A DNA stretch of 64,000 nucleotides. Source: Buchnera aphidicola (Artemisaphis artemisicola). GTDB taxonomy: Bacteria; Pseudomonadota; Gammaproteobacteria; Enterobacterales; Enterobacteriaceae. The notes below the pieces were generated by a model. That model had not been told where the DNA came from. It saw only the letters and a list, made by a program, of their open reading frames with translations, and did no database searches. The translations under genes were made by a program, and so were the position numbers. Numbering within the stretch: position 1 is the first letter of the stretch; each line of letters starts with the position of its first letter. The stretch is from NCBI RefSeq assembly GCF_005082365.1, contig NZ_CP034900.1, positions 434,001-498,000 of the forward strand, written 5' to 3'. Shown one piece after another: positions 1-64,000 of the stretch.

Positions 1-56
1 TTTCCTAACAAAGTCAAAGAAGATGCAATTGCAGTTAATTCTATTTTTTTTAACAT
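1..56 (-). CDS. rluD: rluD, 5' end only (23S rRNA pseudouridine synthase D)
   Basis: Only the first 18 complete codons lie in the window, read leftwards from an ATG at 54-56. The peptide starts MLKKIELTAIASSLTLLG and lines up with the start of E. coli RluD (MAQRVQLTATVSENQLG). An AAGGAT ribosome-binding site lies just upstream of the ATG. RluD makes pseudouridines in helix 69 of 23S rRNA. In E. coli it is divergent from bamD, as here, which supports the call. The catalytic domain is outside the window. Confidence 0.7.
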   Translation of the reverse strand, partial: MLKKIELTAIASSLTLLG

Positions 57-195
57 TATTATCCTTATATAAAAAATAAATATTTTTATTATTTTAAAAC
101 TAAATCACGAATTTTTATAAATATGATATTCTATATAGATCTAAAATAAAAAATCGCAATAAACATAATTATTAATTTAAGTTGAATATATTCTA

Positions 196-930
196 ATGAA
201 AATAAAAAAAAATATTATATTTATTTTTATGATTTTATGCTTGCAGTCAATAGTACATTGTGAATCTTTATATGAAAAAATTTTTATAAAAAAATATATT
301 GACTATCAAAAAGCCAGAATAGAATTAAGAGAAAAACACTTTAATAAGGCAATAAACATACTAGAAAAAATAAAAAACAATAATGTAAATTATATTAGAA
401 ATGATAAAATTCAAATGAATTTAATTTATGCTTATTATAAAAATTTAGATTTAAATTTAGCTCAAAAAAATATAGAAGAATTTATACATAATTATCCTAA
501 TCATATAAATATGGATTATATTATATATATAAAATGTTTAGTTAATATGGCTTTAGATCAAAATATATTTTTTAGTCTTGTGCCAGTAAGTCATCAAAAA
601 AATGATCCTCAATATGCAGAAAATGCATTTTTTCAATTAAAAAAATTTATATATCAATATCCTAATAGTCGCTATGTTATCAACGCAAAAAAAAACTTAA
701 TATATCTAAAAAATCGTTTAGCAGAACATGATTTAAAAATTTTAAAATTTTATTTTTTAAATAAAAAATATATAGCTGTTATTAATAGAGGTGAAGAAAT
801 ACTACAAAAATATTCAGAGACATTATCTGCGCGCAAGGCTCTTATATATATGAAAAAATCTTATTTTGAATTAAAAATTTTTGATACATCTAAAATAATA
901 TCAAACATAATTCTATTAAATAAAATTTAA
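196..930 (+). CDS. bamD: BamD, outer-membrane protein assembly (BAM complex) subunit
   Basis: The 244-residue product matches E. coli BamD (245 residues) over its whole length, for example LIYAYYKN at 76-83 and the [16 protein letters not shown] stretch near 106-121. These belong to the TPR-like repeats of the periplasmic scaffold that works with BamA to insert outer-membrane beta-barrels. The N-terminus is a hydrophobic signal of about 20 residues ending in IVHC at 19-22. A normal lipobox has Gly, Ala or Ser before the Cys, so lipidation is doubtful. The gene stands alone, divergent from rluD, with 175 bp of AT-rich spacer before alaS in which no gene is visible. Confidence 0.92.
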
Positions 931-1105
931 TAAATTTAATTTTCAATATAAAAGACTTAATTATAAAATGCAAAAATTACTTTGTCATAATATTTTTATA
1001 AACTATATTTACCGGTTTTTATAAAAATTTAAATATGCAAAAATTTTTTTAAAAATATTTTATATATGATTAAGATTCATTTTTAAAATTAAATTAAGAA
1101 TAATT

Positions 1106-3760
1106 ATGAACAAGACAACAAATCAAATACGTCAAGATTTTTTAAATTTCTTTAAAGAAAAAGGACATATAATTATTCCAAGCAGTTCTTTAGTTCCATA
1201 TAATGATACTACATTATTATTTACTAATGCAGGAATGAATCAATTTAAAGAAATTTTTTTAGGTGAAAAACAAAGAGACTATCCTCGAGTTGTAACCGTT
1301 CAAAGATGTTTAAGAACTGGAGGAAAACATAACGATTTAGAAAATGTAGGATACACTTCAAAACATCATACATTTTTTGAAATGCTTGGTAATTTTAGTT
1401 TTAATGATTATTTTAAAAAAGAAGCAATTGAATACGCTTGGGAATTATTAACATCAAAAAAATGGTTTAATATTCCAAAAAATAAATTATGGATTTCAGT
1501 TTATGAAAATGATACTGAAACATATAGAATATGGCATAATATTATCAAAATACCTGCTGAACGTATCATCAAAATAGGTGATAAAAATAATTCTCAATAT
1601 GATTCAGAAAACTTTTGGCAAATGGGTGATAGTGGTCCATGTGGACCATGTACTGAAATATTTTATGATTATGGTAGTACAGATATAAAAAGTTCAATAG
1701 ATTTTTTAAAGAACGAAAACAATCGTTTTGTTGAAATTTGGAATATTGTTTTTATAGAATTTAACCGTATTTCACAAACAAAAATAATTTCTTTAAAAAA
1801 CAAATCCATTGATACAGGAATGGGATTAGAAAGAATATCTGCTGTTTTACAAAACGTTTACTCTAATTATGATATTGATATATTTCAAGAGTTAATAAAA
1901 TCTATATTTGCATCTAGTACTATCAAAAATTTAAATCATATTTCTTTGAAAGTTATAGCTGATCATATTAGATCTTGTGTATATATTATTGCTGATAACA
2001 TTTTTCCATCAAATGAACATCGAGGTTATGTTTTAAGAAGAATAATTAGAAGAGCATTGAGACACGGTCATAAAATTGGTATTAAAGAGAATTTTTTATA
2101 TAAATTAGTACCTAATGTTATTAAAATAATGGGAAAAAGTGCTGATATTTTAAAATTAAAAAAAGATAAAATAGAAGAAATTTTAAAAGCAGAAGAAATA
2201 CAATTTTCTAATACTCTTAATAAAGGTCTTAAAATATTAAATTCTGAAATTCAAAAAACATATAATAATGTACTTTCTGGAAAAACTGTATTTTATCTAT
2301 ATGATACTTTTGGATTTCCAGTCGATTTAACAGAAGATGTTTGCCGTGAAAAAAAAATAAAAATAGACTACACTGGATACAAAGTAGCTAAAGAAGAACA
2401 AAAAAAAAGATCTAATCTTAAAAATAAATTTTATAAGAATTATAATAATAATATTTTTATTAATGATGAATGTATATTTCAAGGTTATAAAAAAAATAAA
2501 ACAAAAGCATTGGTAAAATATATTTTTATAAATAATCAATTTGTTTCAAAAATTTCCAAAAATGAAAATGGCATCATTTTTCTTAATACTACACCATTTT
2601 ATGGAGAATCAGGAGGACAAAAAGGAGATATAGGGAAACTATATTATAAAAAATCATGTTTTATAGTAGAAGATACAAAAAAATATAAAAAAACAACTGG
2701 ACATATTGGAAAACTAATTTCAGGAGAAATTAAGATCAATGATTATGTTTTCAGTGAAATTGATGAAAATTATAGACATTCTATTGAATTAAATCATTCA
2801 GCTACACATTTACTACACGCTGCATTACGAAATGTTTTAGGTAATAATGTTTATCAAAAAGGATCATTAGTAACAAATGCATACTTAAGATTTGATTTTT
2901 CTTGTTCTAAGTTTATTACAATGTCTGAAATACAAAAAATTGAACATATTGTTAATATTCAGATTCGTAAAAATATTTTAATCAAGATTGAAAACTTAGA
3001 TTTAGAAAAAGCTAAATTAAAAAATGCAATAGCTTTATTTGATCATCAATATAGTTCTATTGTTCGAGTTGTATCTATGAATAATTTTTCGATAGAACTT
3101 TGTGGAGGCACACATACTAAAAGAACTGGTGATATTGGATTTTTTAAAATTATTTCTCAATCTAGTATATCATCAGGAATTAAAAGAATTGAAGCTGTAA
3201 CTGGAGAAAACGCGATAAATTATTTACATAAAAAAGATAGTGATATACAAAATATCTCTTTTATATTGAATTGCAATCAGTCTAATATTAAAGAAAAAAT
3301 AAATCAAATATTAATAAAAACAAAAAATTTAGAAAAAAAAATAAAGCAATTACAAAAACAAGAAAAAAAATACTATATAAAACAATTATTGGAAAATATT
3401 AAAAATATACAAGAAATAAAATTTCTATCACATATATTTTACAATTATGAACATATATTGTTAAAAACAATAGTTGATGAATTAAAAACTCAAATAGATA
3501 ATACTATTATTATACTAGTAAATGTTATTGATAATCGTTTTACTATTCTTGTTCAAGTTTCAAAAAAAGTAACTAATTGGATTGCAGCAAAAAAAATTAT
3601 GGAAATTATTATAGATCAAACAAATGGAAAAGGAGGAGGAAAAAAAGAAATGGCTGAAGGAGGAGGAGTTTATACAATAAAATTGCCTATAATTTTAAAA
3701 AACATTCAATCATGGATTAATATAGAGTTAGAAAAAAAGAAAAATAATAAATGTATATAA
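1106..3760 (+). CDS. alaS: Alanyl-tRNA synthetase
   Basis: This 884-residue protein charges tRNA-Ala (E. coli enzyme 876 residues). The class II catalytic core is visible from the N-terminus, including HHTFFEMLGNFSF at 87-99 and DTGMGLERIS. The editing domain has its metal-binding residues at H564, H568, C666 and H670 (HSATH and CGGTH), the same numbering as E. coli. The C-terminal glycine-rich GKGGG segment of the C-Ala domain is present near 835-840. The enzyme therefore looks fully functional for both charging and proofreading. It is transcribed in the same direction as csrA, 164 bp downstream, as in E. coli. Confidence 0.98.
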   Translation: MNKTTNQIRQDFLNFFKEKGHIIIPSSSLVPYNDTTLLFTNAGMNQFKEIFLGEKQRDYPRVVTVQRCLRTGGKHNDLENVGYTSKHHTFFEMLGNFSFNDYFKKEAIEYAWELLTSKKWFNIPKNKLWISVYENDTETYRIWHNIIKIPAERIIKIGDKNNSQYDSENFWQMGDSGPCGPCTEIFYDYGSTDIKSSIDFLKNENNRFVEIWNIVFIEFNRISQTKIISLKNKSIDTGMGLERISAVLQNVYSNYDIDIFQELIKSIFASSTIKNLNHISLKVIADHIRSCVYIIADNIFPSNEHRGYVLRRIIRRALRHGHKIGIKENFLYKLVPNVIKIMGKSADILKLKKDKIEEILKAEEIQFSNTLNKGLKILNSEIQKTYNNVLSGKTVFYLYDTFGFPVDLTEDVCREKKIKIDYTGYKVAKEEQKKRSNLKNKFYKNYNNNIFINDECIFQGYKKNKTKALVKYIFINNQFVSKISKNENGIIFLNTTPFYGESGGQKGDIGKLYYKKSCFIVEDTKKYKKTTGHIGKLISGEIKINDYVFSEIDENYRHSIELNHSATHLLHAALRNVLGNNVYQKGSLVTNAYLRFDFSCSKFITMSEIQKIEHIVNIQIRKNILIKIENLDLEKAKLKNAIALFDHQYSSIVRVVSMNNFSIELCGGTHTKRTGDIGFFKIISQSSISSGIKRIEAVTGENAINYLHKKDSDIQNISFILNCNQSNIKEKINQILIKTKNLEKKIKQLQKQEKKYYIKQLLENIKNIQEIKFLSHIFYNYEHILLKTIVDELKTQIDNTIIILVNVIDNRFTILVQVSKKVTNWIAAKKIMEIIIDQTNGKGGGKKEMAEGGGVYTIKLPIILKNIQSWINIELEKKKNNKCI

Positions 3761-3826
3761 TACATATTATTTAATTAATTTTATATTAAAAATATATTAT
3801 CTTTAATTAAAATTAATTTCTAAAAA

Positions 3827-3832
3827 TATAAT
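3827..3832 (+). promoter_or_regulatory. Candidate -10 element for csrA
   Basis: A perfect TATAAT hexamer lies about 95 bp before the csrA start codon and just ahead of the unusually GC-rich csrA leader. No convincing -35 box is seen 17 bp upstream. In this AT-rich DNA such hexamers arise often by chance, so support comes mainly from position. Confidence 0.35.
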
Positions 3833-3844
3833 AAAATATTTTAT

Positions 3845-3924
3845 GGTCTACTTTTAACCCTGTATTATTCATAACGCCAGGAACTGAAAAGGCCGAACTC
3901 TTTTAATCTTTCAAGGAGCAAAGA
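3845..3924 (+). promoter_or_regulatory. Conserved-looking csrA 5' leader with GGA motifs
   Basis: This 80-base leader has a GC content near 40 percent, whereas neighbouring spacers are mostly A and T. It contains GGA at 3880-3882 and again within the AAGGAG ribosome-binding site at 3915-3917. CsrA-family proteins bind GGA motifs and repress translation, and E. coli csrA is known to bind its own leader. Autoregulation here is therefore plausible but is an inference. Confidence 0.5.
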
Positions 3925-4110
3925 ATGCTAATTCTAACTCGTCGAGTTGGCGAAACATTAATAATTGGCGATGAGATAACTGTTACAGTACTAGGAGTTA
4001 AAGGTAATCAAGTACGTATTGGTGTAAATGCCCCTAAAGAAGTTTCGGTACATCGTGAAGAAATATATCAACGTATTCAAGCTGAAAAAAAACAACAAAA
4101 AAGTCTTTGA
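3925..4110 (+). CDS. csrA: CsrA, carbon storage regulator (RNA-binding protein)
   Basis: The 61-residue product is almost identical to E. coli CsrA (also 61 residues), starting [17 protein letters not shown] and keeping the [14 protein letters not shown] region that contributes the RNA-binding surface. CsrA is a homodimer that binds GGA motifs in mRNA leaders and alters translation and stability. The gene keeps much higher GC than its surroundings, showing strong selection. An AAGGAG ribosome-binding site sits 7 bases before the ATG. Its retention is notable in a genome type that has lost most regulators. The E. coli order alaS-csrA-tRNA-Ser-tRNA-Arg is preserved. Confidence 0.98.
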
Positions 4111-4115
4111 ACAAT

Positions 4116-4152
4116 ACTGCGTCTTACTAAAATTGAGTAAGATGCAGTTTTA
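4116..4152 (+). terminator. Rho-independent terminator after csrA
   Basis: A 13-base arm ACTGCGTCTTACT (4116-4128) pairs with AGTAAGATGCAGT (4136-4148) with one G-T pair and a 7-base loop, followed by a short T-rich run. It begins 5 bases after the csrA stop codon. Confidence 0.8.
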
Positions 4153-4256
4153 TATTCAATATTGTATACTATAAAACATTAAAACATTAATATACAAAAT
4201 ATGTTTGACTTATCAAAAAAAAAAAGTAAAATAAAAAAACATTTACAATATAGCTA

Positions 4257-4348
4257 GGTGAGATGGCCGAGAGGATTAAGGCGCTCCCCTGCTAAGGGAG
4301 TATGTAGAAATATCTGCATCGAGGGTTCGAATCCCTCTCTCACCGCCA
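4257..4348 (+). tRNA. serV: tRNA-Ser(GCU)
   Basis: The acceptor arms GGTGAGA and TCTCACC pair, the discriminator is G, and the 3' CCA is encoded. The anticodon loop CTGCTAA gives anticodon GCT. The long variable arm typical of tRNA-Ser is present. The sequence is close to the E. coli serV gene product and lies in the same place, after csrA. Confidence 0.97.
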
Positions 4349-4367
4349 CTATTTAATTTTTTAAACT

Positions 4368-4441
4368 GCATCCGTAGCTCAGTTGGATAGAGTACTCGGC
4401 TACGAACCGAGCGGTCGGAGGTTCGAATCCTTCCGGATGCA
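4368..4441 (+). tRNA. tRNA-Arg(ACG)
   Basis: The acceptor arms GCATCCG and CGGATGC pair perfectly. The anticodon loop CTACGAA gives anticodon ACG, which needs A34-to-inosine editing by TadA to read CGC and CGA. The discriminator A at 4441 is followed by AAAT, so the 3' CCA is not encoded and must be added by the CCA-adding enzyme. It is 19 bases after tRNA-Ser and probably co-transcribed with it. Confidence 0.96.
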
Positions 4442-4551
4442 AAATAAAAATTAATAATCAAAAATTTCTAAATTATACAAATAAAATCATAATATATAAT
4501 ATCTTTAGAATGTTTAAAAAATAGTTAAGTATTTTACAGTAGGAGATAAAA

Positions 4552-6147
4552 TTGATAGAAGATATCTCAGAAAAAATTGCTTTTTTAGAAAAAAATCCAA
4601 AAATTTTAAATAATATTTTTAGAGGAATAGAACGAGAAACCTTAAGAATCAAAAAAAATGGAAGTTTTTCTGAAAAAAAACATCCATATTTGCTCGGTTC
4701 TCCTTTAACACATAAATGGATTACAACTGATTTTTCTGAAAATTTATTAGAATTCATCACTCCAACTAGTAATAATATAGATTATTTATTATCTTTTTTA
4801 AAAGATCTTCATTGTTTTACCGCTTCTAAAACACAAAACGAACTTATTTGGCCTTTTAGCATGCCTTATGATGATAATAAAACTGATATTCAAATAGCTC
4901 AATATGGAAATTCTAATCTTGGAAAAATGAAAACGACTTATCGAATAGGTCTAAAACATCGTTATGGTGATTTAGTTAACACTGTTTCAGGCGTGCATTA
5001 TAATTTTTCTCTACCTTTAATTTTTTGGAAAAATTGTAAAAAAAACATATCAAAAAAAAATAAGAATACTGACTATGTGTCATCAGGATATTTAGATTTA
5101 ATAAGAAATTATTATCGATTTGGTTGGATTATTCCGTATTTATTTGGTGCTTCTCCAGCAATATCATCTTCTTTTTTAAAAAATACAAAAAAAAAATATC
5201 GATTTAAAAAAACTAAAGAAAATATTTTGTATTTACCTTGGTCCACTTCATTAAGACTTAGTGATATAGGATATACCAATAGTAAAGTTATAGACTTGAA
5301 CATCATGTTTAATGATTTGAATTCATATATTCAATCGTTAAAAAAATCTATAGAAACACCATCAAAAAAATTCATGAATATAGGACTAAAAGATATTTAT
5401 GGCAATTTTAAACAATTAAATACCAATATTCTTCAAATGGAAAGTGAATTATATACACAAATCAGACCTAAAAGAAAAATTAATTATGGTGAAACACTTA
5501 TAGAATCTTTAACAAATAAAGGTATTGAATATGTAGAAATACGTTCTTTAGATATTAATCCATTTTCACCAATAGGAATAAGCAAAAAACAAATACTTTT
5601 TTTAGATTTATTTTTAATTTGGTGCGCTTTAATCGATTCACCTCAAATTAATACAATAGATGTTTATTTAATAAATAAAAATTGGAAAAAGATTATTTTT
5701 GAAGGGAGAAAACCAAATCAAAAAATTTATCTTAATAATAAATATGAAAAAAAAACACTAGTAGAAATCAGTGATATTATATTTAAAGATTTACATCAAA
5801 TTGCATTAATATTAGATTACAATTCAAAAAATTTTACATATCAAAAAATATGTAAAGAAACTAAATTATTATTTTATAATCCAGAATTAACTTATTCTGC
5901 AAAATTTTTAAAAATAATAATAGAAACAGGAATTAAAAAAGCAGGATTATACTTTGCTAATAAGTATCATCGTAATTTTACTAATAAAAATTATTTAAAT
6001 TTAAATAAAAACATTCTAGAACAAGAAGTTATTCGTTCTCATGAAGAAACAGTAGAAATAGAAAAAACAGATATGTTATCTTTTGAAGAATATATAAAAC
6101 AATTAAATTCTTCCCATGCTAGTAAACATGGGATTATTAAAAGATAA
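4552..6147 (+). CDS. gshA: Glutamate-cysteine ligase
   Basis: The 531-residue protein (E. coli 518) carries out the first step of glutathione synthesis, joining glutamate and cysteine with ATP. It matches E. coli throughout: [50 protein letters not shown]. The best start is TTG at 4552, giving [14 protein letters not shown] aligned to MIPDVSQALAWLEK, with TAGGAG about 6 bases upstream. The same rare TTG start is used by E. coli gshA, where it is thought to limit translation. Sulfide and cysteine from the cys genes later in this window would feed this step. Confidence 0.96.
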
Positions 6148-6177
6148 AGATATTTATTCATATTCAATACACGCTAG

Positions 6178-6199
6178 AATATTTTAGAAAATATTTTTT
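6178..6199 (+). terminator. Possible AT-only terminator after gshA
   Basis: AATATTTT (6178-6185) and AAAATATT (6188-6195) form an inverted repeat followed by TTTT, in the spacer between the convergent genes gshA and metK. The stem has no GC pairs, so strength is uncertain. Confidence 0.35.
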
Positions 6200-6243
6200 A
6201 AAAGATATAAAATCTTCAAAACTTTTATAGTCGTTTTAATATT

Positions 6244-7383
6244 TTATTGAGATAATTCATCTACTTTATCAAGTTTTTCCCATGAAAATTCTTCTCTTCC
6301 AAAATGTCCATAAACTGCTGTATTAAGATAAATAGGATTTAAAAGATCCAGCATTTTTATTAATCCATATGGTCTCAAATCAAAAATATTACGAATTAAA
6401 GTAATTAAAGAACTATTACTTATTTTTCCAGTTCTAAAAGTATCTATCATAATAGAAGTTGGTTCAGCTATGCCAATAGCGTATGAAAGTTGAATTTCAC
6501 AACGTTCAGCTAAACCAGAAGCAACAATGTTTTTAGCGACATATCTAGCCGCATATGCTGCAGAACGATCTACCTTAGAAGGATCTTTTCCTGAAAAAGC
6601 ACCTCCTCCATGTCTAGACATTCCTCCATAAGTATCAACAATAATTTTACGTCCAGTTAAACCGCAATCTCCCATAGGACCTCCAATAACAAATCTTCCT
6701 GTAGGATTAATAAAAAATTTTGTATTTTTTGTTAACCATTGATTTGGTAAAACAGGTTTTATAATTTCTTCCATAACAGCTTCTTTTAAAATATTTTGAC
6801 TAATGTTTTCTCGATGCTGTGTAGAAAAAACTACAGTGTCTATTTCAATAACTTTGCCATTTTTATATTTAAATGTTACTTGACTTTTAGCATCAGGTCT
6901 AAGCCAAGGTAAAATATTTTTTTTTCTTAATTCAGATTGTTTTTTCATTAAAAGATGAGCATAAGTAATAGGTGCTGGCATTAATACTTTAGTTTCATTT
7001 GTAGCATAACCAAATATGATTCCTTGATCTCCAGCTCCTTGTTCTAAAGGATTAGAATGATTTATACCTTGAGTGATATCTAATGACTGTTTTCCAATAG
7101 CACTTAATACTGCACAAGAATTAGCATCAAATCCTGAATCAGAATCTATATAACCAATATTATTAATAGTATTACGAGTAATTTCTTCAACATCAACCCA
7201 TGCAGTTGTAGTAATTTCCCCGCCAATTAAAACCATTCCTGTTTTAACATAAGTTTCACAAGCAACACGTGCTTTTAAATCTTGCTTTAATATTTCATCT
7301 AATAAAGCATCAGAAATTTGATCAGCAATTTTATCTGGATGACCTTCTGAAACTGATTCAGATGTAAAAAGATATTCAGTCAT
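6244..7383 (-). CDS. metK: S-adenosylmethionine synthase
   Basis: The 379-residue enzyme (E. coli 384) makes S-adenosylmethionine from methionine and ATP. The signatures are clear: [13 protein letters not shown] at the N-terminus with H15 and D17, the [12 protein letters not shown] loop, and [22 protein letters not shown]. An AGGAT ribosome-binding site precedes the ATG. It supplies the methyl donor for RsmE and the radical SAM cofactor for MiaB and QueE, all encoded in this window. It converges on gshA and is divergent from endA across a 263-bp spacer. No match to the AGACGTCT MetJ operator of E. coli is visible upstream. Confidence 0.98.
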
Positions 7384-7524
7384 ATTTTTTTATCCTATTT
7401 TAAAAGTTTTTTTATAGATATATTTACAAAAAATTATAAATGTTATAAATACATAAAATGTATTAAAATTGATATTTATTATAATTTTTAATAGAATACA
7501 GTTTTATTTTATATAAAATATATA

Positions 7525-7607
7525 ATATGATATGTATCATATACGCATAAAATATAATATATTGTAATTATATAAAACGATATATTTTGTTTCCAATGAA
7601 ATATATC
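7525..7607. promoter_or_regulatory. Divergent metK-endA spacer with two inverted repeats
   Basis: Two inverted repeats lie in the 263-bp divergent spacer. The first is ATATGATA-TG-TATCATAT at 7525-7542. The second is GATATATTT (7579-7587) with AAATATATC (7599-7607). They may be operators or chance palindromes in very AT-rich DNA. Promoters for both genes must be in this spacer but no clear -35/-10 pair can be chosen. Confidence 0.25.
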
Positions 7608-7646
7608 ATATATAAAGTGATATTCTAAAACGAATAAAAAAATCAA

Positions 7647-8359
7647 ATGATAAAAAAAATATTAATTATTGTCATTAGTATGTTTTTTTTTTATTCCCAA
7701 CAAAAAAAAAACATTTTAAAAAAAATGTAATAAACAGTTTTTATCAAACAAAACTTATTGCAGTAAAAATACACCAAAACGCACCAGGTTCATTTTATTG
7801 TGGATGTAAAATTTTTTGGAAACAAAAAAAAGGAATACCAAATTTATCTTCTTGTGGATATAAAATTAGAAAAAATGAAAATCGTGCAAAAAGAATTGAA
7901 TGGGAACATGTAGTCCCAGCATGGCAATTTGGACATCAAAAACAATGCTGGAAACAAGGAGGTCGTAAAAAATGCATTGAAGATAAAAGATATAGATATA
8001 TTGAATCTGATCTTCATAATTTACAACCAGCTATTGGAGAAATAAATAGTGATCGATCTAATTTTATGTATACTCAGTTAAATTATAATATTTCACCATA
8101 CGGACAATGTAATATGAAAATCGATTTCAAAAATAAACTAGTAGAACCACCTATTAGAGCTCGAGGAGCTATAGCTAGAACTTATTTGTATATGATTACA
8201 AAATATAATATTTTTTTACCTAAAGCGCAAAAAGACTTATTCAAAAATTGGGATAAAATTTTTCCAGTAACTAAATGGGAATGTGAAAGAGAAAAAATGA
8301 TATTTAACATACAAGGCAATCGTAATAATTATATATATAAAAAATGTAATAAAAAATAA
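7647..8359 (+). CDS. endA: Endonuclease I, split by a frameshift at homopolymer tracts
   Basis: EndA is a periplasmic DNA endonuclease (E. coli 235 residues). From ATG 7647 the frame reads [15 protein letters not shown] and stops at 7728-7730. The conserved protein continues one frame away: [46 protein letters not shown] and [10 protein letters not shown] up to 8359. One extra base at T10 (7683-7692), A10 (7702-7711) or A8 (7718-7725) joins the two into 237 residues with a plausible signal peptide. The catalytic WEHVVPA region, the paired cysteines and the C-terminus are all conserved, so the gene does not look decayed. It may be rescued by transcriptional slippage, or the split may be a sequencing error. 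Confidence 0.85.
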
Positions 8360-8363
8360 AAAT

Positions 8364-9107
8364 ATGACAAAACATATTCCGCGTATTTACATAAACAATA
8401 CTTTTATGCTTAATAAAGTTTATTCTTTATCACAAAATTATACACAATATATTAAAAAAGTATTAAGAATGAAAGTAAAAGATATAATAGAAATATTCAA
8501 TAATACTAATCATATTTTTCTTGCTGAAATTATATATATTTCTAAAAAAATTCAATTTAAGATAATTATGATAAAACTTAAAAATGTTGAATCTCCACTT
8601 CATATCCATTTAGGACAAGTGATTTCTAAAAATGACAAAATGGAATTTACCATTCAAAAATCAATTGAAATGGGTGTTAATATTATTAGTCCATTATTCT
8701 CTGAATATTGTTCTATTCAAAAAAGATTCATAAATTTTTCTAACAAGATAAAAAGATGGGAAAATATAGCTATTGCTTCATGTCAGCAATGCAATCGAAA
8801 CATTATTCCACAAATTAAAAATCCCCAAGATATTTTTTTATGGTGTAAAAAAAAAAATAATGATTTTAAAATCGTTTTAGATCCAAATTCATCATTAACA
8901 CTAAATCAAATACCACAATCTATCAAATATATTCGCATACTTATTGGACCTGAAGGAGGTTTTTCAGATAAAGAAATAAAAAAAATTATTCAATACGGAT
9001 TTGTTTCAATTAGATTAGGACCAAGAATTTTGAGAACAGAAACAGCTTCTATTGCAGCAATTACTGCATTACAAATGAAATTTGGCGATCTAAATTTTAC
9101 TGAATAA
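8364..9107 (+). CDS. rsmE: 16S rRNA (uracil-1498-N3)-methyltransferase RsmE
   Basis: The 247-residue product matches E. coli RsmE (YggJ, 243 residues), a SPOUT-class methyltransferase that uses S-adenosylmethionine to methylate U1498 of 16S rRNA. The SPOUT knot motifs near the C-terminus are clear: LIGPEGGFSDKEI and RLGPRILRTETASIAA. The gene starts 5 bases after endA, so they are probably co-transcribed, and the endA-rsmE order is that of E. coli. There is no sign of truncation. Confidence 0.95.
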   Translation: MTKHIPRIYINNTFMLNKVYSLSQNYTQYIKKVLRMKVKDIIEIFNNTNHIFLAEIIYISKKIQFKIIMIKLKNVESPLHIHLGQVISKNDKMEFTIQKSIEMGVNIISPLFSEYCSIQKRFINFSNKIKRWENIAIASCQQCNRNIIPQIKNPQDIFLWCKKKNNDFKIVLDPNSSLTLNQIPQSIKYIRILIGPEGGFSDKEIKKIIQYGFVSIRLGPRILRTETASIAAITALQMKFGDLNFTE

Positions 9108-9116
9108 TATATATCC

Positions 9117-9138
9117 ACAATATTTATTGTATTTTTTA
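9117..9138 (+). terminator. Short hairpin between rsmE and fau
   Basis: ACAATA (9117-9122) and TATTGT (9125-9130) pair and are followed by ATTTTTT, just after the rsmE stop and reaching the fau stop codon on the other strand. The stem is short and AT-rich. Confidence 0.35.
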
Positions 9139-9726
9139 AAAAATCCAAATTTTATTTGGAGTTAAAATAATAGGTAAAGATATATCCCAATGCCTCTTAG
9201 GTATATTATCCACTAACTGAAAATTATAAGCAAAACCTACTGGAATCAAATTTTTTATTTGCCAATTTTGCAAACAAATATCATAAAAACCACCACCCAT
9301 TCCCAATCTTGAACCTGTTTTATCAAATGCTACTAATGGTACTATTACCATATCTAAATCATGTATTGAAATAATGTCCGTATATTGAAAGAATGGTTCT
9401 AATATTTTATATTTATTTCGATATAATCTAGAATGAGAATAAAATTGAACAAAAATCATTTGTTTTTTATTAAAAGAACTTATAACAGGAAGAAAAATAT
9501 TTTTTTTATTTTTCCATAATTTAAATATTAAAGGATATGTGTTAATTTCTCCATCAAATGGTAAAAATAGAGCAATTTTGTTGCAATTATTGAGATAATT
9601 AAAATTTATTGCAGTATTAGAAATTTTTATAGATTCATTATACTTTTCTGAAGATGTTAATAACTTTCTTGTAATACGCATATATTTACGAATATTTTCT
9701 CTTTTTTCTAAAATTTTTATAATCAT
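9136..9726 (-). CDS. fau: 5-formyltetrahydrofolate cyclo-ligase
   Basis: The 196-residue product resembles E. coli YgfA/Fau. It converts 5-formyltetrahydrofolate to 5,10-methenyltetrahydrofolate with ATP, recycling folate. The conserved RLGMGGGFYD substrate loop lies near residues 138-147, and FLPFDGEINTYPL matches the family core. It lies next to rpiA on the same strand, 20 bases apart. In E. coli serA lies between the two, so that gene has been lost here. It converges with rsmE. Confidence 0.9.
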   Translation of the reverse strand: MIIKILEKRENIRKYMRITRKLLTSSEKYNESIKISNTAINFNYLNNCNKIALFLPFDGEINTYPLIFKLWKNKKNIFLPVISSFNKKQMIFVQFYSHSRLYRNKYKILEPFFQYTDIISIHDLDMVIVPLVAFDKTGSRLGMGGGFYDICLQNWQIKNLIPVGFAYNFQLVDNIPKRHWDISLPIILTPNKIWIF

Positions 9727-9746
9727 AACTCTAATTTTAATAAAAA

Positions 9747-10412
9747 TTATTTACTATTTTTAATAGTTTTTATTCCATTTTTTGTACCAATTAAAAGCAC
9801 ATCAGCACTTCTAGAAGCAAATAAACCTACTGTAACAACTCCAGGTAATGAATTGATTTTTTTTTCCATAGAAATAGGATCTGTTATATATAAATCATGT
9901 ACATCTATAATAATATTTCCATTATCTGTAATAACATTTTTTCGATATCTTGGATTTCCTCCAATTTTAATGATTTCTTTTGAAACATAAGATAATGCCA
10001 TTGGAATAATTTCAATAGGGAGTGGAAAATTTCCTAAAACATCTACACTTTTAGAGTTATCTATAATACAAATAAATTTTTTTGACATTGTTGCAATAAT
10101 TTTTTCTCTTGTTAAAGCAGCTCCACCTCCTTTAATCATTTGCATATGATTATTAATTTCATCAGCGCTATCAACATAAACTCTAAGAGAGCTAAAATTT
10201 TTTAAATCAAAAACTTCTATACCTTGTTTTTGCAATAGTAAAGTAGAAGAATTTGAACTAGATACCGCACCATATATTAAATGTTTTATCGTGCTTAAAG
10301 CTTCAATAAAATAAAAAATAGTTGTACCAGTTCCTACTCCAATAACAGTATCTGGATGAATGTAATCTAGCGCAGCCCATGCTGCTTTTTTTTTTAATTC
10401 ATTTAAATTCAT
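9747..10412 (-). CDS. rpiA: Ribose-5-phosphate isomerase A
   Basis: The 221-residue enzyme (E. coli 219) interconverts ribose 5-phosphate and ribulose 5-phosphate in the pentose phosphate pathway. Conserved segments are [15 protein letters not shown] near 25-40, YVDSADEIN, and [12 protein letters not shown] with the catalytic region. It is the upstream gene of the rpiA-fau pair. The 180-bp spacer upstream holds a hairpin and separates it from the tRNA cluster on the same strand. Confidence 0.97.
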
Positions 10413-10500
10413 GACATAAAAACCTATTTTATTTTAAATATAATTTCTAAAATAGAAAAAATAATAGATTTTTGATCGGATTCAATTACAATTTAATATA

Positions 10501-10523
10501 ATATGAAATTGATAGTTTCATAT
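10501..10523 (-). terminator. Hairpin downstream of the tRNA cluster
   Basis: ATATGAAA (10501-10508) pairs with TTTCATAT (10516-10523), extendable by one T-G pair, with a loop of about 5 bases. It is about 70 bases after the last tRNA on the minus strand and before rpiA. The following tract on that strand is only weakly T-rich. Confidence 0.4.
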
Positions 10524-10594
10524 AACAGATTGGTATTTTTATTGAAATATTATTTATATCGAGAAGTTTAAAAGTTGCAAGATAGTTTTTAGAA

Positions 10595-10669
10595 TGGCTG
10601 GGGTACCTGGATTCGAACCAGGGATGCCGGTATCAAAAACCGGTGCCTTAACCACTTGGCTATACCCCA
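10595..10669 (-). tRNA. glnU: tRNA-Gln(UUG)
   Basis: Read on the minus strand, acceptor arms TGGGGTA and TACCCCA pair, discriminator G is followed by an encoded CCA (10595-10597), and the loop TTTTGAT gives anticodon TTG. It is the last gene of a Met-Leu-Gln tRNA cluster that keeps the E. coli metT-leuW-glnU order. Confidence 0.97.
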
Positions 10670-10704
10670 TTATTATTAATTTCTAATAAAAATATTAAAC
10701 GTAA

Positions 10705-10786
10705 TACGGGAGGCGAGATTTGAACTCGCATACCTTTCGGCGCCAGAACCTAAATCTGGTGCGTCTACCGATTTCGCCACTCCCGC
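10705..10786 (-). tRNA. leuW: tRNA-Leu(UAG)
   Basis: The minus-strand sequence closely matches E. coli leuW, with loop TTTAGGT giving anticodon TAG. The 5' arm GCGGGAG faces CTCCCGT, so position 1-72 is a G-T wobble where E. coli has G-C. Discriminator A is followed by TTAC, so CCA is not encoded. It is the middle gene of the Met-Leu-Gln cluster. Confidence 0.96.
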
Positions 10787-10791
10787 TAAAA

Positions 10792-10868
10792 TGGTAGCTA
10801 CGACGGGAATTGAACCCATGACCCCAGCGTTATGAGTGCTGTGCTCTAACCAACTGAGCTACGTAGCC
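10792..10868 (-). tRNA. metT: tRNA-Met(CAU), elongator
   Basis: The minus-strand sequence matches E. coli metT, with anticodon CAT and an encoded 3' CCA at 10792-10794. The 5' arm GGCTACG faces CGTAGCT, giving a G1-T72 wobble where E. coli has G-C. It lacks the C1-A72 mismatch expected of initiator tRNA, so it is the elongator. First gene of the cluster. Confidence 0.95.
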
Positions 10869-10897
10869 TATTAAAAAGTATGATATAAATTATACAT

Positions 10898-10926
10898 ATT
10901 TTATAATATATAAATTAAATAAGCAA
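10898..10926 (-). promoter_or_regulatory. Candidate promoter of the metT-leuW-glnU cluster
   Basis: On the minus strand TTGCTT (10921-10926) and TAAAAT (10898-10903) are 17 bases apart, and the tRNA-Met 5' end is 30 bases further on. The spacing is ideal, but AT-rich DNA makes chance matches common. Confidence 0.4.
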
Positions 10927-10989
10927 CAAAATTATTTTAATTTAAAAAAATCAAAAAATACAATACTAAAAATTTAAAAAAGGAAGATA

Positions 10990-12669
10990 ATGAATACTAA
11001 AGTAGAAAAAAATAGTAATTTTATTTGTCAAATAATTAATAAAGATTTTAAAAAAAATAAAGAATTATCTTTTCGTACAAGATTTCCTCCTGAACCTAAT
11101 GGATATCTTCATATTGGTCATGCTAAATCTATATGTTTAAACTTTGAACTTGCAAATATATATAAAGGAAAATGCAATCTTAGATTTGATGATACTAATC
11201 CAACAAAAGAAAATATCAAATATATAAAATCTATTAAAAATGATATAAATTGGTTAGGTTATAAATGGCATGGTAAAACTCACTATACTTCTGAATATTT
11301 TTCACAATTATATCAATATGCAAAAGAATTAATTAAAAAAAATTTAGCCTATATAGATCAATTAACAAAAGAAGAAATACGTATTTTTCGAGGAACTTTA
11401 ACAACTCCTGGAAAAAATAGCCCTTATAGAAATAGAACAATAAAAGAAAATATAGAACTTTTCAAAAAGATGAAAAGAGGAGAATTTTCTGAAGGAGAAG
11501 CATGTTTACGTGCAAAAATAGATATGAGTTCTTCCTTTATTATAATGCGCGATCCTGTTTTGTATAGAATTATCTCAACTGAACATCATCAAACTCAAAA
11601 AAAATGGTGTATATATCCTATGTATGATTTTGCTCATTGTCTTTCTGATTCTATTGAAGGAATTACTCATTCATTATGTACGTTAGAATTTCAAGATAAT
11701 AAATCTTTATATAACTGGATATTACAAAACACTAGTGTTAAAAAATACCCTAAACAATATGAATTTTCTCGATTAAACTTAGAATTTTCAATTCTATCTA
11801 AAAGAAAATTAAAAATATTAATTAAACAAAATATAATAAAAAAATGGGATGATCCTCGTATACCAACTATTTCTGGTTTAAGAAGAAAAGGATATACTTC
11901 ATCTTCAATTAGAGAATTTTGTCAAAAAATTGGTGTAACTAAACAAAATCATTTAATACAATTTTCTATTCTAGAACATTGTATTCGAAAAGAACTAAAT
12001 CAAACAGCCATACGTACTATGGCAGTATTAGAACCAATTAAAATATCATTATATAACTTAGATGAAAATCATAAAGAAATATTTATAGTTCCTAATCACC
12101 CTAAAAATCCAGAATTAGGAACTCATGAAGTGATTTTTAGTAAAACTATATATATTGAACGTTCAGACTTTAAAGAAAAATATGATAAACAATATAAAAG
12201 ATTAAAACTTGGAGAAGAAATACGTCTAAGATATGCATATATAATAAAAGCAGAAAAAATAGAAAAAGATAAACACAATAACATTACTAGCATAATATGC
12301 TATTGTGATTTAAATACTTTAGGGAAAAAACCTAAAAATAAAAAAAATCCTGCAGTAATACACTGGATTTCAGTAAAAAATATATTTCCAGCAGAATTTA
12401 GATTGTATAATCAATTATTTACTACAAAAAATCCAGATCAAAAAAAAGATTTTTTATCTTATATAAATCCAGAATCACTTATTAAAAAAAAAGGTTTTAT
12501 TGAAAAAACAATAGCAATTAAAATAAACAAAAATATTACTGACAAAAATGAAAAATTATATTTTCAATTTGAAAGAATTGGTTATTTTTGTATAGATAAT
12601 TTAGATTCTAAAAAAAATCAGTTAATATTTAATCGTACTGTAAGCTTGCGTGATTCATACAAAATTTGA
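10990..12669 (+). CDS. glnS: Glutaminyl-tRNA synthetase
   Basis: The 559-residue class I synthetase (E. coli about 554) charges tRNA-Gln. The HIGH signature appears as [15 protein letters not shown] near residues 34-48, and the KMSKS-equivalent as ILSKRKL near 268. AGGAAG precedes the ATG. It is divergent from the tRNA cluster that includes tRNA-Gln, its own substrate. The downstream 193-bp spacer to pyrG holds a weak hairpin. Confidence 0.98.
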
Positions 12670-12784
12670 AATAAATAACAATAAAAAACATTACTAATAA
12701 TTAGTATCAGTATATAATCTAAAAAATACATTTAAATATACTTATAAAAAATTTGTTTTTTCAATATTTTTTTATTAAATATAT

Positions 12785-12811
12785 GTATTGTACGATTAAA
12801 TATCGTAATAC
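12785..12811 (+). other. Imperfect hairpin upstream of pyrG
   Basis: GTATT-(GT)-ACGAT pairs with ATCGT-AATAC around a TAAAT loop, with a 2-base bulge. It could be a weak terminator of glnS or part of the pyrG leader. No T-run follows, so its role is open. Confidence 0.3.
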
Positions 12812-12847
12812 AAATTCATCAATTAAATACTTATTCATTTTAACTAA

Positions 12848-14497
<1,650 letters not shown>

Positions 14498-14543
14498 AAA
14501 AAATTTTTTTAATATAATTTTAAAAAACATAATAAGGTGAAAA

Positions 14544-15848
14544 ATGTCAAAAATTATTAAAATTATAGCTCGTGAAATAATAGACTCTAGAGGAAATCCT
14601 ACTGTAGAATCTGAAGTACATTTAGAAGGAGGTTTTGTTGGACTAGCTTCTTCTCCTTCCGGAGCTTCTACAGGTTCTTTAGAAGCCATAGAATTACGAG
14701 ATAATGATCAAAAAAGATTTATGGGTAAAGGAGTACAAAAATCTGTTTTATTAATAAATCAAGAAATATCACAAGCTTTAAAAAATAAAAATGCTATAAA
14801 TCAAAGTGAAATTGATAATATTATGATTGATTTAGATAGTACATTTAATAAATCTAAACTAGGTGCAAATTCAATTTTATCTGTATCTTTAGCAGTTGCA
14901 AAAGCAGCTGCTTTATCTAAAAGAATGCCCTTATATCAACATATTTCAGAAATCAATAATACACCAGGTGTTTTTTCTATGCCACTTCCTATGATTAATA
15001 TTATTAATGGAGGAAAACATGCTAATAATAATATTGATATTCAAGAATTTATGATTCAACCTGTGAGTGCAAAAACAATAAAACAAGCTATTCAAATGGG
15101 ATGTGAAATTTTTCATTCATTAGGTGCACTATTAAAAGAAAATAATATAAGCACAACAGTAGGAGATGAAGGAGGATATGCTCCAAATTTAAAATCTAAT
15201 GAAGAAGCCCTGAATCTTATTCAAGAAGCTGTACAAAAAACTAACTACAAACTAGGAAAAGATATAAGATTAGCAATAGATTGTGCTGCTTCAGAATTAT
15301 ACAATAAAAATACAAAAAAATATGAGTTAAAAGGAGAAAAAATTCGATTTTCTTCAAAAGAATTTACACATTATTTAGAATCTTTATCAAATAAATATCC
15401 TATTTGTTCAATAGAAGATGGACAAGATGAATCTGATTGGAAAGGGTTTTTATATCAAACAAATATACTAGGTCATAAAATGCAACTAGTAGGTGATGAT
15501 TTATTCGTTACAAATAAAAGCATTTTAAAAAAAGGCATTCAAAAAGGAATTGCTAATTCTATATTAATTAAATTAAACCAAATTGGAACTTTAACTGAAA
15601 CTATTGAAACAATAAAAATTGCAAAAAAAGCAAATTATTCCATTATTATTTCTCATCGTTCTGGTGAAACAGAAGATACTACCATAGCTGATTTAGCTGT
15701 TGGAACATCATCAGGGCAAATTAAAACTGGTTCTATGAGTCGTTCTGATAGAACTGCAAAATATAACCAATTAATTAGAATTGAAGAGATTTTAGGTAAA
15801 AAAAATGCACCTTTTAAAGGTTTAAAAGAAATTAAATCAGCAGTCTAA
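14544..15848 (+). CDS. eno: Enolase
   Basis: The 434-residue glycolytic enzyme (E. coli 432) converts 2-phosphoglycerate to phosphoenolpyruvate. Signature segments are [46 protein letters not shown], and the catalytic-loop region [11 protein letters not shown] followed by [16 protein letters not shown] precedes the ATG. With pgk and fbaA later in the window it gives three glycolysis steps. A hairpin terminator follows about 30 bases after the stop. Confidence 0.98.
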
Positions 15849-15880
15849 TTATATATATAAAATATAGTTAATATATTAAA

Positions 15881-15915
15881 AAGAATCAGGTATTTTAAAT
15901 ACATGCCTGTTTCTT
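15881..15915 (+). terminator. Hairpin terminator between eno and queE
   Basis: AAGAATCAGG (15881-15890) pairs with CCTGTTTCTT (15906-15915) with one mismatch, and the inner GTATTT/AAATAC pairing can extend the stem. It is about 30 bases after the eno stop. Confidence 0.6.
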
Positions 15916-15966
15916 ATTAAAAAAATGTTTTAAAAAAATAAAATTTTATAATTAATCAGGAAAATT

Positions 15967-16625
15967 ATGTATTATCCAATTAACGAAATGTTTCAAACAA
16001 TACAAGGTGAAGGATATTATACTGGAACTCCAGCAATCTTTGTTCGATTACAAGGCTGTCCTGTTCATTGTCAATGGTGTGATACTAAATATACATGGCA
16101 ATGCTTAAATATAAACCAAATTTCTTATGAGGAATTAATAAATAAAAAAATATCAAATCAAAAATGGAGTTCTATTCATATTACAAAAATAATTTCAAAT
16201 ATAAAAAAAAAAAATGGACTGCTAGACATGTAGTAATTACAGGAGGAGAGCCATGTATGCATGATTTATCATGTCTTACTAAAGAATTAGAAAAACAAGG
16301 ATATCAATGTCAAATAGAAACAAGTGGCACACAATCAATTAAGTGCTCTTTAAAAACTTGGGTGACTGTGTCTCCTAAAAAAAATCAAAATACATTACAT
16401 CAAGCAATATTGCGTTCTAATGAAATTAAATATCCAGTTTTAAATAAAGAAGATTTATTGTATTTAGAAGAAATTTTGATGACTGTAAAAGATAAAAAAA
16501 AACATCTTATTTCTTTACAACCTATAAGTCAAGATGAAAAATCTTTAAAAATTTGTATAGAAACATGTACAATAAAAAATTGGCGTCTTTCAATACAACT
16601 TCATAAATATCTTTCAATAAAATAA
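15967..16625 (+). CDS. queE: 7-carboxy-7-deazaguanine synthase QueE, split at an A11 tract
   Basis: QueE is a radical SAM enzyme in queuosine/preQ0 synthesis (E. coli 223 residues). The first frame gives [20 protein letters not shown] and the 4Fe-4S motif C-x3-C-x2-C in [12 protein letters not shown], then stops at 16231-16233 after an A11 run (16203-16213). The next frame carries the rest from [13 protein letters not shown] to [12 protein letters not shown], ending at 16625. One extra A makes a 219-residue protein whose junction reads [12 protein letters not shown], matching E. coli GYTARHVV. All catalytic features are conserved, so either slippage rescues expression or the tract was undercalled. 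It converges on queD. Confidence 0.88.
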
Positions 16626-16648
16626 CATTTTATATGATAAAAACTTTT

Positions 16649-17011
16649 TTAATTCCCTTTATAAACACAACCAGATGTACAAGTTTCTTTAATCATTATA
16701 GCACTTAATATAGTTAGACGAGGCTTTAATTTTTCCCAAATCCATCGAGCAATATTTTCACTAGTTGGATTTTCTAAACCAGGTATTGCATTTAAAAAAT
16801 GATGATCTAATTGATCATAAATAGGCTTGAATATTAATTTAAGATCAGCATAATCTATTATCCATCCATTTTTTTGATCAATTTTATCTTCTATTTCTAA
16901 TCGAACTAAAAAAGAATGACCATGCAATCGTCTACATTTATGTTTTTTAGGAACATATGGTAAATAGTGCGCAGCCTCGAAATAAAAATCTTTAAATATA
17001 ACAGTTTTCAT
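16649..17011 (-). CDS. queD: 6-carboxytetrahydropterin synthase QueD
   Basis: The 120-residue protein (E. coli QueD 121) makes 6-carboxy-tetrahydropterin from dihydroneopterin triphosphate, the step before QueE. Zinc-binding histidines are in [10 protein letters not shown] and RRLHGHSF, and the catalytic Cys is in [10 protein letters not shown] near residue 26. It converges on queE, so two consecutive steps of one pathway end in a shared 23-base spacer. It is the most downstream gene of the minus-strand block. Confidence 0.95.
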
Positions 17012-17059
17012 GTGTTTTAAAAAAATATAATTTTTATAGTAAAAAATAAGAAATAATTT

Positions 17060-18037
17060 CTATTTTTTAACATTAGGTAAAATATCTAATGGATTTATAG
17101 AATTCCCTTTATAACGTATTTCAAAATATAATTGTGGTATTTTTTTTTCAGGAGATAATCCCATAGTAGCAATTTGTTGTTTTGCATATACTTTTTCTTT
17201 TGGTTTTACTAAAACTAAATCATTGAAACCATAAATACTAAAATAATTTTCATTATGTTTGATAATAATCAAGCGACCATATTTTTCAAATGATTCTATA
17301 ACACATAAAACCTCTCCTGCAGCTGCAGAAAAAACTGGTTGTCCTTTAAAACCAAAAATTTCTATTTTTACATTACCTTCTAATGAATCTTCATAAAAAT
17401 ATTTAATTTGTTCGCTTTGAATAGGCCAATTCCAATGATTATCAAAAATAAAAGATTTTAATCTTACAAGATTATTATTTTTTTGCAAATCTTTATTGCA
17501 AAAAAAACATATTTTAGTATTATAAAATATACTTTTATTTAAAAAATTTAAAACACTTAATGGCGTTTTAAAAAAATCACAAAAATGATAAGATTTTATA
17601 GAATTAAGTTCTGAAGTAATAATAGAACAATTATCTATATTTTTATTGATAAATACATCTCCTACCCAAATTTTTTGACCTATAATTATTTTATAAGGTT
17701 TTTTGATAAAATTAGCTTCAGCTAATTCATGATAATTATTTCCAGATTTTTTACTGATAGAATATAAAGTATCTTTTGATTTTACTATATAAAATATCTT
17801 AAATTTATTTTGTTCAAAAAAACCAATAAAATTATTATTACTAATAATGATTTTTTGTTTTTTAAAAGAAAATATTTTTGTTAATTGTAAAAATGAAAAA
17901 CACTCATTTTTTTTAGAAAAAATTAAAGTTTTTACATTTTTTTTTTGTGAATAAATATTTAAATTATTTTTATTTAAAATAGGTGAACTAAATGAAAAAT
18001 TATTAAAAAAAAATAAAAGAAATATTAAAAAAAACAT
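17060..18037 (-). CDS. nlpD: NlpD-like LysM and degenerate M23 peptidase protein
   Basis: The 325-residue protein has a hydrophobic N-terminal signal, a LysM domain around 90-130 (YIVKSKDTLYSISKKSG, GQKIWVG), and a C-terminal M23-fold domain ending HFEIRYKG-like (LYFEIRYKGNSINPLDILP). The last part follows E. coli NlpD closely, including GRLIIIKHNENY and IATMGLS. NlpD lacks a working metal site and activates the amidase AmiC at division. No lipobox Cys is present at the N-terminus, unlike E. coli NlpD. The 18037 start lacks a ribosome-binding site. An ATG at 18061-18063 has GGAAAG upstream but is out of frame by one base across a T9 run (T on the coding strand). Confidence 0.82.
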   Translation of the reverse strand: MFFLIFLLFFFNNFSFSSPILNKNNLNIYSQKKNVKTLIFSKKNECFSFLQLTKIFSFKKQKIIISNNNFIGFFEQNKFKIFYIVKSKDTLYSISKKSGNNYHELAEANFIKKPYKIIIGQKIWVGDVFINKNIDNCSIITSELNSIKSYHFCDFFKTPLSVLNFLNKSIFYNTKICFFCNKDLQKNNNLVRLKSFIFDNHWNWPIQSEQIKYFYEDSLEGNVKIEIFGFKGQPVFSAAAGEVLCVIESFEKYGRLIIIKHNENYFSIYGFNDLVLVKPKEKVYAKQQIATMGLSPEKKIPQLYFEIRYKGNSINPLDILPNVKK

Positions 18038-18087
18038 TTTTATAAAAAAAAATTTAATTTCATTAATCTTTCCATTAAAATTTATTA

Positions 18088-18573
18088 TTACTTGATTTTT
18101 TTAGTTCTTTTAAGTATCAAAACAGTTTGGCAAGCAATTCCTTCCTGTCGTCCAATGCATCCTATTGTTTTGGAAGTCGTAGATTTAATACTAATTTGAT
18201 CTATTTTAGTATTAAGATCTAATGATAAATTTGATCTCATAAAATAAATATAAGGCGATATTTTAGGACTTTCTGCAATAATTGTAATATCAATATTAGA
18301 AATAATATAACTTAACAAGTTAATTTTTTTCCAAATTTTTTTAAGTAATATTCTACTATCAATATTTTCATACGTTTTAATATTACTTGGGAAAAAACTT
18401 CCAATATCGCCCATCGCTGTTGCACCTAATAAAGCATCTATTACGGAATGAATCAATAAATCACCATTAGAATGAGCTATTAATCCTTTATTATAAGGAA
18501 TTAAAACACCACCGATAATTAATGGTTTGATACTTCCGAAAGCATGAAGATCAAAACCATAACCAATTCTCAT
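18088..18573 (-). CDS. ispF: 2-C-methyl-D-erythritol 2,4-cyclodiphosphate synthase
   Basis: The 161-residue enzyme (E. coli 159) forms the cyclodiphosphate in the MEP pathway to isoprenoids. The zinc ligands D8, H10 and H42 fall at the same positions as in E. coli ([10 protein letters not shown] and [13 protein letters not shown]). It follows ispD with a 13-base spacer, the usual ispD-ispF pair. The E. coli genes truD, surE and pcm between ispF and nlpD are missing here. Confidence 0.98.
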
Positions 18574-18586
18574 GAATATATCCTTT

Positions 18587-19300
18587 TTATTTATTTATAT
18601 TAAAATCTTGTAAATAAAATTTTGCGAGCAGCAAATCTTCAGGCCAAGTAATTTTAATATTTCTACAGCTTCCTATAATCAATAATGGATGATAGCCATA
18701 ATATTCTAATGCTGACGCTTCATCTGTTATGCTAATATTATTACTAACTATTTTTTTTAAACAGTTTCTTAACAAATTAATTCGAAATAATTGAGGAGTA
18801 AAAGCATGCCATAAATTTTTTCTATGTATTGTATAAAGTATTTTTTTTTGACTAGAATTACTATATTTTATAGTATCTGATACAGGTTTACCTAAAATTG
18901 CACCTACTGGATTTTTTTTAATAACAGATATTAATTTTTCTAAATCTTCATAAGTCAAACATGGACGAACAGCATCATGAATTATAACCCAATCTGCGTC
19001 TGTTTCTATTATTAATCCTGATAAAACTGAATTAATTCTTTTTTCGCCACCTATAACAGAAATAATACGAAAATCAGAAGATATAGATAATTGATGAAAA
19101 TAACTATCTTTTTTATGTAAACTTACAATTATACGAATTATATTAGGATGTAATAGTAATGTTTTTAAAGTATATTCAAGAATAGTATAGTTTTTTATTT
19201 TTATATATTGTTTTGGCACGTTTGTCTGCATTCTACTTCCTATTCCTGCAGCTGGTACAATAGCTATAATTTTTGGTTGAAAAACATTAACCAAGATCAT
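18587..19300 (-). CDS. ispD: 2-C-methyl-D-erythritol 4-phosphate cytidylyltransferase
   Basis: The 237-residue enzyme (E. coli 236) joins CTP to methylerythritol phosphate. The nucleotide-binding start reads [18 protein letters not shown] near residues 14-31, with DAVRPCL and [11 protein letters not shown] further on. It sits between ftsB and ispF as in E. coli. CTP for this step would come from PyrG, also in this window. An AGGAT-type ribosome-binding site precedes the start. Confidence 0.97.
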
Positions 19301-19335
19301 TTTATATCCTAAATAATACTAAAAAATTTTTTTGT

Positions 19336-19569
19336 TTAAAATGATTTGTTTGTATCATCATATTGTTTGTTACTTTGAATATGATTATTTAAATTTTCAA
19401 TATCTTTCATAATTTGATTGTTACGGATATCAAGATCATCATTATTTTTTTTTTGTATTTTTACTTTTTTATATATCTTTATATAATCTAAAATACCGTT
19501 TTTTCCAAACCATAAAGAATATTGCAGCCAGATTAATAAACATAACAAAAACATTTTCAATGTTTTCAT
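19336..19569 (-). CDS. ftsB: Cell division protein FtsB, shortened
   Basis: From the ATG at 19567-19569 the protein is 77 residues and starts MKTLKMFLLCLLIWLQYSLW, aligning with E. coli FtsB (103 residues), including the LQYSLWFGKNGI segment after the membrane helix. FtsB is a bitopic protein that forms a coiled coil with FtsL and binds FtsQ in the divisome. An ATG 42 bases further upstream is in frame, but the inner one fits the family start. The C-terminal part that contacts FtsQ in E. coli is missing or unrecognisable. The last residues (SNKQYDDTNKSF) are polar. Confidence 0.85.
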   Translation of the reverse strand: MKTLKMFLLCLLIWLQYSLWFGKNGILDYIKIYKKVKIQKKNNDDLDIRNNQIMKDIENLNNHIQSNKQYDDTNKSF

Positions 19570-19616
19570 ATTTTCTCTAATTTTATTAAAAATAGATATT
19601 TTAAAAATCAATATGT

Positions 19617-20234
19617 TTAATTTAAAAAAGATATTATTTTGATATTATATAACATATTAATTATTTTTTTTGAATTTTCTTCTAAAGAATTTGTTCCATC
19701 TATATGGATATCAGGTTTATCTGGAACTTCATACATAGATTGAACACCTGTAAAATCATATATCTCTCCAAGATGTGCTTTTTTATATAATTTTTTAGGA
19801 TCCCGCTTTTCACAAATATGAATTGGAGTATCAATGAATATTTCTATAAAGTTTTTTTTTCCTAACATGTTACAAATCATTTCTCTTTGATCTCTATAAG
19901 GTGAAATTACTGATACTAATATTATCATGCCAGTATCTAGCATTAATTTAACTACTTCTCCAAGACGTCTAATATTTTCTTTTCGATCAACTATACTAAA
20001 ACCTAAATCAGAACATAGTCCTGATCTGATATTGTCACCATCTAATAAATAAGTATAAATTCCATTTTTAAATAATATTTCTTCTAAAAAATTAGCAATA
20101 GTTGATTTTCCTGAACCTGATAATCCAGTAAACCATAATACTATTGATTTATGACCATTTTTTTTTTCACGTTTTGTTCGTGTAATAGAATATTTTTGCC
20201 AGAAAATATTTTTTTGAAAATTTTTATTCGTCAT
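19617..20234 (-). CDS. cysC: Adenylylsulfate kinase
   Basis: The enzyme (205 residues from ATG 20234; E. coli 201) phosphorylates APS to PAPS in sulfate assimilation. It has the P-loop GLSGSGKSTIA, the LLDGDNIRSGLCSDLGFS segment and DPKKLYKKAHLGE. The start at 20234 is preferred because AAGGAATCTAATAATG places a ribosome-binding site before it. The in-frame ATG at 20255 overlaps the end of cysN. The gene belongs to the cysG-D-N-C run on the minus strand. Confidence 0.96.
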   Translation of the reverse strand: MTNKNFQKNIFWQKYSITRTKREKKNGHKSIVLWFTGLSGSGKSTIANFLEEILFKNGIYTYLLDGDNIRSGLCSDLGFSIVDRKENIRRLGEVVKLMLDTGMIILVSVISPYRDQREMICNMLGKKNFIEIFIDTPIHICEKRDPKKLYKKAHLGEIYDFTGVQSMYEVPDKPDIHIDGTNSLEENSKKIINMLYNIKIISFLN

Positions 20235-20247
20235 TATTAGATTCCTT

Positions 20248-21654
20248 TTATACACATAATTTAGATAACTTCCAATGTGGAAAATATTTTGAAATTAAGT
20301 CATGCAAATCTGATTCGAAATTATTTTTATTAGTTGATGATATTATTTGTTTTTCTTTTAGATTATTTTTAACCATTCCCGCTCCTACTGTAATATTTGT
20401 TAAAATATCAATAAAAATCATACTTCCTGTCATTCTATTATCAATATAACTATCAAAAAAAACAGCTTCATTAAATACAACTTTAATTTGACCAATACTA
20501 TTTAAAGAAAGAGAAGTACTTTGTTTTTTTATTAAAGTATTAATATCTATTTTAAATAATATTTCTTTTATATAAACACGTACTTTCTTGCAAGATAACT
20601 TTACATCATATGATTGTCCTATTAATAATTTATTATTTGTCATCCAAACAACGTCGAGAATAGCTTCTTGAGAAGGTTTTAAACTAGAATTAATATTTAC
20701 AAGAAAATCTCCTCGATTAATATCTATTTCATTTTTTAAAACAATTGTAATTGCTTGACCAACAGTCGCTTTTTTTAAATCTCCATCAAAAGTTACAATA
20801 CGAGAAACATGTGAATTGATATTAGAAGGCAATATTTTAATAGGCTGTCCGATTTTAATTTCACCAGAAACTAACATTCCAGAATATCCACGAAAATTAG
20901 AATCAGGACGATTTACATATTGTATTGGAAATCTTATTTCTTTTGAATTAACATGATCTTGAATTTTAATTGTTTCTAAAATATTTAATAATGTATAACC
21001 ATCATACCAAGGCATTAATTTTTTTTTAAAAACAATATTTTCACCAATTAAAGCAGATATAGGAATAAAAATAATATTTATATTATCAGGAAGTTTTTTT
21101 GAAAAAAGTAAAAAATTTTTTTTTATTTTTATAAATATTTCTTCTTTATAATCTACTAAATCCATTTTATTAACAGCAACGATTAAATATTTAATACCTA
21201 ACAAAGTAGAAATAAAACTATGTCTATATGTTTGTTCGGACAATCCTTTTGTAGCATCTACTAATAAAATAGATAAATCACATGTTGATGCTCCTGTAAC
21301 CATATTACGAGTATATTGTTTATGACCAGGAGTATCTGCAATAATAAATTTTCTTTTATAAGTTGAAAAATAACGATAAGCCACATCAATTGTAATGCCT
21401 TGTTCTCTTTCAGATTGAAGACCATCCACTATAAGTGCAAGATCAATTTTGTCTCCTTGTGTTCCATGACGTTTACTATCAATATATAAAGAAGATAATT
21501 GATCGTTATAAATTTGTTTAGTATCATGTAATAAACGACCAATTAATGTACTTTTTCCATCATCTACACTTCCACATGTTAAAAATTTTAATAAAGTTTT
21601 CTTTTGATTGATATCAAACCATTTTTGAAAATTATCTTTTATATTAATATTCAT
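20248..21654 (-). CDS. cysN: Sulfate adenylyltransferase subunit 1 (GTPase)
   Basis: The 468-residue protein (E. coli 475) is the GTP-hydrolysing subunit of ATP sulfurylase, which couples GTP hydrolysis to APS formation. The G1 motif GSVDDGKST is near 28-36, followed by the G3 DTPGH and G4 NKMD motifs, with an EF-Tu-like domain after them. It partners with CysD, encoded 21 bases upstream. Confidence 0.97.
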
Positions 21655-21675
21655 CTTGTATATTCATCCTATATA

Positions 21676-22584
21676 TTAAAAATAACCTTGTCTTTTTTTA
21701 AGTTCCATAGAGCTTTTTTGATCATAGTCAATAGCTCTTCCAGTTCTTTCACTAGTTTTCACTGTAACAGTTTCTTTGATTATATCTTCAAGATTTGTAG
21801 CTTCTGATTCAATTGCGCTAGTTAAAGGCCAGCATCCTAATGTACGAAATCTAATCATTTTGTTTTTAATAACTTCATTAGAACGAATATTGATACGTTT
21901 ATCATCAACCATAATTAATAATCCATCTCTTTCTAATACAGGACGAACAGCAGCAAAATAAAGAGGAACAATTTCAATTTTTTCTAAAAAAATATATTGC
22001 CAAATATCTAATTCAGTCCAATTAGAAAGGGGAAAAACACGAATATTTTCTCCTTTATTAATTTTTCCATTGTAATTCCACCATAATTCAGGACGTTGTT
22101 TTTTTGGATCCCATTGATGATATGAATCACGAAAAGAATAAATGCGTTCTTTTGATCTAGATTGTTCTTCATCTCGTCTAGCTCCACCAAAAGCTGCATC
22201 AAAATGATATTTATTTATAGCTTCTTTCAATCCTTCTGTTTTCATTATATCAGTATACTTACTTCCTCCATGCTGGAAAGGATTTAAATCTAATAATTTA
22301 CCTTTTTCATTTAGATGAACTATTAATTCTATTTTGGAAGTATTAGCAATATAATCTCTAAACATATACATTTCTTTAAATTTCCATCCTGTGTCTATGT
22401 GAAGTAAAGGAAATGGAACTCTTCCAGGATAAAAAGATTTTTTTGCTAAATGCAACATTACTGATGAATCTTTTCCAATAGAATATAACATGACAGGATT
22501 TCGAAAATCTGCCATTACTTCTCTCATAATATAAATACTTTCTGACTCTAATTGACGTAAATAAGTAGTATTATTTTTAAACAT
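21676..22584 (-). CDS. cysD: Sulfate adenylyltransferase subunit 2
   Basis: From ATG 22584 the protein has 302 residues, exactly as in E. coli. It is the catalytic subunit of ATP sulfurylase, activating sulfate with ATP. The PP-loop [12 protein letters not shown] is present, as are [21 protein letters not shown] and the conserved C-terminus [16 protein letters not shown] lies 7 bases before this ATG and overlaps an in-frame ATG at 22599, which would add five residues not found in E. coli. The gene follows cysG by 42 bases. Confidence 0.96.
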
Positions 22585-22626
22585 TATTTGTCCTTGCATT
22601 AATTTTATTAATAAAAAGATGTAATC

Positions 22627-24012
22627 TTATAACATATGTTTTTCATTTTGAAACCATGATAATTTTTTATGCAAACTAACAACATCTCCGATAATCAATA
22701 AAGAAGGAGTTATAAAAGATTTAATTATTTTATCTATTTGATCTAAAGAACTAATAATTACTTTTTGATTAAAAGTTGTTCCTTGACTAATAATAGCGAC
22801 AGGAGTTGATTTTAAACGACCAAAAAAAATCAATTTTTTAGAAATCTCTAATGCTTGTAAAGTCCCCATATATATTACTAAAGTATAAGAAGAATCAGAT
22901 AAAATTGACCAATTATTTAAAAAACCATCATTAGATTTGTGACCTGTAATAAATATAACACCTTGAGAATATTTTCTATGTGTCAATGGTATTCCTGCAT
23001 AAGCTGCAACTCCTATTCCAGAAGTAATGCCTGGAACAACTTGAAAATTAATACCAGCCTTTTTTATAGCTTCTATTTCTTCACCACCCCGTCCAAAAAT
23101 AAAAGGATCTCCTCCTTTTAAACGTACGACTTTTTTCCCTTTTCGAGCTAATAATATTAATAATTGAATAATTTTATCTTGAGTTATTGTTTTAAAACCA
23201 CAACGTTTTCCTACACAAATGCGTTTAGCATCACGACGAATTAAATCTAAAACATCTTGAGAGATTAAATAATCGTGTAAAACTACATCTGCTTCTTGCA
23301 GGATTTGTAATCCTCTTAAAGTTAGCAAACCGCTATCCCCAGGACCTGCTCCAACTAAAATAATTTCACCTATTAATATATTATTTGAATTGATATTTTT
23401 TTTTAAAATGCCAATAGCTTCTTTCTTCTTTCCATTAAGTATATGTTGCACAAAAATACTTTTAAATAATCTTTCCCAAAAATTTCGTCTTGCTATAGGA
23501 TGAACAATTTTTTTTTTAACAATTACTCTCCATTTTCCTGCAAGTTTAGCAACATTACCTATTTTCATAGGTAGTATAGACTCTATTTTTTCTCTTAAAA
23601 AACGTAATAATACTGGAGCAGTACCTCCAGAAGAACAAGCTACAACTATAGGAGAACGATCAATAATAGAAGGAAAAATAAAAGAACATTTTGTTTTATC
23701 ATCTACTGTATTTACGAATAAATAACGTTTATTGCATGATTTAAATATATACTTATTCAAGTTTTTATCATTAGTAGCTGCAATTACTAAAAATATTCTA
23801 TTTAAATATGATAAATCAAATTCTTTTGCTATCCAGTTTACTTTTTTTTTATTAATAAGATATTTTATTTCTGAACTTACTTCTCTGGCAATAATATTAA
23901 CTATAGCTTTTGCACGAAGCAGCAAAATAATTTTATTAAAAGCAACTTCTCCAGCACCAACAACTAAAATAGGTTTAGATTGTAAATCTAAAAAAAGAGG
24001 AAGATAATTCAC
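22627..24012 (-). CDS. cysG: Siroheme synthase (uroporphyrinogen methyltransferase/precorrin-2 dehydrogenase/ferrochelatase)
   Basis: The 461-residue multifunctional enzyme (E. coli 457) makes siroheme, the prosthetic group of sulfite reductase CysI. The N-terminal half carries the NAD-binding dehydrogenase/ferrochelatase domain (VVGAGEVAFNK near 18-28). The C-terminal half is the SUMT methyltransferase with LVGAGPGDSGLLTLRG and VRLKGGDPFIFGRGGEE. In E. coli cysG lies with nirB far from the other cys genes. Here it is between cysD and cysH, so the cofactor enzyme is clustered with its user. Its start has no strong ribosome-binding site. Confidence 0.97.
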   Translation of the reverse strand: MNYLPLFLDLQSKPILVVGAGEVAFNKIILLLRAKAIVNIIAREVSSEIKYLINKKKVNWIAKEFDLSYLNRIFLVIAATNDKNLNKYIFKSCNKRYLFVNTVDDKTKCSFIFPSIIDRSPIVVACSSGGTAPVLLRFLREKIESILPMKIGNVAKLAGKWRVIVKKKIVHPIARRNFWERLFKSIFVQHILNGKKKEAIGILKKNINSNNILIGEIILVGAGPGDSGLLTLRGLQILQEADVVLHDYLISQDVLDLIRRDAKRICVGKRCGFKTITQDKIIQLLILLARKGKKVVRLKGGDPFIFGRGGEEIEAIKKAGINFQVVPGITSGIGVAAYAGIPLTHRKYSQGVIFITGHKSNDGFLNNWSILSDSSYTLVIYMGTLQALEISKKLIFFGRLKSTPVAIISQGTTFNQKVIISSLDQIDKIIKSFITPSLLIIGDVVSLHKKLSWFQNEKHML

Positions 24013-24368
24013 AGTTGCCTTATTGTAAAATACAAGAATATTAATAGATTAAAACCATTCTAAATTTAAAAAGTGTCTATAATATATATACATAGAAAAT
24101 TATAATAAATATTATTTAAAAAAATTTTAGTAATTATTAATATAATAACAATTTGTTTTATTTAATTAATAAAAAATTTATCTAAAACAATATGTATTTT
24201 TATTAGAAACTTTTAAGTTGATAAAATAGTGTATTATTAAAAATATAAATTATGCGTTTCATTATTTTAAATAAATATCTATAGTATAGTAAAAGATATA
24301 GTAAAAAAATAAATATTTTATTTAATAAGTCTATACAAAAAAAATTATTACAACTATTTTTAAAAAAA
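24013..24368. other. 356-bp spacer between cysH and cysG, no gene seen
   Basis: This is one of the longest spacers in the window, extremely AT-rich. It must hold the 3' end of the cysJIH transcript and probably the promoter of cysG-D-N-C. A minus-strand TATAAT at 24099-24104 is a possible -10 but has no good -35. A 63-codon minus-strand open frame (24203-24394) running into cysH has low-complexity content and no recognisable homology, so it is not called. No remnant of a lost gene can be recognised. Confidence 0.6.
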
Positions 24369-25103
24369 TTAATTTTCATGTAAACCACATTCACGTTTTA
24401 AACCAAAAAAGCGAGTATCTTCTTCTAACATTCCGGGCATATGTTTTGTACTCATATGCACATCTCCTACAGAAGAATATCCTTTTTTAAATAAAGGATG
24501 AATGTCTAAATTATTTATTTTTAAATAATTATTTACTTGATTATTAGACCAATCTAGTATAGGTAATATTTTAAAAATGTTTTTTTTAATAGCAAGATAC
24601 GGTAATGAATTACGACTTTTTGACTGTACGTGACGTAAACCAGAAAACCATGTTTTTGCTGATAACTTCTTTAAAGCATAATTCATGGGCTTTACTTTAT
24701 TCATATTATTATAAAAATCGATACCCTTAATTCCTTGTTCCCATAACTTTCCATATCGTGCTTCTTGCCATGCTGGAGATATTTTTGATCTGAAAATTTT
24801 TAAATTAAGATTAAACTTTTTGGTTAATTTATCAATAAATTTATATGTTTCAGAAAATAAATAACCTGTGTCAATTAATACAACAGGAATATTTGGGTTT
24901 TGCTGTATTATAAGATGTAGTAACACAATTGATTGAATTCCAAAACTAGATGTTACAATATGGGTAATAGGTAAATTTTTTAATGCCCAAGAAATACGAT
25001 CCTCTGCTGAATAATTTGCTATTAAAGCATTAGATTCATTCAAAATTTTTTCTTTTTCTTCAATATTTAATAAATTAAAATTTTTATTATTAAATATATA
25101 CAT
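24369..25103 (-). CDS. cysH: Phosphoadenylylsulfate (PAPS) reductase
   Basis: The 244-residue enzyme (same length as E. coli) reduces PAPS to sulfite using thioredoxin. The catalytic Cys is in the C-terminal KRECGLHEN at about 239, two residues from its usual place at the end. [13 protein letters not shown] and the [13 protein letters not shown] region mark substrate binding. It lacks the extra cysteine pairs of the iron-sulfur type enzyme, so it uses PAPS rather than APS, in agreement with the presence of cysC. It follows cysI by 15 bases. Confidence 0.97.
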
Positions 25104-25118
25104 AAAATCGTCTCCATA

Positions 25119-26828
25119 CTAATTCCAAAAATCAAGAATAGGATTAATAATTTCTTTAACAATACCTTTTCTAATAACAAAATCTCCAAAATCTTCTTTT
25201 TCTTTTCTTTGAGTAGACCACAACTCAATTAAATGTTCTAAATGAGTAAATATTTCATTCTCAGTAATATTTTCTTTATAAATTTTTGGAATTCTACTGC
25301 CTATTCTATTTCCTCCTATATATAAATTATATCGACCTATAGATTTCCCAATTAAACCAATTTCAGCTAATAAAGATCGTCCGCAACCATTTGGACATCC
25401 AGAAATACGAAAAATTATCGTTTCGTTTTCTACATGATATTTTAACATGATATTTTCTAATTTAGTGATAAAAGAAGACAGAACACGTTCCGCTTCAGAC
25501 ATCGCCAAAGGACAAGTTGGAAAGGAAACACATGCCATTGCATATTTACGTAAATTAGTTATTTTATTTATTAATCCATAAGATAAAGCGATTTTTTCTA
25601 TTTTACTTTTATTTTTTTCAGATACTTCAGAAACAATTATATTTTGATTAGAAGTTAATCTGAAATTACCTTCATGAATTTTTGCTATTTTTGATAATCC
25701 AGATTTTAACAATTGATTATTATTATCATATATACGTCCATTAGGAATAAATAATGTTAGATTCCAATTATTATTAATATCTTTAATCCAACCAAATCTA
25801 TCGCCTCTACTTATAAAATTATAAGTACGAATTGGTTCAAGATTTACATTTGATCGTTTTTCTACTTCTCTTTTAAAAGCACTTAAACTAAAGTTATGTA
25901 TAGTATATCTAGTTTTTGCATTAGAGCGATCAGTACGATTACCCCAATCTCTTTGTGTGGTAACTATAGCTTTGGCTACAGATAAAGTGTCTTTTATAGA
26001 AATATAACCTATTTCTCTAGCAAGAAAAGGCCATGTGTTTTTGTTTCCATGAATAAAAGATAAACCTCCTCCTATTAAAACGTTAAAACCAATAATTTTT
26101 TTATTTTTAGTAATAGCAATAAAATTCATATCATTTGCATACAAATCTACATCATTGTAAGGTGGAACTACTACTGTTGTTTTGAATTTTCTTGGTAAAT
26201 AAGTTTTTCCTAAAATTGGTTCTTTATCTGTTGTAGCAATTTTTTTTTGATCAAGCCAAATTTCTGCGTAAGCTTTAGTTTGAGGTAATAAAAAATTTGA
26301 AATTTTTTTAGCCCATTCATAAGCTTCCTGATGAATTAAAGATTCCATAGGATTAGAAGTACAAAGAACGTTTCTATTTACATCATTAGCAGTCCCTAAT
26401 GAATCTAATTCTATATCTTGTAACATTTTATGTGCATCTTTTAATTTTTTCTTTAAAATACCATGAAATTGAAAAGTTTGACGATTCGTCAGTCTAATCG
26501 TGCCATATAATGTGTATTGACTAGCAAAATTGTCAATTTTTAACCATTTTTTTGCTTTAATAATTCCACCTGGTAATCGGCAACGCAACATCATAGCATA
26601 ACGTGGTTCCAATTTTTGTTCATTACGTTCTAATCTTAAATCACGATCGTCTTGCTGATACATGCCATGAAATCGAATTAATGAAAAATTATCTCCACTA
26701 AAACCATTAGTTATTTCATTTTTTAAATCATCAATAATTGTACCTCTAAGATAATTACTATTATATTTAATACGTTCTGCATCAGTCATTGTTTTTTCTA
26801 AAACTATTTTTGAATTATTTTTTTTCAT
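25119..26828 (-). CDS. cysI: Sulfite reductase hemoprotein (beta) subunit
   Basis: The 569-residue protein (E. coli 570) reduces sulfite to sulfide with six electrons supplied by CysJ. The cysteine ligands of the 4Fe-4S cluster and siroheme are conserved in [16 protein letters not shown] (from residue 433) and [10 protein letters not shown]. The CRLPGG and [11 protein letters not shown] segments match the siroheme fold. Its start overlaps the last base of cysJ, which shows tight operon packing. Confidence 0.98.
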
Positions 26829-28627
26829 TAATATACATCTCTTTTATAACGTTGATTTAAACGTAAATTATTTAAATATTCATCAGAATCTTCAAGATTC
26901 ATTCCACCATGAATACTAATGATATCTAATAATGCTTTTTCAACATCTTTTGCCATTTTAGAAGCGTTTCCACAAACATAAATTGCAGCTCCTTCTTCTA
27001 TCCAAGACCATATTTCCTTACCATTTTCTCTAATTTTATGTTGTATATATATTTTATAGTCTTGATCTTGAGACCAAGCTAAGCTCATTTTAGTAAGAAG
27101 TCCTTTCTTTATGTATTGTTGCCATTCTATTTGATATAAAAAATCTTCAGTAAAAGTAGGATTTCCAAAAAAAATCCAATTTTTTCCATTAGATCCATCA
27201 TTATCTCGTTGCTGCATGAAAGCACGAAATGGAGCAATTCCTGTTCCTGAACCAATCATTATAATTGAAGTTTTTTTATTGTTAGGTAATCGAAAACGCT
27301 CATTAGGTTCAATAAAACATTTAATTGTATCATCAGATTTTAAATATTGAGAAAGATAACCAGATGCTCCTCCTAAATGGCAATAATTAGAAATAATTTT
27401 TTTAACAACTCCAACTGTAATATGAATTTCATTATCAATTTCAGCTTGAGATGAAGAAATAGAATATAATCTTGGAGTTAACGGACGTAGAAAACTAATT
27501 AATTGTCCAGAAGATATTTTTGATGGAAAATTATTAATCATATTAATTAAAGGAGTTTTAGTAGCATAATTTTGTAAATTTATATCATTATTTATAATGT
27601 CATTTAAAAATTTATTTTTTGCAAAATTAGCATAATTTTTTACAATACTTTTAGTATTAGTAGTTAATTCAAAATTATTTATTAAAGCATTGATAATAGT
27701 TGTAGTTTTATTTTTAATTTTAATAATATCAGAGGTGTTAATAGAAAGTGATTTAAGTATATTTTTAACTAAGTTAATATCATTTTTATACCAAACTCCA
27801 AGTGCATCTCCAGGTTTATAATTAATATTTAAATTACTAATATCAATCTCAATATGATGTACATCTTTTTTAGAATATCGACCAGTTATTTTTTGATTTG
27901 TTAAAATAGTAGCTTTAGCAGGATTTATTTTCGTATAATTAGATTTTACAATTGTAGATGATTCTTCTTTATTAGATATTGAAGATTTAGAAGTTAAATT
28001 TTTATTATTAATAGAAATTAATAATTCTTCAGACCATTTATTGTACATTTCTTCATATTCAATATCAGCATCACGTCGATCTAATAAAGAATGAGCACCT
28101 AATTCTTCGAATCTTTTATCAAAAATTTTTCCTGCATGACAAAATAAATTATAAGATGTATCTCCCAATCCAAAAATACTATAATATAAATTATTTAATT
28201 TTGGAGCTTTATTAGACATTATAAATTTATGAAAAGATAATGCCTCTTCTGGAGGTTCTCCTTCTCCTTGAGTAGAAATAATTAAAATTAATATTTTTTC
28301 ATCTTTTATTTTTTTAAATTTATAATCACAAGCATTAATTAAACGAACGATTTTATTATTTTTTTTTAAATATTCATAAAGACGTTGAGATAATAACTTA
28401 GCATTTCCAGTTTGAGAAGCAGAAATAATAGTTATAATTTGATCTTGATTATCAATTAAATTATTTTTATTAGATAACAAATCAGAATCATGATTAGCAA
28501 TGTTCCAAAAATAACCTGATAACCAAGCAAATTGAATATTAGAGCAAGTTTTTTCGAGTTTTTTTAAATAATTTAACTGTTCTGAATTTAAAGGAAGTAC
28601 CAAATCAAGCATATTCTTATTTTTCAT
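26828..28627 (-). CDS. cysJ: Sulfite reductase flavoprotein (alpha) subunit
   Basis: The 599-residue protein (same length as E. coli) passes electrons from NADPH through FAD and FMN to CysI. The order is an N-terminal flavodoxin domain ([13 protein letters not shown] near 69-81), an FAD domain with RLYSISSSQ, and an NADPH domain with [18 protein letters not shown]. It is the first gene of cysJ-cysI-cysH. The central linker is Asn/Lys/Ser-rich and divergent. The promoter should be in the 96-bp spacer before mutS. Confidence 0.97.
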
Positions 28628-28723
28628 TATACTAGAAATCCAAATTTTATTATATTAAATACTAAATATTTTTAATTACATATAATTTATTTTTTTAAAA
28701 AAACTTTTCAACATACTAGAAAA

Positions 28724-31135
28724 TTATATTTTTTCTAGATCTATTAATTTTTCTTTTGCATTTTTTATAATAATGTTAGGCAATCCAGATAATGCAGCAA
28801 CTGATATACCATAACTTTTTTTTGAAATACCAGGTTTAATTTTATATAAAAAAGCTATTTGAGAATCTTTTTCAACTGCAGTAAAATGAAAATTTTTTAC
28901 AAATTTTTCCATAAATTCTAATTTTGTTAACTCAAGAAAATGAGTAGATAGTAACGTCATTGATTTATTTTGATTAATTAAATATTGTGAACATGACCAA
29001 GCTAAAGCAAGTCCTTCATTAGAAGAAGTGCCTCTTCCTAATTCATCAACTAAAACTAAACTATTAGATGTTGCATTATGAAGAATATTAGATATTTCAG
29101 TCATTTCCATCATAAATGTTGAATATCCATTACTCAAATCATCTGAAGCACCAATTCTCGTAAAAATTTTATCAATTAAACCAATAGATGCATTTTTTGC
29201 AGGCACAAAACTTCCTATCCATGCCATTATGGTGATAAGAGCAACTTGACGCATATAAGTGCTTTTTCCACCCATATTTGGACCTGTTATGATAATCATT
29301 CTCTGATTTTTTGATAGATTTATAGAATTAGTTATAAAAGGTGTTTTTAAACATTGTTCTATAACTGGATGACGAGCATCTAATAAAGAAATTTCACATT
29401 TTTTAGTCATCATAGGCTGTGTATAGTTTAAAGATACGGCGCGTTCAGATAAATTTACTAATACATCTAATTCTGATAATGCTGAAGCACTATTTTGTAA
29501 TTTTCCTAAAAAAGGCTCAACAATATTAAAAATTTCTTCATATAATTTTTTTTCTAAGAATAAAGACTGAATTTCTGATTTAAATACTTTTTCTTGGTAT
29601 TCTTTTAACCAAGATATAGTATAACGTACTGTATTTTTTAAAGTTTGTACTTTAATATAATTTTTTGGAATTAAATGAACATGACGTTTACTTACTTGAA
29701 TATAATAACCAAGAATTTTATTAAATTTAATTTTAAACGATTCAATCATTAACTTTTTCTTTTCTTGTTGTTCAAAATTATTAATATATTCTTGAGAATT
29801 AATTTTAATTAAACGCAATTCATCAAGCTGAGTATTATAATTTGATGCTATTACACCTCCATCTCGAATACATGCAGATGGATTTGAAGAGATAGATTTA
29901 TTTAACAACAATAGAATTTCTTTAAAATAACCAATAGATAATCGTATTTTTTTAATATGTAGAAAGTTTATTTTTTTTAAAATTACATGTAAATCAGGTA
30001 AAATTTTTAGTGTAGAACGCATTCGTATTAAATCATGAGGAGAAGCAGTACGTAAAGCAATTCGAGAATAAATTCTTTCTAAATCATTAACTTGACGAAG
30101 AATAGGTTGTAATTTTTTATAAAAAAGCTGAAGATATCTAACGCTTTCATGACGATTTTTAACTATATTAAAATCTTTTAATGGAGAATGCAGCCATCGA
30201 TTCAACAATCTATAACCCATCGATGTAACTGTTTTGTTTAATATTGAAGATAGAGTATTTTTTTTTTCTCCTATAATATTCTTAGTAATTTCAAGAGTTT
30301 TACGTGTACTAGGATTCATTGAAATATTATCTTCTATATAATTATATTTTAATTTTCGAATATTAAGTAATAAAGTCATATGCATTAACTTAACATATTG
30401 AAGTAAACAACCAGCTGGACGTATGACAAAATTATCTTTTTCTATACCAAATCCATTTAAACTATGAGTTTTAAATTGTGAAATAAGTAACTTGTAAGAT
30501 GTTTCTAAATCAAAATCTAATAATGGACGTTTATGAAGACATTTTCTTTTTTCAATTAAAGATATATCAAAAAAATTTTCTGGATAAAGTATTTCTTTCG
30601 GATTAATACGCTCAATTTCTGATAATAAAGAACTAGAATTGCAATGTTTAGAAACTCCAAAAAAACCTAATGAAAGATCTAAAATAGCAATTCCAAACTC
30701 ATTTTTTTCTTTCCAAATAGAACATATAAAACTATCTTCATTATCTTCAAGAAACGCTTCATCTATAACAGTTCCAGGAGTTATTACACGTACTACTTTA
30801 CGAGAAATTAATTTATTTTTAGAACACGTTTCAGTCATTTGATTACAGATTGCAATAGATTCTCCTAATTTTACAAGTTTTGATAAATAATATTCTGCTC
30901 GATGACATGGTACACCAGCCATTGGCACTATCTTATTATTTGAAAATCCTTTTTTTGTTAAAGTAATCTTTAATAGTTCGGAAACATATTCAGCATCTTG
31001 ATAAAACAATTCATAAAAATCACCTATTTGATAAAATAGTAACGTATTAGGATATTTTAATTTTAAAGATAAATATTGCTTTATTATTGGAGTATGATTG
31101 TTCAAATTATTAGTAATATTTATTTTTTTTTGCAT
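28724..31135 (-). CDS. mutS: DNA mismatch recognition protein MutS, C-terminally shortened
   Basis: The 803-residue protein (E. coli 853) recognises mismatches. The mismatch-wedge motif appears as GDFYELF near 43-49. The ATPase domain has the Walker A ITGPNMGGKSTYMRQ, the Walker B DELGRGTS, and the STHFLELT loop. The sequence ends at KEKLIDLEKI, right after the dimerisation helices. The final 50 or so residues of E. coli MutS, which hold the beta-clamp peptide and the tetramerisation element, are missing. Core mismatch repair should still work through dimers. Confidence 0.96.
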   Translation of the reverse strand: MQKKINITNNLNNHTPIIKQYLSLKLKYPNTLLFYQIGDFYELFYQDAEYVSELLKITLTKKGFSNNKIVPMAGVPCHRAEYYLSKLVKLGESIAICNQMTETCSKNKLISRKVVRVITPGTVIDEAFLEDNEDSFICSIWKEKNEFGIAILDLSLGFFGVSKHCNSSSLLSEIERINPKEILYPENFFDISLIEKRKCLHKRPLLDFDLETSYKLLISQFKTHSLNGFGIEKDNFVIRPAGCLLQYVKLMHMTLLLNIRKLKYNYIEDNISMNPSTRKTLEITKNIIGEKKNTLSSILNKTVTSMGYRLLNRWLHSPLKDFNIVKNRHESVRYLQLFYKKLQPILRQVNDLERIYSRIALRTASPHDLIRMRSTLKILPDLHVILKKINFLHIKKIRLSIGYFKEILLLLNKSISSNPSACIRDGGVIASNYNTQLDELRLIKINSQEYINNFEQQEKKKLMIESFKIKFNKILGYYIQVSKRHVHLIPKNYIKVQTLKNTVRYTISWLKEYQEKVFKSEIQSLFLEKKLYEEIFNIVEPFLGKLQNSASALSELDVLVNLSERAVSLNYTQPMMTKKCEISLLDARHPVIEQCLKTPFITNSINLSKNQRMIIITGPNMGGKSTYMRQVALITIMAWIGSFVPAKNASIGLIDKIFTRIGASDDLSNGYSTFMMEMTEISNILHNATSNSLVLVDELGRGTSSNEGLALAWSCSQYLINQNKSMTLLSTHFLELTKLEFMEKFVKNFHFTAVEKDSQIAFLYKIKPGISKKSYGISVAALSGLPNIIIKNAKEKLIDLEKI

Positions 31136-31288
31136 AATATCAAATCTATTTGTCTCTTTTAATTAAAATAATTGTTTTTAAGATGTAAAAAATATTGATA
31201 TAGTATTTTATATATATATATTATAATGTTTAAATATTAATTTTAGTGTTTTTTAATAACTTATCATATATGAAACTAGACGATTAAA

Positions 31289-31915
31289 ATGAATAAAATA
31301 TTAATTATATTATGCAGTATTTTTTTTTCTTATAATATACTTGCCAATGAATCTAATAATCAAGAATATCTTATAAAAGATAAAAGTATACATAATGTTC
31401 CAAAGGTTATGGATTTTTTTTCGTTTTTTTGTCCTTATTGTTATGAATTTAAAAAAAATTATAATATTAAAAATTTAATAAAAAATAATATTAATAAAAA
31501 TATCAATATTCAAACATATCATGTTGATTTTTTAGGAGGGAAATTAAGTAAAATTTTAACAAAATCTTGGATAATAGCAGAGCAAATCGGAATTGAAGAA
31601 AAAATTATTATTCCTATTTTTAAAGGAATTCAAGAAACTCATACCATTAATAATATAAATAATATAAAAAAAATATTTAAACAAGAAGGAAAGGTAAATA
31701 AAAAAACATTTAATCGTTTTTGGAATAGTTTAACAATAAAAGTATTAGTTCAAAAAAAAAATAAAGATGTTAAAAAATCTCATTTAAATCATGTTCCAAC
31801 TATGATTATTAATGGAAAATATATTATTAATTACTCAACAATAGAAAATTCTTTTAAAGATCATTTTGCTGAAAAATGTGTTAAATTAATTAGATTTTTA
31901 ATTCATAAAAAATAA
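31289..31915 (+). CDS. dsbA: Thiol:disulfide interchange protein DsbA with CPYC active site
   Basis: The 208-residue protein (same as E. coli precursor) has an N-terminal signal (about 20 residues) and a thioredoxin fold. It oxidises cysteine pairs in the periplasm. FFSFFCPYCYEF places the active-site cysteines at C48 and C51. The E. coli motif is CPHC, so the His that destabilises the disulfide is Tyr here, as in glutaredoxins. The cis-proline loop is VPT at 169-171. In E. coli dsbA also lies before polA. EndA, with conserved cysteines, is a possible substrate. Confidence 0.9.
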   Translation: MNKILIILCSIFFSYNILANESNNQEYLIKDKSIHNVPKVMDFFSFFCPYCYEFKKNYNIKNLIKNNINKNINIQTYHVDFLGGKLSKILTKSWIIAEQIGIEEKIIIPIFKGIQETHTINNINNIKKIFKQEGKVNKKTFNRFWNSLTIKVLVQKKNKDVKKSHLNHVPTMIINGKYIINYSTIENSFKDHFAEKCVKLIRFLIHKK

Positions 31916-32055
31916 CATAATGACAATTTAAAAAAATATAAATTAATATATTTTATTTTTTATAAGATATAATTGATACTATTTTGGCACGCCTAAAAAT
32001 TTTAATTTAGATTTAATTAATTTATTGAAAAATTACCAGTATAATAAAGAAAATC

Positions 32056-32916
32056 ATGTATCATATAAAAAATCCTATTATAATAATTGACGGAAGTTTA
32101 TACTTATATTCATCTTATTATGGTTTTAGCAATGTTAAAAATTTTTTAGGTGAACCATCTGGCGCAATATATGGTATATTGAATATTATCAATAACATTC
32201 TAATTAAATATAAAGATTTAAAAAAAATTATTATAATATTTGATTCTTCTAAAAAAACATTTAGAACAAAATTATTTAAAGAATATAAAAAAAATAGACC
32301 ATCAATGCCTCTTGAATTGTTTGTGCAAATTAAGCCGCTTTTTGAAATACTTAAAAAAATTGGTATTCAAGTATTTAAAATACCTGGAATCGAGGCAGAT
32401 GATATTATTGGAAGTTTAGCATTTCAATTAGAAAAAAAAGGAGAAACAGTACTAATTATTAGTCATGATAAAGATATGCAACAACTTGTAACAAAAAATA
32501 TTAACATATTAAATAAAAAAAATAATACTATTATTACTCCTGAAATAATAAAAAAAAAATATGGAATAAAACCTATAGAATTTATTGATTTTTTAGCTTT
32601 GATAGGAGATATTTCTGATAATATTCCTGGTGTTCCTAAAGTCGGTATAAAAACTGCATTATCTTTATTAAATAGCTTTTCTAATCTTAACAATATTTAT
32701 GATAATATTGAAAAAATACCATTTTTACCTATACGCAATGCTAAAAATATTACAATTCAACTTAAAAAAAACAAGGAAATAGCTTTTCTTTCATATCAAT
32801 TAGCAACTATAAAATTAGATATTCCGATTAATATAACATCAAATCAAATTTTTTCAAAAAAAGATTGCATAAAAAATTTATTAAACTTTTTAAAAAATTA
32901 TTTTTTAAGAAATTAA
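32056..32916 (+). CDS. polA: PolA reduced to its 5'-3' nuclease domain
   Basis: The 286-residue protein matches only the first third of E. coli DNA polymerase I (928 residues). Metal-binding aspartates are conserved in IIDGSLYLY, FDSSKKTFRTKLF, GIEADDIIGSLA, SHDKDMQQL and GDISDNIPGVPKVG. There is a clean stop, and the 95 bp before engB hold no remnant of the proofreading or polymerase domains. It should still remove RNA primers from Okazaki fragments, but gap filling must be done by another polymerase. This reduced form is known in Buchnera. Confidence 0.95.
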   Translation: MYHIKNPIIIIDGSLYLYSSYYGFSNVKNFLGEPSGAIYGILNIINNILIKYKDLKKIIIIFDSSKKTFRTKLFKEYKKNRPSMPLELFVQIKPLFEILKKIGIQVFKIPGIEADDIIGSLAFQLEKKGETVLIISHDKDMQQLVTKNINILNKKNNTIITPEIIKKKYGIKPIEFIDFLALIGDISDNIPGVPKVGIKTALSLLNSFSNLNNIYDNIEKIPFLPIRNAKNITIQLKKNKEIAFLSYQLATIKLDIPINITSNQIFSKKDCIKNLLNFLKNYFLRN

Positions 32917-33011
32917 TACAATTTTAGAAAAAATTTCTTTCATAAAATTTTTTTTTATTATTCTTTTCATCATCAACTATTGTTATTGTTTATTTTTTAT
33001 AATAGATAAAA

Positions 33012-33629
33012 TTAATTATTTAAAATAGTATATTGATTATACCAATTATTTAATTGAAATTTTAATTTTTTAATGCCAATCTTTTTAAAAGATGAAAACA
33101 ATTCTATTTCAAAAGAATTTAATAAAAATTGTAATTCCTTAAATGCTTTATTAAATTGTATTTTTTGTTGATATTTTTTCAATTTATCACATTTATTTAA
33201 CAAAACTAATATAGAAGTATTTCTCTTTTTAGCTATATCAATGATTATATAATCAAGTTTTTTAAAAGGATATCTAATATCCATTAAAAATACAAAACCT
33301 TTAATTTGATTTCTTTTTTTTAAATAATCATATGTATTTTTTTGCCATTTTTCTCTTATTAATAAAGGTGCATTTGCATAACCGTATCCTGGAAGATCAA
33401 CTATTCTAAAATTTGGAACTATTTCAAAAAAATTAATTAGTTGCGTTCGACCAGGAGTTTTACTAGAACGTGATATTTTTTTTTGTTTCGTCAACGTATT
33501 AATAACAGTAGATTTACCTGAATTAGAATAACCAATAAATGCAATTTCAATGCCATATTGAATGTCTATATCACTGATATTTACATAACTTTTTAAAAAA
33601 CTTGTTTTTTTATAATCTAATAATTTCAA
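33012..33629 (-). CDS. engB: Ribosome biogenesis GTPase EngB (YihA/YsxC)
   Basis: The 205-residue GTPase (E. coli 210) is needed for large-subunit assembly. The G motifs are in order: GYSNSGKS (G1, near 32-39), RTQL (G2 region), DLPGYG (G3), NKCDK (G4). It converges on polA and is divergent from typA. E. coli carries the small RNA Spot 42 (spf) between polA and engB, and nothing like it is seen here. Confidence 0.96.
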   Translation of the reverse strand: MKLLDYKKTSFLKSYVNISDIDIQYGIEIAFIGYSNSGKSTVINTLTKQKKISRSSKTPGRTQLINFFEIVPNFRIVDLPGYGYANAPLLIREKWQKNTYDYLKKRNQIKGFVFLMDIRYPFKKLDYIIIDIAKKRNTSILVLLNKCDKLKKYQQKIQFNKAFKELQFLLNSFEIELFSSFKKIGIKKLKFQLNNWYNQYTILNN

Positions 33630-33767
33630 TGTTTAATCCTGGCTACTAAAATTTCAAAAAATTTATTTTTTTATAAAAAATTTCTAATATAAATTTATTT
33701 ATCTAAATTTTATAAATTTAAAATTATATTTATATAGTTAAATAAAATAATTTTTGTAAAGTTTTTT

Positions 33768-33792
33768 ATATCTTACTGTAAGATATTATAAT
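33768..33792 (+). promoter_or_regulatory. Palindrome abutting a TATAAT box upstream of typA
   Basis: ATATCTTAC-T-GTAAGATAT (33768-33786) is a perfect 9-1-9 palindrome directly followed by TATAAT at 33787-33792. The typA start is about 92 bases further on. It could be an operator overlapping the promoter, or chance in AT-rich DNA. No good -35 box is seen. Confidence 0.35.
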
Positions 33793-33883
33793 CCTCAATA
33801 ATTAATCTTATCTTGTAATTCTATCTTAAACCAGTCTAAAGTACATCTTTTTGTTCGTGAATATTATTTGAAAAGGAAAAAAA

Positions 33884-35704
33884 ATGCATCATAATATAAG
33901 AAATATTGCTATTATAGCGCATGTTGATCATGGAAAAACTACATTACTTGATAAACTATTACAACAATCAGGAACTTTTGAAGAACATGAAGAAAAAACT
34001 GAAAGAATTATGGATTCTAACGATTTAGAAAAAGAACGAGGTATTACAATTTTATCTAAAAATACTTCTATAAATTGGAATCAATACAAAATAAACATAG
34101 TAGATACTCCTGGACATGCTGATTTTGGTGGTGAAGTAGAACGAGTAATGTCTATGGTAGATTCTGTGTTATTAGTAGTAGATGCATTGGATGGACCAAT
34201 GCCACAAACACGATTTGTAACTAAAAAAGCATTCAAATATGGTTTGAATCCAATTGTTGTTATTAATAAAATTGATAGAATCAATTCTCGTCCTGATTGG
34301 GTAGTAGATCAGATATTTGATCTTTTTGTTAATCTTGATGCAAACGATCAACAACTAGATTTTCCTATTATTTATACTTCCGCTGTTCTTGGAACTTCAG
34401 GAATAGATTATCGTAAAATGAAAAATAATATGATTCCATTATATGAATCTATTATTAAATATGTTCCTGCTCCTCATGTAGATCCAAATCAAAAATTTCA
34501 AATGCAAATTTCACAACTAGATTATAATAATTATTTAGGAGTAATAGGTATAGGTCGTATTAAACAAGGATCTATAAAAACAAATGATACAGTAACTATC
34601 ATTAATAGTTCAGGAAATACTCGAAATGGAAAAGTTAATAAAATTTTAAGTTACTCTGGAATAAAAAGAATAGAAATTCATCATGGAAAAGCAGGAGATA
34701 TTATTGCTATTACAGGTCTTAATAAGTTAAATATTTCTGATACAATTTGTCATCCAGACAATTTAAAACCTCTTCCAATATTAAAAATAGACGAACCTAC
34801 AGTAAGCATGTTTTTTTCAGTTAATACTTCTCCTTTCTCAGGAAAAGAAGGGAAATTTATAACATCTCGTCAAATATGGGAAAGATTAAAAAAAGAAATT
34901 ATTCACAATGTTGCATTACAAATAAAAGAAACACAAGATATCAATGTTTTTTCTGTATCCGGACGTGGTGAATTGCATCTATCTATATTGATTGAAAATA
35001 TGCGTCGTGAAGGTTTTGAATTAGAAGTATCTCGTCCTAAAATAATTTTTCGTGAAAATACAAAAGGAGTACAACAAGAACCTTTTGAAAATGTAATTTT
35101 AGATATCGAAGAAAAGCATCAAGGAAATATTATGCAATTTATAGGAATCAGAAAGGGTGAATTACAAAACTTAATTATAGATTCCAAAGGAAGAGTGCGT
35201 TTAGAATATATCATATCTAGTAGAGCGTTAATTGGTTTTCGTACTGAGTTTATGAGTCTTACTTCTGGAACAGGACTTTTTTACTCATCTTTCAGTCATT
35301 ATGATACTGTTCAAAATAGTAATATCGGACAAAGAAAAAATGGAGTTTTAATATCTAATAGTACAGGTATGGCAGTTGGTTTTTCTTTATTTAATTTACA
35401 AGAAAGAGGAAAATTATTTATAGGACACAGTGCTCAAGTATATGAAGGACAAATAATAGGCGTACATAATCGTACAAATGACTTAACAGTTAATTGTCTA
35501 ACAGGAAAAAAACTAACTAATATGAGAGCATCTGGAACTGATGAGGCAATAGTTTTAACGACTCCTATTAATTTGACACTAGAAGAAGCACTAGGATTCA
35601 TTAACGATGATGAACTTGTAGAAGTGACTCCTAACTCAATACGTTTAAGAAAACGTTATTTAAAAGAAAATGAAAGAAAAAGAGCCAATCGCAATAAATT
35701 ATAA
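33884..35704 (+). CDS. typA: Ribosome-associated GTPase TypA/BipA
   Basis: The 606-residue translational GTPase (E. coli 607) binds ribosomes in an EF-G-like way and helps large-subunit assembly at low temperature and under stress. G motifs are [15 protein letters not shown] (near 12-26), [14 protein letters not shown] and NKIDR. The EF-G-like domain and the BipA-specific C-terminus are present ([25 protein letters not shown]). AAAAGGAAA precedes the ATG. A strong hairpin follows the stop. Confidence 0.98.
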
Positions 35705-35748
35705 AAAAATTAAATTAAAAATAAATTTTTAATGTTTAATTTGATTAA

Positions 35749-35783
35749 TTATATAATTCTATTTATGCAATAGAATTATATAA
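35749..35783. terminator. 15-bp perfect hairpin between convergent typA and gmk
   Basis: Arms 35749-35763 (TTATATAATTCTATT) and 35769-35783 pair perfectly over 15 bp around the loop TATGC. It lies between the 3' ends of typA and gmk. An A9-T5 tract follows on the plus strand. Position and symmetry suggest a bidirectional terminator. Confidence 0.7.
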
Positions 35784-35802
35784 AAAAAAATTTTTAAAAA
35801 AA

Positions 35803-36429
35803 TTAACGTTTTAATAAATTAGAAATTAATGTGTTATATTTGTTTCTTTGTTGCAATAAACATAAATGTTCTGCATTAATAATCGTTTTTAAATCATTAA
35901 CTGCTTGTTTAAAATTGTCATTAATAACAATATAATCATATTCTGAATAATGTTCCATTTCATCTACTGCTTTTTCCATTCTTTTAGCAATAACTATATC
36001 ACTATCTTGACCTCTTTCTCTTAATCTTTTATAAAGTATATCTTTAGATGGAGGAAGTAAAAAAATACTTTTTGATTCTGGCATTTTATATCTTATTTGC
36101 TGAGCTCCCTGCCAATCAATATCAAGAAATACATCAGTTCCAGAAACTAGCATATCTTCAATATACTGACGCGAAGTTCCATAATAATTACTAAAAACTT
36201 TTGCGTATTCTAAAAAAGATTCCTGTTTAATCATAATTTGAAATTCTTTTTTTGATATAAAATAATAATGTTTTCCATGTAATTCACCAGGTCTTATGAT
36301 TCTCGTAGTATGAGAAATAGATACTTGAATGTTATACAAAGTAGTTTTAGATTTTAACAATCCTTGAATTAAACTCGATTTTCCTGTTCCACTTGGAGCA
36401 GAAATAATAAAAAGAATACCTTGAGACAT
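35803..36429 (-). CDS. gmk: Guanylate kinase
   Basis: The 208-residue enzyme (E. coli 207) phosphorylates GMP to GDP. The P-loop is [13 protein letters not shown] near residues 9-21. The GMP-binding segment [19 protein letters not shown] and the [12 protein letters not shown] region are conserved. It converges on typA and lies downstream of ygfZ on the same strand. Confidence 0.98.
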
Positions 36430-36521
36430 GATGTTTTAAAAAAAGTTTTAAATAAAATTTTATAAAAAATATTTTTTTTAAATAAATAGGTTTATTACTA
36501 ATAAAATTTTATTTTATAAAA

Positions 36522-37484
36522 TTATCTATTTTTTATCAAAAAAATATTTTGAAATCCCTGTATTCTAAATAAATTGTTTGCATTTACAGGTTTATATAAC
36601 ACTGCTTGTATATAAGTATCTCTATTTTTAATATGGACAAAAGATAGTACAATTCCAATTATACACCATTTATTTTCTATTTGAATTTCAATAAAAGAAC
36701 CTATTTCAAGAAATAAGATACCTTTTCCAATTAAAGAACACAAAAACCGCTTATTTAAATTTTTAAAAAATATTTGTGCTATCATTTCTTGTCCATAATA
36801 GCAACCTTTATCAAAACTAATACCTTTAAGCTTATCTAAATTAATTGCTTGTGGAGTAAATTTTTGAGCAGATTCTTTATCAATAATAGGAAAGCCAGAT
36901 TCTATCTCTAATGACAACCACTGTTTACTTTTATTAAAAAAAATATTTTTATTAATTTCTTTTTTTAAAAATAAAAATTCTGATAATGTTAAAATCAATA
37001 AAAACCGTTCTTTTGGTTCTGAATACCATAGTATGGTTTTATTTTTTTCATAAACTATCGAACAATTTTTATTTGGTATTTTAATAAAAAATTTTAATAA
37101 AAAATTTCTAGCATCTAATCCTGCTAATCCTATCAAAACAATATCATTTAGTTCAGTAATTCGTACGTTTTCAAAAATAGAATACTTTTTTAATTCTGTT
37201 ATTTGAATTTTAGAAATGCTTTTTCTCTGAATATAAGCATAACCTTTCTGATATTGAAATAAACGCATTGTACTCCAAACTTTTCCATTTAAATTACAAT
37301 GTGCGCATAATGCATGATGTTTTTTAGATAATAAATTTATATTAATAGTTAATTGATTTTGAAGATATTTTTTACTATCAGAACCTCTAACATAAACCAA
37401 AGACCATTGATCAAGCAATATCATTGTTAATGATAATTCACTTGAAGGATAAATTATATTTTGTAAAGATATAAATGATGACAT
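36522..37484 (-). CDS. ygfZ: tRNA-modifying protein YgfZ (folate-binding, Fe-S maintenance)
   Basis: The product (320 residues from ATG 37484; E. coli 326) belongs to the COG0354 family that supports iron-sulfur enzymes such as MiaB in a folate-dependent way. The signature K-G-C-Y-x-G-Q-E is seen as DKGCYYGQEM. TLMTLDDW-like and AHCNLNGKVWSTMRLF segments match E. coli. An in-frame ATG at 37505 exists, but TTAGGAAACAAGAAATG supports 37484. It is divergent from prfB. MiaB, a known beneficiary, is encoded in the same window. Confidence 0.92.
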   Translation of the reverse strand: MSSFISLQNIIYPSSELSLTMILLDQWSLVYVRGSDSKKYLQNQLTININLLSKKHHALCAHCNLNGKVWSTMRLFQYQKGYAYIQRKSISKIQITELKKYSIFENVRITELNDIVLIGLAGLDARNFLLKFFIKIPNKNCSIVYEKNKTILWYSEPKERFLLILTLSEFLFLKKEINKNIFFNKSKQWLSLEIESGFPIIDKESAQKFTPQAINLDKLKGISFDKGCYYGQEMIAQIFFKNLNKRFLCSLIGKGILFLEIGSFIEIQIENKWCIIGIVLSFVHIKNRDTYIQAVLYKPVNANNLFRIQGFQNIFLIKNR

Positions 37485-37648
37485 TTCTTGTTTCCTAAAA
37501 TACATGTAAAATAACTATATCAAATTAAAAAAATACACCTGTATAATTTAGAATATATAAAATTTTTTTATATTTAAATATAAACATGTTTTAAAATTTA
37601 TATTTTACTAATAATTTACTTTTTACTAAATAGAAGAATTTAAAAACT

Positions 37649-38747
37649 ATGCTAGAAATAAATACAATTACTAAAAATATTGAAAATTTTAATAAGCGCA
37701 TAAAAGACCTTAAGAGGTATCTTTGACTATAATCAAAAAAAAATTCGACTCCAAGAAATTAATTTAGAATTATTATCACTTGTAGCATGGAAAAAAAAAA
37801 CATCTATAAAGAAATTGAATCAAGAAAAATATTTGATCAATTCAATAATTAAGAACATTAACTATATAGAAAAAAAAATCAAGGAAGTGATTATTTTTTT
37901 AGAATTAGCAATAGAAACAAAAGATCATATAGTTTTAAAAGATACTTTTATAGAATCTCAAAAAATAGAAAAAAAAATAAAAAAACTTGAATTTTATCGT
38001 ATGTTTTCAAAAAAAAATGATATCTGTAATTGTTATCTTGATATACAATCTGGATCAGGAGGAACAGAAGCTCAAGATTGGTCTAAAATACTACTTAGAA
38101 TGTATTTAAAATGGGCTGATAAAAAAAAATTTCAAACAGAAATAATTCATGAATCTATTGGAGAAATAGTTGGAATTAAATCATCTACTGTTAAAATATC
38201 TGGACAATATGCTTTTGGATGGTTGAGAACAGAAACAGGTGTACATCGTTTAATTCGAAAAAGTCCTTTTGATTCCGGGAAACGACGTCATACTTCATTT
38301 AGTTCTGTTTTTATATATCCAGACATAGATGATAAAATTTACATTAATATAAATTCTTCTGATCTAAGAATTGATGTTTATAGATCCTCAGGAGCTGGAG
38401 GTCAACATGTCAATCGAACTGAGTCAGCTGTTCGTATTACTCATTTGCCAACAAGTACTGTTACTCAATGCCAAAGTAATCGTTCTCAACATAAAAACAA
38501 AGAACAAGCAATGAAACAAATGAAATCAAAACTATATGAAATACAAAATAGAAAAAAACAAAAAGAAAAACAAAAATTAGAAAAAAATAAATCTAATATT
38601 ACTTGGGGCAATCAAATACGTTCATATATATTAGATAATTCAAAAATAAAAGATCTTCGTACTGGTATTGAAAAAAATCATATTCAATCAGTTTTAGATG
38701 GTGATTTAGACGATTTTATTGAACAAAGTTTAATAATGGGATTATAA
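37649..38747 (+). CDS. prfB: Peptide chain release factor 2 with programmed +1 frameshift
   Basis: RF2 ends translation at UGA and UAA. Translation starts at ATG 37649 ([14 protein letters not shown]) and meets TGA at 37724-37726. The slip site CTT-TGA-C is preceded by AGAGG and TAT, as in E. coli AGGGGGTATCTTTGAC. Reading on at +1 from GAC ([13 protein letters not shown]) gives 365 residues, the exact E. coli length. The SPF region (RKSPFDSG) and the GGQ motif ([13 protein letters not shown]) are intact. An in-frame A10 tract at 37791-37800 follows. lysS starts 10 bases after the stop, as in E. coli. Confidence 0.97.
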
Positions 38748-38756
38748 GGAATTATA

Positions 38757-40274
38757 ATGTTAGAAATAATAAAAAAAAATAATAATCTTGTTAATAATGA
38801 AACTAAAAGAAGAGAAAAAAAACTTTGCAATATGAAAGCAACAGGATTTTCTTTTCCGAATACTTTTAAAAAAACTACTACTACAAAAAAAATTTACAAT
38901 ACATATAAAATGAAAAATAGAGATGAACTTCTTTCTTTAAATATTGAAATTTCTATTGCTGGTAGAATGATACAAAGACGAATTATGGGTAAAGCTTCTT
39001 TTTTTACACTTCAAGACATAGAAGGAATGATACAAATATATATACAAGAAAAAAAAATAACATCTGAACTTTATCATAATAATTTTAAAAAATGGGATCT
39101 TGGAGACATTATCGGTGTTATAGGAATATTGTTTAAAACTAAAACAGGCGAATTATCTATCTATTGTAATAAGATAGAAATACTAAATAAATCATTAAAA
39201 CCCTTACCAGATAAATTTCATGGACTTTCTAACCAAGAAATACGTTATCGAAAACGCTATCTAGACTTGATAAGTAACAATAAATTATATGAAATATTTA
39301 AAACTCGTTCTAATATTATTATGGCAATTCGAAATTTTATGGTGAAACATAATTTCTTAGAAGTAGAAACACCGATGTTACAAAATACTCCTGGAGGAGC
39401 AAGCGCCCGTCCTTTTATTACATATCATAATGAAATTAAATCGCAAATGTATTTAAGAATAGCACCAGAATTATATTTAAAAAAATTAATTGTTGGTGGT
39501 TTTGAACGTATTTTTGAACTTAATAGAAATTTTCGTAATGAAGGCATTTCTACTCGTCATAATCCAGAATTTACTATGATGGAAGCATATATTGCATATG
39601 CTGACTATAAAGACATGATGAATTTGATAGAAAATATTTTTAAAAACATTACAGTATTTCTTTTCAAAAACAGCCAAATTAAATATCAAAAATATAATTT
39701 TGACTTTAGTAAAAAATTTAAAAGATTAACTATGAAAAATGCCATTCTTCAATTCAATTCAACCATTCAACTATCTGATTTAGATAATCTTGATAAAATA
39801 AAAAATTTTGCTAATTCTATAGGCATAGAAATAAAAAAACATTGGGGACATGGAAAAATAGAAACTGAAATTTTTGAAAAAACAGTAGAAAAAAATTTAA
39901 TTCAACCCACATTTATAACTCAATATCCAGTAGAAGTATCTCCTCTAGCAAAACGCAATGATATCAATTCAAAAATCACTGATAGATTTGAATTATTTAT
40001 TGCTGGATATGAAATAGCAAATGGATTTTCAGAATTAAATGACGTTGAAGATCAAAAAATTAGATTTTTAAATCAAATAAAAATGGAAAAAAAATCAGAT
40101 AATAAAAACATATTTTATAATCAAGATTATATAGAAGCATTAAAATATGGTTTACCACCAACTGCAGGACTAGGAATAGGAATTGATCGTTTAATTATGA
40201 TATTAACAAATCAAATTAGCATTCGTGATGTAATTTTATTTCCAACACTCCGACCATGTAATAAACAACTATAA
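38757..40274 (+). CDS. lysS: Lysyl-tRNA synthetase (class II)
   Basis: The 505-residue enzyme (same length as E. coli LysS) has an N-terminal OB-fold anticodon-binding domain (SIAGRMIQRRIMGKASFF) and a class II catalytic domain. Motif 2 is FRNEGISTRHNPEFTMMEAY and motif 3 is GLGIGIDRLIM near the C-terminus. TAAGGA lies before the ATG. It forms the prfB-lysS pair of E. coli. Confidence 0.98.
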   Translation: MLEIIKKNNNLVNNETKRREKKLCNMKATGFSFPNTFKKTTTTKKIYNTYKMKNRDELLSLNIEISIAGRMIQRRIMGKASFFTLQDIEGMIQIYIQEKKITSELYHNNFKKWDLGDIIGVIGILFKTKTGELSIYCNKIEILNKSLKPLPDKFHGLSNQEIRYRKRYLDLISNNKLYEIFKTRSNIIMAIRNFMVKHNFLEVETPMLQNTPGGASARPFITYHNEIKSQMYLRIAPELYLKKLIVGGFERIFELNRNFRNEGISTRHNPEFTMMEAYIAYADYKDMMNLIENIFKNITVFLFKNSQIKYQKYNFDFSKKFKRLTMKNAILQFNSTIQLSDLDNLDKIKNFANSIGIEIKKHWGHGKIETEIFEKTVEKNLIQPTFITQYPVEVSPLAKRNDINSKITDRFELFIAGYEIANGFSELNDVEDQKIRFLNQIKMEKKSDNKNIFYNQDYIEALKYGLPPTAGLGIGIDRLIMILTNQISIRDVILFPTLRPCNKQL

Positions 40275-40330
40275 TAAAAAATTAAACTTTCTCTTTAAAA
40301 ATATTCTTCTAAAAAATAACAGGAAAAAAA

Positions 40331-41578
40331 ATGCCACAAGATTTAAATGATCTTAAAAATAATTTTAATATAAATAATATTAAAAAATTAATTAAAAAAT
40401 ATTCTTCTCCTTTTTGGATTTATGATGCTGATACCATTTATAAAAAAATAAAATTATTAAAACAATTTGATGTGATTAGATTCGCTCAGAAATCTTGTTC
40501 TAATATTAATATATTGCGTTTAATGAAAAATAAAAATATAAAAATAGATGCAGTTTCATTAGGTGAAATAGAAAGAGCTTTATTATCTGGATTTCAACCA
40601 AATACAAATGAAATAATTTTTACTGCAGATATTTTAGATCAAGAAACTTTATTTAAAGTAGTAGATTATAAAATACCAGTTAATGCTGGATCATTAGATA
40701 TGTTAAAACAATTAGGAAAGATATCTCCAGGTCATCATGTCTGGATAAGAATCAATCCAGGATTTGGATATGGACATAGCAAAAAAACAAATACTGGAGG
40801 AGAAAATAGTAAACATGGAATTTGGGATCCTGAACTAGCTATACCAATTATAAAAAAATACAAATTAAAACTAGTAGGTCTACATATGCACATAGGTTCA
40901 GGAGTAAATTATATACACCTAAAAAAAGTTTGTCAATCTATGATGAAATATGCGTTTAAATTAAATCAAGAAATATCTTCTATTTCTGCTGGCGGAGGCT
41001 TGCCAGTACCTTATACATTCACTGAAAAACCGATTGATATAAAAAAATACTTTAATTTGTGGAATGAAGCAAGAAAAAAAATATCTCAATTTTTAGGAAA
41101 AAAAATTGAATTAGAAATTGAACCTGGTAGATTTTTAGTTGCAGAATCAGGTATTTTAATTTCAAAAGTATGGGCTACAAAAAAAACAGGTAATAAAACT
41201 TTTATTTTAATAGACGCAGGATTTAACGATTTAATGAGACCGACTATGTATGGAAGCTATCATCATATATCAGTTATTCCTGGAGATAATAGAATAATTA
41301 ATGAACAAGAAATGACTGATACTGTTGTTGCAGGTCCTTTATGTGAATCAGGAGACATTTTTACACAAGAAGAAGGAGGAACTCTTCAAATTAGAAAATT
41401 ACCAATTATAAAAATAGGAGATTATTTAATTTTTCATGATACAGGAGCTTACGGAGCTTCAATGTCATCTAATTATAATACTAGACCACTTATTCCAGAA
41501 ATATTAATAAAAAATAACAATTCTTTTATAATTCGAAGACGTCAAACAATACAAGAAATATTACAATTAGAACTATAA
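40331..41578 (+). CDS. lysA: Diaminopimelate decarboxylase
   Basis: The 415-residue PLP enzyme (E. coli 420) converts meso-diaminopimelate to lysine, the last step of a pathway important to the aphid host. The PLP lysine is in the region corresponding to FAQKACSN in E. coli. Here the text reads FAQKSCSNINILRLM near residue 55. HMHIGSGV, GGGLPVPY and AGPLCESGD are conserved. An ACAGGAAAA site precedes the ATG. It lies between lysS and lgt, so the amino acid and its synthetase genes are adjacent. In E. coli lysA is near here but with lysR alongside, and lysR is not seen. Confidence 0.96.
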   Translation: MPQDLNDLKNNFNINNIKKLIKKYSSPFWIYDADTIYKKIKLLKQFDVIRFAQKSCSNINILRLMKNKNIKIDAVSLGEIERALLSGFQPNTNEIIFTADILDQETLFKVVDYKIPVNAGSLDMLKQLGKISPGHHVWIRINPGFGYGHSKKTNTGGENSKHGIWDPELAIPIIKKYKLKLVGLHMHIGSGVNYIHLKKVCQSMMKYAFKLNQEISSISAGGGLPVPYTFTEKPIDIKKYFNLWNEARKKISQFLGKKIELEIEPGRFLVAESGILISKVWATKKTGNKTFILIDAGFNDLMRPTMYGSYHHISVIPGDNRIINEQEMTDTVVAGPLCESGDIFTQEEGGTLQIRKLPIIKIGDYLIFHDTGAYGASMSSNYNTRPLIPEILIKNNNSFIIRRRQTIQEILQLEL

Positions 41579-41630
41579 TTTTCTAAAAAAATATTATAAA
41601 AATTTATAAGAAGGATACCATTTAATATAT

Positions 41631-42473
41631 ATGTATATTTTTTTTCCTCATTTAAATCCTATTATTTTTTCTATTGGTCCTATCTCTGCGCATTGGTATG
41701 GATTTATGTATTTTATCAGTTTTTTATTTGCTATTTGGTATGGAAAAAAAAGTAATTTTAATAATCAAAAACCATGGTTAAAAAAAAAAATAAACACGTT
41801 ATTGTACGCTATTTTTTTAGGATCGTGTATCGGAGGCAGAATCGGATATATAATTTTTTATAATTTTAAATATTTCTCTGAAAATATATTACACATATTC
41901 TATATATGGAAAGGCGGTATGTCGTTTCATGGAGGATTAATAGGTGCTATCATTACTATGATATACTTTTCATTAAAATATAAAAAAAAAATATTAGAAA
42001 TATCTGACTTTATAACTCCTTTAGTTCCTTTTGGATTAGGTGCTGGTAGATTAGGAAATTTTATCAACAGCGAACTATGGGGACGCATTGCTCCAAATTT
42101 TTCATATGCAATGATCTTTCCTAATTCACAATATCAAGATTTAAAAGCAATAAAAAAATGTCCAGAATTGAAATTATTGTTTGAAAAATATGGAGCATTA
42201 CCAAGACATCCTTCTCAGTTATACGAATTTTTTTTCGAAGGATTTATTTTATTTTTCATTATTTATTTTTTTCAAAGAAAAAATAGACCAATAGGCAGTA
42301 TCAGCGGAATATTTTTAATATTTTATGGTATATTTAGAACAATTCTAGAATATTTTAGAGAACCAGATCCTCAATTAGGATTGTTTAACAATATAATAAC
42401 TATGGGTCAAATACTATCAATTCCAATGATTGTTATTGGATTTATTATTATGTTTAAAGCTTATTATAAATAA
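41631..42473 (+). CDS. lgt: Prolipoprotein diacylglyceryl transferase
   Basis: The 280-residue inner-membrane enzyme (E. coli 291) attaches diacylglycerol to the lipobox Cys of prolipoproteins. Several hydrophobic segments are visible. The HGG motif is at 100-102 (GGMSFHGGLIGA), and GAGRLGNFINSE at about 137-147 holds the essential Arg, Asn and Glu residues. It is followed after 18 bases by thyA, the E. coli lgt-thyA pair. Its retention contrasts with the weak lipobox of BamD and the missing one in NlpD in the same window. Confidence 0.97.
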   Translation: MYIFFPHLNPIIFSIGPISAHWYGFMYFISFLFAIWYGKKSNFNNQKPWLKKKINTLLYAIFLGSCIGGRIGYIIFYNFKYFSENILHIFYIWKGGMSFHGGLIGAIITMIYFSLKYKKKILEISDFITPLVPFGLGAGRLGNFINSELWGRIAPNFSYAMIFPNSQYQDLKAIKKCPELKLLFEKYGALPRHPSQLYEFFFEGFILFFIIYFFQRKNRPIGSISGIFLIFYGIFRTILEYFREPDPQLGLFNNIITMGQILSIPMIVIGFIIMFKAYYK

Positions 42474-42491
42474 TTAGATTACTAAGAAAAA

Positions 42492-43283
42492 ATGAAACAA
42501 TATCTCAAATTAATGAAAAAAATAATTAAAATTGGAAATAAAAAAAAAGATCGCACGGGGACAGGAACTTTATCTATTTTTGGTCACAATATGAAATTTA
42601 ATTTACAAAAAGGCTTTCCGCTTCTTACGACAAAAAAATGTCATCTTCCTTCTATTATTTATGAACTTTTATGGTTTTTAAAAGGGGATACTAATGTTAA
42701 ATATTTAAAAGAAAATAAAGTATCTATTTGGAATAATTGGGCTGATGAATCTGGCGATGTTGGTCCAATTTATGGTAAACAGTGGAGAAGTTGGAATACA
42801 CCAAAAGGTCATACTATCGATCAAATACAAAATACATTAATACAGTTAAAAAAAAATCCTGATTCACGTAGAATTATAGTTTCTAGTTGGAATGTTGCTG
42901 AAATAGATCAAATGAAATTACCTCCTTGTCATATACTTTTTCAATTCTATGTTCATAATAAAAAATTAAGCTGTCAACTTTATCAACGTTCTTGTGATGT
43001 ATTTTTAGGATTACCTTTCAATATAGCTAGTTATTCAATGCTCATTAATATGATTGCTCAACAATGCGATTTAAAAGTTGGAGAATTTTTATGGACTGGT
43101 GGTGATGTTCACCTCTATAATAATCATATTGAATTAGCAAAAAAACAAATTTTAAGAACTCCTAGACCACTTCCGAAATTAATAATTCAAAAATCTCAAT
43201 CATTATTTAAATATTCTTTTGAAGACTTCAAAATTTTTGGATATAACCCTTATCCTTCAATTAAAGGAAAAATATCTATATAA
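42492..43283 (+). CDS. thyA: Thymidylate synthase
   Basis: The 263-residue enzyme (E. coli 264) methylates dUMP to dTMP using methylenetetrahydrofolate. The nucleophile is C146 in [11 protein letters not shown], at the E. coli position. [42 protein letters not shown] and [10 protein letters not shown] are all conserved. Co-transcription with lgt is likely. Confidence 0.98.
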
Positions 43284-43345
43284 TATTTTAACAAATACAT
43301 GAAATCTAATATTTTATACATTAATTAGGAATATTCTTTATATAT

Positions 43346-44665
43346 ATGAAATTTATATACATAAAAACTTGGGGTTGTCAAATGAATGAATATGATTCAT
43401 CTATGATGATCTCATTATTGCAAAAAAACAATAAATATAAACTCACTAAATTTGCAGAAAATGCTGACATTTTAATATTAAACACTTGTTCTATAAGAGA
43501 AAAAGCTCAAGAAAAAGTTTTTCATCAATTAGGAAGATGGAAAAAAATAAAAAATAAAAACTCTAATGTAATTATTGCTTTAGGCGGTTGTGTAGCAACG
43601 CAAGAAGGTGAAGAGATTTTTAAAAGAGCTAATTATGTAGATATTATATTTGGAACTCAAACTTTACACAGATTGCCAAAAATGATTGCTGAAGTTGAAA
43701 AAAATAGACGATCTTTTATAGATATTAGTTTTCCTAAACTAGAAAAGTTTAACTATTTCTTTGAACCTAATACAAAAGGATATACAGCTGCTATTTCTAT
43801 TATGGAAGGTTGTAATAAATACTGTTCTTTTTGTGTTGTTCCTTATACAAGAGGAAATGAAATAAGTCGTCCGTGTGACGATGTTTTATTTGAAATATCA
43901 AAATTAGCAGAACAAGGTGTACGAGAAATTAATTTATTAGGACAAAATGTTAATGCATATGAAGGACCTACGTTTAATGGAAAAATTTGCTACTTTTCAG
44001 AATTAATTAGATTAGTAGCAGAAATAAATGGCATTGATAGAATACGTTTTACTACCAGTAATCCTCTTGAGTTTACTGATGACATTATTGAAGTATACAA
44101 AGATACACCAAAATTAGTTAGTTTTCTTCATTTACCTGTACAAAGTGGTTCTAATAAAATACTTAATTTAATGAAACGATCATATACAGTAGAAGAATAT
44201 CAATTAATTGTTAAAAAACTAATTCTTGCTCGACCTAATATTCAAATTAGTTCTGACTTTATTGTTGGTTTTCCTGGAGAATCTGAAAAAGATTTTCAAG
44301 AAACTATGGAATTAATAAAAAAAATTAATTTTGATATGAGTTTTAGTTTTATATACTCCTCTAGACCCGGAACACCTGCTTCTGAATTAAATGATAATAT
44401 TGATATTCAAGAAAAAAAAGAAAGATTATATCGTTTACAAAATCAAATTAACATACAAACCATGCAATGGAGTCGAAAAATGTTTAAAAGTACACAATCA
44501 ATTTTAGTGGAAGGTGTATCTAAGCAAAATATCATGGAGTTATACGGCAGAACAGAAAACAATAGAACTGTTACTTTTATAGGATCTCCTAATATGATTG
44601 GAAAATTTATTAATGTAAAAATCAACAAAGTTCATACACATTCATTGAAAGGTGAACTAATTTAA
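43346..44665 (+). CDS. miaB: tRNA-2-methylthio-N6-dimethylallyladenosine synthase MiaB
   Basis: The 439-residue radical SAM methylthiotransferase (E. coli 474) adds the methylthio group at A37 of tRNAs reading UNN codons. The N-terminal cluster cysteines are in [20 protein letters not shown] and GGCVATQ. The radical SAM motif is [17 protein letters not shown]-terminal TRAM domain ends at SLKGELI, and the last 35 or so residues of E. coli MiaB are missing. In E. coli ybeZ, ybeY and ybeX follow. Here ybeZ is absent and ybeY starts 16 bases on. Confidence 0.97.
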
Positions 44666-44680
44666 ATAGTAAAATAATAT

Positions 44681-45135
44681 ATGAAAAATATTGTTATAAA
44701 CCTTCAAATTTGCTGTGAAAATATTCAATATATACCAAAAATATCACATTTTAAAAAATGGATATCCAAAGTTTTGTTTAAAAAAAAAATATTAATATAA
44801 TAACAATCCGTATTGTAGATGAATCAGAAATTCAAAACTTAAACTATATTTATAGAGGAATAAATAAACCTACAAATATTTTATCATTTTCTATTAATAA
44901 GTTTATTGCCAGTAATCAAAAATTATTAGGAGATTTAGTTTTGTGTAAAAATATAATAGAAAAAGAATCTATAAAATATAATAAAATATTACAATCATAT
45001 TGGGCTCATGTAACTATACACGGAATATTGCATTTATTAGGATACGATCATAAAAATGATAAAGAAGCAAAAGTTATGGAACAAATAGAAAATAAAATCA
45101 TGATATCATTAAATTATCAAAAACCATATATGTAA
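44681..45135 (+). CDS. ybeY: Endoribonuclease YbeY, split at an A10 tract
   Basis: YbeY is a zinc endoribonuclease for 16S rRNA 3'-end maturation (E. coli 155 residues). From ATG 44681 the frame reads MKNIVINLQICCENI and stops at 44797-44799, just after an A10 tract (44780-44789). The next frame holds TIRIVDESEI, YRGINKPTNILSFS, LLGDLVLC and the zinc motif HGILHLLGYDH up to 45135. One extra A gives 151 residues with junction FKKKNINIITIRIVD, matching E. coli EVTIRVVD. All catalytic histidines are kept, so the gene looks functional apart from the tract. Confidence 0.88.
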
Positions 45136-45228
45136 AAAATTTTTTAATCTTTTATAAAAAATATTTTAACTAAACCTTTTCTACCATAGAATAATAAAAC
45201 ATATATTTAAGATAGATAATCTAATACT

Positions 45229-46101
45229 ATGAGTGATAATGATTCAGAAAACTGTAACAAAATAAATAAAAAAGGTTTTTTTTCTATTTTATTAAATCAA
45301 ATTTTTCATGATGAACCTAAAAATAGAGAAGAATTATTAGTATTAATTCGTGATGCAGAACAAAATGAACTTATTGATCAAGATACTTGCGATATGCTAG
45401 AAGGCGTTATGCATATTGCTAAGAAAAGAATTAAAGATATCATGATCCCTAGAACACAAATGATAACATTAAAGTTAAATTATAATTTAAACAAATGTCT
45501 TGATATTATAATTAAGTCCGCACACTCACGTTTTCCAGTAATGAGTAGCGATAATAATTATGTAGAAGGTTTTTTAATAGCTAAAGATTTATTGCCTTTC
45601 ATGAAAAATCTAAAAGATATATTTAATATAAAAAATATATTGAGATCAGCAGTTGTAGTACCAGAAAGCAAATATGTCGATCGAATGTTGAAAGAATTTC
45701 GTTTGCAACGAAATCATATGGCAATAGTAATAGATGAATTTGGAGCTGTTTCTGGATTAGTTACTATAGAAGATATACTTGAATTAATCGTGGGAGAAAT
45801 TGAAGATGAATATGATGAAGAAAAATTAAATATTAGAAAACTTCAAAAATATACTTTTTCTGTTCGAGCACTAACTACAATAAAAGAATTTAATGAAACT
45901 TTTCATACTAATTTTAGCGACAAAGAAGTAGATACTATAGGTGGATTAGTAATGAAAGAATTTGGTCATTTACCTGGTCGCGGTGAAAACATTCAAATTG
46001 ATGGATATTCTTTTAAAATATCTATAGCAGATAGTAGAAAAGTAATACAAATACATGTAACAGTTCCGGAAAATAAAATACCTGTTTTAGTAAAAGCATA
46101 A
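45229..46101 (+). CDS. ybeX: YbeX/CorC, CBS-domain protein
   Basis: The 290-residue protein (E. coli YbeX/CorC 292) has two CBS domains (MIPRTQMITLKLNYNL near 74-89; AIVIDEFGAVSGLVTIEDILELIVGEIEDE) and a C-terminal CorC_HlyC domain. It has been linked to magnesium/cobalt efflux and more recently to ribosome homeostasis, so its exact role is uncertain. It follows ybeY by 93 bases. In E. coli lnt comes next, but here leuS follows directly and no lnt is seen. Confidence 0.93.
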   Translation: MSDNDSENCNKINKKGFFSILLNQIFHDEPKNREELLVLIRDAEQNELIDQDTCDMLEGVMHIAKKRIKDIMIPRTQMITLKLNYNLNKCLDIIIKSAHSRFPVMSSDNNYVEGFLIAKDLLPFMKNLKDIFNIKNILRSAVVVPESKYVDRMLKEFRLQRNHMAIVIDEFGAVSGLVTIEDILELIVGEIEDEYDEEKLNIRKLQKYTFSVRALTTIKEFNETFHTNFSDKEVDTIGGLVMKEFGHLPGRGENIQIDGYSFKISIADSRKVIQIHVTVPENKIPVLVKA

Positions 46102-46154
46102 AAATAATAACATAATATTATTTTTATTAAATATTTTATTTTAGAGATAAAAAA

Positions 46155-48734
46155 ATGGAAAAAGAATATTCACCAAAAAAAATAGAACTTAATGTGCAAG
46201 AATATTGGAAAAAAAATAAAACTTTTCAAGTTTATGAAGATTCTAAAAAAGAAAAATATTATTGTCTTCCTATGCTTCCATATCCTTCTGGAAAATTGCA
46301 TATGGGTCATGTTAGAAATTATACTATTAGCGATGTTATTGCTAGATATCAAAGAATGTTAGGAAAAAATGTCCTACAACCTATGGGATGGGATGCTTTT
46401 GGACTGCCTGCTGAAGAAGCGGCTATAAAAAATAATACTCATCCTTTTAGTTGGACTAAAAAAAATATAAAATATATGAAAAAACAACTACAATCATTAG
46501 GTTTTAGCTATGATTGGAGTCGTGAAATAACTACTTGTAAACCGGAATATTATCATTGGGAACAATGGTTTTTTACAGAATTATATAAAAAAAAACTAGT
46601 TTATAAAAAAAATAGTATAGTAAATTGGTGTGCTTATGATAAAACTGTTTTAGCAAATGAACAAGTTATTGATGGTTGTTGTTGGAGATGTCAAAATAAA
46701 ATAATAATGAAAAAATTTCCACAATGGTTTATAAAAATAAGAAATTATGCTGAATCTCTATATCAAGATTTAAAAAAGTTAAATTATTGGCCAGAAAATG
46801 TAAAAAATATGCAAAAAAATTGGATTGGAAGAACAAAAGGATTTGAAATTACTTTAAATATTTTTAGTAGAGATCAAACATTAAAAGTATTTTTAGAAAG
46901 ATTAGACATTATAATGGGTGTTACATATATTTCGATATCTTCTTGTCATAAATTATCTATAAATCTATCTAAACAAAATAAAACAATAAAAAAATTTATA
47001 CAAAAATATGAATATATCTCACAAGAAGAAAGAGAAAAAGAAAAATACCAAGGTATTAATACTAATCTATTTGTTATTCATCCAATTACTAAAAAACTAA
47101 TACCTATCTGGATTGCAAATTTTACTATAAAAGAACATGGAACCAATGCAGTATTCTCTGTTCCTGCACACAATGAACATCATTGGAAATTTGCAATCAA
47201 AAATAATTTACAAATTAAATATGTTATTTTAAATTCTAATAATAAAAAAACAAATTTATATAATTCTTGGATAAACAAAAAAGGAATATTATTTAATTCT
47301 GGAGAATTTAATGGATTAAATTTTCAAAAAAGCACTGAAAAAATAAAAAAAATATTATTAGAAAAAAAAATATTAAAAAATAAGATTCACTATAAATTAC
47401 AAGATTGGTGTATCTCAAGACAACGCTATTGGGGAGCTCCTATTCCTATGGCCAAATTAAAAAACGGAGAAATTATACCTGTTCCAAAAGAACAATTACC
47501 TATACTTTTACCGAATATTGAAAATAATATAAATTTATTAAGAAAATCTATTAATCCTTATTCTGAATGGGCGCAAATTCTTATTAATAAACAAAACGCT
47601 ATTCGAGAAACAGATACTTTTGATACTTTTATGGAATCATCTTGGTATTATGCTAGATATACTTGTCCAAGTTTTAATACAGGAATGATTGATCCAGTAG
47701 CATCAAATTATTGGCTTCCTGTAGATCAATATATTGGAGGAATTGAACATGCAATTATGCATTTAATGTATTTTAGATTTTTTCATAAATTGTTACGTGA
47801 TTTTAAATTAGTTAATTTTGATGAACCAGTTAAAAATTTATTATGTCAAGGTATGGTTCTTGCCGAAGCTTTTTATAAAATCAATAAAAATTCTCAAAAA
47901 AATTGGATTCATTCATCATTAGTTATAACAAAACGAAATTTAAAAGGAGAAATTATTCAATCTTATAACAAAAAAGGAGAAAATTTAGTTTATGCAGGTA
48001 TGATTAAAATGTCTAAATCAAAAAATAATGGAATTGAACCAGAATTGATGATTAAAAATTATGGTGCAGATACAATTCGTTTATTTATAATGTTTGCAGC
48101 TCCTATAGAATCTTCATTAGAATGGAAAGAATCTGGGGTAAAAGGAATACATCGTTTTTTAAAAAAATTATGGTTACTAATATATAATTATATCAATGTA
48201 TATAATACAGATAAAGATATAGATTTTTCTTGTTTAAATGATCAACAAAATGAACTTCTTTATCAATTGCATAAGACCATAGATAAAGTTTCTGATGATA
48301 TCGGTCGTCGAAAAACATTTAATACTGCTATTTCTGCAATCATGGAATTAGTAAATCAATTAATAAAAACTCCTGTTCAAGACAAACAAGATAAATCTAT
48401 TATGAGAGAATCTTTAATTTGCATTATAAAAATGCTATATCCATTTACACCTCATTTTTGTTTTACTACTTGGAAATATTTTTACAAAAATAGTTCTATT
48501 GATGATCAAAAATGGCCTATTGCAAAAAATGATATTTTATTAAAGAGATATAAGATTATTGTTGTTCAAATTAACGGAAAAAAAAAATGTACTATAAAAA
48601 TTTCTAAAAATTTAAAAAAAGAAGAAATATTATTATATATTCAAAATCAAAATATTATTACACAATATTTAAAAAATAGTGATGTAAAAAAGATAATATA
48701 TGTTCCAAATAAAATAATAAATTTTGTATTATAA
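46155..48734 (+). CDS. leuS: Leucyl-tRNA synthetase
   Basis: The 859-residue class I synthetase (E. coli 860) has HIGH in PYPSGKLHMGHVRNYTISD near 42-60 and KMSKS in GMIKMSKSKNNGIEP near 617-631. The CP1 editing domain is less conserved than the core. Its expected threonine-rich motif is altered, but FSVPAHNEHHWKFA is recognisable near 335-350. The C-terminal domain is complete. leuS-holA-nadD is the E. coli order with lptE missing. Confidence 0.97.
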   Translation: MEKEYSPKKIELNVQEYWKKNKTFQVYEDSKKEKYYCLPMLPYPSGKLHMGHVRNYTISDVIARYQRMLGKNVLQPMGWDAFGLPAEEAAIKNNTHPFSWTKKNIKYMKKQLQSLGFSYDWSREITTCKPEYYHWEQWFFTELYKKKLVYKKNSIVNWCAYDKTVLANEQVIDGCCWRCQNKIIMKKFPQWFIKIRNYAESLYQDLKKLNYWPENVKNMQKNWIGRTKGFEITLNIFSRDQTLKVFLERLDIIMGVTYISISSCHKLSINLSKQNKTIKKFIQKYEYISQEEREKEKYQGINTNLFVIHPITKKLIPIWIANFTIKEHGTNAVFSVPAHNEHHWKFAIKNNLQIKYVILNSNNKKTNLYNSWINKKGILFNSGEFNGLNFQKSTEKIKKILLEKKILKNKIHYKLQDWCISRQRYWGAPIPMAKLKNGEIIPVPKEQLPILLPNIENNINLLRKSINPYSEWAQILINKQNAIRETDTFDTFMESSWYYARYTCPSFNTGMIDPVASNYWLPVDQYIGGIEHAIMHLMYFRFFHKLLRDFKLVNFDEPVKNLLCQGMVLAEAFYKINKNSQKNWIHSSLVITKRNLKGEIIQSYNKKGENLVYAGMIKMSKSKNNGIEPELMIKNYGADTIRLFIMFAAPIESSLEWKESGVKGIHRFLKKLWLLIYNYINVYNTDKDIDFSCLNDQQNELLYQLHKTIDKVSDDIGRRKTFNTAISAIMELVNQLIKTPVQDKQDKSIMRESLICIIKMLYPFTPHFCFTTWKYFYKNSSIDDQKWPIAKNDILLKRYKIIVVQINGKKKCTIKISKNLKKEEILLYIQNQNIITQYLKNSDVKKIIYVPNKIINFVL

Positions 48735-48767
48735 ATAAAACAATTTTTAAAAGTATTTTATTAATAT

Positions 48768-49763
48768 ATGAAAAATATACACTTATACGAGCTTAAACAA
48801 AATCTAATTAAAAAATTAAATTTTTTTTATATATTATTAGGAGAGAATTTTATTTTATTAAAAAATAGTCAAGAATTAATATTAAATATTGCATATCAAA
48901 AAGGATTTTCAGAAATAGTTACAATAGATATAGAAAAAAATAAAGATTGGGAAAAAGTTATTATATTCTATAAACAAAAAGATTTATTTTTTAAAAAAAC
49001 TTCTCTAATTGTTAATTTTCTTATTAAAAAATTAGATATTATTTTAATTAAAAATATTAATAAAATATCTTCTTTACTTAATTTAGATGTCTTGATTATA
49101 TTAAAACTTAATCATTTGTCTGATTTTTTTCAAAACAATCAATTACTCAGAAAATTAAAAAGTTATAACAGCATTATATCTTGTTTTACACCATATAATT
49201 TAGATTTTATTAATTGGATAAAATATGAAATTCAAGAAAAAAATATAAATATAGAAGATAAAGGATTATTTTTATTATATAAATATTATGATGGAAATAC
49301 TTTATTTATATATAATATTTTAAAAATACTTTTAATTACATGGCCTAATACTTATATTACAGAAGACAAAATAAAAAAAATTATTATTGATTTTTTTAAT
49401 TTTAGTCCGTTACATTGGATTAATGCTATATTTCAAGGTCAAACAAAAAAAGCAATTTATATACTAAATATATTTTGTAAGCAAAAATATAACATTCTTA
49501 TTTTAATACGAAGTCTACAAAAAGACTTGTTAATATTAATTTATATGAAACGTGAAAAAAAAACAGATATTAATATATTTTTATTAGCTAATAAGATTTG
49601 GAAAAAAAGATATAAATTTTTTATAAACGGATTTCAAAAAAATAATTATAATAGTTTATATAAAGCTATTCAAATTCTTGTTAAAATAGAAATAAATATT
49701 AAAAAAAAATATAATAATTCTGTTTGGGATCAATTGAAAGAATTAACTTTAATGCTGTCTTAA
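48768..49763 (+). CDS. holA: DNA polymerase III delta subunit
   Basis: The 331-residue protein (E. coli 343) is the clamp-opening subunit of the clamp loader. Sequence conservation is weak, but size, position between leuS and nadD, and the start MKNIHLYELKQNLIKKL (E. coli MIRLYPEQLRAQLNEGL) support the call. SPLHWINAIFQGQTKKAIYIL matches the delta family region near 215. It is very rich in Ile, Lys and Asn, showing base-composition drift. Confidence 0.85.
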   Translation: MKNIHLYELKQNLIKKLNFFYILLGENFILLKNSQELILNIAYQKGFSEIVTIDIEKNKDWEKVIIFYKQKDLFFKKTSLIVNFLIKKLDIILIKNINKISSLLNLDVLIILKLNHLSDFFQNNQLLRKLKSYNSIISCFTPYNLDFINWIKYEIQEKNINIEDKGLFLLYKYYDGNTLFIYNILKILLITWPNTYITEDKIKKIIIDFFNFSPLHWINAIFQGQTKKAIYILNIFCKQKYNILILIRSLQKDLLILIYMKREKKTDINIFLLANKIWKKRYKFFINGFQKNNYNSLYKAIQILVKIEINIKKKYNNSVWDQLKELTLMLS

Positions 49764-49792
49764 ATGGCATCTTATATATTTATAAAATAAAA

Positions 49793-50442
49793 ATGAAAAA
49801 ATTATATGCAATATTTGGTGGCAATTTTGATCCTATTCATTATGGTCATCTTTGTATGGCTCAAAATTTAGCAAATGAAATATGTATAGAAAAAATAATA
49901 TTTCTACCAAATAATAATCCTCCTCATAGAGAAAAAAGCAAAACATCTATAATAGATAGATTAAAAATGATTAAGATGGCTATTAACAATAATGCTTTAT
50001 TTAAAATAAGTTATTTAGAAACGAAAAAAATTAAATGTTTTTATACTATAGACACTTTGAAAAAAATTAGAAAAATAATAGGTTATTCAAGACCTTTATG
50101 TTTTATAATAGGAGAAGATAACTTGCAAAATTTTAATCTCTGGAAAGACTGGGAAAATATTTTATCATATTCACATTTGCTTGTTTGCCCTAGAACTCAT
50201 AAAAAAAAAGTAACTATAAATTAATAAATTGGATCAATACTCATATAATTAAAGATTATCATTTACTTCATAAAAAATCATGTGGATTAATTTTTTTTTC
50301 CAATACAGAAATGATTAATATTTCTTCAAGTAAAATAAGAAAAAATTATTCTCAAGGAAAAAGTTCTTACGGACTTTTACCGTCAAATATTAATACATAT
50401 ATTATATTAAAAAAAATATATCATACAAATCAAGATCCTTAG
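49793..50442 (+). CDS. nadD: Nicotinate-nucleotide adenylyltransferase NadD, split at an A9 tract
   Basis: NadD makes NaAD from nicotinate mononucleotide and ATP (E. coli 213 residues). The first frame starts MKMKKLYAIFGGNFDPIHYGHL with the nucleotidyltransferase motif, keeps FLPNNNPPH and FIIGEDNL, and stops at 50222-50224 after LLVCPRTHKKK. An A9 tract is at 50201-50209. The next frame continues SNYKLINWINTHIIKDY and ends with NISSSKIRKNYSQGKS, the ISxxxIR motif needed for ATP binding, stopping at 50442. One extra A gives 216 residues. The first frame alone would lack that motif and probably be inactive. Confidence 0.87.
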
Positions 50443-50508
50443 TTGATTAAAAAAATTTTTTATAATACAAACATATAATAATTTTTTAATATATTTTAAC
50501 TTATAATA

Positions 50509-50742
50509 ATGAAAAAAAATTTTATTACATTAAATTTAATTGGTCTACGATGTCCTGAACCAATTATGATGATTAGAAAAACAATTCGCAATATGAAAGA
50601 TAATCAAAAAATATTAGTTTTATCAGATGATCTTTCAACAAAAAGGGACATCCCAAATTTTTGTTTTTTCATGAAACATACACTATTAAAACTTGAAATA
50701 AAAATTAAACCATATCGTTTTTTATTAAAAAAAGGATTATAA
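50509..50742 (+). CDS. tusA: Sulfur carrier protein TusA
   Basis: The 77-residue protein (E. coli 81) carries sulfur from IscS towards 2-thiouridine in tRNA. The active Cys is C15 in [17 protein letters not shown], the family signature. The C-terminal PYRFLLKKG matches E. coli PYRYLIRKG. It converges on asd, with a nested hairpin in the 115-bp spacer between them. Confidence 0.95.
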
Positions 50743-50755
50743 AATTTATAAAATA

Positions 50756-50815
50756 TTTAATATATACACATAAAATTTAATATATTTTATATTAAAAGAT
50801 AGTGTATATATTAAA
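50756..50815. terminator. Nested inverted repeat between convergent tusA and asd
   Basis: TTTAATATATACAC (50756-50769) pairs perfectly over 14 bp with GTGTATATATTAAA (50802-50815). The loop holds a second hairpin, ATAAAAT (50770-50776) with ATTTTAT (50784-50790). It lies between two converging 3' ends and is a likely bidirectional terminator. Confidence 0.55.
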
Positions 50816-50857
50816 AATATGATATAAAATAATAATTGACAATACATAAAATTATAA

Positions 50858-51970
50858 TTAATCAATTAATATTCTTAACATTCTTCTCAAAGGTTCTGCT
50901 GCACCCCATAATAACTGATCTCCAACAGTAAAAGCAGATATATATTTTGATCCTATATTTAATTTTCTTAAACGACCTATTGGGATATTTAACGTATTAG
51001 TAACAGAAGACGGTGTTAACTTTAATAAAGTTTCTTCTATGTTATTCGGAATAACATTGACCCATTGATTATGATTGGCGATAATTTCTTGAATGTTATC
51101 TAAAGATAATTCTTTTTTTAGTTTAATAGTAAACGATTGACTATGACATCTTAATGAACTAATTCTTACACAAATACCGTCAATTAATACTTTATTTTCT
51201 AATAATCCTAAAATTTTATTGGTTTCAGCTTGACCTTTCCATTCTTCTCGACTTTGACCATTGATCATTTTTTTATCAATCCATGGTATTAAACTCCCTG
51301 CTAATGGTACAGAAAAATATTTTTTAGGAAAACTAGAACTTCGAGACATTTTAGTTACTTTATTTTCAAGTTCTAAAATTGTTGTACAATCATCAAATAA
51401 TTCTTTTTTTACACTATTAAATAACATTCCCATTTGTTTTAATAATTCTATTATATAAGAAGCACCTGCACCAGAAGCTGCTTGATAAGTAGAAACAGAA
51501 ATCCATTCAATTAATTTTTTTTCAAACAAACCACCTAAAGACATCAGCATTAAACTGACAGTACAATTTCCTCCTACAAAAGTTTTAATGCCTTTATTAA
51601 TAGAATCTTGTATAATATGATAATTAATTGGATCCAATATAATAGTAGAATTTTTTTTCATTCGTAAACATGAAGATGCATCTATCCAATAACCTTTCCA
51701 GTTATTTTTTCTTAACTCTGGATAAATCTTATTAGTATAAATACTACCTTGACAAGTAATTATGATATCCATTTCTTGTAATAGATCAATATTATAAGCA
51801 TTTTTTAAAACATTACATGATATATGATTATTTATAGGACCGTCTTGACCAGATTGAGAGGTTGAAAAAAACACAGGATTAATTTTTGAAAAATCGTTTT
51901 CTTCTTCCATTCTTTTCAATAATACTGATCCGACCATTCCTCGCCAACCAATAAATCCAACACGTTTCAT
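50858..51970 (-). CDS. asd: Aspartate-semialdehyde dehydrogenase
   Basis: The enzyme (370 residues from ATG 51970; E. coli 367) reduces aspartyl phosphate to the semialdehyde, the branch point to lysine, threonine and methionine. [18 protein letters not shown] is the NADP-binding start, [15 protein letters not shown] holds the catalytic Cys, and [18 protein letters not shown] matches E. coli. ATGs at 51973 and 51985 are in frame, but the inner start aligns best with E. coli MKNVGFIGW. It works upstream of LysA, also in this window. Confidence 0.96.
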
Positions 51971-52317
51971 CATTAATAAATACACGGATAATTTACAATA
52001 AAAATAATATTCTATTAAAATTAATAATATTACTTTTAGTAAACATTTTCCGGCTCCTAAAATAATTACAAAAGATTTTATAATATATATAACATATATT
52101 ATTTTTGATTAAAAAATTAATTTTTTAAAAATATCAGAATAGAATATTCTATTTGCATTTTTGAAAATATTATAAAATTATAATTTTATATTAAAAAAAT
52201 TTTTTTATATAATAAATTAATTTATAAAAATTAATAAAATACTTAATCAACTGATTATGTATTAAGAATGCTTTTTATAAAAAATATTTTCAATTTTAAA
52301 GGATACAATAAATTAAT
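51971..52317. other. 347-bp divergent spacer asd-yhgN, no gene seen
   Basis: The spacer is very AT-rich and must contain promoters for asd (minus) and yhgN (plus). A TATAAT is present near 52079-52084 on the plus strand, but it is far from yhgN. No open frame with recognisable content and no clear inverted repeat was found. Confidence 0.5.
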
Positions 52318-52914
52318 ATGACCGAGATAATTTCTACTACTATATTGTTAATTTTAATTATGGATCCTTTGGGAAATCTTCCAATATTTATGACAATATT
52401 AAAACATATAGAACCTAAAAGACGAAGAGTTATCGTGATTAGAGAAATGATTATAGCATTAATTATAATGTTATTGTTCTTGTTTGTTGGAGAAAAAATA
52501 CTAATTATTTTAAATTTAAAAACTGAAACTGTTTCAATATCTGGAGGTATTATTTTATTCTTAATTGCTATTAAAATGATTTTTCCTTCTGAAAACAACA
52601 ATAATAATGAAAACATATCTTTAAAAGAAGAACCTTTTTTAGTTCCTTTAGCCATTCCATTAGTTGCGGGACCATCTTTATTAGCAACATTAATGTTATT
52701 ATCACATCAGTATTCAAACCATATTTCTTATTTAATTGGATCTTTGTTAATAGCATGGTTATTTACTGTTATAATACTATTATTATCAGATTTATTTTTA
52801 CATTTATTTGGATCTAAAAGTGTTCATGCTTTAGAACGTCTTATGGGATTAATTTTAATCATGCTTTCTACTCAGATGTTTTTAGATGGAATCAGTACAT
52901 GGTTTAAAAATTAA
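52318..52914 (+). CDS. yhgN: MarC-family inner-membrane protein YhgN
   Basis: The 198-residue protein (E. coli YhgN 197) is very close to its E. coli counterpart: ILIMDPLGNLPIFMTILKH near 13-31, TVSISGGIILFLIAIKMIFP, VPLAIPLVAGPSLLATLMLLSHQ and ALERLMGLILIMLSTQMFLDGI. Six membrane helices fit the hydrophobic pattern. The MarC/UPF0056 family has no settled function. Its strong conservation in a reduced genome hints at an important transport role. In E. coli it lies next to asd, as here. Confidence 0.93.
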   Translation: MTEIISTTILLILIMDPLGNLPIFMTILKHIEPKRRRVIVIREMIIALIIMLLFLFVGEKILIILNLKTETVSISGGIILFLIAIKMIFPSENNNNNENISLKEEPFLVPLAIPLVAGPSLLATLMLLSHQYSNHISYLIGSLLIAWLFTVIILLLSDLFLHLFGSKSVHALERLMGLILIMLSTQMFLDGISTWFKN

Positions 52915-52969
52915 ATTTAAATTTATAAAAATTTATAAAATTAATTAATTATTTTAAAAAGGAATTCTT

Positions 52970-54148
52970 ATGAATATAACAAAAATGACTGATTTAAATA
53001 TCACAGGAAAAAGAGTTTTAATAAGAAGTGATTTAAACGTACCCATAAAAAATGGAATAATTCAATCTGAAGCTAGAATATTAGCAGCTCTTCCTACTAT
53101 TCAATTAGCAATTGAAAGAAAGGCAAAAGTCATAATTATGTCTCATTTAGGAAGACCAAAAGAAGGATGTAATACAAAAAAAAATTCTTTATTACCTATA
53201 TTTGAATATTTAAAAAAGAAATTAAATAACACAAAAATATATTTTGCTAAAGATTATTTAAATAATTTTGAAATAAATGCAGGAGAAGTTGTAATTTTAG
53301 AAAATGTTCGTTTTAACATGGGAGAACTAAACAATAGTGATGAATTATCCAAAAAGTATTCTAATCTTTGCGATATATTTGTAATGGATGCATTTGGAAG
53401 CGCACATAGAATTCAATCATCTACTTATGGTATTGGTAAATTTGTTAAAATTGCATGTGCTGGACCGCTTTTAATAAATGAAATCAATGCGTTAACAAAA
53501 GCACTAGAAAAACCAAAACGTCCTATGGTTGCAATAATAGGAGGTTCAAAAGTATCAACTAAATTTAATGTACTGCATAAATTATCTACAATTGCAGATA
53601 CAATTATAGTTGGAGGCGGTATAGCAAATACTTTTTTAGCTATAGATCATAAAATAGGCAAATCTTTATATGAATCAAATTTTATATTAGAAGCTAAAAA
53701 ATTACGTGAACAATTTAATATATTCATTCCAATTGATTCTAGAGTAGGAAAAAATTTTTCTAAAACCGAAAAATCTACAATAAAATTACCTTCTAATATC
53801 AAAGAAGACGAAGAAATTATGGATTTTGGAGATCAATCAATTAAAATAGCAGTTGATATTCTTAAAAAATCTAAAACAATTGTATGGAATGGACCAGTAG
53901 GAGTATTTGAATTTCCAAATTTTCGAAAAGGTACAGAAATGATTGCAAAAACAATTGCACATAGTCAAGCATTTTCTATAGCTGGAGGAGGAGATACACT
54001 ATCAGTTATCGATATGTTTAATATAAAAAATAATATATCTTACATTTCTACTGGAGGAGGAGCATTCTTAGAATTTATGGAAGGGAAAAAATTACCTGCA
54101 ATATATATGTTAGAAGAAAATTTTAAAAAAAATAACTTAATTAACTAA
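52970..54148 (+). CDS. pgk: Phosphoglycerate kinase
   Basis: The 392-residue enzyme (E. coli 387) makes ATP from 1,3-bisphosphoglycerate. Signature segments are [15 protein letters not shown] near 15-29, [31 protein letters not shown] and the nucleotide loop [19 protein letters not shown] precedes the ATG. fbaA follows after 32 bases, the E. coli pgk-fbaA-mscS order. Confidence 0.98.
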
Positions 54149-54180
54149 TTTTAAAATTAGATAATAAAATAGGAAAAACA

Positions 54181-55272
54181 TTGAATATTTTAAATAAAAT
54201 AAAACCTGGTGTTATCAATGGTGATGAAGCTCAAATATTATTTAAATTTGCTAAAAAAAAACAATTTGCGATACCAGCAGTAAATTGCATAGGAACTGAT
54301 TCTATTAATACTGTATTAGAAACTGCTGCTAGAGTAAAATCTCCAGTTATTATACAATTTTCTCATGGAGGAGCTTCTTTTATTGCGGGTTATAAGAAAA
54401 GATTTCCAATTCATCAAGAACAAGCAATTCAAGGTGCTATATCTGGAGCTCATCATGTACACTTAGTTGCAAAATATTATAAAATCCCAGTAATACTACA
54501 TACTGATCATTGTCCTAAAGAAAAATTATCATGGATTGATGGATTATTAAAAATAGGAAAACAGTATTTTTATAAAAATAAAAAACCTCTTTTTACTTCT
54601 CATATGATTGATTTATCCAAAGAAAGTTTAGAAGATAATATTGATTTTTGTAAAAAATATTTACAAGAAATGAAACAAATTAACATGATGTTAGAAATAG
54701 AATTAGGATGCACAGGAGGCGAAGAAGATGGTGTAGATAATAGCAGAATAGATAAAAAATTACTTTATACACATCCTGAAGATGTGAATTATGCTTACGA
54801 AAATCTGAATAAAATTAGTCAAAATTTTAGTATTGCTGCTTCTTTTGGCAATATACATGGTGTATATCGACCAGGTAATGTTGATCTTCAACCTAGTATT
54901 TTAAAAAATTCTCAAGAATATGTTAGTATGAAAAATAATTTAGAAAAAAACCCATTAAATTTAGTTTTTCACGGCGGATCAGGTTCTGATTTAAAAGAAA
55001 TAGAAGAATCTATTAAATATGGTGTTGTTAAAATGAATCTTGATACTGATATGCAATGGGCAACGTGGCAAGGAGTGTTAAAATTTTATAAAAAAAATAA
55101 AGACTTTTTACAAAAACAATTAGGAAATAATATCAATAAAAATCATCCTAACAAAAAATATTATGATCCAAGATCATGGATAAGAGAATCGCAAGAATCA
55201 ATGTCTATAAGATTAGAACAATCATTTAAAGAATTAAATTCTTTCAATATTTTAACAAAATATTTTTATTAA
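54181..55272 (+). CDS. fbaA: Fructose-bisphosphate aldolase, class II
   Basis: The 363-residue zinc enzyme (E. coli 359) splits fructose 1,6-bisphosphate. Zinc-binding histidines are in LHTDHC, and HGGSGSDLKEI and GVVKMNLDTDMQWATW mark the active site. The only start that aligns with E. coli MSKIFDFVKPGVITGD is TTG at 54181 (MNILNKIKPGVINGD), with ATAGGAAAA upstream. E. coli uses ATG, so this is a start-codon change. A hairpin follows the stop. Confidence 0.97.
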   Translation: MNILNKIKPGVINGDEAQILFKFAKKKQFAIPAVNCIGTDSINTVLETAARVKSPVIIQFSHGGASFIAGYKKRFPIHQEQAIQGAISGAHHVHLVAKYYKIPVILHTDHCPKEKLSWIDGLLKIGKQYFYKNKKPLFTSHMIDLSKESLEDNIDFCKKYLQEMKQINMMLEIELGCTGGEEDGVDNSRIDKKLLYTHPEDVNYAYENLNKISQNFSIAASFGNIHGVYRPGNVDLQPSILKNSQEYVSMKNNLEKNPLNLVFHGGSGSDLKEIEESIKYGVVKMNLDTDMQWATWQGVLKFYKKNKDFLQKQLGNNINKNHPNKKYYDPRSWIRESQESMSIRLEQSFKELNSFNILTKYFY

Positions 55273-55289
55273 AAAATTTAATCTTATTA

Positions 55290-55315
55290 CGGGGAATAAA
55301 TAAAAATATTCTCCG
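55290..55315 (+). terminator. Hairpin after fbaA
   Basis: CGGGGAATA (55290-55298) pairs with TATTCTCCG (55307-55315) with one G-T pair and an 8-base loop, about 18 bases after the fbaA stop. The GC-rich base stands out in this AT-rich spacer. No T-run follows, so it may be a terminator or an mRNA 3' end stabiliser. Confidence 0.55.
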
Positions 55316-55383
55316 AAAAACTATTTTACATTAAGCGTGTTAATTTATAAATACTGACAGATATAAAATATACAGAGATAATA

Positions 55384-56229
55384 ATGGATGAATTAAATGT
55401 AGTAAATGATATTAATCATGCAGGAAATTGGCTTGTACGTAATCAAGAATTACTTCTTGGATATATCGTAAATTTAACATCTGCTATTATTATTTTAATT
55501 GCAGGAATGTTTATAGCTAAAATAATATCTAATGGTGTTAATCAGATATTGATCACCCGTCATATTGACGCTACTATTGCTGGTTTTCTTTCTACGTTAA
55601 TAAAATATATTATTATTACCTTTGCATTAATTGCTGCATTAGGTCGACTTGGAGTTCAAACAACATCAATTATTGCCATATTAGGAGCCGCAGGAATGGC
55701 TATAGGTTTAGCTCTACAAGGTTCTTTATCTAATTTTGCAGCAGGTGTATTATTAGTTACTCTAAGACCATTAAAAACAGGAGAATATGTTGATTTAGAA
55801 AGTGTTTCAGGGACTGTTTTAAATATTCATATTTTTCATACAATACTACGTACTTTAGATGGTAAAATTGTAGTCATACCAAATAATAAAATTATTTCAG
55901 GTAATATTATTAATTATTCAAGAGAGCCAGCACGTCGTAATGAATTTATTATAAGTGTATCATATGATAGTGATATTGATTTAGTTATTAAAATTTTAAG
56001 AAAAGTAATAGAAAACGAAGAAAGAGTAATAAAAGATAGAGACATCATTATTGGATTAAGCGAACTAGCTCCATCTTCTTTAAATTTTATAGTACGTTGT
56101 TGGAGTAATAATCATGATTTAAACGCAGTATACTGGGATTTAATGGCTAAATTCAAAAAAGCATTAGATAAAAATAATATTAATATTCCTTATCCTCAAA
56201 TAGATGTACATCTTTATAAAAAAAAATAA
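55384..56229 (+). CDS. mscS: Small-conductance mechanosensitive channel MscS
   Basis: The 281-residue inner-membrane channel (E. coli 286) opens on osmotic down-shock. Three membrane helices are seen, with the pore-lining TM3 at [23 protein letters not shown] and its Gly/Ala packing pattern. The cytoplasmic vestibule domain follows ([36 protein letters not shown]). It follows fbaA as in E. coli. Confidence 0.97.
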
Positions 56230-56293
56230 TATTAAAAAATATTCAATAAATTTTTTATACTAATCTATTTATTTAATTAAATATCAGGTGTTT

Positions 56294-59200
56294 ATGTTTA
56301 CAGTTTATCAATCAAATAAACTCACTTCACTACTATCAAAAGTATGTCAAATAATTGAAAAAAAACCTCTGTCTAATATTTTTGAAAAAGAAATTTTTAT
56401 TCATGATAATAAAATATTATTTCAATATCTAAATATATTTATTGCCAATAAAATAGGAATTTCTACTAATATAAAATTATACAATCCTCATGATTTTATA
56501 TGGCAATTATTTAAGAAATTTTTATCTAAAAAAAATTTAAAAAATACATTTAATCATTCTATTATGACTTGGAATATTATGAATATTTTAAATGTAGAAG
56601 ATTTTTCTGAATGTTGTTATAAAACAAAAAATAACATGAATAATTTTAAATTTTCATTACTAATGGCAAAAATGTTTGAAGAATATATTTTATATTGTCC
56701 TCATTGGATTAACTCATGGGAAAATAAAAAAAACATATCAACTATTAATATTCACGAAAAATGGCAAATGAAATTATGGATAAAAATAATAGATCAAAAT
56801 AGAAAAAATTGTCAAAATAATGATCATTATTCTAATTTATTTTATAATTTTAAAAAATTAATAAAAGAAAAAAAAATAAAAAAAAAAGATTTTCCTCGTC
56901 GTTGTTTTATTCTGTCTTCTTTCTCTTTAAATCCTTCTTACATAAAAATTTTTGAAAAAATTAGTCCATATATTAATATTTATTTTTTATATATTACACC
57001 GTCTAAAAAAAATAGATTAGAACTATCTGAAAAAAATACATCAAAAAATATATTAATAGAATTATGGGGGCAACATGAAAAACTTTACGATACATATATT
57101 ATACAATCTAATAAAAAAATAATAAGTTGTTTTAAAAAAAATAATAAAAAAAATTTACTAAATAATATTAAAAATAATTTTTCTTTAAACCAAGCGTGTG
57201 AAAATTATAAAATAAAAAAAAAAATATTACATGTTCAAGATGATTCTATTTCTATAAACATTTGTTTGAATAAAAAAAATGAGATCGAAGTATTATATGA
57301 AAAATTATTAGAACTATTTTCAAAAAATCCTAAAATCAAACCAAACGATATAGTTGTTACTTGTTTATCAATTGATGATTACATTCCTTATATCAATTTA
57401 ATATTTAAAGATTTAGATCAAAATAAACAAATTCCTTTTTTTATTTCTAAAAAATTTTCAAAGAAAACAAAAATTATATTATCTACTTTTAACAAATTAT
57501 TAAATTTACCTAACAGTCGTTTTAAAAATGAAGAAATATTAGAATTACTTAATATTCCTGAAATAGCAAAAAATTTTAATATTTCAGAAGAAGAAATCAA
57601 TATTTTATCTTGTTGGATAGAAGAAGCAAACATTAGATGGGGAATTGACAAAGTACATAAAGAGAGTTTTTTGTTTCCTAAAAATCATCAAAATACTTGG
57701 ATGCACGGAATAGATAAATTAATTTTAAGTTACGCTACAAATAATACAAAAAAATTTTGGAAAAACATTGTATCATGCAGTTTTGTTAATGGTTCTAGAG
57801 TAAACTTATTAGAAAAGTTTATTAATTTTATAAACATACTTAAAAAGTGGAAAAAAAAGATAGCAAAATCACAAAATCTAATTTATTGGCGTTCATTGTC
57901 TAAAAATCTTATTAGTGATATTTTTTATGTTAGTGAAAAAATAGAAGAACCTATTAAGATAATTCAAAAAAATTGGACAAAAATGATTGATGATGGTCTT
58001 TTATCTAATTATTCAGATAAAATTTCAATTAATATATTGAAAAAAAAATTTATTTATACATATAACAAATATATAAAAAATCAAAAAATTTTACCAGGTG
58101 CAATAAATTTTTGCCATCCTAAGTCTATTTGTTATCTCCCATTTAAAGTTATATGTATTATTGGGTTTGATTATAATAGCACTTTAAATAAAAATAACAT
58201 GGATGAAGTTAATTTATTAAATCAATATCCATTAATTGGTAATTTAAATATTTATCAGAAATACTCTTATTTATTTCTTCAAAGTATATCTTGTGCTGAA
58301 GAATTGTTTTATATTAGTTATGTTGGATTTTCTATAAAAGATCAGAACAAATTATATCCTTCCACTTTAGTTGATCAATTGTTAAATTATATATCATTAA
58401 ATTTTTACTTAATAGGAAATAAAAATTTACCTTTTAAAGAAAATAAAAAAAAAATAATTAATAATTTATGCATAAAATACAAAAAAGATTACTCGTATAA
58501 AAAAATTAACATAAATAATTTTACAAAAAAAAATTTACAGAATAAATCAAAAAAAATAAACGAAAAAATATATAACAAAAGCTTTTTCAATAAAATTGTT
58601 TATGCAAAAAATACTTTTAGTAAAATTAATTTAATAGATTTAATAAATTTTTGGAAACATCCTATACGTTATTTTGTTAAAAAAACATTACAAATAGAAT
58701 TTAATCCTAAAAAAGAACAAGTAATTCCAACAGAACCTTTTTTAGTTAATCAACTAGATAATTTTAAAATAAGAAATATTTTATTAAATAAGATAATACA
58801 TAATGAACACATAAAAAAATTATATCAATATTTTATGCTTTCTGGAAAGTTACCTTATGGTTTTTTTGGAACATTATTCTGGAAAAAAAATATTCTAGAA
58901 ATAGAATCTATTGCAAAAAAAGTTATTGAACATAGACATTTTACAAAAGAAAAAAAAGTTAATTTCAAAATACAAAAATATCAAATTAATGGTATTTTGA
59001 ATGAAGTACAAAGTACTGGTTTGTTACGTTGGAAATCTAATTTAATCAATCATAAAGATCGTATTTCTTTATGGCTAGAACATTTAGTATATTCTATATT
59101 AGGAGGCTACGGAGAAAGTAAAATTATAGGCAATAAAAATCAAATATGGTCTTTCTCTCCTTTAAAACCTGATGTTGCATCTAAATATTTTTTAGAATAT

Positions 59201-59515
59201 ATTCAAGGATATATTACAGGAATTCAAAAACCTCTTTTATTAATAAAATCAGCTGCATGTTGGCTTGATCATATTTATGATAAAAAAAATTTTTGTATTA
59301 AAGATAATAATAATATAAAAATAACAGGATACAAAAAATTAATAGAAACATGGATGGGAAACAACTATATTACAGGAGAAAAAGAAGATTTTTATATTAA
59401 AATAATTATTAAAAAATTAGATAAAAAAAATATAAACAAAATTTGTGCAATATCAAAAAAATGGCTATTACCATTACTAAAAAACAAAAAAATAATAAAA
59501 AATGAATACTTATAA
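56294..59515 (+). CDS. recC: Exodeoxyribonuclease V gamma subunit RecC
   Basis: RecC is the scaffold of RecBCD that splits the duplex and recognises Chi (E. coli 1122 residues; 1073 here). The start ATG at 56294 gives MFTVYQSNKLTSLL, aligned to E. coli MLRVYHSNRLDVLE. A GTG six bases earlier is less likely. Conserved pieces are LPNSRFKNEEILELLNIPEIA, RWGIDKVHKESF, NLIDLINFWKHPIRYFVKKTLQIEF and LWLEHLVYSILGGYGESK. The middle is very Lys/Asn/Ile-rich. It overlaps recB by 14 bases. ptrA, between recC and recB in E. coli, is absent. Confidence 0.96.
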   Translation: MFTVYQSNKLTSLLSKVCQIIEKKPLSNIFEKEIFIHDNKILFQYLNIFIANKIGISTNIKLYNPHDFIWQLFKKFLSKKNLKNTFNHSIMTWNIMNILNVEDFSECCYKTKNNMNNFKFSLLMAKMFEEYILYCPHWINSWENKKNISTINIHEKWQMKLWIKIIDQNRKNCQNNDHYSNLFYNFKKLIKEKKIKKKDFPRRCFILSSFSLNPSYIKIFEKISPYINIYFLYITPSKKNRLELSEKNTSKNILIELWGQHEKLYDTYIIQSNKKIISCFKKNNKKNLLNNIKNNFSLNQACENYKIKKKILHVQDDSISINICLNKKNEIEVLYEKLLELFSKNPKIKPNDIVVTCLSIDDYIPYINLIFKDLDQNKQIPFFISKKFSKKTKIILSTFNKLLNLPNSRFKNEEILELLNIPEIAKNFNISEEEINILSCWIEEANIRWGIDKVHKESFLFPKNHQNTWMHGIDKLILSYATNNTKKFWKNIVSCSFVNGSRVNLLEKFINFINILKKWKKKIAKSQNLIYWRSLSKNLISDIFYVSEKIEEPIKIIQKNWTKMIDDGLLSNYSDKISINILKKKFIYTYNKYIKNQKILPGAINFCHPKSICYLPFKVICIIGFDYNSTLNKNNMDEVNLLNQYPLIGNLNIYQKYSYLFLQSISCAEELFYISYVGFSIKDQNKLYPSTLVDQLLNYISLNFYLIGNKNLPFKENKKKIINNLCIKYKKDYSYKKININNFTKKNLQNKSKKINEKIYNKSFFNKIVYAKNTFSKINLIDLINFWKHPIRYFVKKTLQIEFNPKKEQVIPTEPFLVNQLDNFKIRNILLNKIIHNEHIKKLYQYFMLSGKLPYGFFGTLFWKKNILEIESIAKKVIEHRHFTKEKKVNFKIQKYQINGILNEVQSTGLLRWKSNLINHKDRISLWLEHLVYSILGGYGESKIIGNKNQIWSFSPLKPDVASKYFLEYIQGYITGIQKPLLLIKSAACWLDHIYDKKNFCIKDNNNIKITGYKKLIETWMGNNYITGEKEDFYIKIIIKKLDKKNINKICAISKKWLLPLLKNKKIIKNEYL

Positions 59516-62500
59516 TTTTAAAAAACTTAATATATTTAAAATATGTCTAAATGGAGTTAATTTAATAGAATCGTCTGCTGGAACAGGAAAAACTTTTACA
59601 ATCGTATTGCTGTATTTACGTTTATTATTAGGTGTAGGAAGAAAAAAACACTACAAAAAAAAACTTTTAGTACAACAAATACTTATAGTGACTTTTACAA
59701 ATGCAGCAAAAGAAGAATTATATATACGCATTAAAAATGGTATTCAAAATTTATATTTAGCCTGTATTAATAATGCCACTAAAGATCCTATCTTAAAATC
59801 ATTTTTAAAAGAAATACATAATATAAAAGAAGCTACTGATATTTTATACAATGCACAAAATAATATAAATAACTGTGCTATTTATACAATACATGGTTTT
59901 TGTCAAAATATATTAGAATTACACACATTTAATTATAATATTACTTTTAAAGATACAATCATTGAAAATGAAGATGATTTATATTTACAAGCTACACAAG
60001 ATTTTTGGAGATATTATTTTTATAACTTACCAGAAAATATTTCTAAAATCATTTATCAAGATTATAGTAGTCCGGATTATCTTTTAAAAAAAATAAAAAG
60101 ACTTTGTTATATCAAATCAGAAAACTTTACAAAAAAGCTTATAAAAAATACGAGATTAATTAAAAATCATGAAAAAAATATCAAAAAAATAAATAATTTT
60201 AAAAAAATATGGTTAAAGAATAATAAAAAGTTGTTAATACAAATCAATGAATTAAAAATAAATAAAAAAATATATAATGTATTTAATATATCTAGATGGA
60301 TTAATAATATTACTATATGGGCAGAATCTGAAACTAAAGATTATATCATGCCAGATTCATTAAGATATTTTTCACAAACTAATATTAAAAAAAATATAAA
60401 AAATAATATTATTTTAAATAATATAATTTTTAAAGAAACTGAAAAAATATTAAATAATAATTTTTCATTAAAAAAAATTATAATTCAAGATGCAATTCAA
60501 AATATTAACTACTTTTTACTCAAAGAAAAAAAAACGCAATCATTATTAGGATTTAATGATTTATTATCTATTCTTTTAAAAATTATAAAGAAGGAAAAAT
60601 TTTTACAAAATTTAATAAGAGAAAAATATCCAGCTGCATTTATTGACGAATTTCAAGATACTAATATAGAACAATATAAAATATTTGATTTGTTGTATAA
60701 AAAAAACAAAAAAATAGCATTATTTCTTATCGGAGATCCAAAACAAGCAATATATAGTTTTAGAGGAGCAGATATTTTTTCTTATTTATATGCTAAATCT
60801 AAAATAAAAAAATGTTACTTTCTAGATACTAATTGGCGTTCTTCACAAAAAATATGTCATGCTATTAATTTTTTATTCTCTCAACATAATAATCCGTTTA
60901 TATTTCAAAATATTCAATTTCAACCTATTAAACCTTCTTGTCAAAATTTCAATATAGATTTTATAATTAATGGTATTTCACAAATTCCAATTAGTTTTTT
61001 TTTACAAGATAAAAAAGAAGTATATATAGATGAATATCAAATATGGATTGCAAAACAATGTGCAAAGGAAATTAGTTATTGGTTGTCTTCTTCAAAATTA
61101 GGAAAAACTAAAATTATAACTAAAAAAGGCGAAAAAAATCTAACAGCAAATGATATTGCTGTATTAGTTAGAAACCAAAAAGAAGCTTGTCTTATTCAAA
61201 AAGAATTACAAAAACTGAATATAACATCAATATACTCATCTAATAAAACAAGTATATTTCACATCTTTGATGCTCAAGAATTACTCTGGATATTAGAAAG
61301 CATTTTAGAACCAGACAATCAAAAACTATTAAAGCAATCTATTTCTACACATATTTTAAAAAATATATCATCTATAATGATAAAAAAATCAACTAATAGA
61401 CAATCATATTTTTTAATAGAAAAATTATATGAATACTATAATATGTGGGAAAAAATAGGAATTTTTCAGATGATCAAAACTATGATATTAGAATATCAAA
61501 TAACTTCTAGTATTATAGAAATTCATAAAAATTATGAAAAAAATTTAAATTTTCTTCATTTAGCAGAATTATTAGAAGAACAATTTCAATTTTTTGATAA
61601 AAAAACATCTTTAATTTATTGGTTTCAAAAAAAAATAACAAATAAAAATAAACCTACGTGCAATGAATATATTAGATCTATAAACAAATCTGAATCAATT
61701 AAAATTATTACTATACATAAATCAAAAGGATTAGAATATCCTATTGTTTGGATACCCTTTAGTGTAGATTTTTATCAATCTAAAGATTTTTTTTACCACG
61801 ATGAAAAAACTTATAAAATATTTTTTGATAGAGAAGAAAATAAAAAAAGTTTGAAAAAATCAGATGAAGAAAGGCTTGCAGAAGATATACGATTTTTATA
61901 TGTTGCACTTACAAGATCAATTGTTCATTGTAGTATTGGAATAGCATGTTTATTAAAAAATAAAAAAAATAAAAATTATAGTGATATTCATAAAAGCGCT
62001 TTAGGATATATTATACAAAACGGTAAAATTATGAATTATGATAATTTATTTAAGCAATTAAATATATTAAGTGGTAATAAATATATAGAAATTAAACATA
62101 ATTCTAATAATAAAACATCGTCCATTTATAAAAAAAGTATTTATTTAATATCAAAATCTATTACTTTAAAAAAAAATATAAATAAAATTGACACCATTAC
62201 AAGTTTTACTCAATTACAAAAAGAAAATAAGTGTTTAATAAAAGAAACTTTTTTAGAAGACTCTTTAAATATAAATAAAAAAAAGAAAAGCAAAAAATTA
62301 ACAATACATACTTTTCCTCAAGGAAAAAAAACTGGTTTAATGATGCATTATATACTAAAAAATTTATGTTATTTAAAAAATAAAAACACTGATTGGTTTA
62401 GTAAAATTTTAGATAAATATGATTTTTCTTTGCAATGGATTCCAGTATTAACATCTTGGATAAAGAATATTATAACAACTTCAATACACAATGAAAAAAT

Positions 62501-63002
62501 TGTTTTATCTAAAATTAATAAAAATAGATTTTTAACAGAGCTTGAATTTTTTCTGCCTATTAAAAATACACTATATAGCAAAGAATTAAATATAATTATG
62601 CAATCTTTTGATTTAATATCTAATACCTCTCCAAAATTATTTTTTAATCCAGTAAAAGGAACATTAACAGGATTTATTGATTTAGTTTTTTTTTGGAAAA
62701 AAAAATATTATATATTAGATTATAAATCTAATTATCTAGGTATAGATAATAGTTTTTATTCCGATCAAAATATAAAAAAAGAAATGATTAAAAAAAGATA
62801 TGATTTACAATATCAAATTTATACTATTGCAATACATAAGTATTTGCAAAAAAAAGTAAAAAACTATAATTATCAAAATGATTTTGGAGGTGTTTTTTAT
62901 ATTTTTTTACGTGCTATTAGTGATAATATGAAAAATAATGGAATTTTTTATACCTTTCCTAATTACACATTAATAGAAAAAATTATTTTTTTAATTTCAT
63001 AA
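59502..63002 (+). CDS. recB: Exodeoxyribonuclease V beta subunit RecB
   Basis: The 1166-residue helicase-nuclease (E. coli 1180) has Walker A ESSAGTGKTFTI at 23-34, Walker B FIDEFQDTN around D382, and helicase motifs GDPKQAIYSFRGADIF and LYVALTRSI. The C-terminal nuclease triad is intact: D1060 (GFIDLVF), D1073 and K1075 (LDYKSNYLG). Both motor and nuclease functions look complete. Its start lies inside the 3' end of recC, so translation is probably coupled. Confidence 0.97.
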   Translation: MNTYNFKKLNIFKICLNGVNLIESSAGTGKTFTIVLLYLRLLLGVGRKKHYKKKLLVQQILIVTFTNAAKEELYIRIKNGIQNLYLACINNATKDPILKSFLKEIHNIKEATDILYNAQNNINNCAIYTIHGFCQNILELHTFNYNITFKDTIIENEDDLYLQATQDFWRYYFYNLPENISKIIYQDYSSPDYLLKKIKRLCYIKSENFTKKLIKNTRLIKNHEKNIKKINNFKKIWLKNNKKLLIQINELKINKKIYNVFNISRWINNITIWAESETKDYIMPDSLRYFSQTNIKKNIKNNIILNNIIFKETEKILNNNFSLKKIIIQDAIQNINYFLLKEKKTQSLLGFNDLLSILLKIIKKEKFLQNLIREKYPAAFIDEFQDTNIEQYKIFDLLYKKNKKIALFLIGDPKQAIYSFRGADIFSYLYAKSKIKKCYFLDTNWRSSQKICHAINFLFSQHNNPFIFQNIQFQPIKPSCQNFNIDFIINGISQIPISFFLQDKKEVYIDEYQIWIAKQCAKEISYWLSSSKLGKTKIITKKGEKNLTANDIAVLVRNQKEACLIQKELQKLNITSIYSSNKTSIFHIFDAQELLWILESILEPDNQKLLKQSISTHILKNISSIMIKKSTNRQSYFLIEKLYEYYNMWEKIGIFQMIKTMILEYQITSSIIEIHKNYEKNLNFLHLAELLEEQFQFFDKKTSLIYWFQKKITNKNKPTCNEYIRSINKSESIKIITIHKSKGLEYPIVWIPFSVDFYQSKDFFYHDEKTYKIFFDREENKKSLKKSDEERLAEDIRFLYVALTRSIVHCSIGIACLLKNKKNKNYSDIHKSALGYIIQNGKIMNYDNLFKQLNILSGNKYIEIKHNSNNKTSSIYKKSIYLISKSITLKKNINKIDTITSFTQLQKENKCLIKETFLEDSLNINKKKKSKKLTIHTFPQGKKTGLMMHYILKNLCYLKNKNTDWFSKILDKYDFSLQWIPVLTSWIKNIITTSIHNEKIVLSKINKNRFLTELEFFLPIKNTLYSKELNIIMQSFDLISNTSPKLFFNPVKGTLTGFIDLVFFWKKKYYILDYKSNYLGIDNSFYSDQNIKKEMIKKRYDLQYQIYTIAIHKYLQKKVKNYNYQNDFGGVFYIFLRAISDNMKNNGIFYTFPNYTLIEKIIFLIS

Positions 63003-63006
63003 CAAT

Positions 63007-64000
63007 ATGATTAATTTATTAAAAGAAGCTTTAAAGAAAAAAATTATCAATCCAATTGATTTTTATTTCTCTCAATTAATTGCAAAAAAAAATGCCATTA
63101 TAATGCTAGTTGCATCATGTATAAGTTATGAAACTAGACATGGTCATATTTTTTTACCAATTGAATATTTTCAAAAACAATATTTTTTTTCTAATTTTAA
63201 TGAAAAATTTACAAAAAAAATTAGAGTTTTTTTAGAAATTAAAATAGATTGGTTAGATGAATTATTAAAACATCCATCTATTAGTAATGGTGTTATTTTT
63301 ACGCCTTTAATTTTATCAGATAATAAGATATATCTTTATAAAATGTGGAAAGCTGAAAAAAATATTTTCGATATATTATATAAAAAAAATAAAATTCAAA
63401 ATATAAATAAAAAAAAATATTGTAAAATATTAAATAATTTATTTCCTAAAAAAGAAGATGATTCTCAAAAAATAGCTGTAGCGTTGACATTAATAAACAA
63501 AATAACATTTATTGTTGGATCTCCCGGTACTGGAAAAACTACTACAATTATAAAAATAATAATTGCATTAATAAAACAATCAAAAAAAACGATAAAAATC
63601 CAATTATCTGCACCTACAGGAAAAGCAACAACACGATTAACTAATATTATTCAAAACAATATTTTTAATATTTATCTTTCTGATGAAGAAAAAAATTATC
63701 TTCCGAACCATGCTGTTACTATACATAAATTATTAGGAATCCAAAAGATATCACAAAAAAGTTTTTTTAATCAAAATAATTTATTAAATTTCGATGTGTT
63801 GATAATAGACGAAACTTCTATGATAGATATTTTAATGATGGAAAAAATATTTCTTGCAGTTCCAAAAAATATTAAATTAATTTTTATAGGAGATCATAAC
63901 CAATTATGTCCTGTAGAATCAGGATCAATACTAAAAAATATTTGTAATTATGCCAATCATGGATATAGTTTAAAAACCATCTCTTTCCTTGAAAAACTAA
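63007..64000 (+). CDS. recD: Exodeoxyribonuclease V alpha subunit RecD, 5' part only
   Basis: From ATG 63007, 4 bases after recB, an open frame runs to the window edge (331 codons; E. coli 608). Walker A is GSPGTGKTTTI with K177, followed by SAPTGKATTRL, AVTIHKLLGI and the Walker B region LIIDETSMID. RecD is the fast 5'-3' helicase of RecBCD. The rest lies beyond 64000. The run recC-recB-recD is tightly packed. Confidence 0.95.
   Translation, partial: MINLLKEALKKKIINPIDFYFSQLIAKKNAIIMLVASCISYETRHGHIFLPIEYFQKQYFFSNFNEKFTKKIRVFLEIKIDWLDELLKHPSISNGVIFTPLILSDNKIYLYKMWKAEKNIFDILYKKNKIQNINKKKYCKILNNLFPKKEDDSQKIAVALTLINKITFIVGSPGTGKTTTIIKIIIALIKQSKKTIKIQLSAPTGKATTRLTNIIQNNIFNIYLSDEEKNYLPNHAVTIHKLLGIQKISQKSFFNQNNLLNFDVLIIDETSMIDILMMEKIFLAVPKNIKLIFIGDHNQLCPVESGSILKNICNYANHGYSLKTISFLEKL

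Follow-up and report, generated by a model that had tools for sequence, protein, structure and literature searches.

Frame breaks in Buchnera nadD recur at runs of nine or more adenines and are probably tolerated through slippage

Introduction

In the Buchnera aphidicola of the aphid Artemisaphis artemisicola, the reading frame of nadD is broken at a run of nine adenines (A9), and the C-terminal part of the gene lies in another frame. Does such a gene still supply its enzyme, and by what route, or is it being lost? The answer bears on how symbiont genomes are read. Automatic annotation could label the nadD genes of 15 of 35 Buchnera genomes as pseudogenes and infer that there is no NAD synthesis, an inference that is contradicted because the pathway is kept in 35 genomes and was lost together in one. 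On a published list of the core essential genes of the Enterobacteriaceae, nadD is entered along with nadE and nadK. The rescue of poly(A) frameshifts by polymerase slippage in Buchnera and Blochmannia is attributed to Tamas et al. (2008, PNAS). In a literature search covering Buchnera nadD, slippage, poly-A and homopolymers, the nadD break was unreported among the matches listed, Tamas et al. (2008) and Wernegreen et al. (2010) being outside that scope. Here we describe the locus in a window of 64,000 nucleotides, the whole stretch of DNA that was analysed, and compare it with its counterparts in other Buchnera genomes.

Structure of the nadD locus

The features of the nadD region, in window coordinates, are:

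48768–49763, plus strand: holA, the upstream neighbour of nadD (TIGR01128)
49793–50224, plus strand: zero-frame part of nadD, 143 codons from the ATG at 49793, containing the nucleotide-binding core (sequence reading and model matches)
50024–50030, plus strand: equivalent of "site 1", which is broken in nine other Buchnera; here an A7 run, in frame
50201–50209, plus strand: the A9 run, "site 2", where the frame changes (sequence reading)
50203–50442, plus strand: downstream part of nadD in the next frame, 76 codons past the A9 run (sequence and model matches)
50320–50361, plus strand: ISSSKIRKNYSQGK, a C-terminal NadD motif, in the downstream frame (sequence reading)
50509–50742, plus strand: tusA, the downstream neighbour of nadD (NF001423)

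The zero frame ends at the TAA at 50222–50224, with 12 nt between the A9 run and the first base of the stop; the last base of this TAA lies 15 nt after the run, which is the distance given in the preliminary description. The downstream frame opens at 50203, within the A9 run, runs to 50439 and stops at the TAG at 50440–50442. The zero-frame part matched positions 1–132 of TIGR00482 (1.1e-43), and the downstream part (50212–50439) matched positions 148–217 of the NadD model NF000839 (1.3e-11) and 144–194 of TIGR00482 (2.6e-9). NF000839 was matched in order by both parts, at positions 5–140 and then 148–217 of its 219, and its cut-off of 187 bits was reached by neither part alone. When Pfam was searched, the zero-frame part matched PF01467 and the downstream part gave no match. 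An intact Buchnera NadD orthologue could be aligned over its full length with the E. coli NadD structure 1k4k, the ISSSKIRKNYSQGK region included. Sequence reading and the NadD model matches thus confirm that the gene is nadD with its frame broken at A9, and the C-terminal motif was correctly assigned to the next frame. The A run had also been called the shortest of four. The window scan for split frames at A8 or longer runs found three, namely A12 in queE, A10 in ybeY and A9 in nadD, and of these the A9 is the shortest.

The source genome (G000) has 641 kb in two contigs, the small one (C2) being a Buchnera leucine plasmid, with a best identity of 83%. A paralogue or a transferred replacement of nadD in this genome was considered and rejected, because the sole other match was weak (C1:609425, E 4.3e-5, within a 275-aa open frame) and a comparable weak second match is present in 33 of the 36 Buchnera genomes. 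We infer that the C1:609425 match is another adenylyltransferase.

Distribution of nadD breaks among Buchnera genomes

Thirty-six Buchnera genomes were searched with TIGR00482, and nadD was found in 35 of them, G018 alone being without a match. The gene was broken once in 15 of the 36, always at a run of A9 to A12, and was in one frame in 20; G013 is counted among the 20, yet an N run follows its A12 and leaves its frame uncertain. The breaks fell at two places. Six genomes (G000, G003, G009, G022, G026 and G034) were broken at site 2, and nine (G005, G012, G015, G017, G021, G025, G028, G031 and G033) at site 1, which is about 60 codons farther upstream. When these were placed on a FastTree phylogeny built from ten neighbouring proteins (3762 columns, 35 genomes), the site-1 breaks comprised G005 and one clade in which all members but the in-frame G014 were broken, and the site-2 breaks comprised the pair G000 and G034, the trio G026, G009 and G022, and the single genome G003. 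The 15 broken genomes do not represent 15 events, because parsimony gives three changes between broken and intact per site. By the same reckoning site 1 underwent seven frame changes, and the sign of the break was opposite between the sister genomes G017 and G033 and between G015 and G028. The sister species G034 has an A9, a flank and a break identical to those of G000, from which it is separated on the genome tree by 0.23 amino-acid substitutions per site; a chance read error at the A9 is unlikely given this identity. In a family-wide search of 119 genomes, 98 of which had a match, the only two-piece nadD genes among the matches listed, at an E limit of 1e-6, were those of G000 and of G063, an assembly that is 49% complete.

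Run length and gene specificity

To compare runs of different lengths, all nadD runs were scored. No break was seen at A7 (0/56) or A8 (0/61), and the gene was broken at 3/17 A9, 5/10 A10, 6/10 A11 and 1/3 A12 runs, giving 0/117 for A7–A8 versus 15/40 for A9 and longer. Selection against A runs becomes evident at a length of nine in a large fraction of bacterial genomes, although the length varies (Baranov 2005). The A9 is no weak outlier, in that nadD breaks also start at nine. The preliminary description expected slippage to be least efficient at this run. It is plausible that the A9 slips less than A10–A12 runs, because insertions in Buchnera transcripts are reported to increase exponentially as runs lengthen. 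Mutation alone would account for part of the length threshold, as longer runs mutate more.

Ten neighbouring genes served as controls, being the open frames of at least 90 aa in G000, with the split ybeY and tusA absent and a gene of 1075 aa kept apart. Across 35 assemblies these ten genes contained 291 runs of A9 or longer with no break at a run, in a scan that would miss breaks leaving a very short piece. There were two breaks in all in the ten genes, neither lying within 45 nt of an A or T run of at least 7. With both of these counted, the difference from the 15/40 of nadD gave a Fisher p of 1.3e-13, and when the 1075-aa gene was added to the controls the comparison was 15/40 versus 13/482 (p 2.2e-11). 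Apparent single breaks with missing residues were noted in L076 (G028) and L052 (G003), orthologues of window 52970–54148 and 55384–56229; the G028 and G003 breaks, which are not near A/T runs, are possibly assembly errors or BLAST artefacts.

These counts bear on whether the nadD breaks are undercalls of long A runs in sequencing or assembly. Undercalling would yield the sign of all six site-2 breaks, and ybeY and the 1075-aa gene, from the same stretches, also show frequent breaks at A runs. The same assemblies, however, gave 0 breaks at 291 runs in the ten neighbours against 15/40 in nadD, and two sister species carry the identical A9 break. Because the ten neighbours are unbroken at their runs, both read errors and a general failure to purge breaks are disfavoured, and we regard undercalling as very improbable.

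Coding capacity and selection downstream of the break

In each of the 15 broken genomes the downstream frame continued without interruption to the normal stop, over 73–76 codons for the site-2 breaks and 128–131 codons for the site-1 breaks. In Buchnera genomes with an intact nadD, its wrong frames past site 1 contained 481 stops in 5220 codons (9.2%), and the chance of an open wrong frame is about 9e-4 for 73 codons and 4e-6 for 128. The openness of the downstream frame exceeds chance and is repeated in 15 of 15 broken genomes, all of which also showed the C-terminal ISSxxIR motif. In five of the 15 (G000, G003, G022, G031 and G034) the downstream frame opens only within the run and the zero-frame stop lies no more than 12 nt past it, so in these genomes the frame change must occur at the run.

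Separate translation of the two halves was also considered, and is unlikely. The downstream frame lacks an ATG in 11 of the 15 broken genomes, and in the other four the first ATG is at codon 33 or later. A GTG or TTG occurs in eight, at codon 16 or later and always past conserved residues, and four genomes (G003, G009, G012 and G028) have no ATG, GTG or TTG downstream at all.

Rates of amino-acid change were measured relative to the genome tree. Past site 2 the medians were 2.00 for broken (n=15) and 2.16 for intact genomes (n=20; p=0.38), and the site-2 genomes alone gave 2.10 (p=0.88). Between the two sites the values were 1.00 for broken (n=9) versus 0.90 for intact genomes (n=20; p=0.98). 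When terminal branches past site 2 were pooled, the value was 2.50 in site-2 genomes, 2.11 in site-1 genomes and 2.20 in the intact group. The alignments and rate tests did not include G018, because its stretch missed the nadD region. Downstream dN/dS was 0.17–0.49 in seven broken pairs, 0.17–0.40 in three intact pairs and 0.41 in one mixed pair, all of these 11 hand-picked pairs being below 0.5 by a measure that is crude in AT-rich genomes. As judged from these comparisons, the downstream part of nadD appears to be under purifying selection and to evolve no faster than in intact relatives. The statement in the preliminary description that the A9 tract removes the C-terminus therefore needs correction: open frames, rates and dN/dS indicate that the C-terminus is still made and is under normal selection.

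Retention of the NAD pathway

If nadD were a young pseudogene in the course of being lost, NAD or a precursor would have to be taken from the aphid. Homopolymer frame breaks have been put forward as a possible first step of gene erosion in symbionts (Williams and Wernegreen 2010), and G018 does lack the whole pathway. In G018 there was no nadE match over the cut-off, pncB was fragmented, and a nadD relic lay in pieces between holA and tusA (L100, about 2531–3023). This genome has apparently lost NAD synthesis from nicotinate. G018 thus shows what true loss of nadD looks like in Buchnera, and the 15 broken genomes look unlike it; as a true nadD pseudogene it serves as a negative control. In all 15, G000 included, nadE is a single open frame of 268 aa and pncB is open at full length. 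Among the 36 genomes, pncB was open at full length in 35, and a nadE match above the cut-off was likewise obtained in 35, with the proviso that the match crossed one or two stops in 10 of the 35 and that the frame was checked for the 15 nadD-broken genomes. With the rest of the pathway full length, no second break or stop in any of the 15 downstream parts, no increase in rate, and a break that G000 and G034 have in common across 0.23 amino-acid substitutions per site, we consider it very unlikely that nadD is a decaying gene in these genomes.

Probable slippage at the A run

The explanation that we judge probable, from comparison of sequences, is that nadD is expressed and needed, that its frame is broken within a slippery A run, and that polymerase slippage gives enough in-frame mRNA. 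The preliminary description's proposal of slippage as the natural rescue of nadD is in our judgement right. RNA polymerase would slip on the A9, producing a pool of mRNAs of mixed run lengths, among which those with one extra A (a net +1) would be read through to full-length NadD, while the remainder would yield a 143-aa fragment that lacks the C-terminal motif. With the enzyme supplied in sufficient amount by slippage, it would make little difference whether an nadD run of A9 or longer is in frame, and it is this near neutrality that would let breaks arise, persist, flip sign and revert among aphid symbionts. We infer slippage as the decoding step, occurring mainly in transcription and with a sufficient yield.

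Published work bears on this explanation in both directions. In Buchnera transcripts 151 of 157 insertions were in homopolymers, and they became more frequent in longer runs (Traverse and Ochman 2017), and 12–50% of transcripts are reported as corrected in other frameshifted genes of aphid and ant symbionts (Atkins et al. 2016); the source of the latter figure, reference 244 of that review, is taken to be Tamas et al. (2008). Another paper cites 30% full-length transcripts for genes with poly(A) frameshifts. Against the slippage account, Traverse and Ochman (2017) state that they detected no frame-restoring transcription error, and Wigglesworthia may not slip, its A/T runs being equally frequent in coding and noncoding DNA (Baranov 2005).

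A different route to the same product would be a ribosomal -1 frameshift on the A run, in which tRNA-Lys re-pairs on AAA AAA and the frames are joined in a faithful A9 mRNA. A heptamer of A's would suffice for such a shift, and site 2 has one. The breaks that need one more base, and that a -1 ribosomal shift could mend, are 6/6 at site 2, 5/9 at site 1 and 11/11 in the 1075-aa gene. This excess fits insertion-prone slippage, -1 ribosomal shifting, deletion-biased mutation and undercalled runs alike. The other four of the nine site-1 breaks, all at A11, are of the opposite sign. These four, together with the sign switches between sister genomes, speak against a ribosomal shift in one direction as the shared mechanism, whereas RNA polymerase slippage can serve both signs. 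A -1 ribosomal shift alone also does not predict an onset at nine A's. RNA structure downstream of the run, as a stimulator of frameshifting, was rejected after the six site-2 genomes were folded: nothing beyond chance was found, and no stable or shared structure past the run (z -1.18 to +1.03). On balance ribosomal frameshifting is an unlikely explanation for nadD.

Rather than being programmed, the nadD break seems to be tolerated under the slippage explanation, judging by its two places, several run lengths, both signs, reversions and absence of a shared RNA structure past site 2. A programmed element is hard to reconcile with breaks at two positions, at runs from A9 to A12, in a gene that is in frame in 20 of 36 genomes. 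What was found instead is what marks slippage genes, namely a single break in a homopolymer, the rest of the gene open in G000 and 14 other genomes, and purifying selection downstream. With two sites, both signs and several lengths, nadD offers natural replicates for asking how much slippage is needed to ignore a frame.

Comparison with known slippage genes

The genes of Tamas et al. (2008) are like nadD in that they come from the same kind of bacterium and have one break in a long A run in a gene that is otherwise intact. A review that covers such cases names, in its available text, cell-wall genes and a histidine gene and not nadD, and the case for nadD is comparative only. The homopolymer frameshifts of Blochmannia (Wernegreen et al. 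2010, MBE) resemble the nadD breaks in being inherited across species without decay; unlike them, the nadD break occurs at two places and its sign flips between sisters. In nadD it would seem to be the long run that persists, and not one frame state. Blochmannia ytfM is a reported case of a gene broken independently at more than one place, and such breaks can persist between species without detectable decay (Williams and Wernegreen 2010).

The "pseudo pseudogenes" of Baranov et al. (2005) are like nadD in being restorable at a run of nine, eight being classed as non-slippery and nine as slippery. The available text of that paper does not mention Buchnera, and the insect symbiont that it names is Wigglesworthia, suggested to be non-slipping. 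The dnaX gene of Thermus thermophilus, like nadD, has an A9 run, at which transcriptional slippage leads to two products, and at high yield, with 50% of the product being short (Baranov 2005). The two genes differ in that the genomic frame of dnaX gives the long product, whereas in nadD the long product needs slippage. To the published slippage genes of Buchnera and Blochmannia, nadD would add a well replicated case.

Other genes broken at A runs

The other genes of the window with split frames are:

15952–16625, plus strand: queE, split at an A12 run (16203–16214), both parts matching TIGR04322 in order
44682–45134, plus strand: ybeY, split at an A10 run (44780–44789) (sequence comparison)

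For ybeY, exactly A10 and a broken frame were found in 22 of 35 genomes, the frame of the C-terminal part starting at the run except in G020, where it opens 25 nt earlier. Twenty of the 22 were classed as requiring +1, and no upstream ATG frame was found for the other two, G029 and G030. In the remainder of the 35, two need -1, eight are in one frame and three are unclassified; none has A11. A search with the ybeY model gave open frames of 117–129 aa in 25 of 36 genomes, 153–170 aa in ten and 136 aa in G018. The constancy of an out-of-frame A10 in ybeY, set beside the wandering runs of nadD, suggests selection for the run itself, at least from the sequences compared. Shared descent alone may explain part of this constancy, and the A10 is possibly a programmed frameshift that is old in Buchnera. 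In the literature ybeY is listed as frameshifted in Blochmannia turneri (PeerJ 2015), and it stands on the same list of core essential Enterobacteriaceae genes as nadD.

A broader proposal is that A-run slippage is a standing mechanism of expression in Buchnera, acting on nadD, ybeY, queE and the 1075-aa gene, with partial correction giving a useful low dose. We think this improbable.

The 1075-aa gene, which we take to be RecC-like, occupies 56288–59515 of the window. It is in one frame here, and its orthologues (L049–L083) are broken in 11 of 35 genomes; these breaks are all at A10 or longer runs, one of them at an A20, and all need +1.
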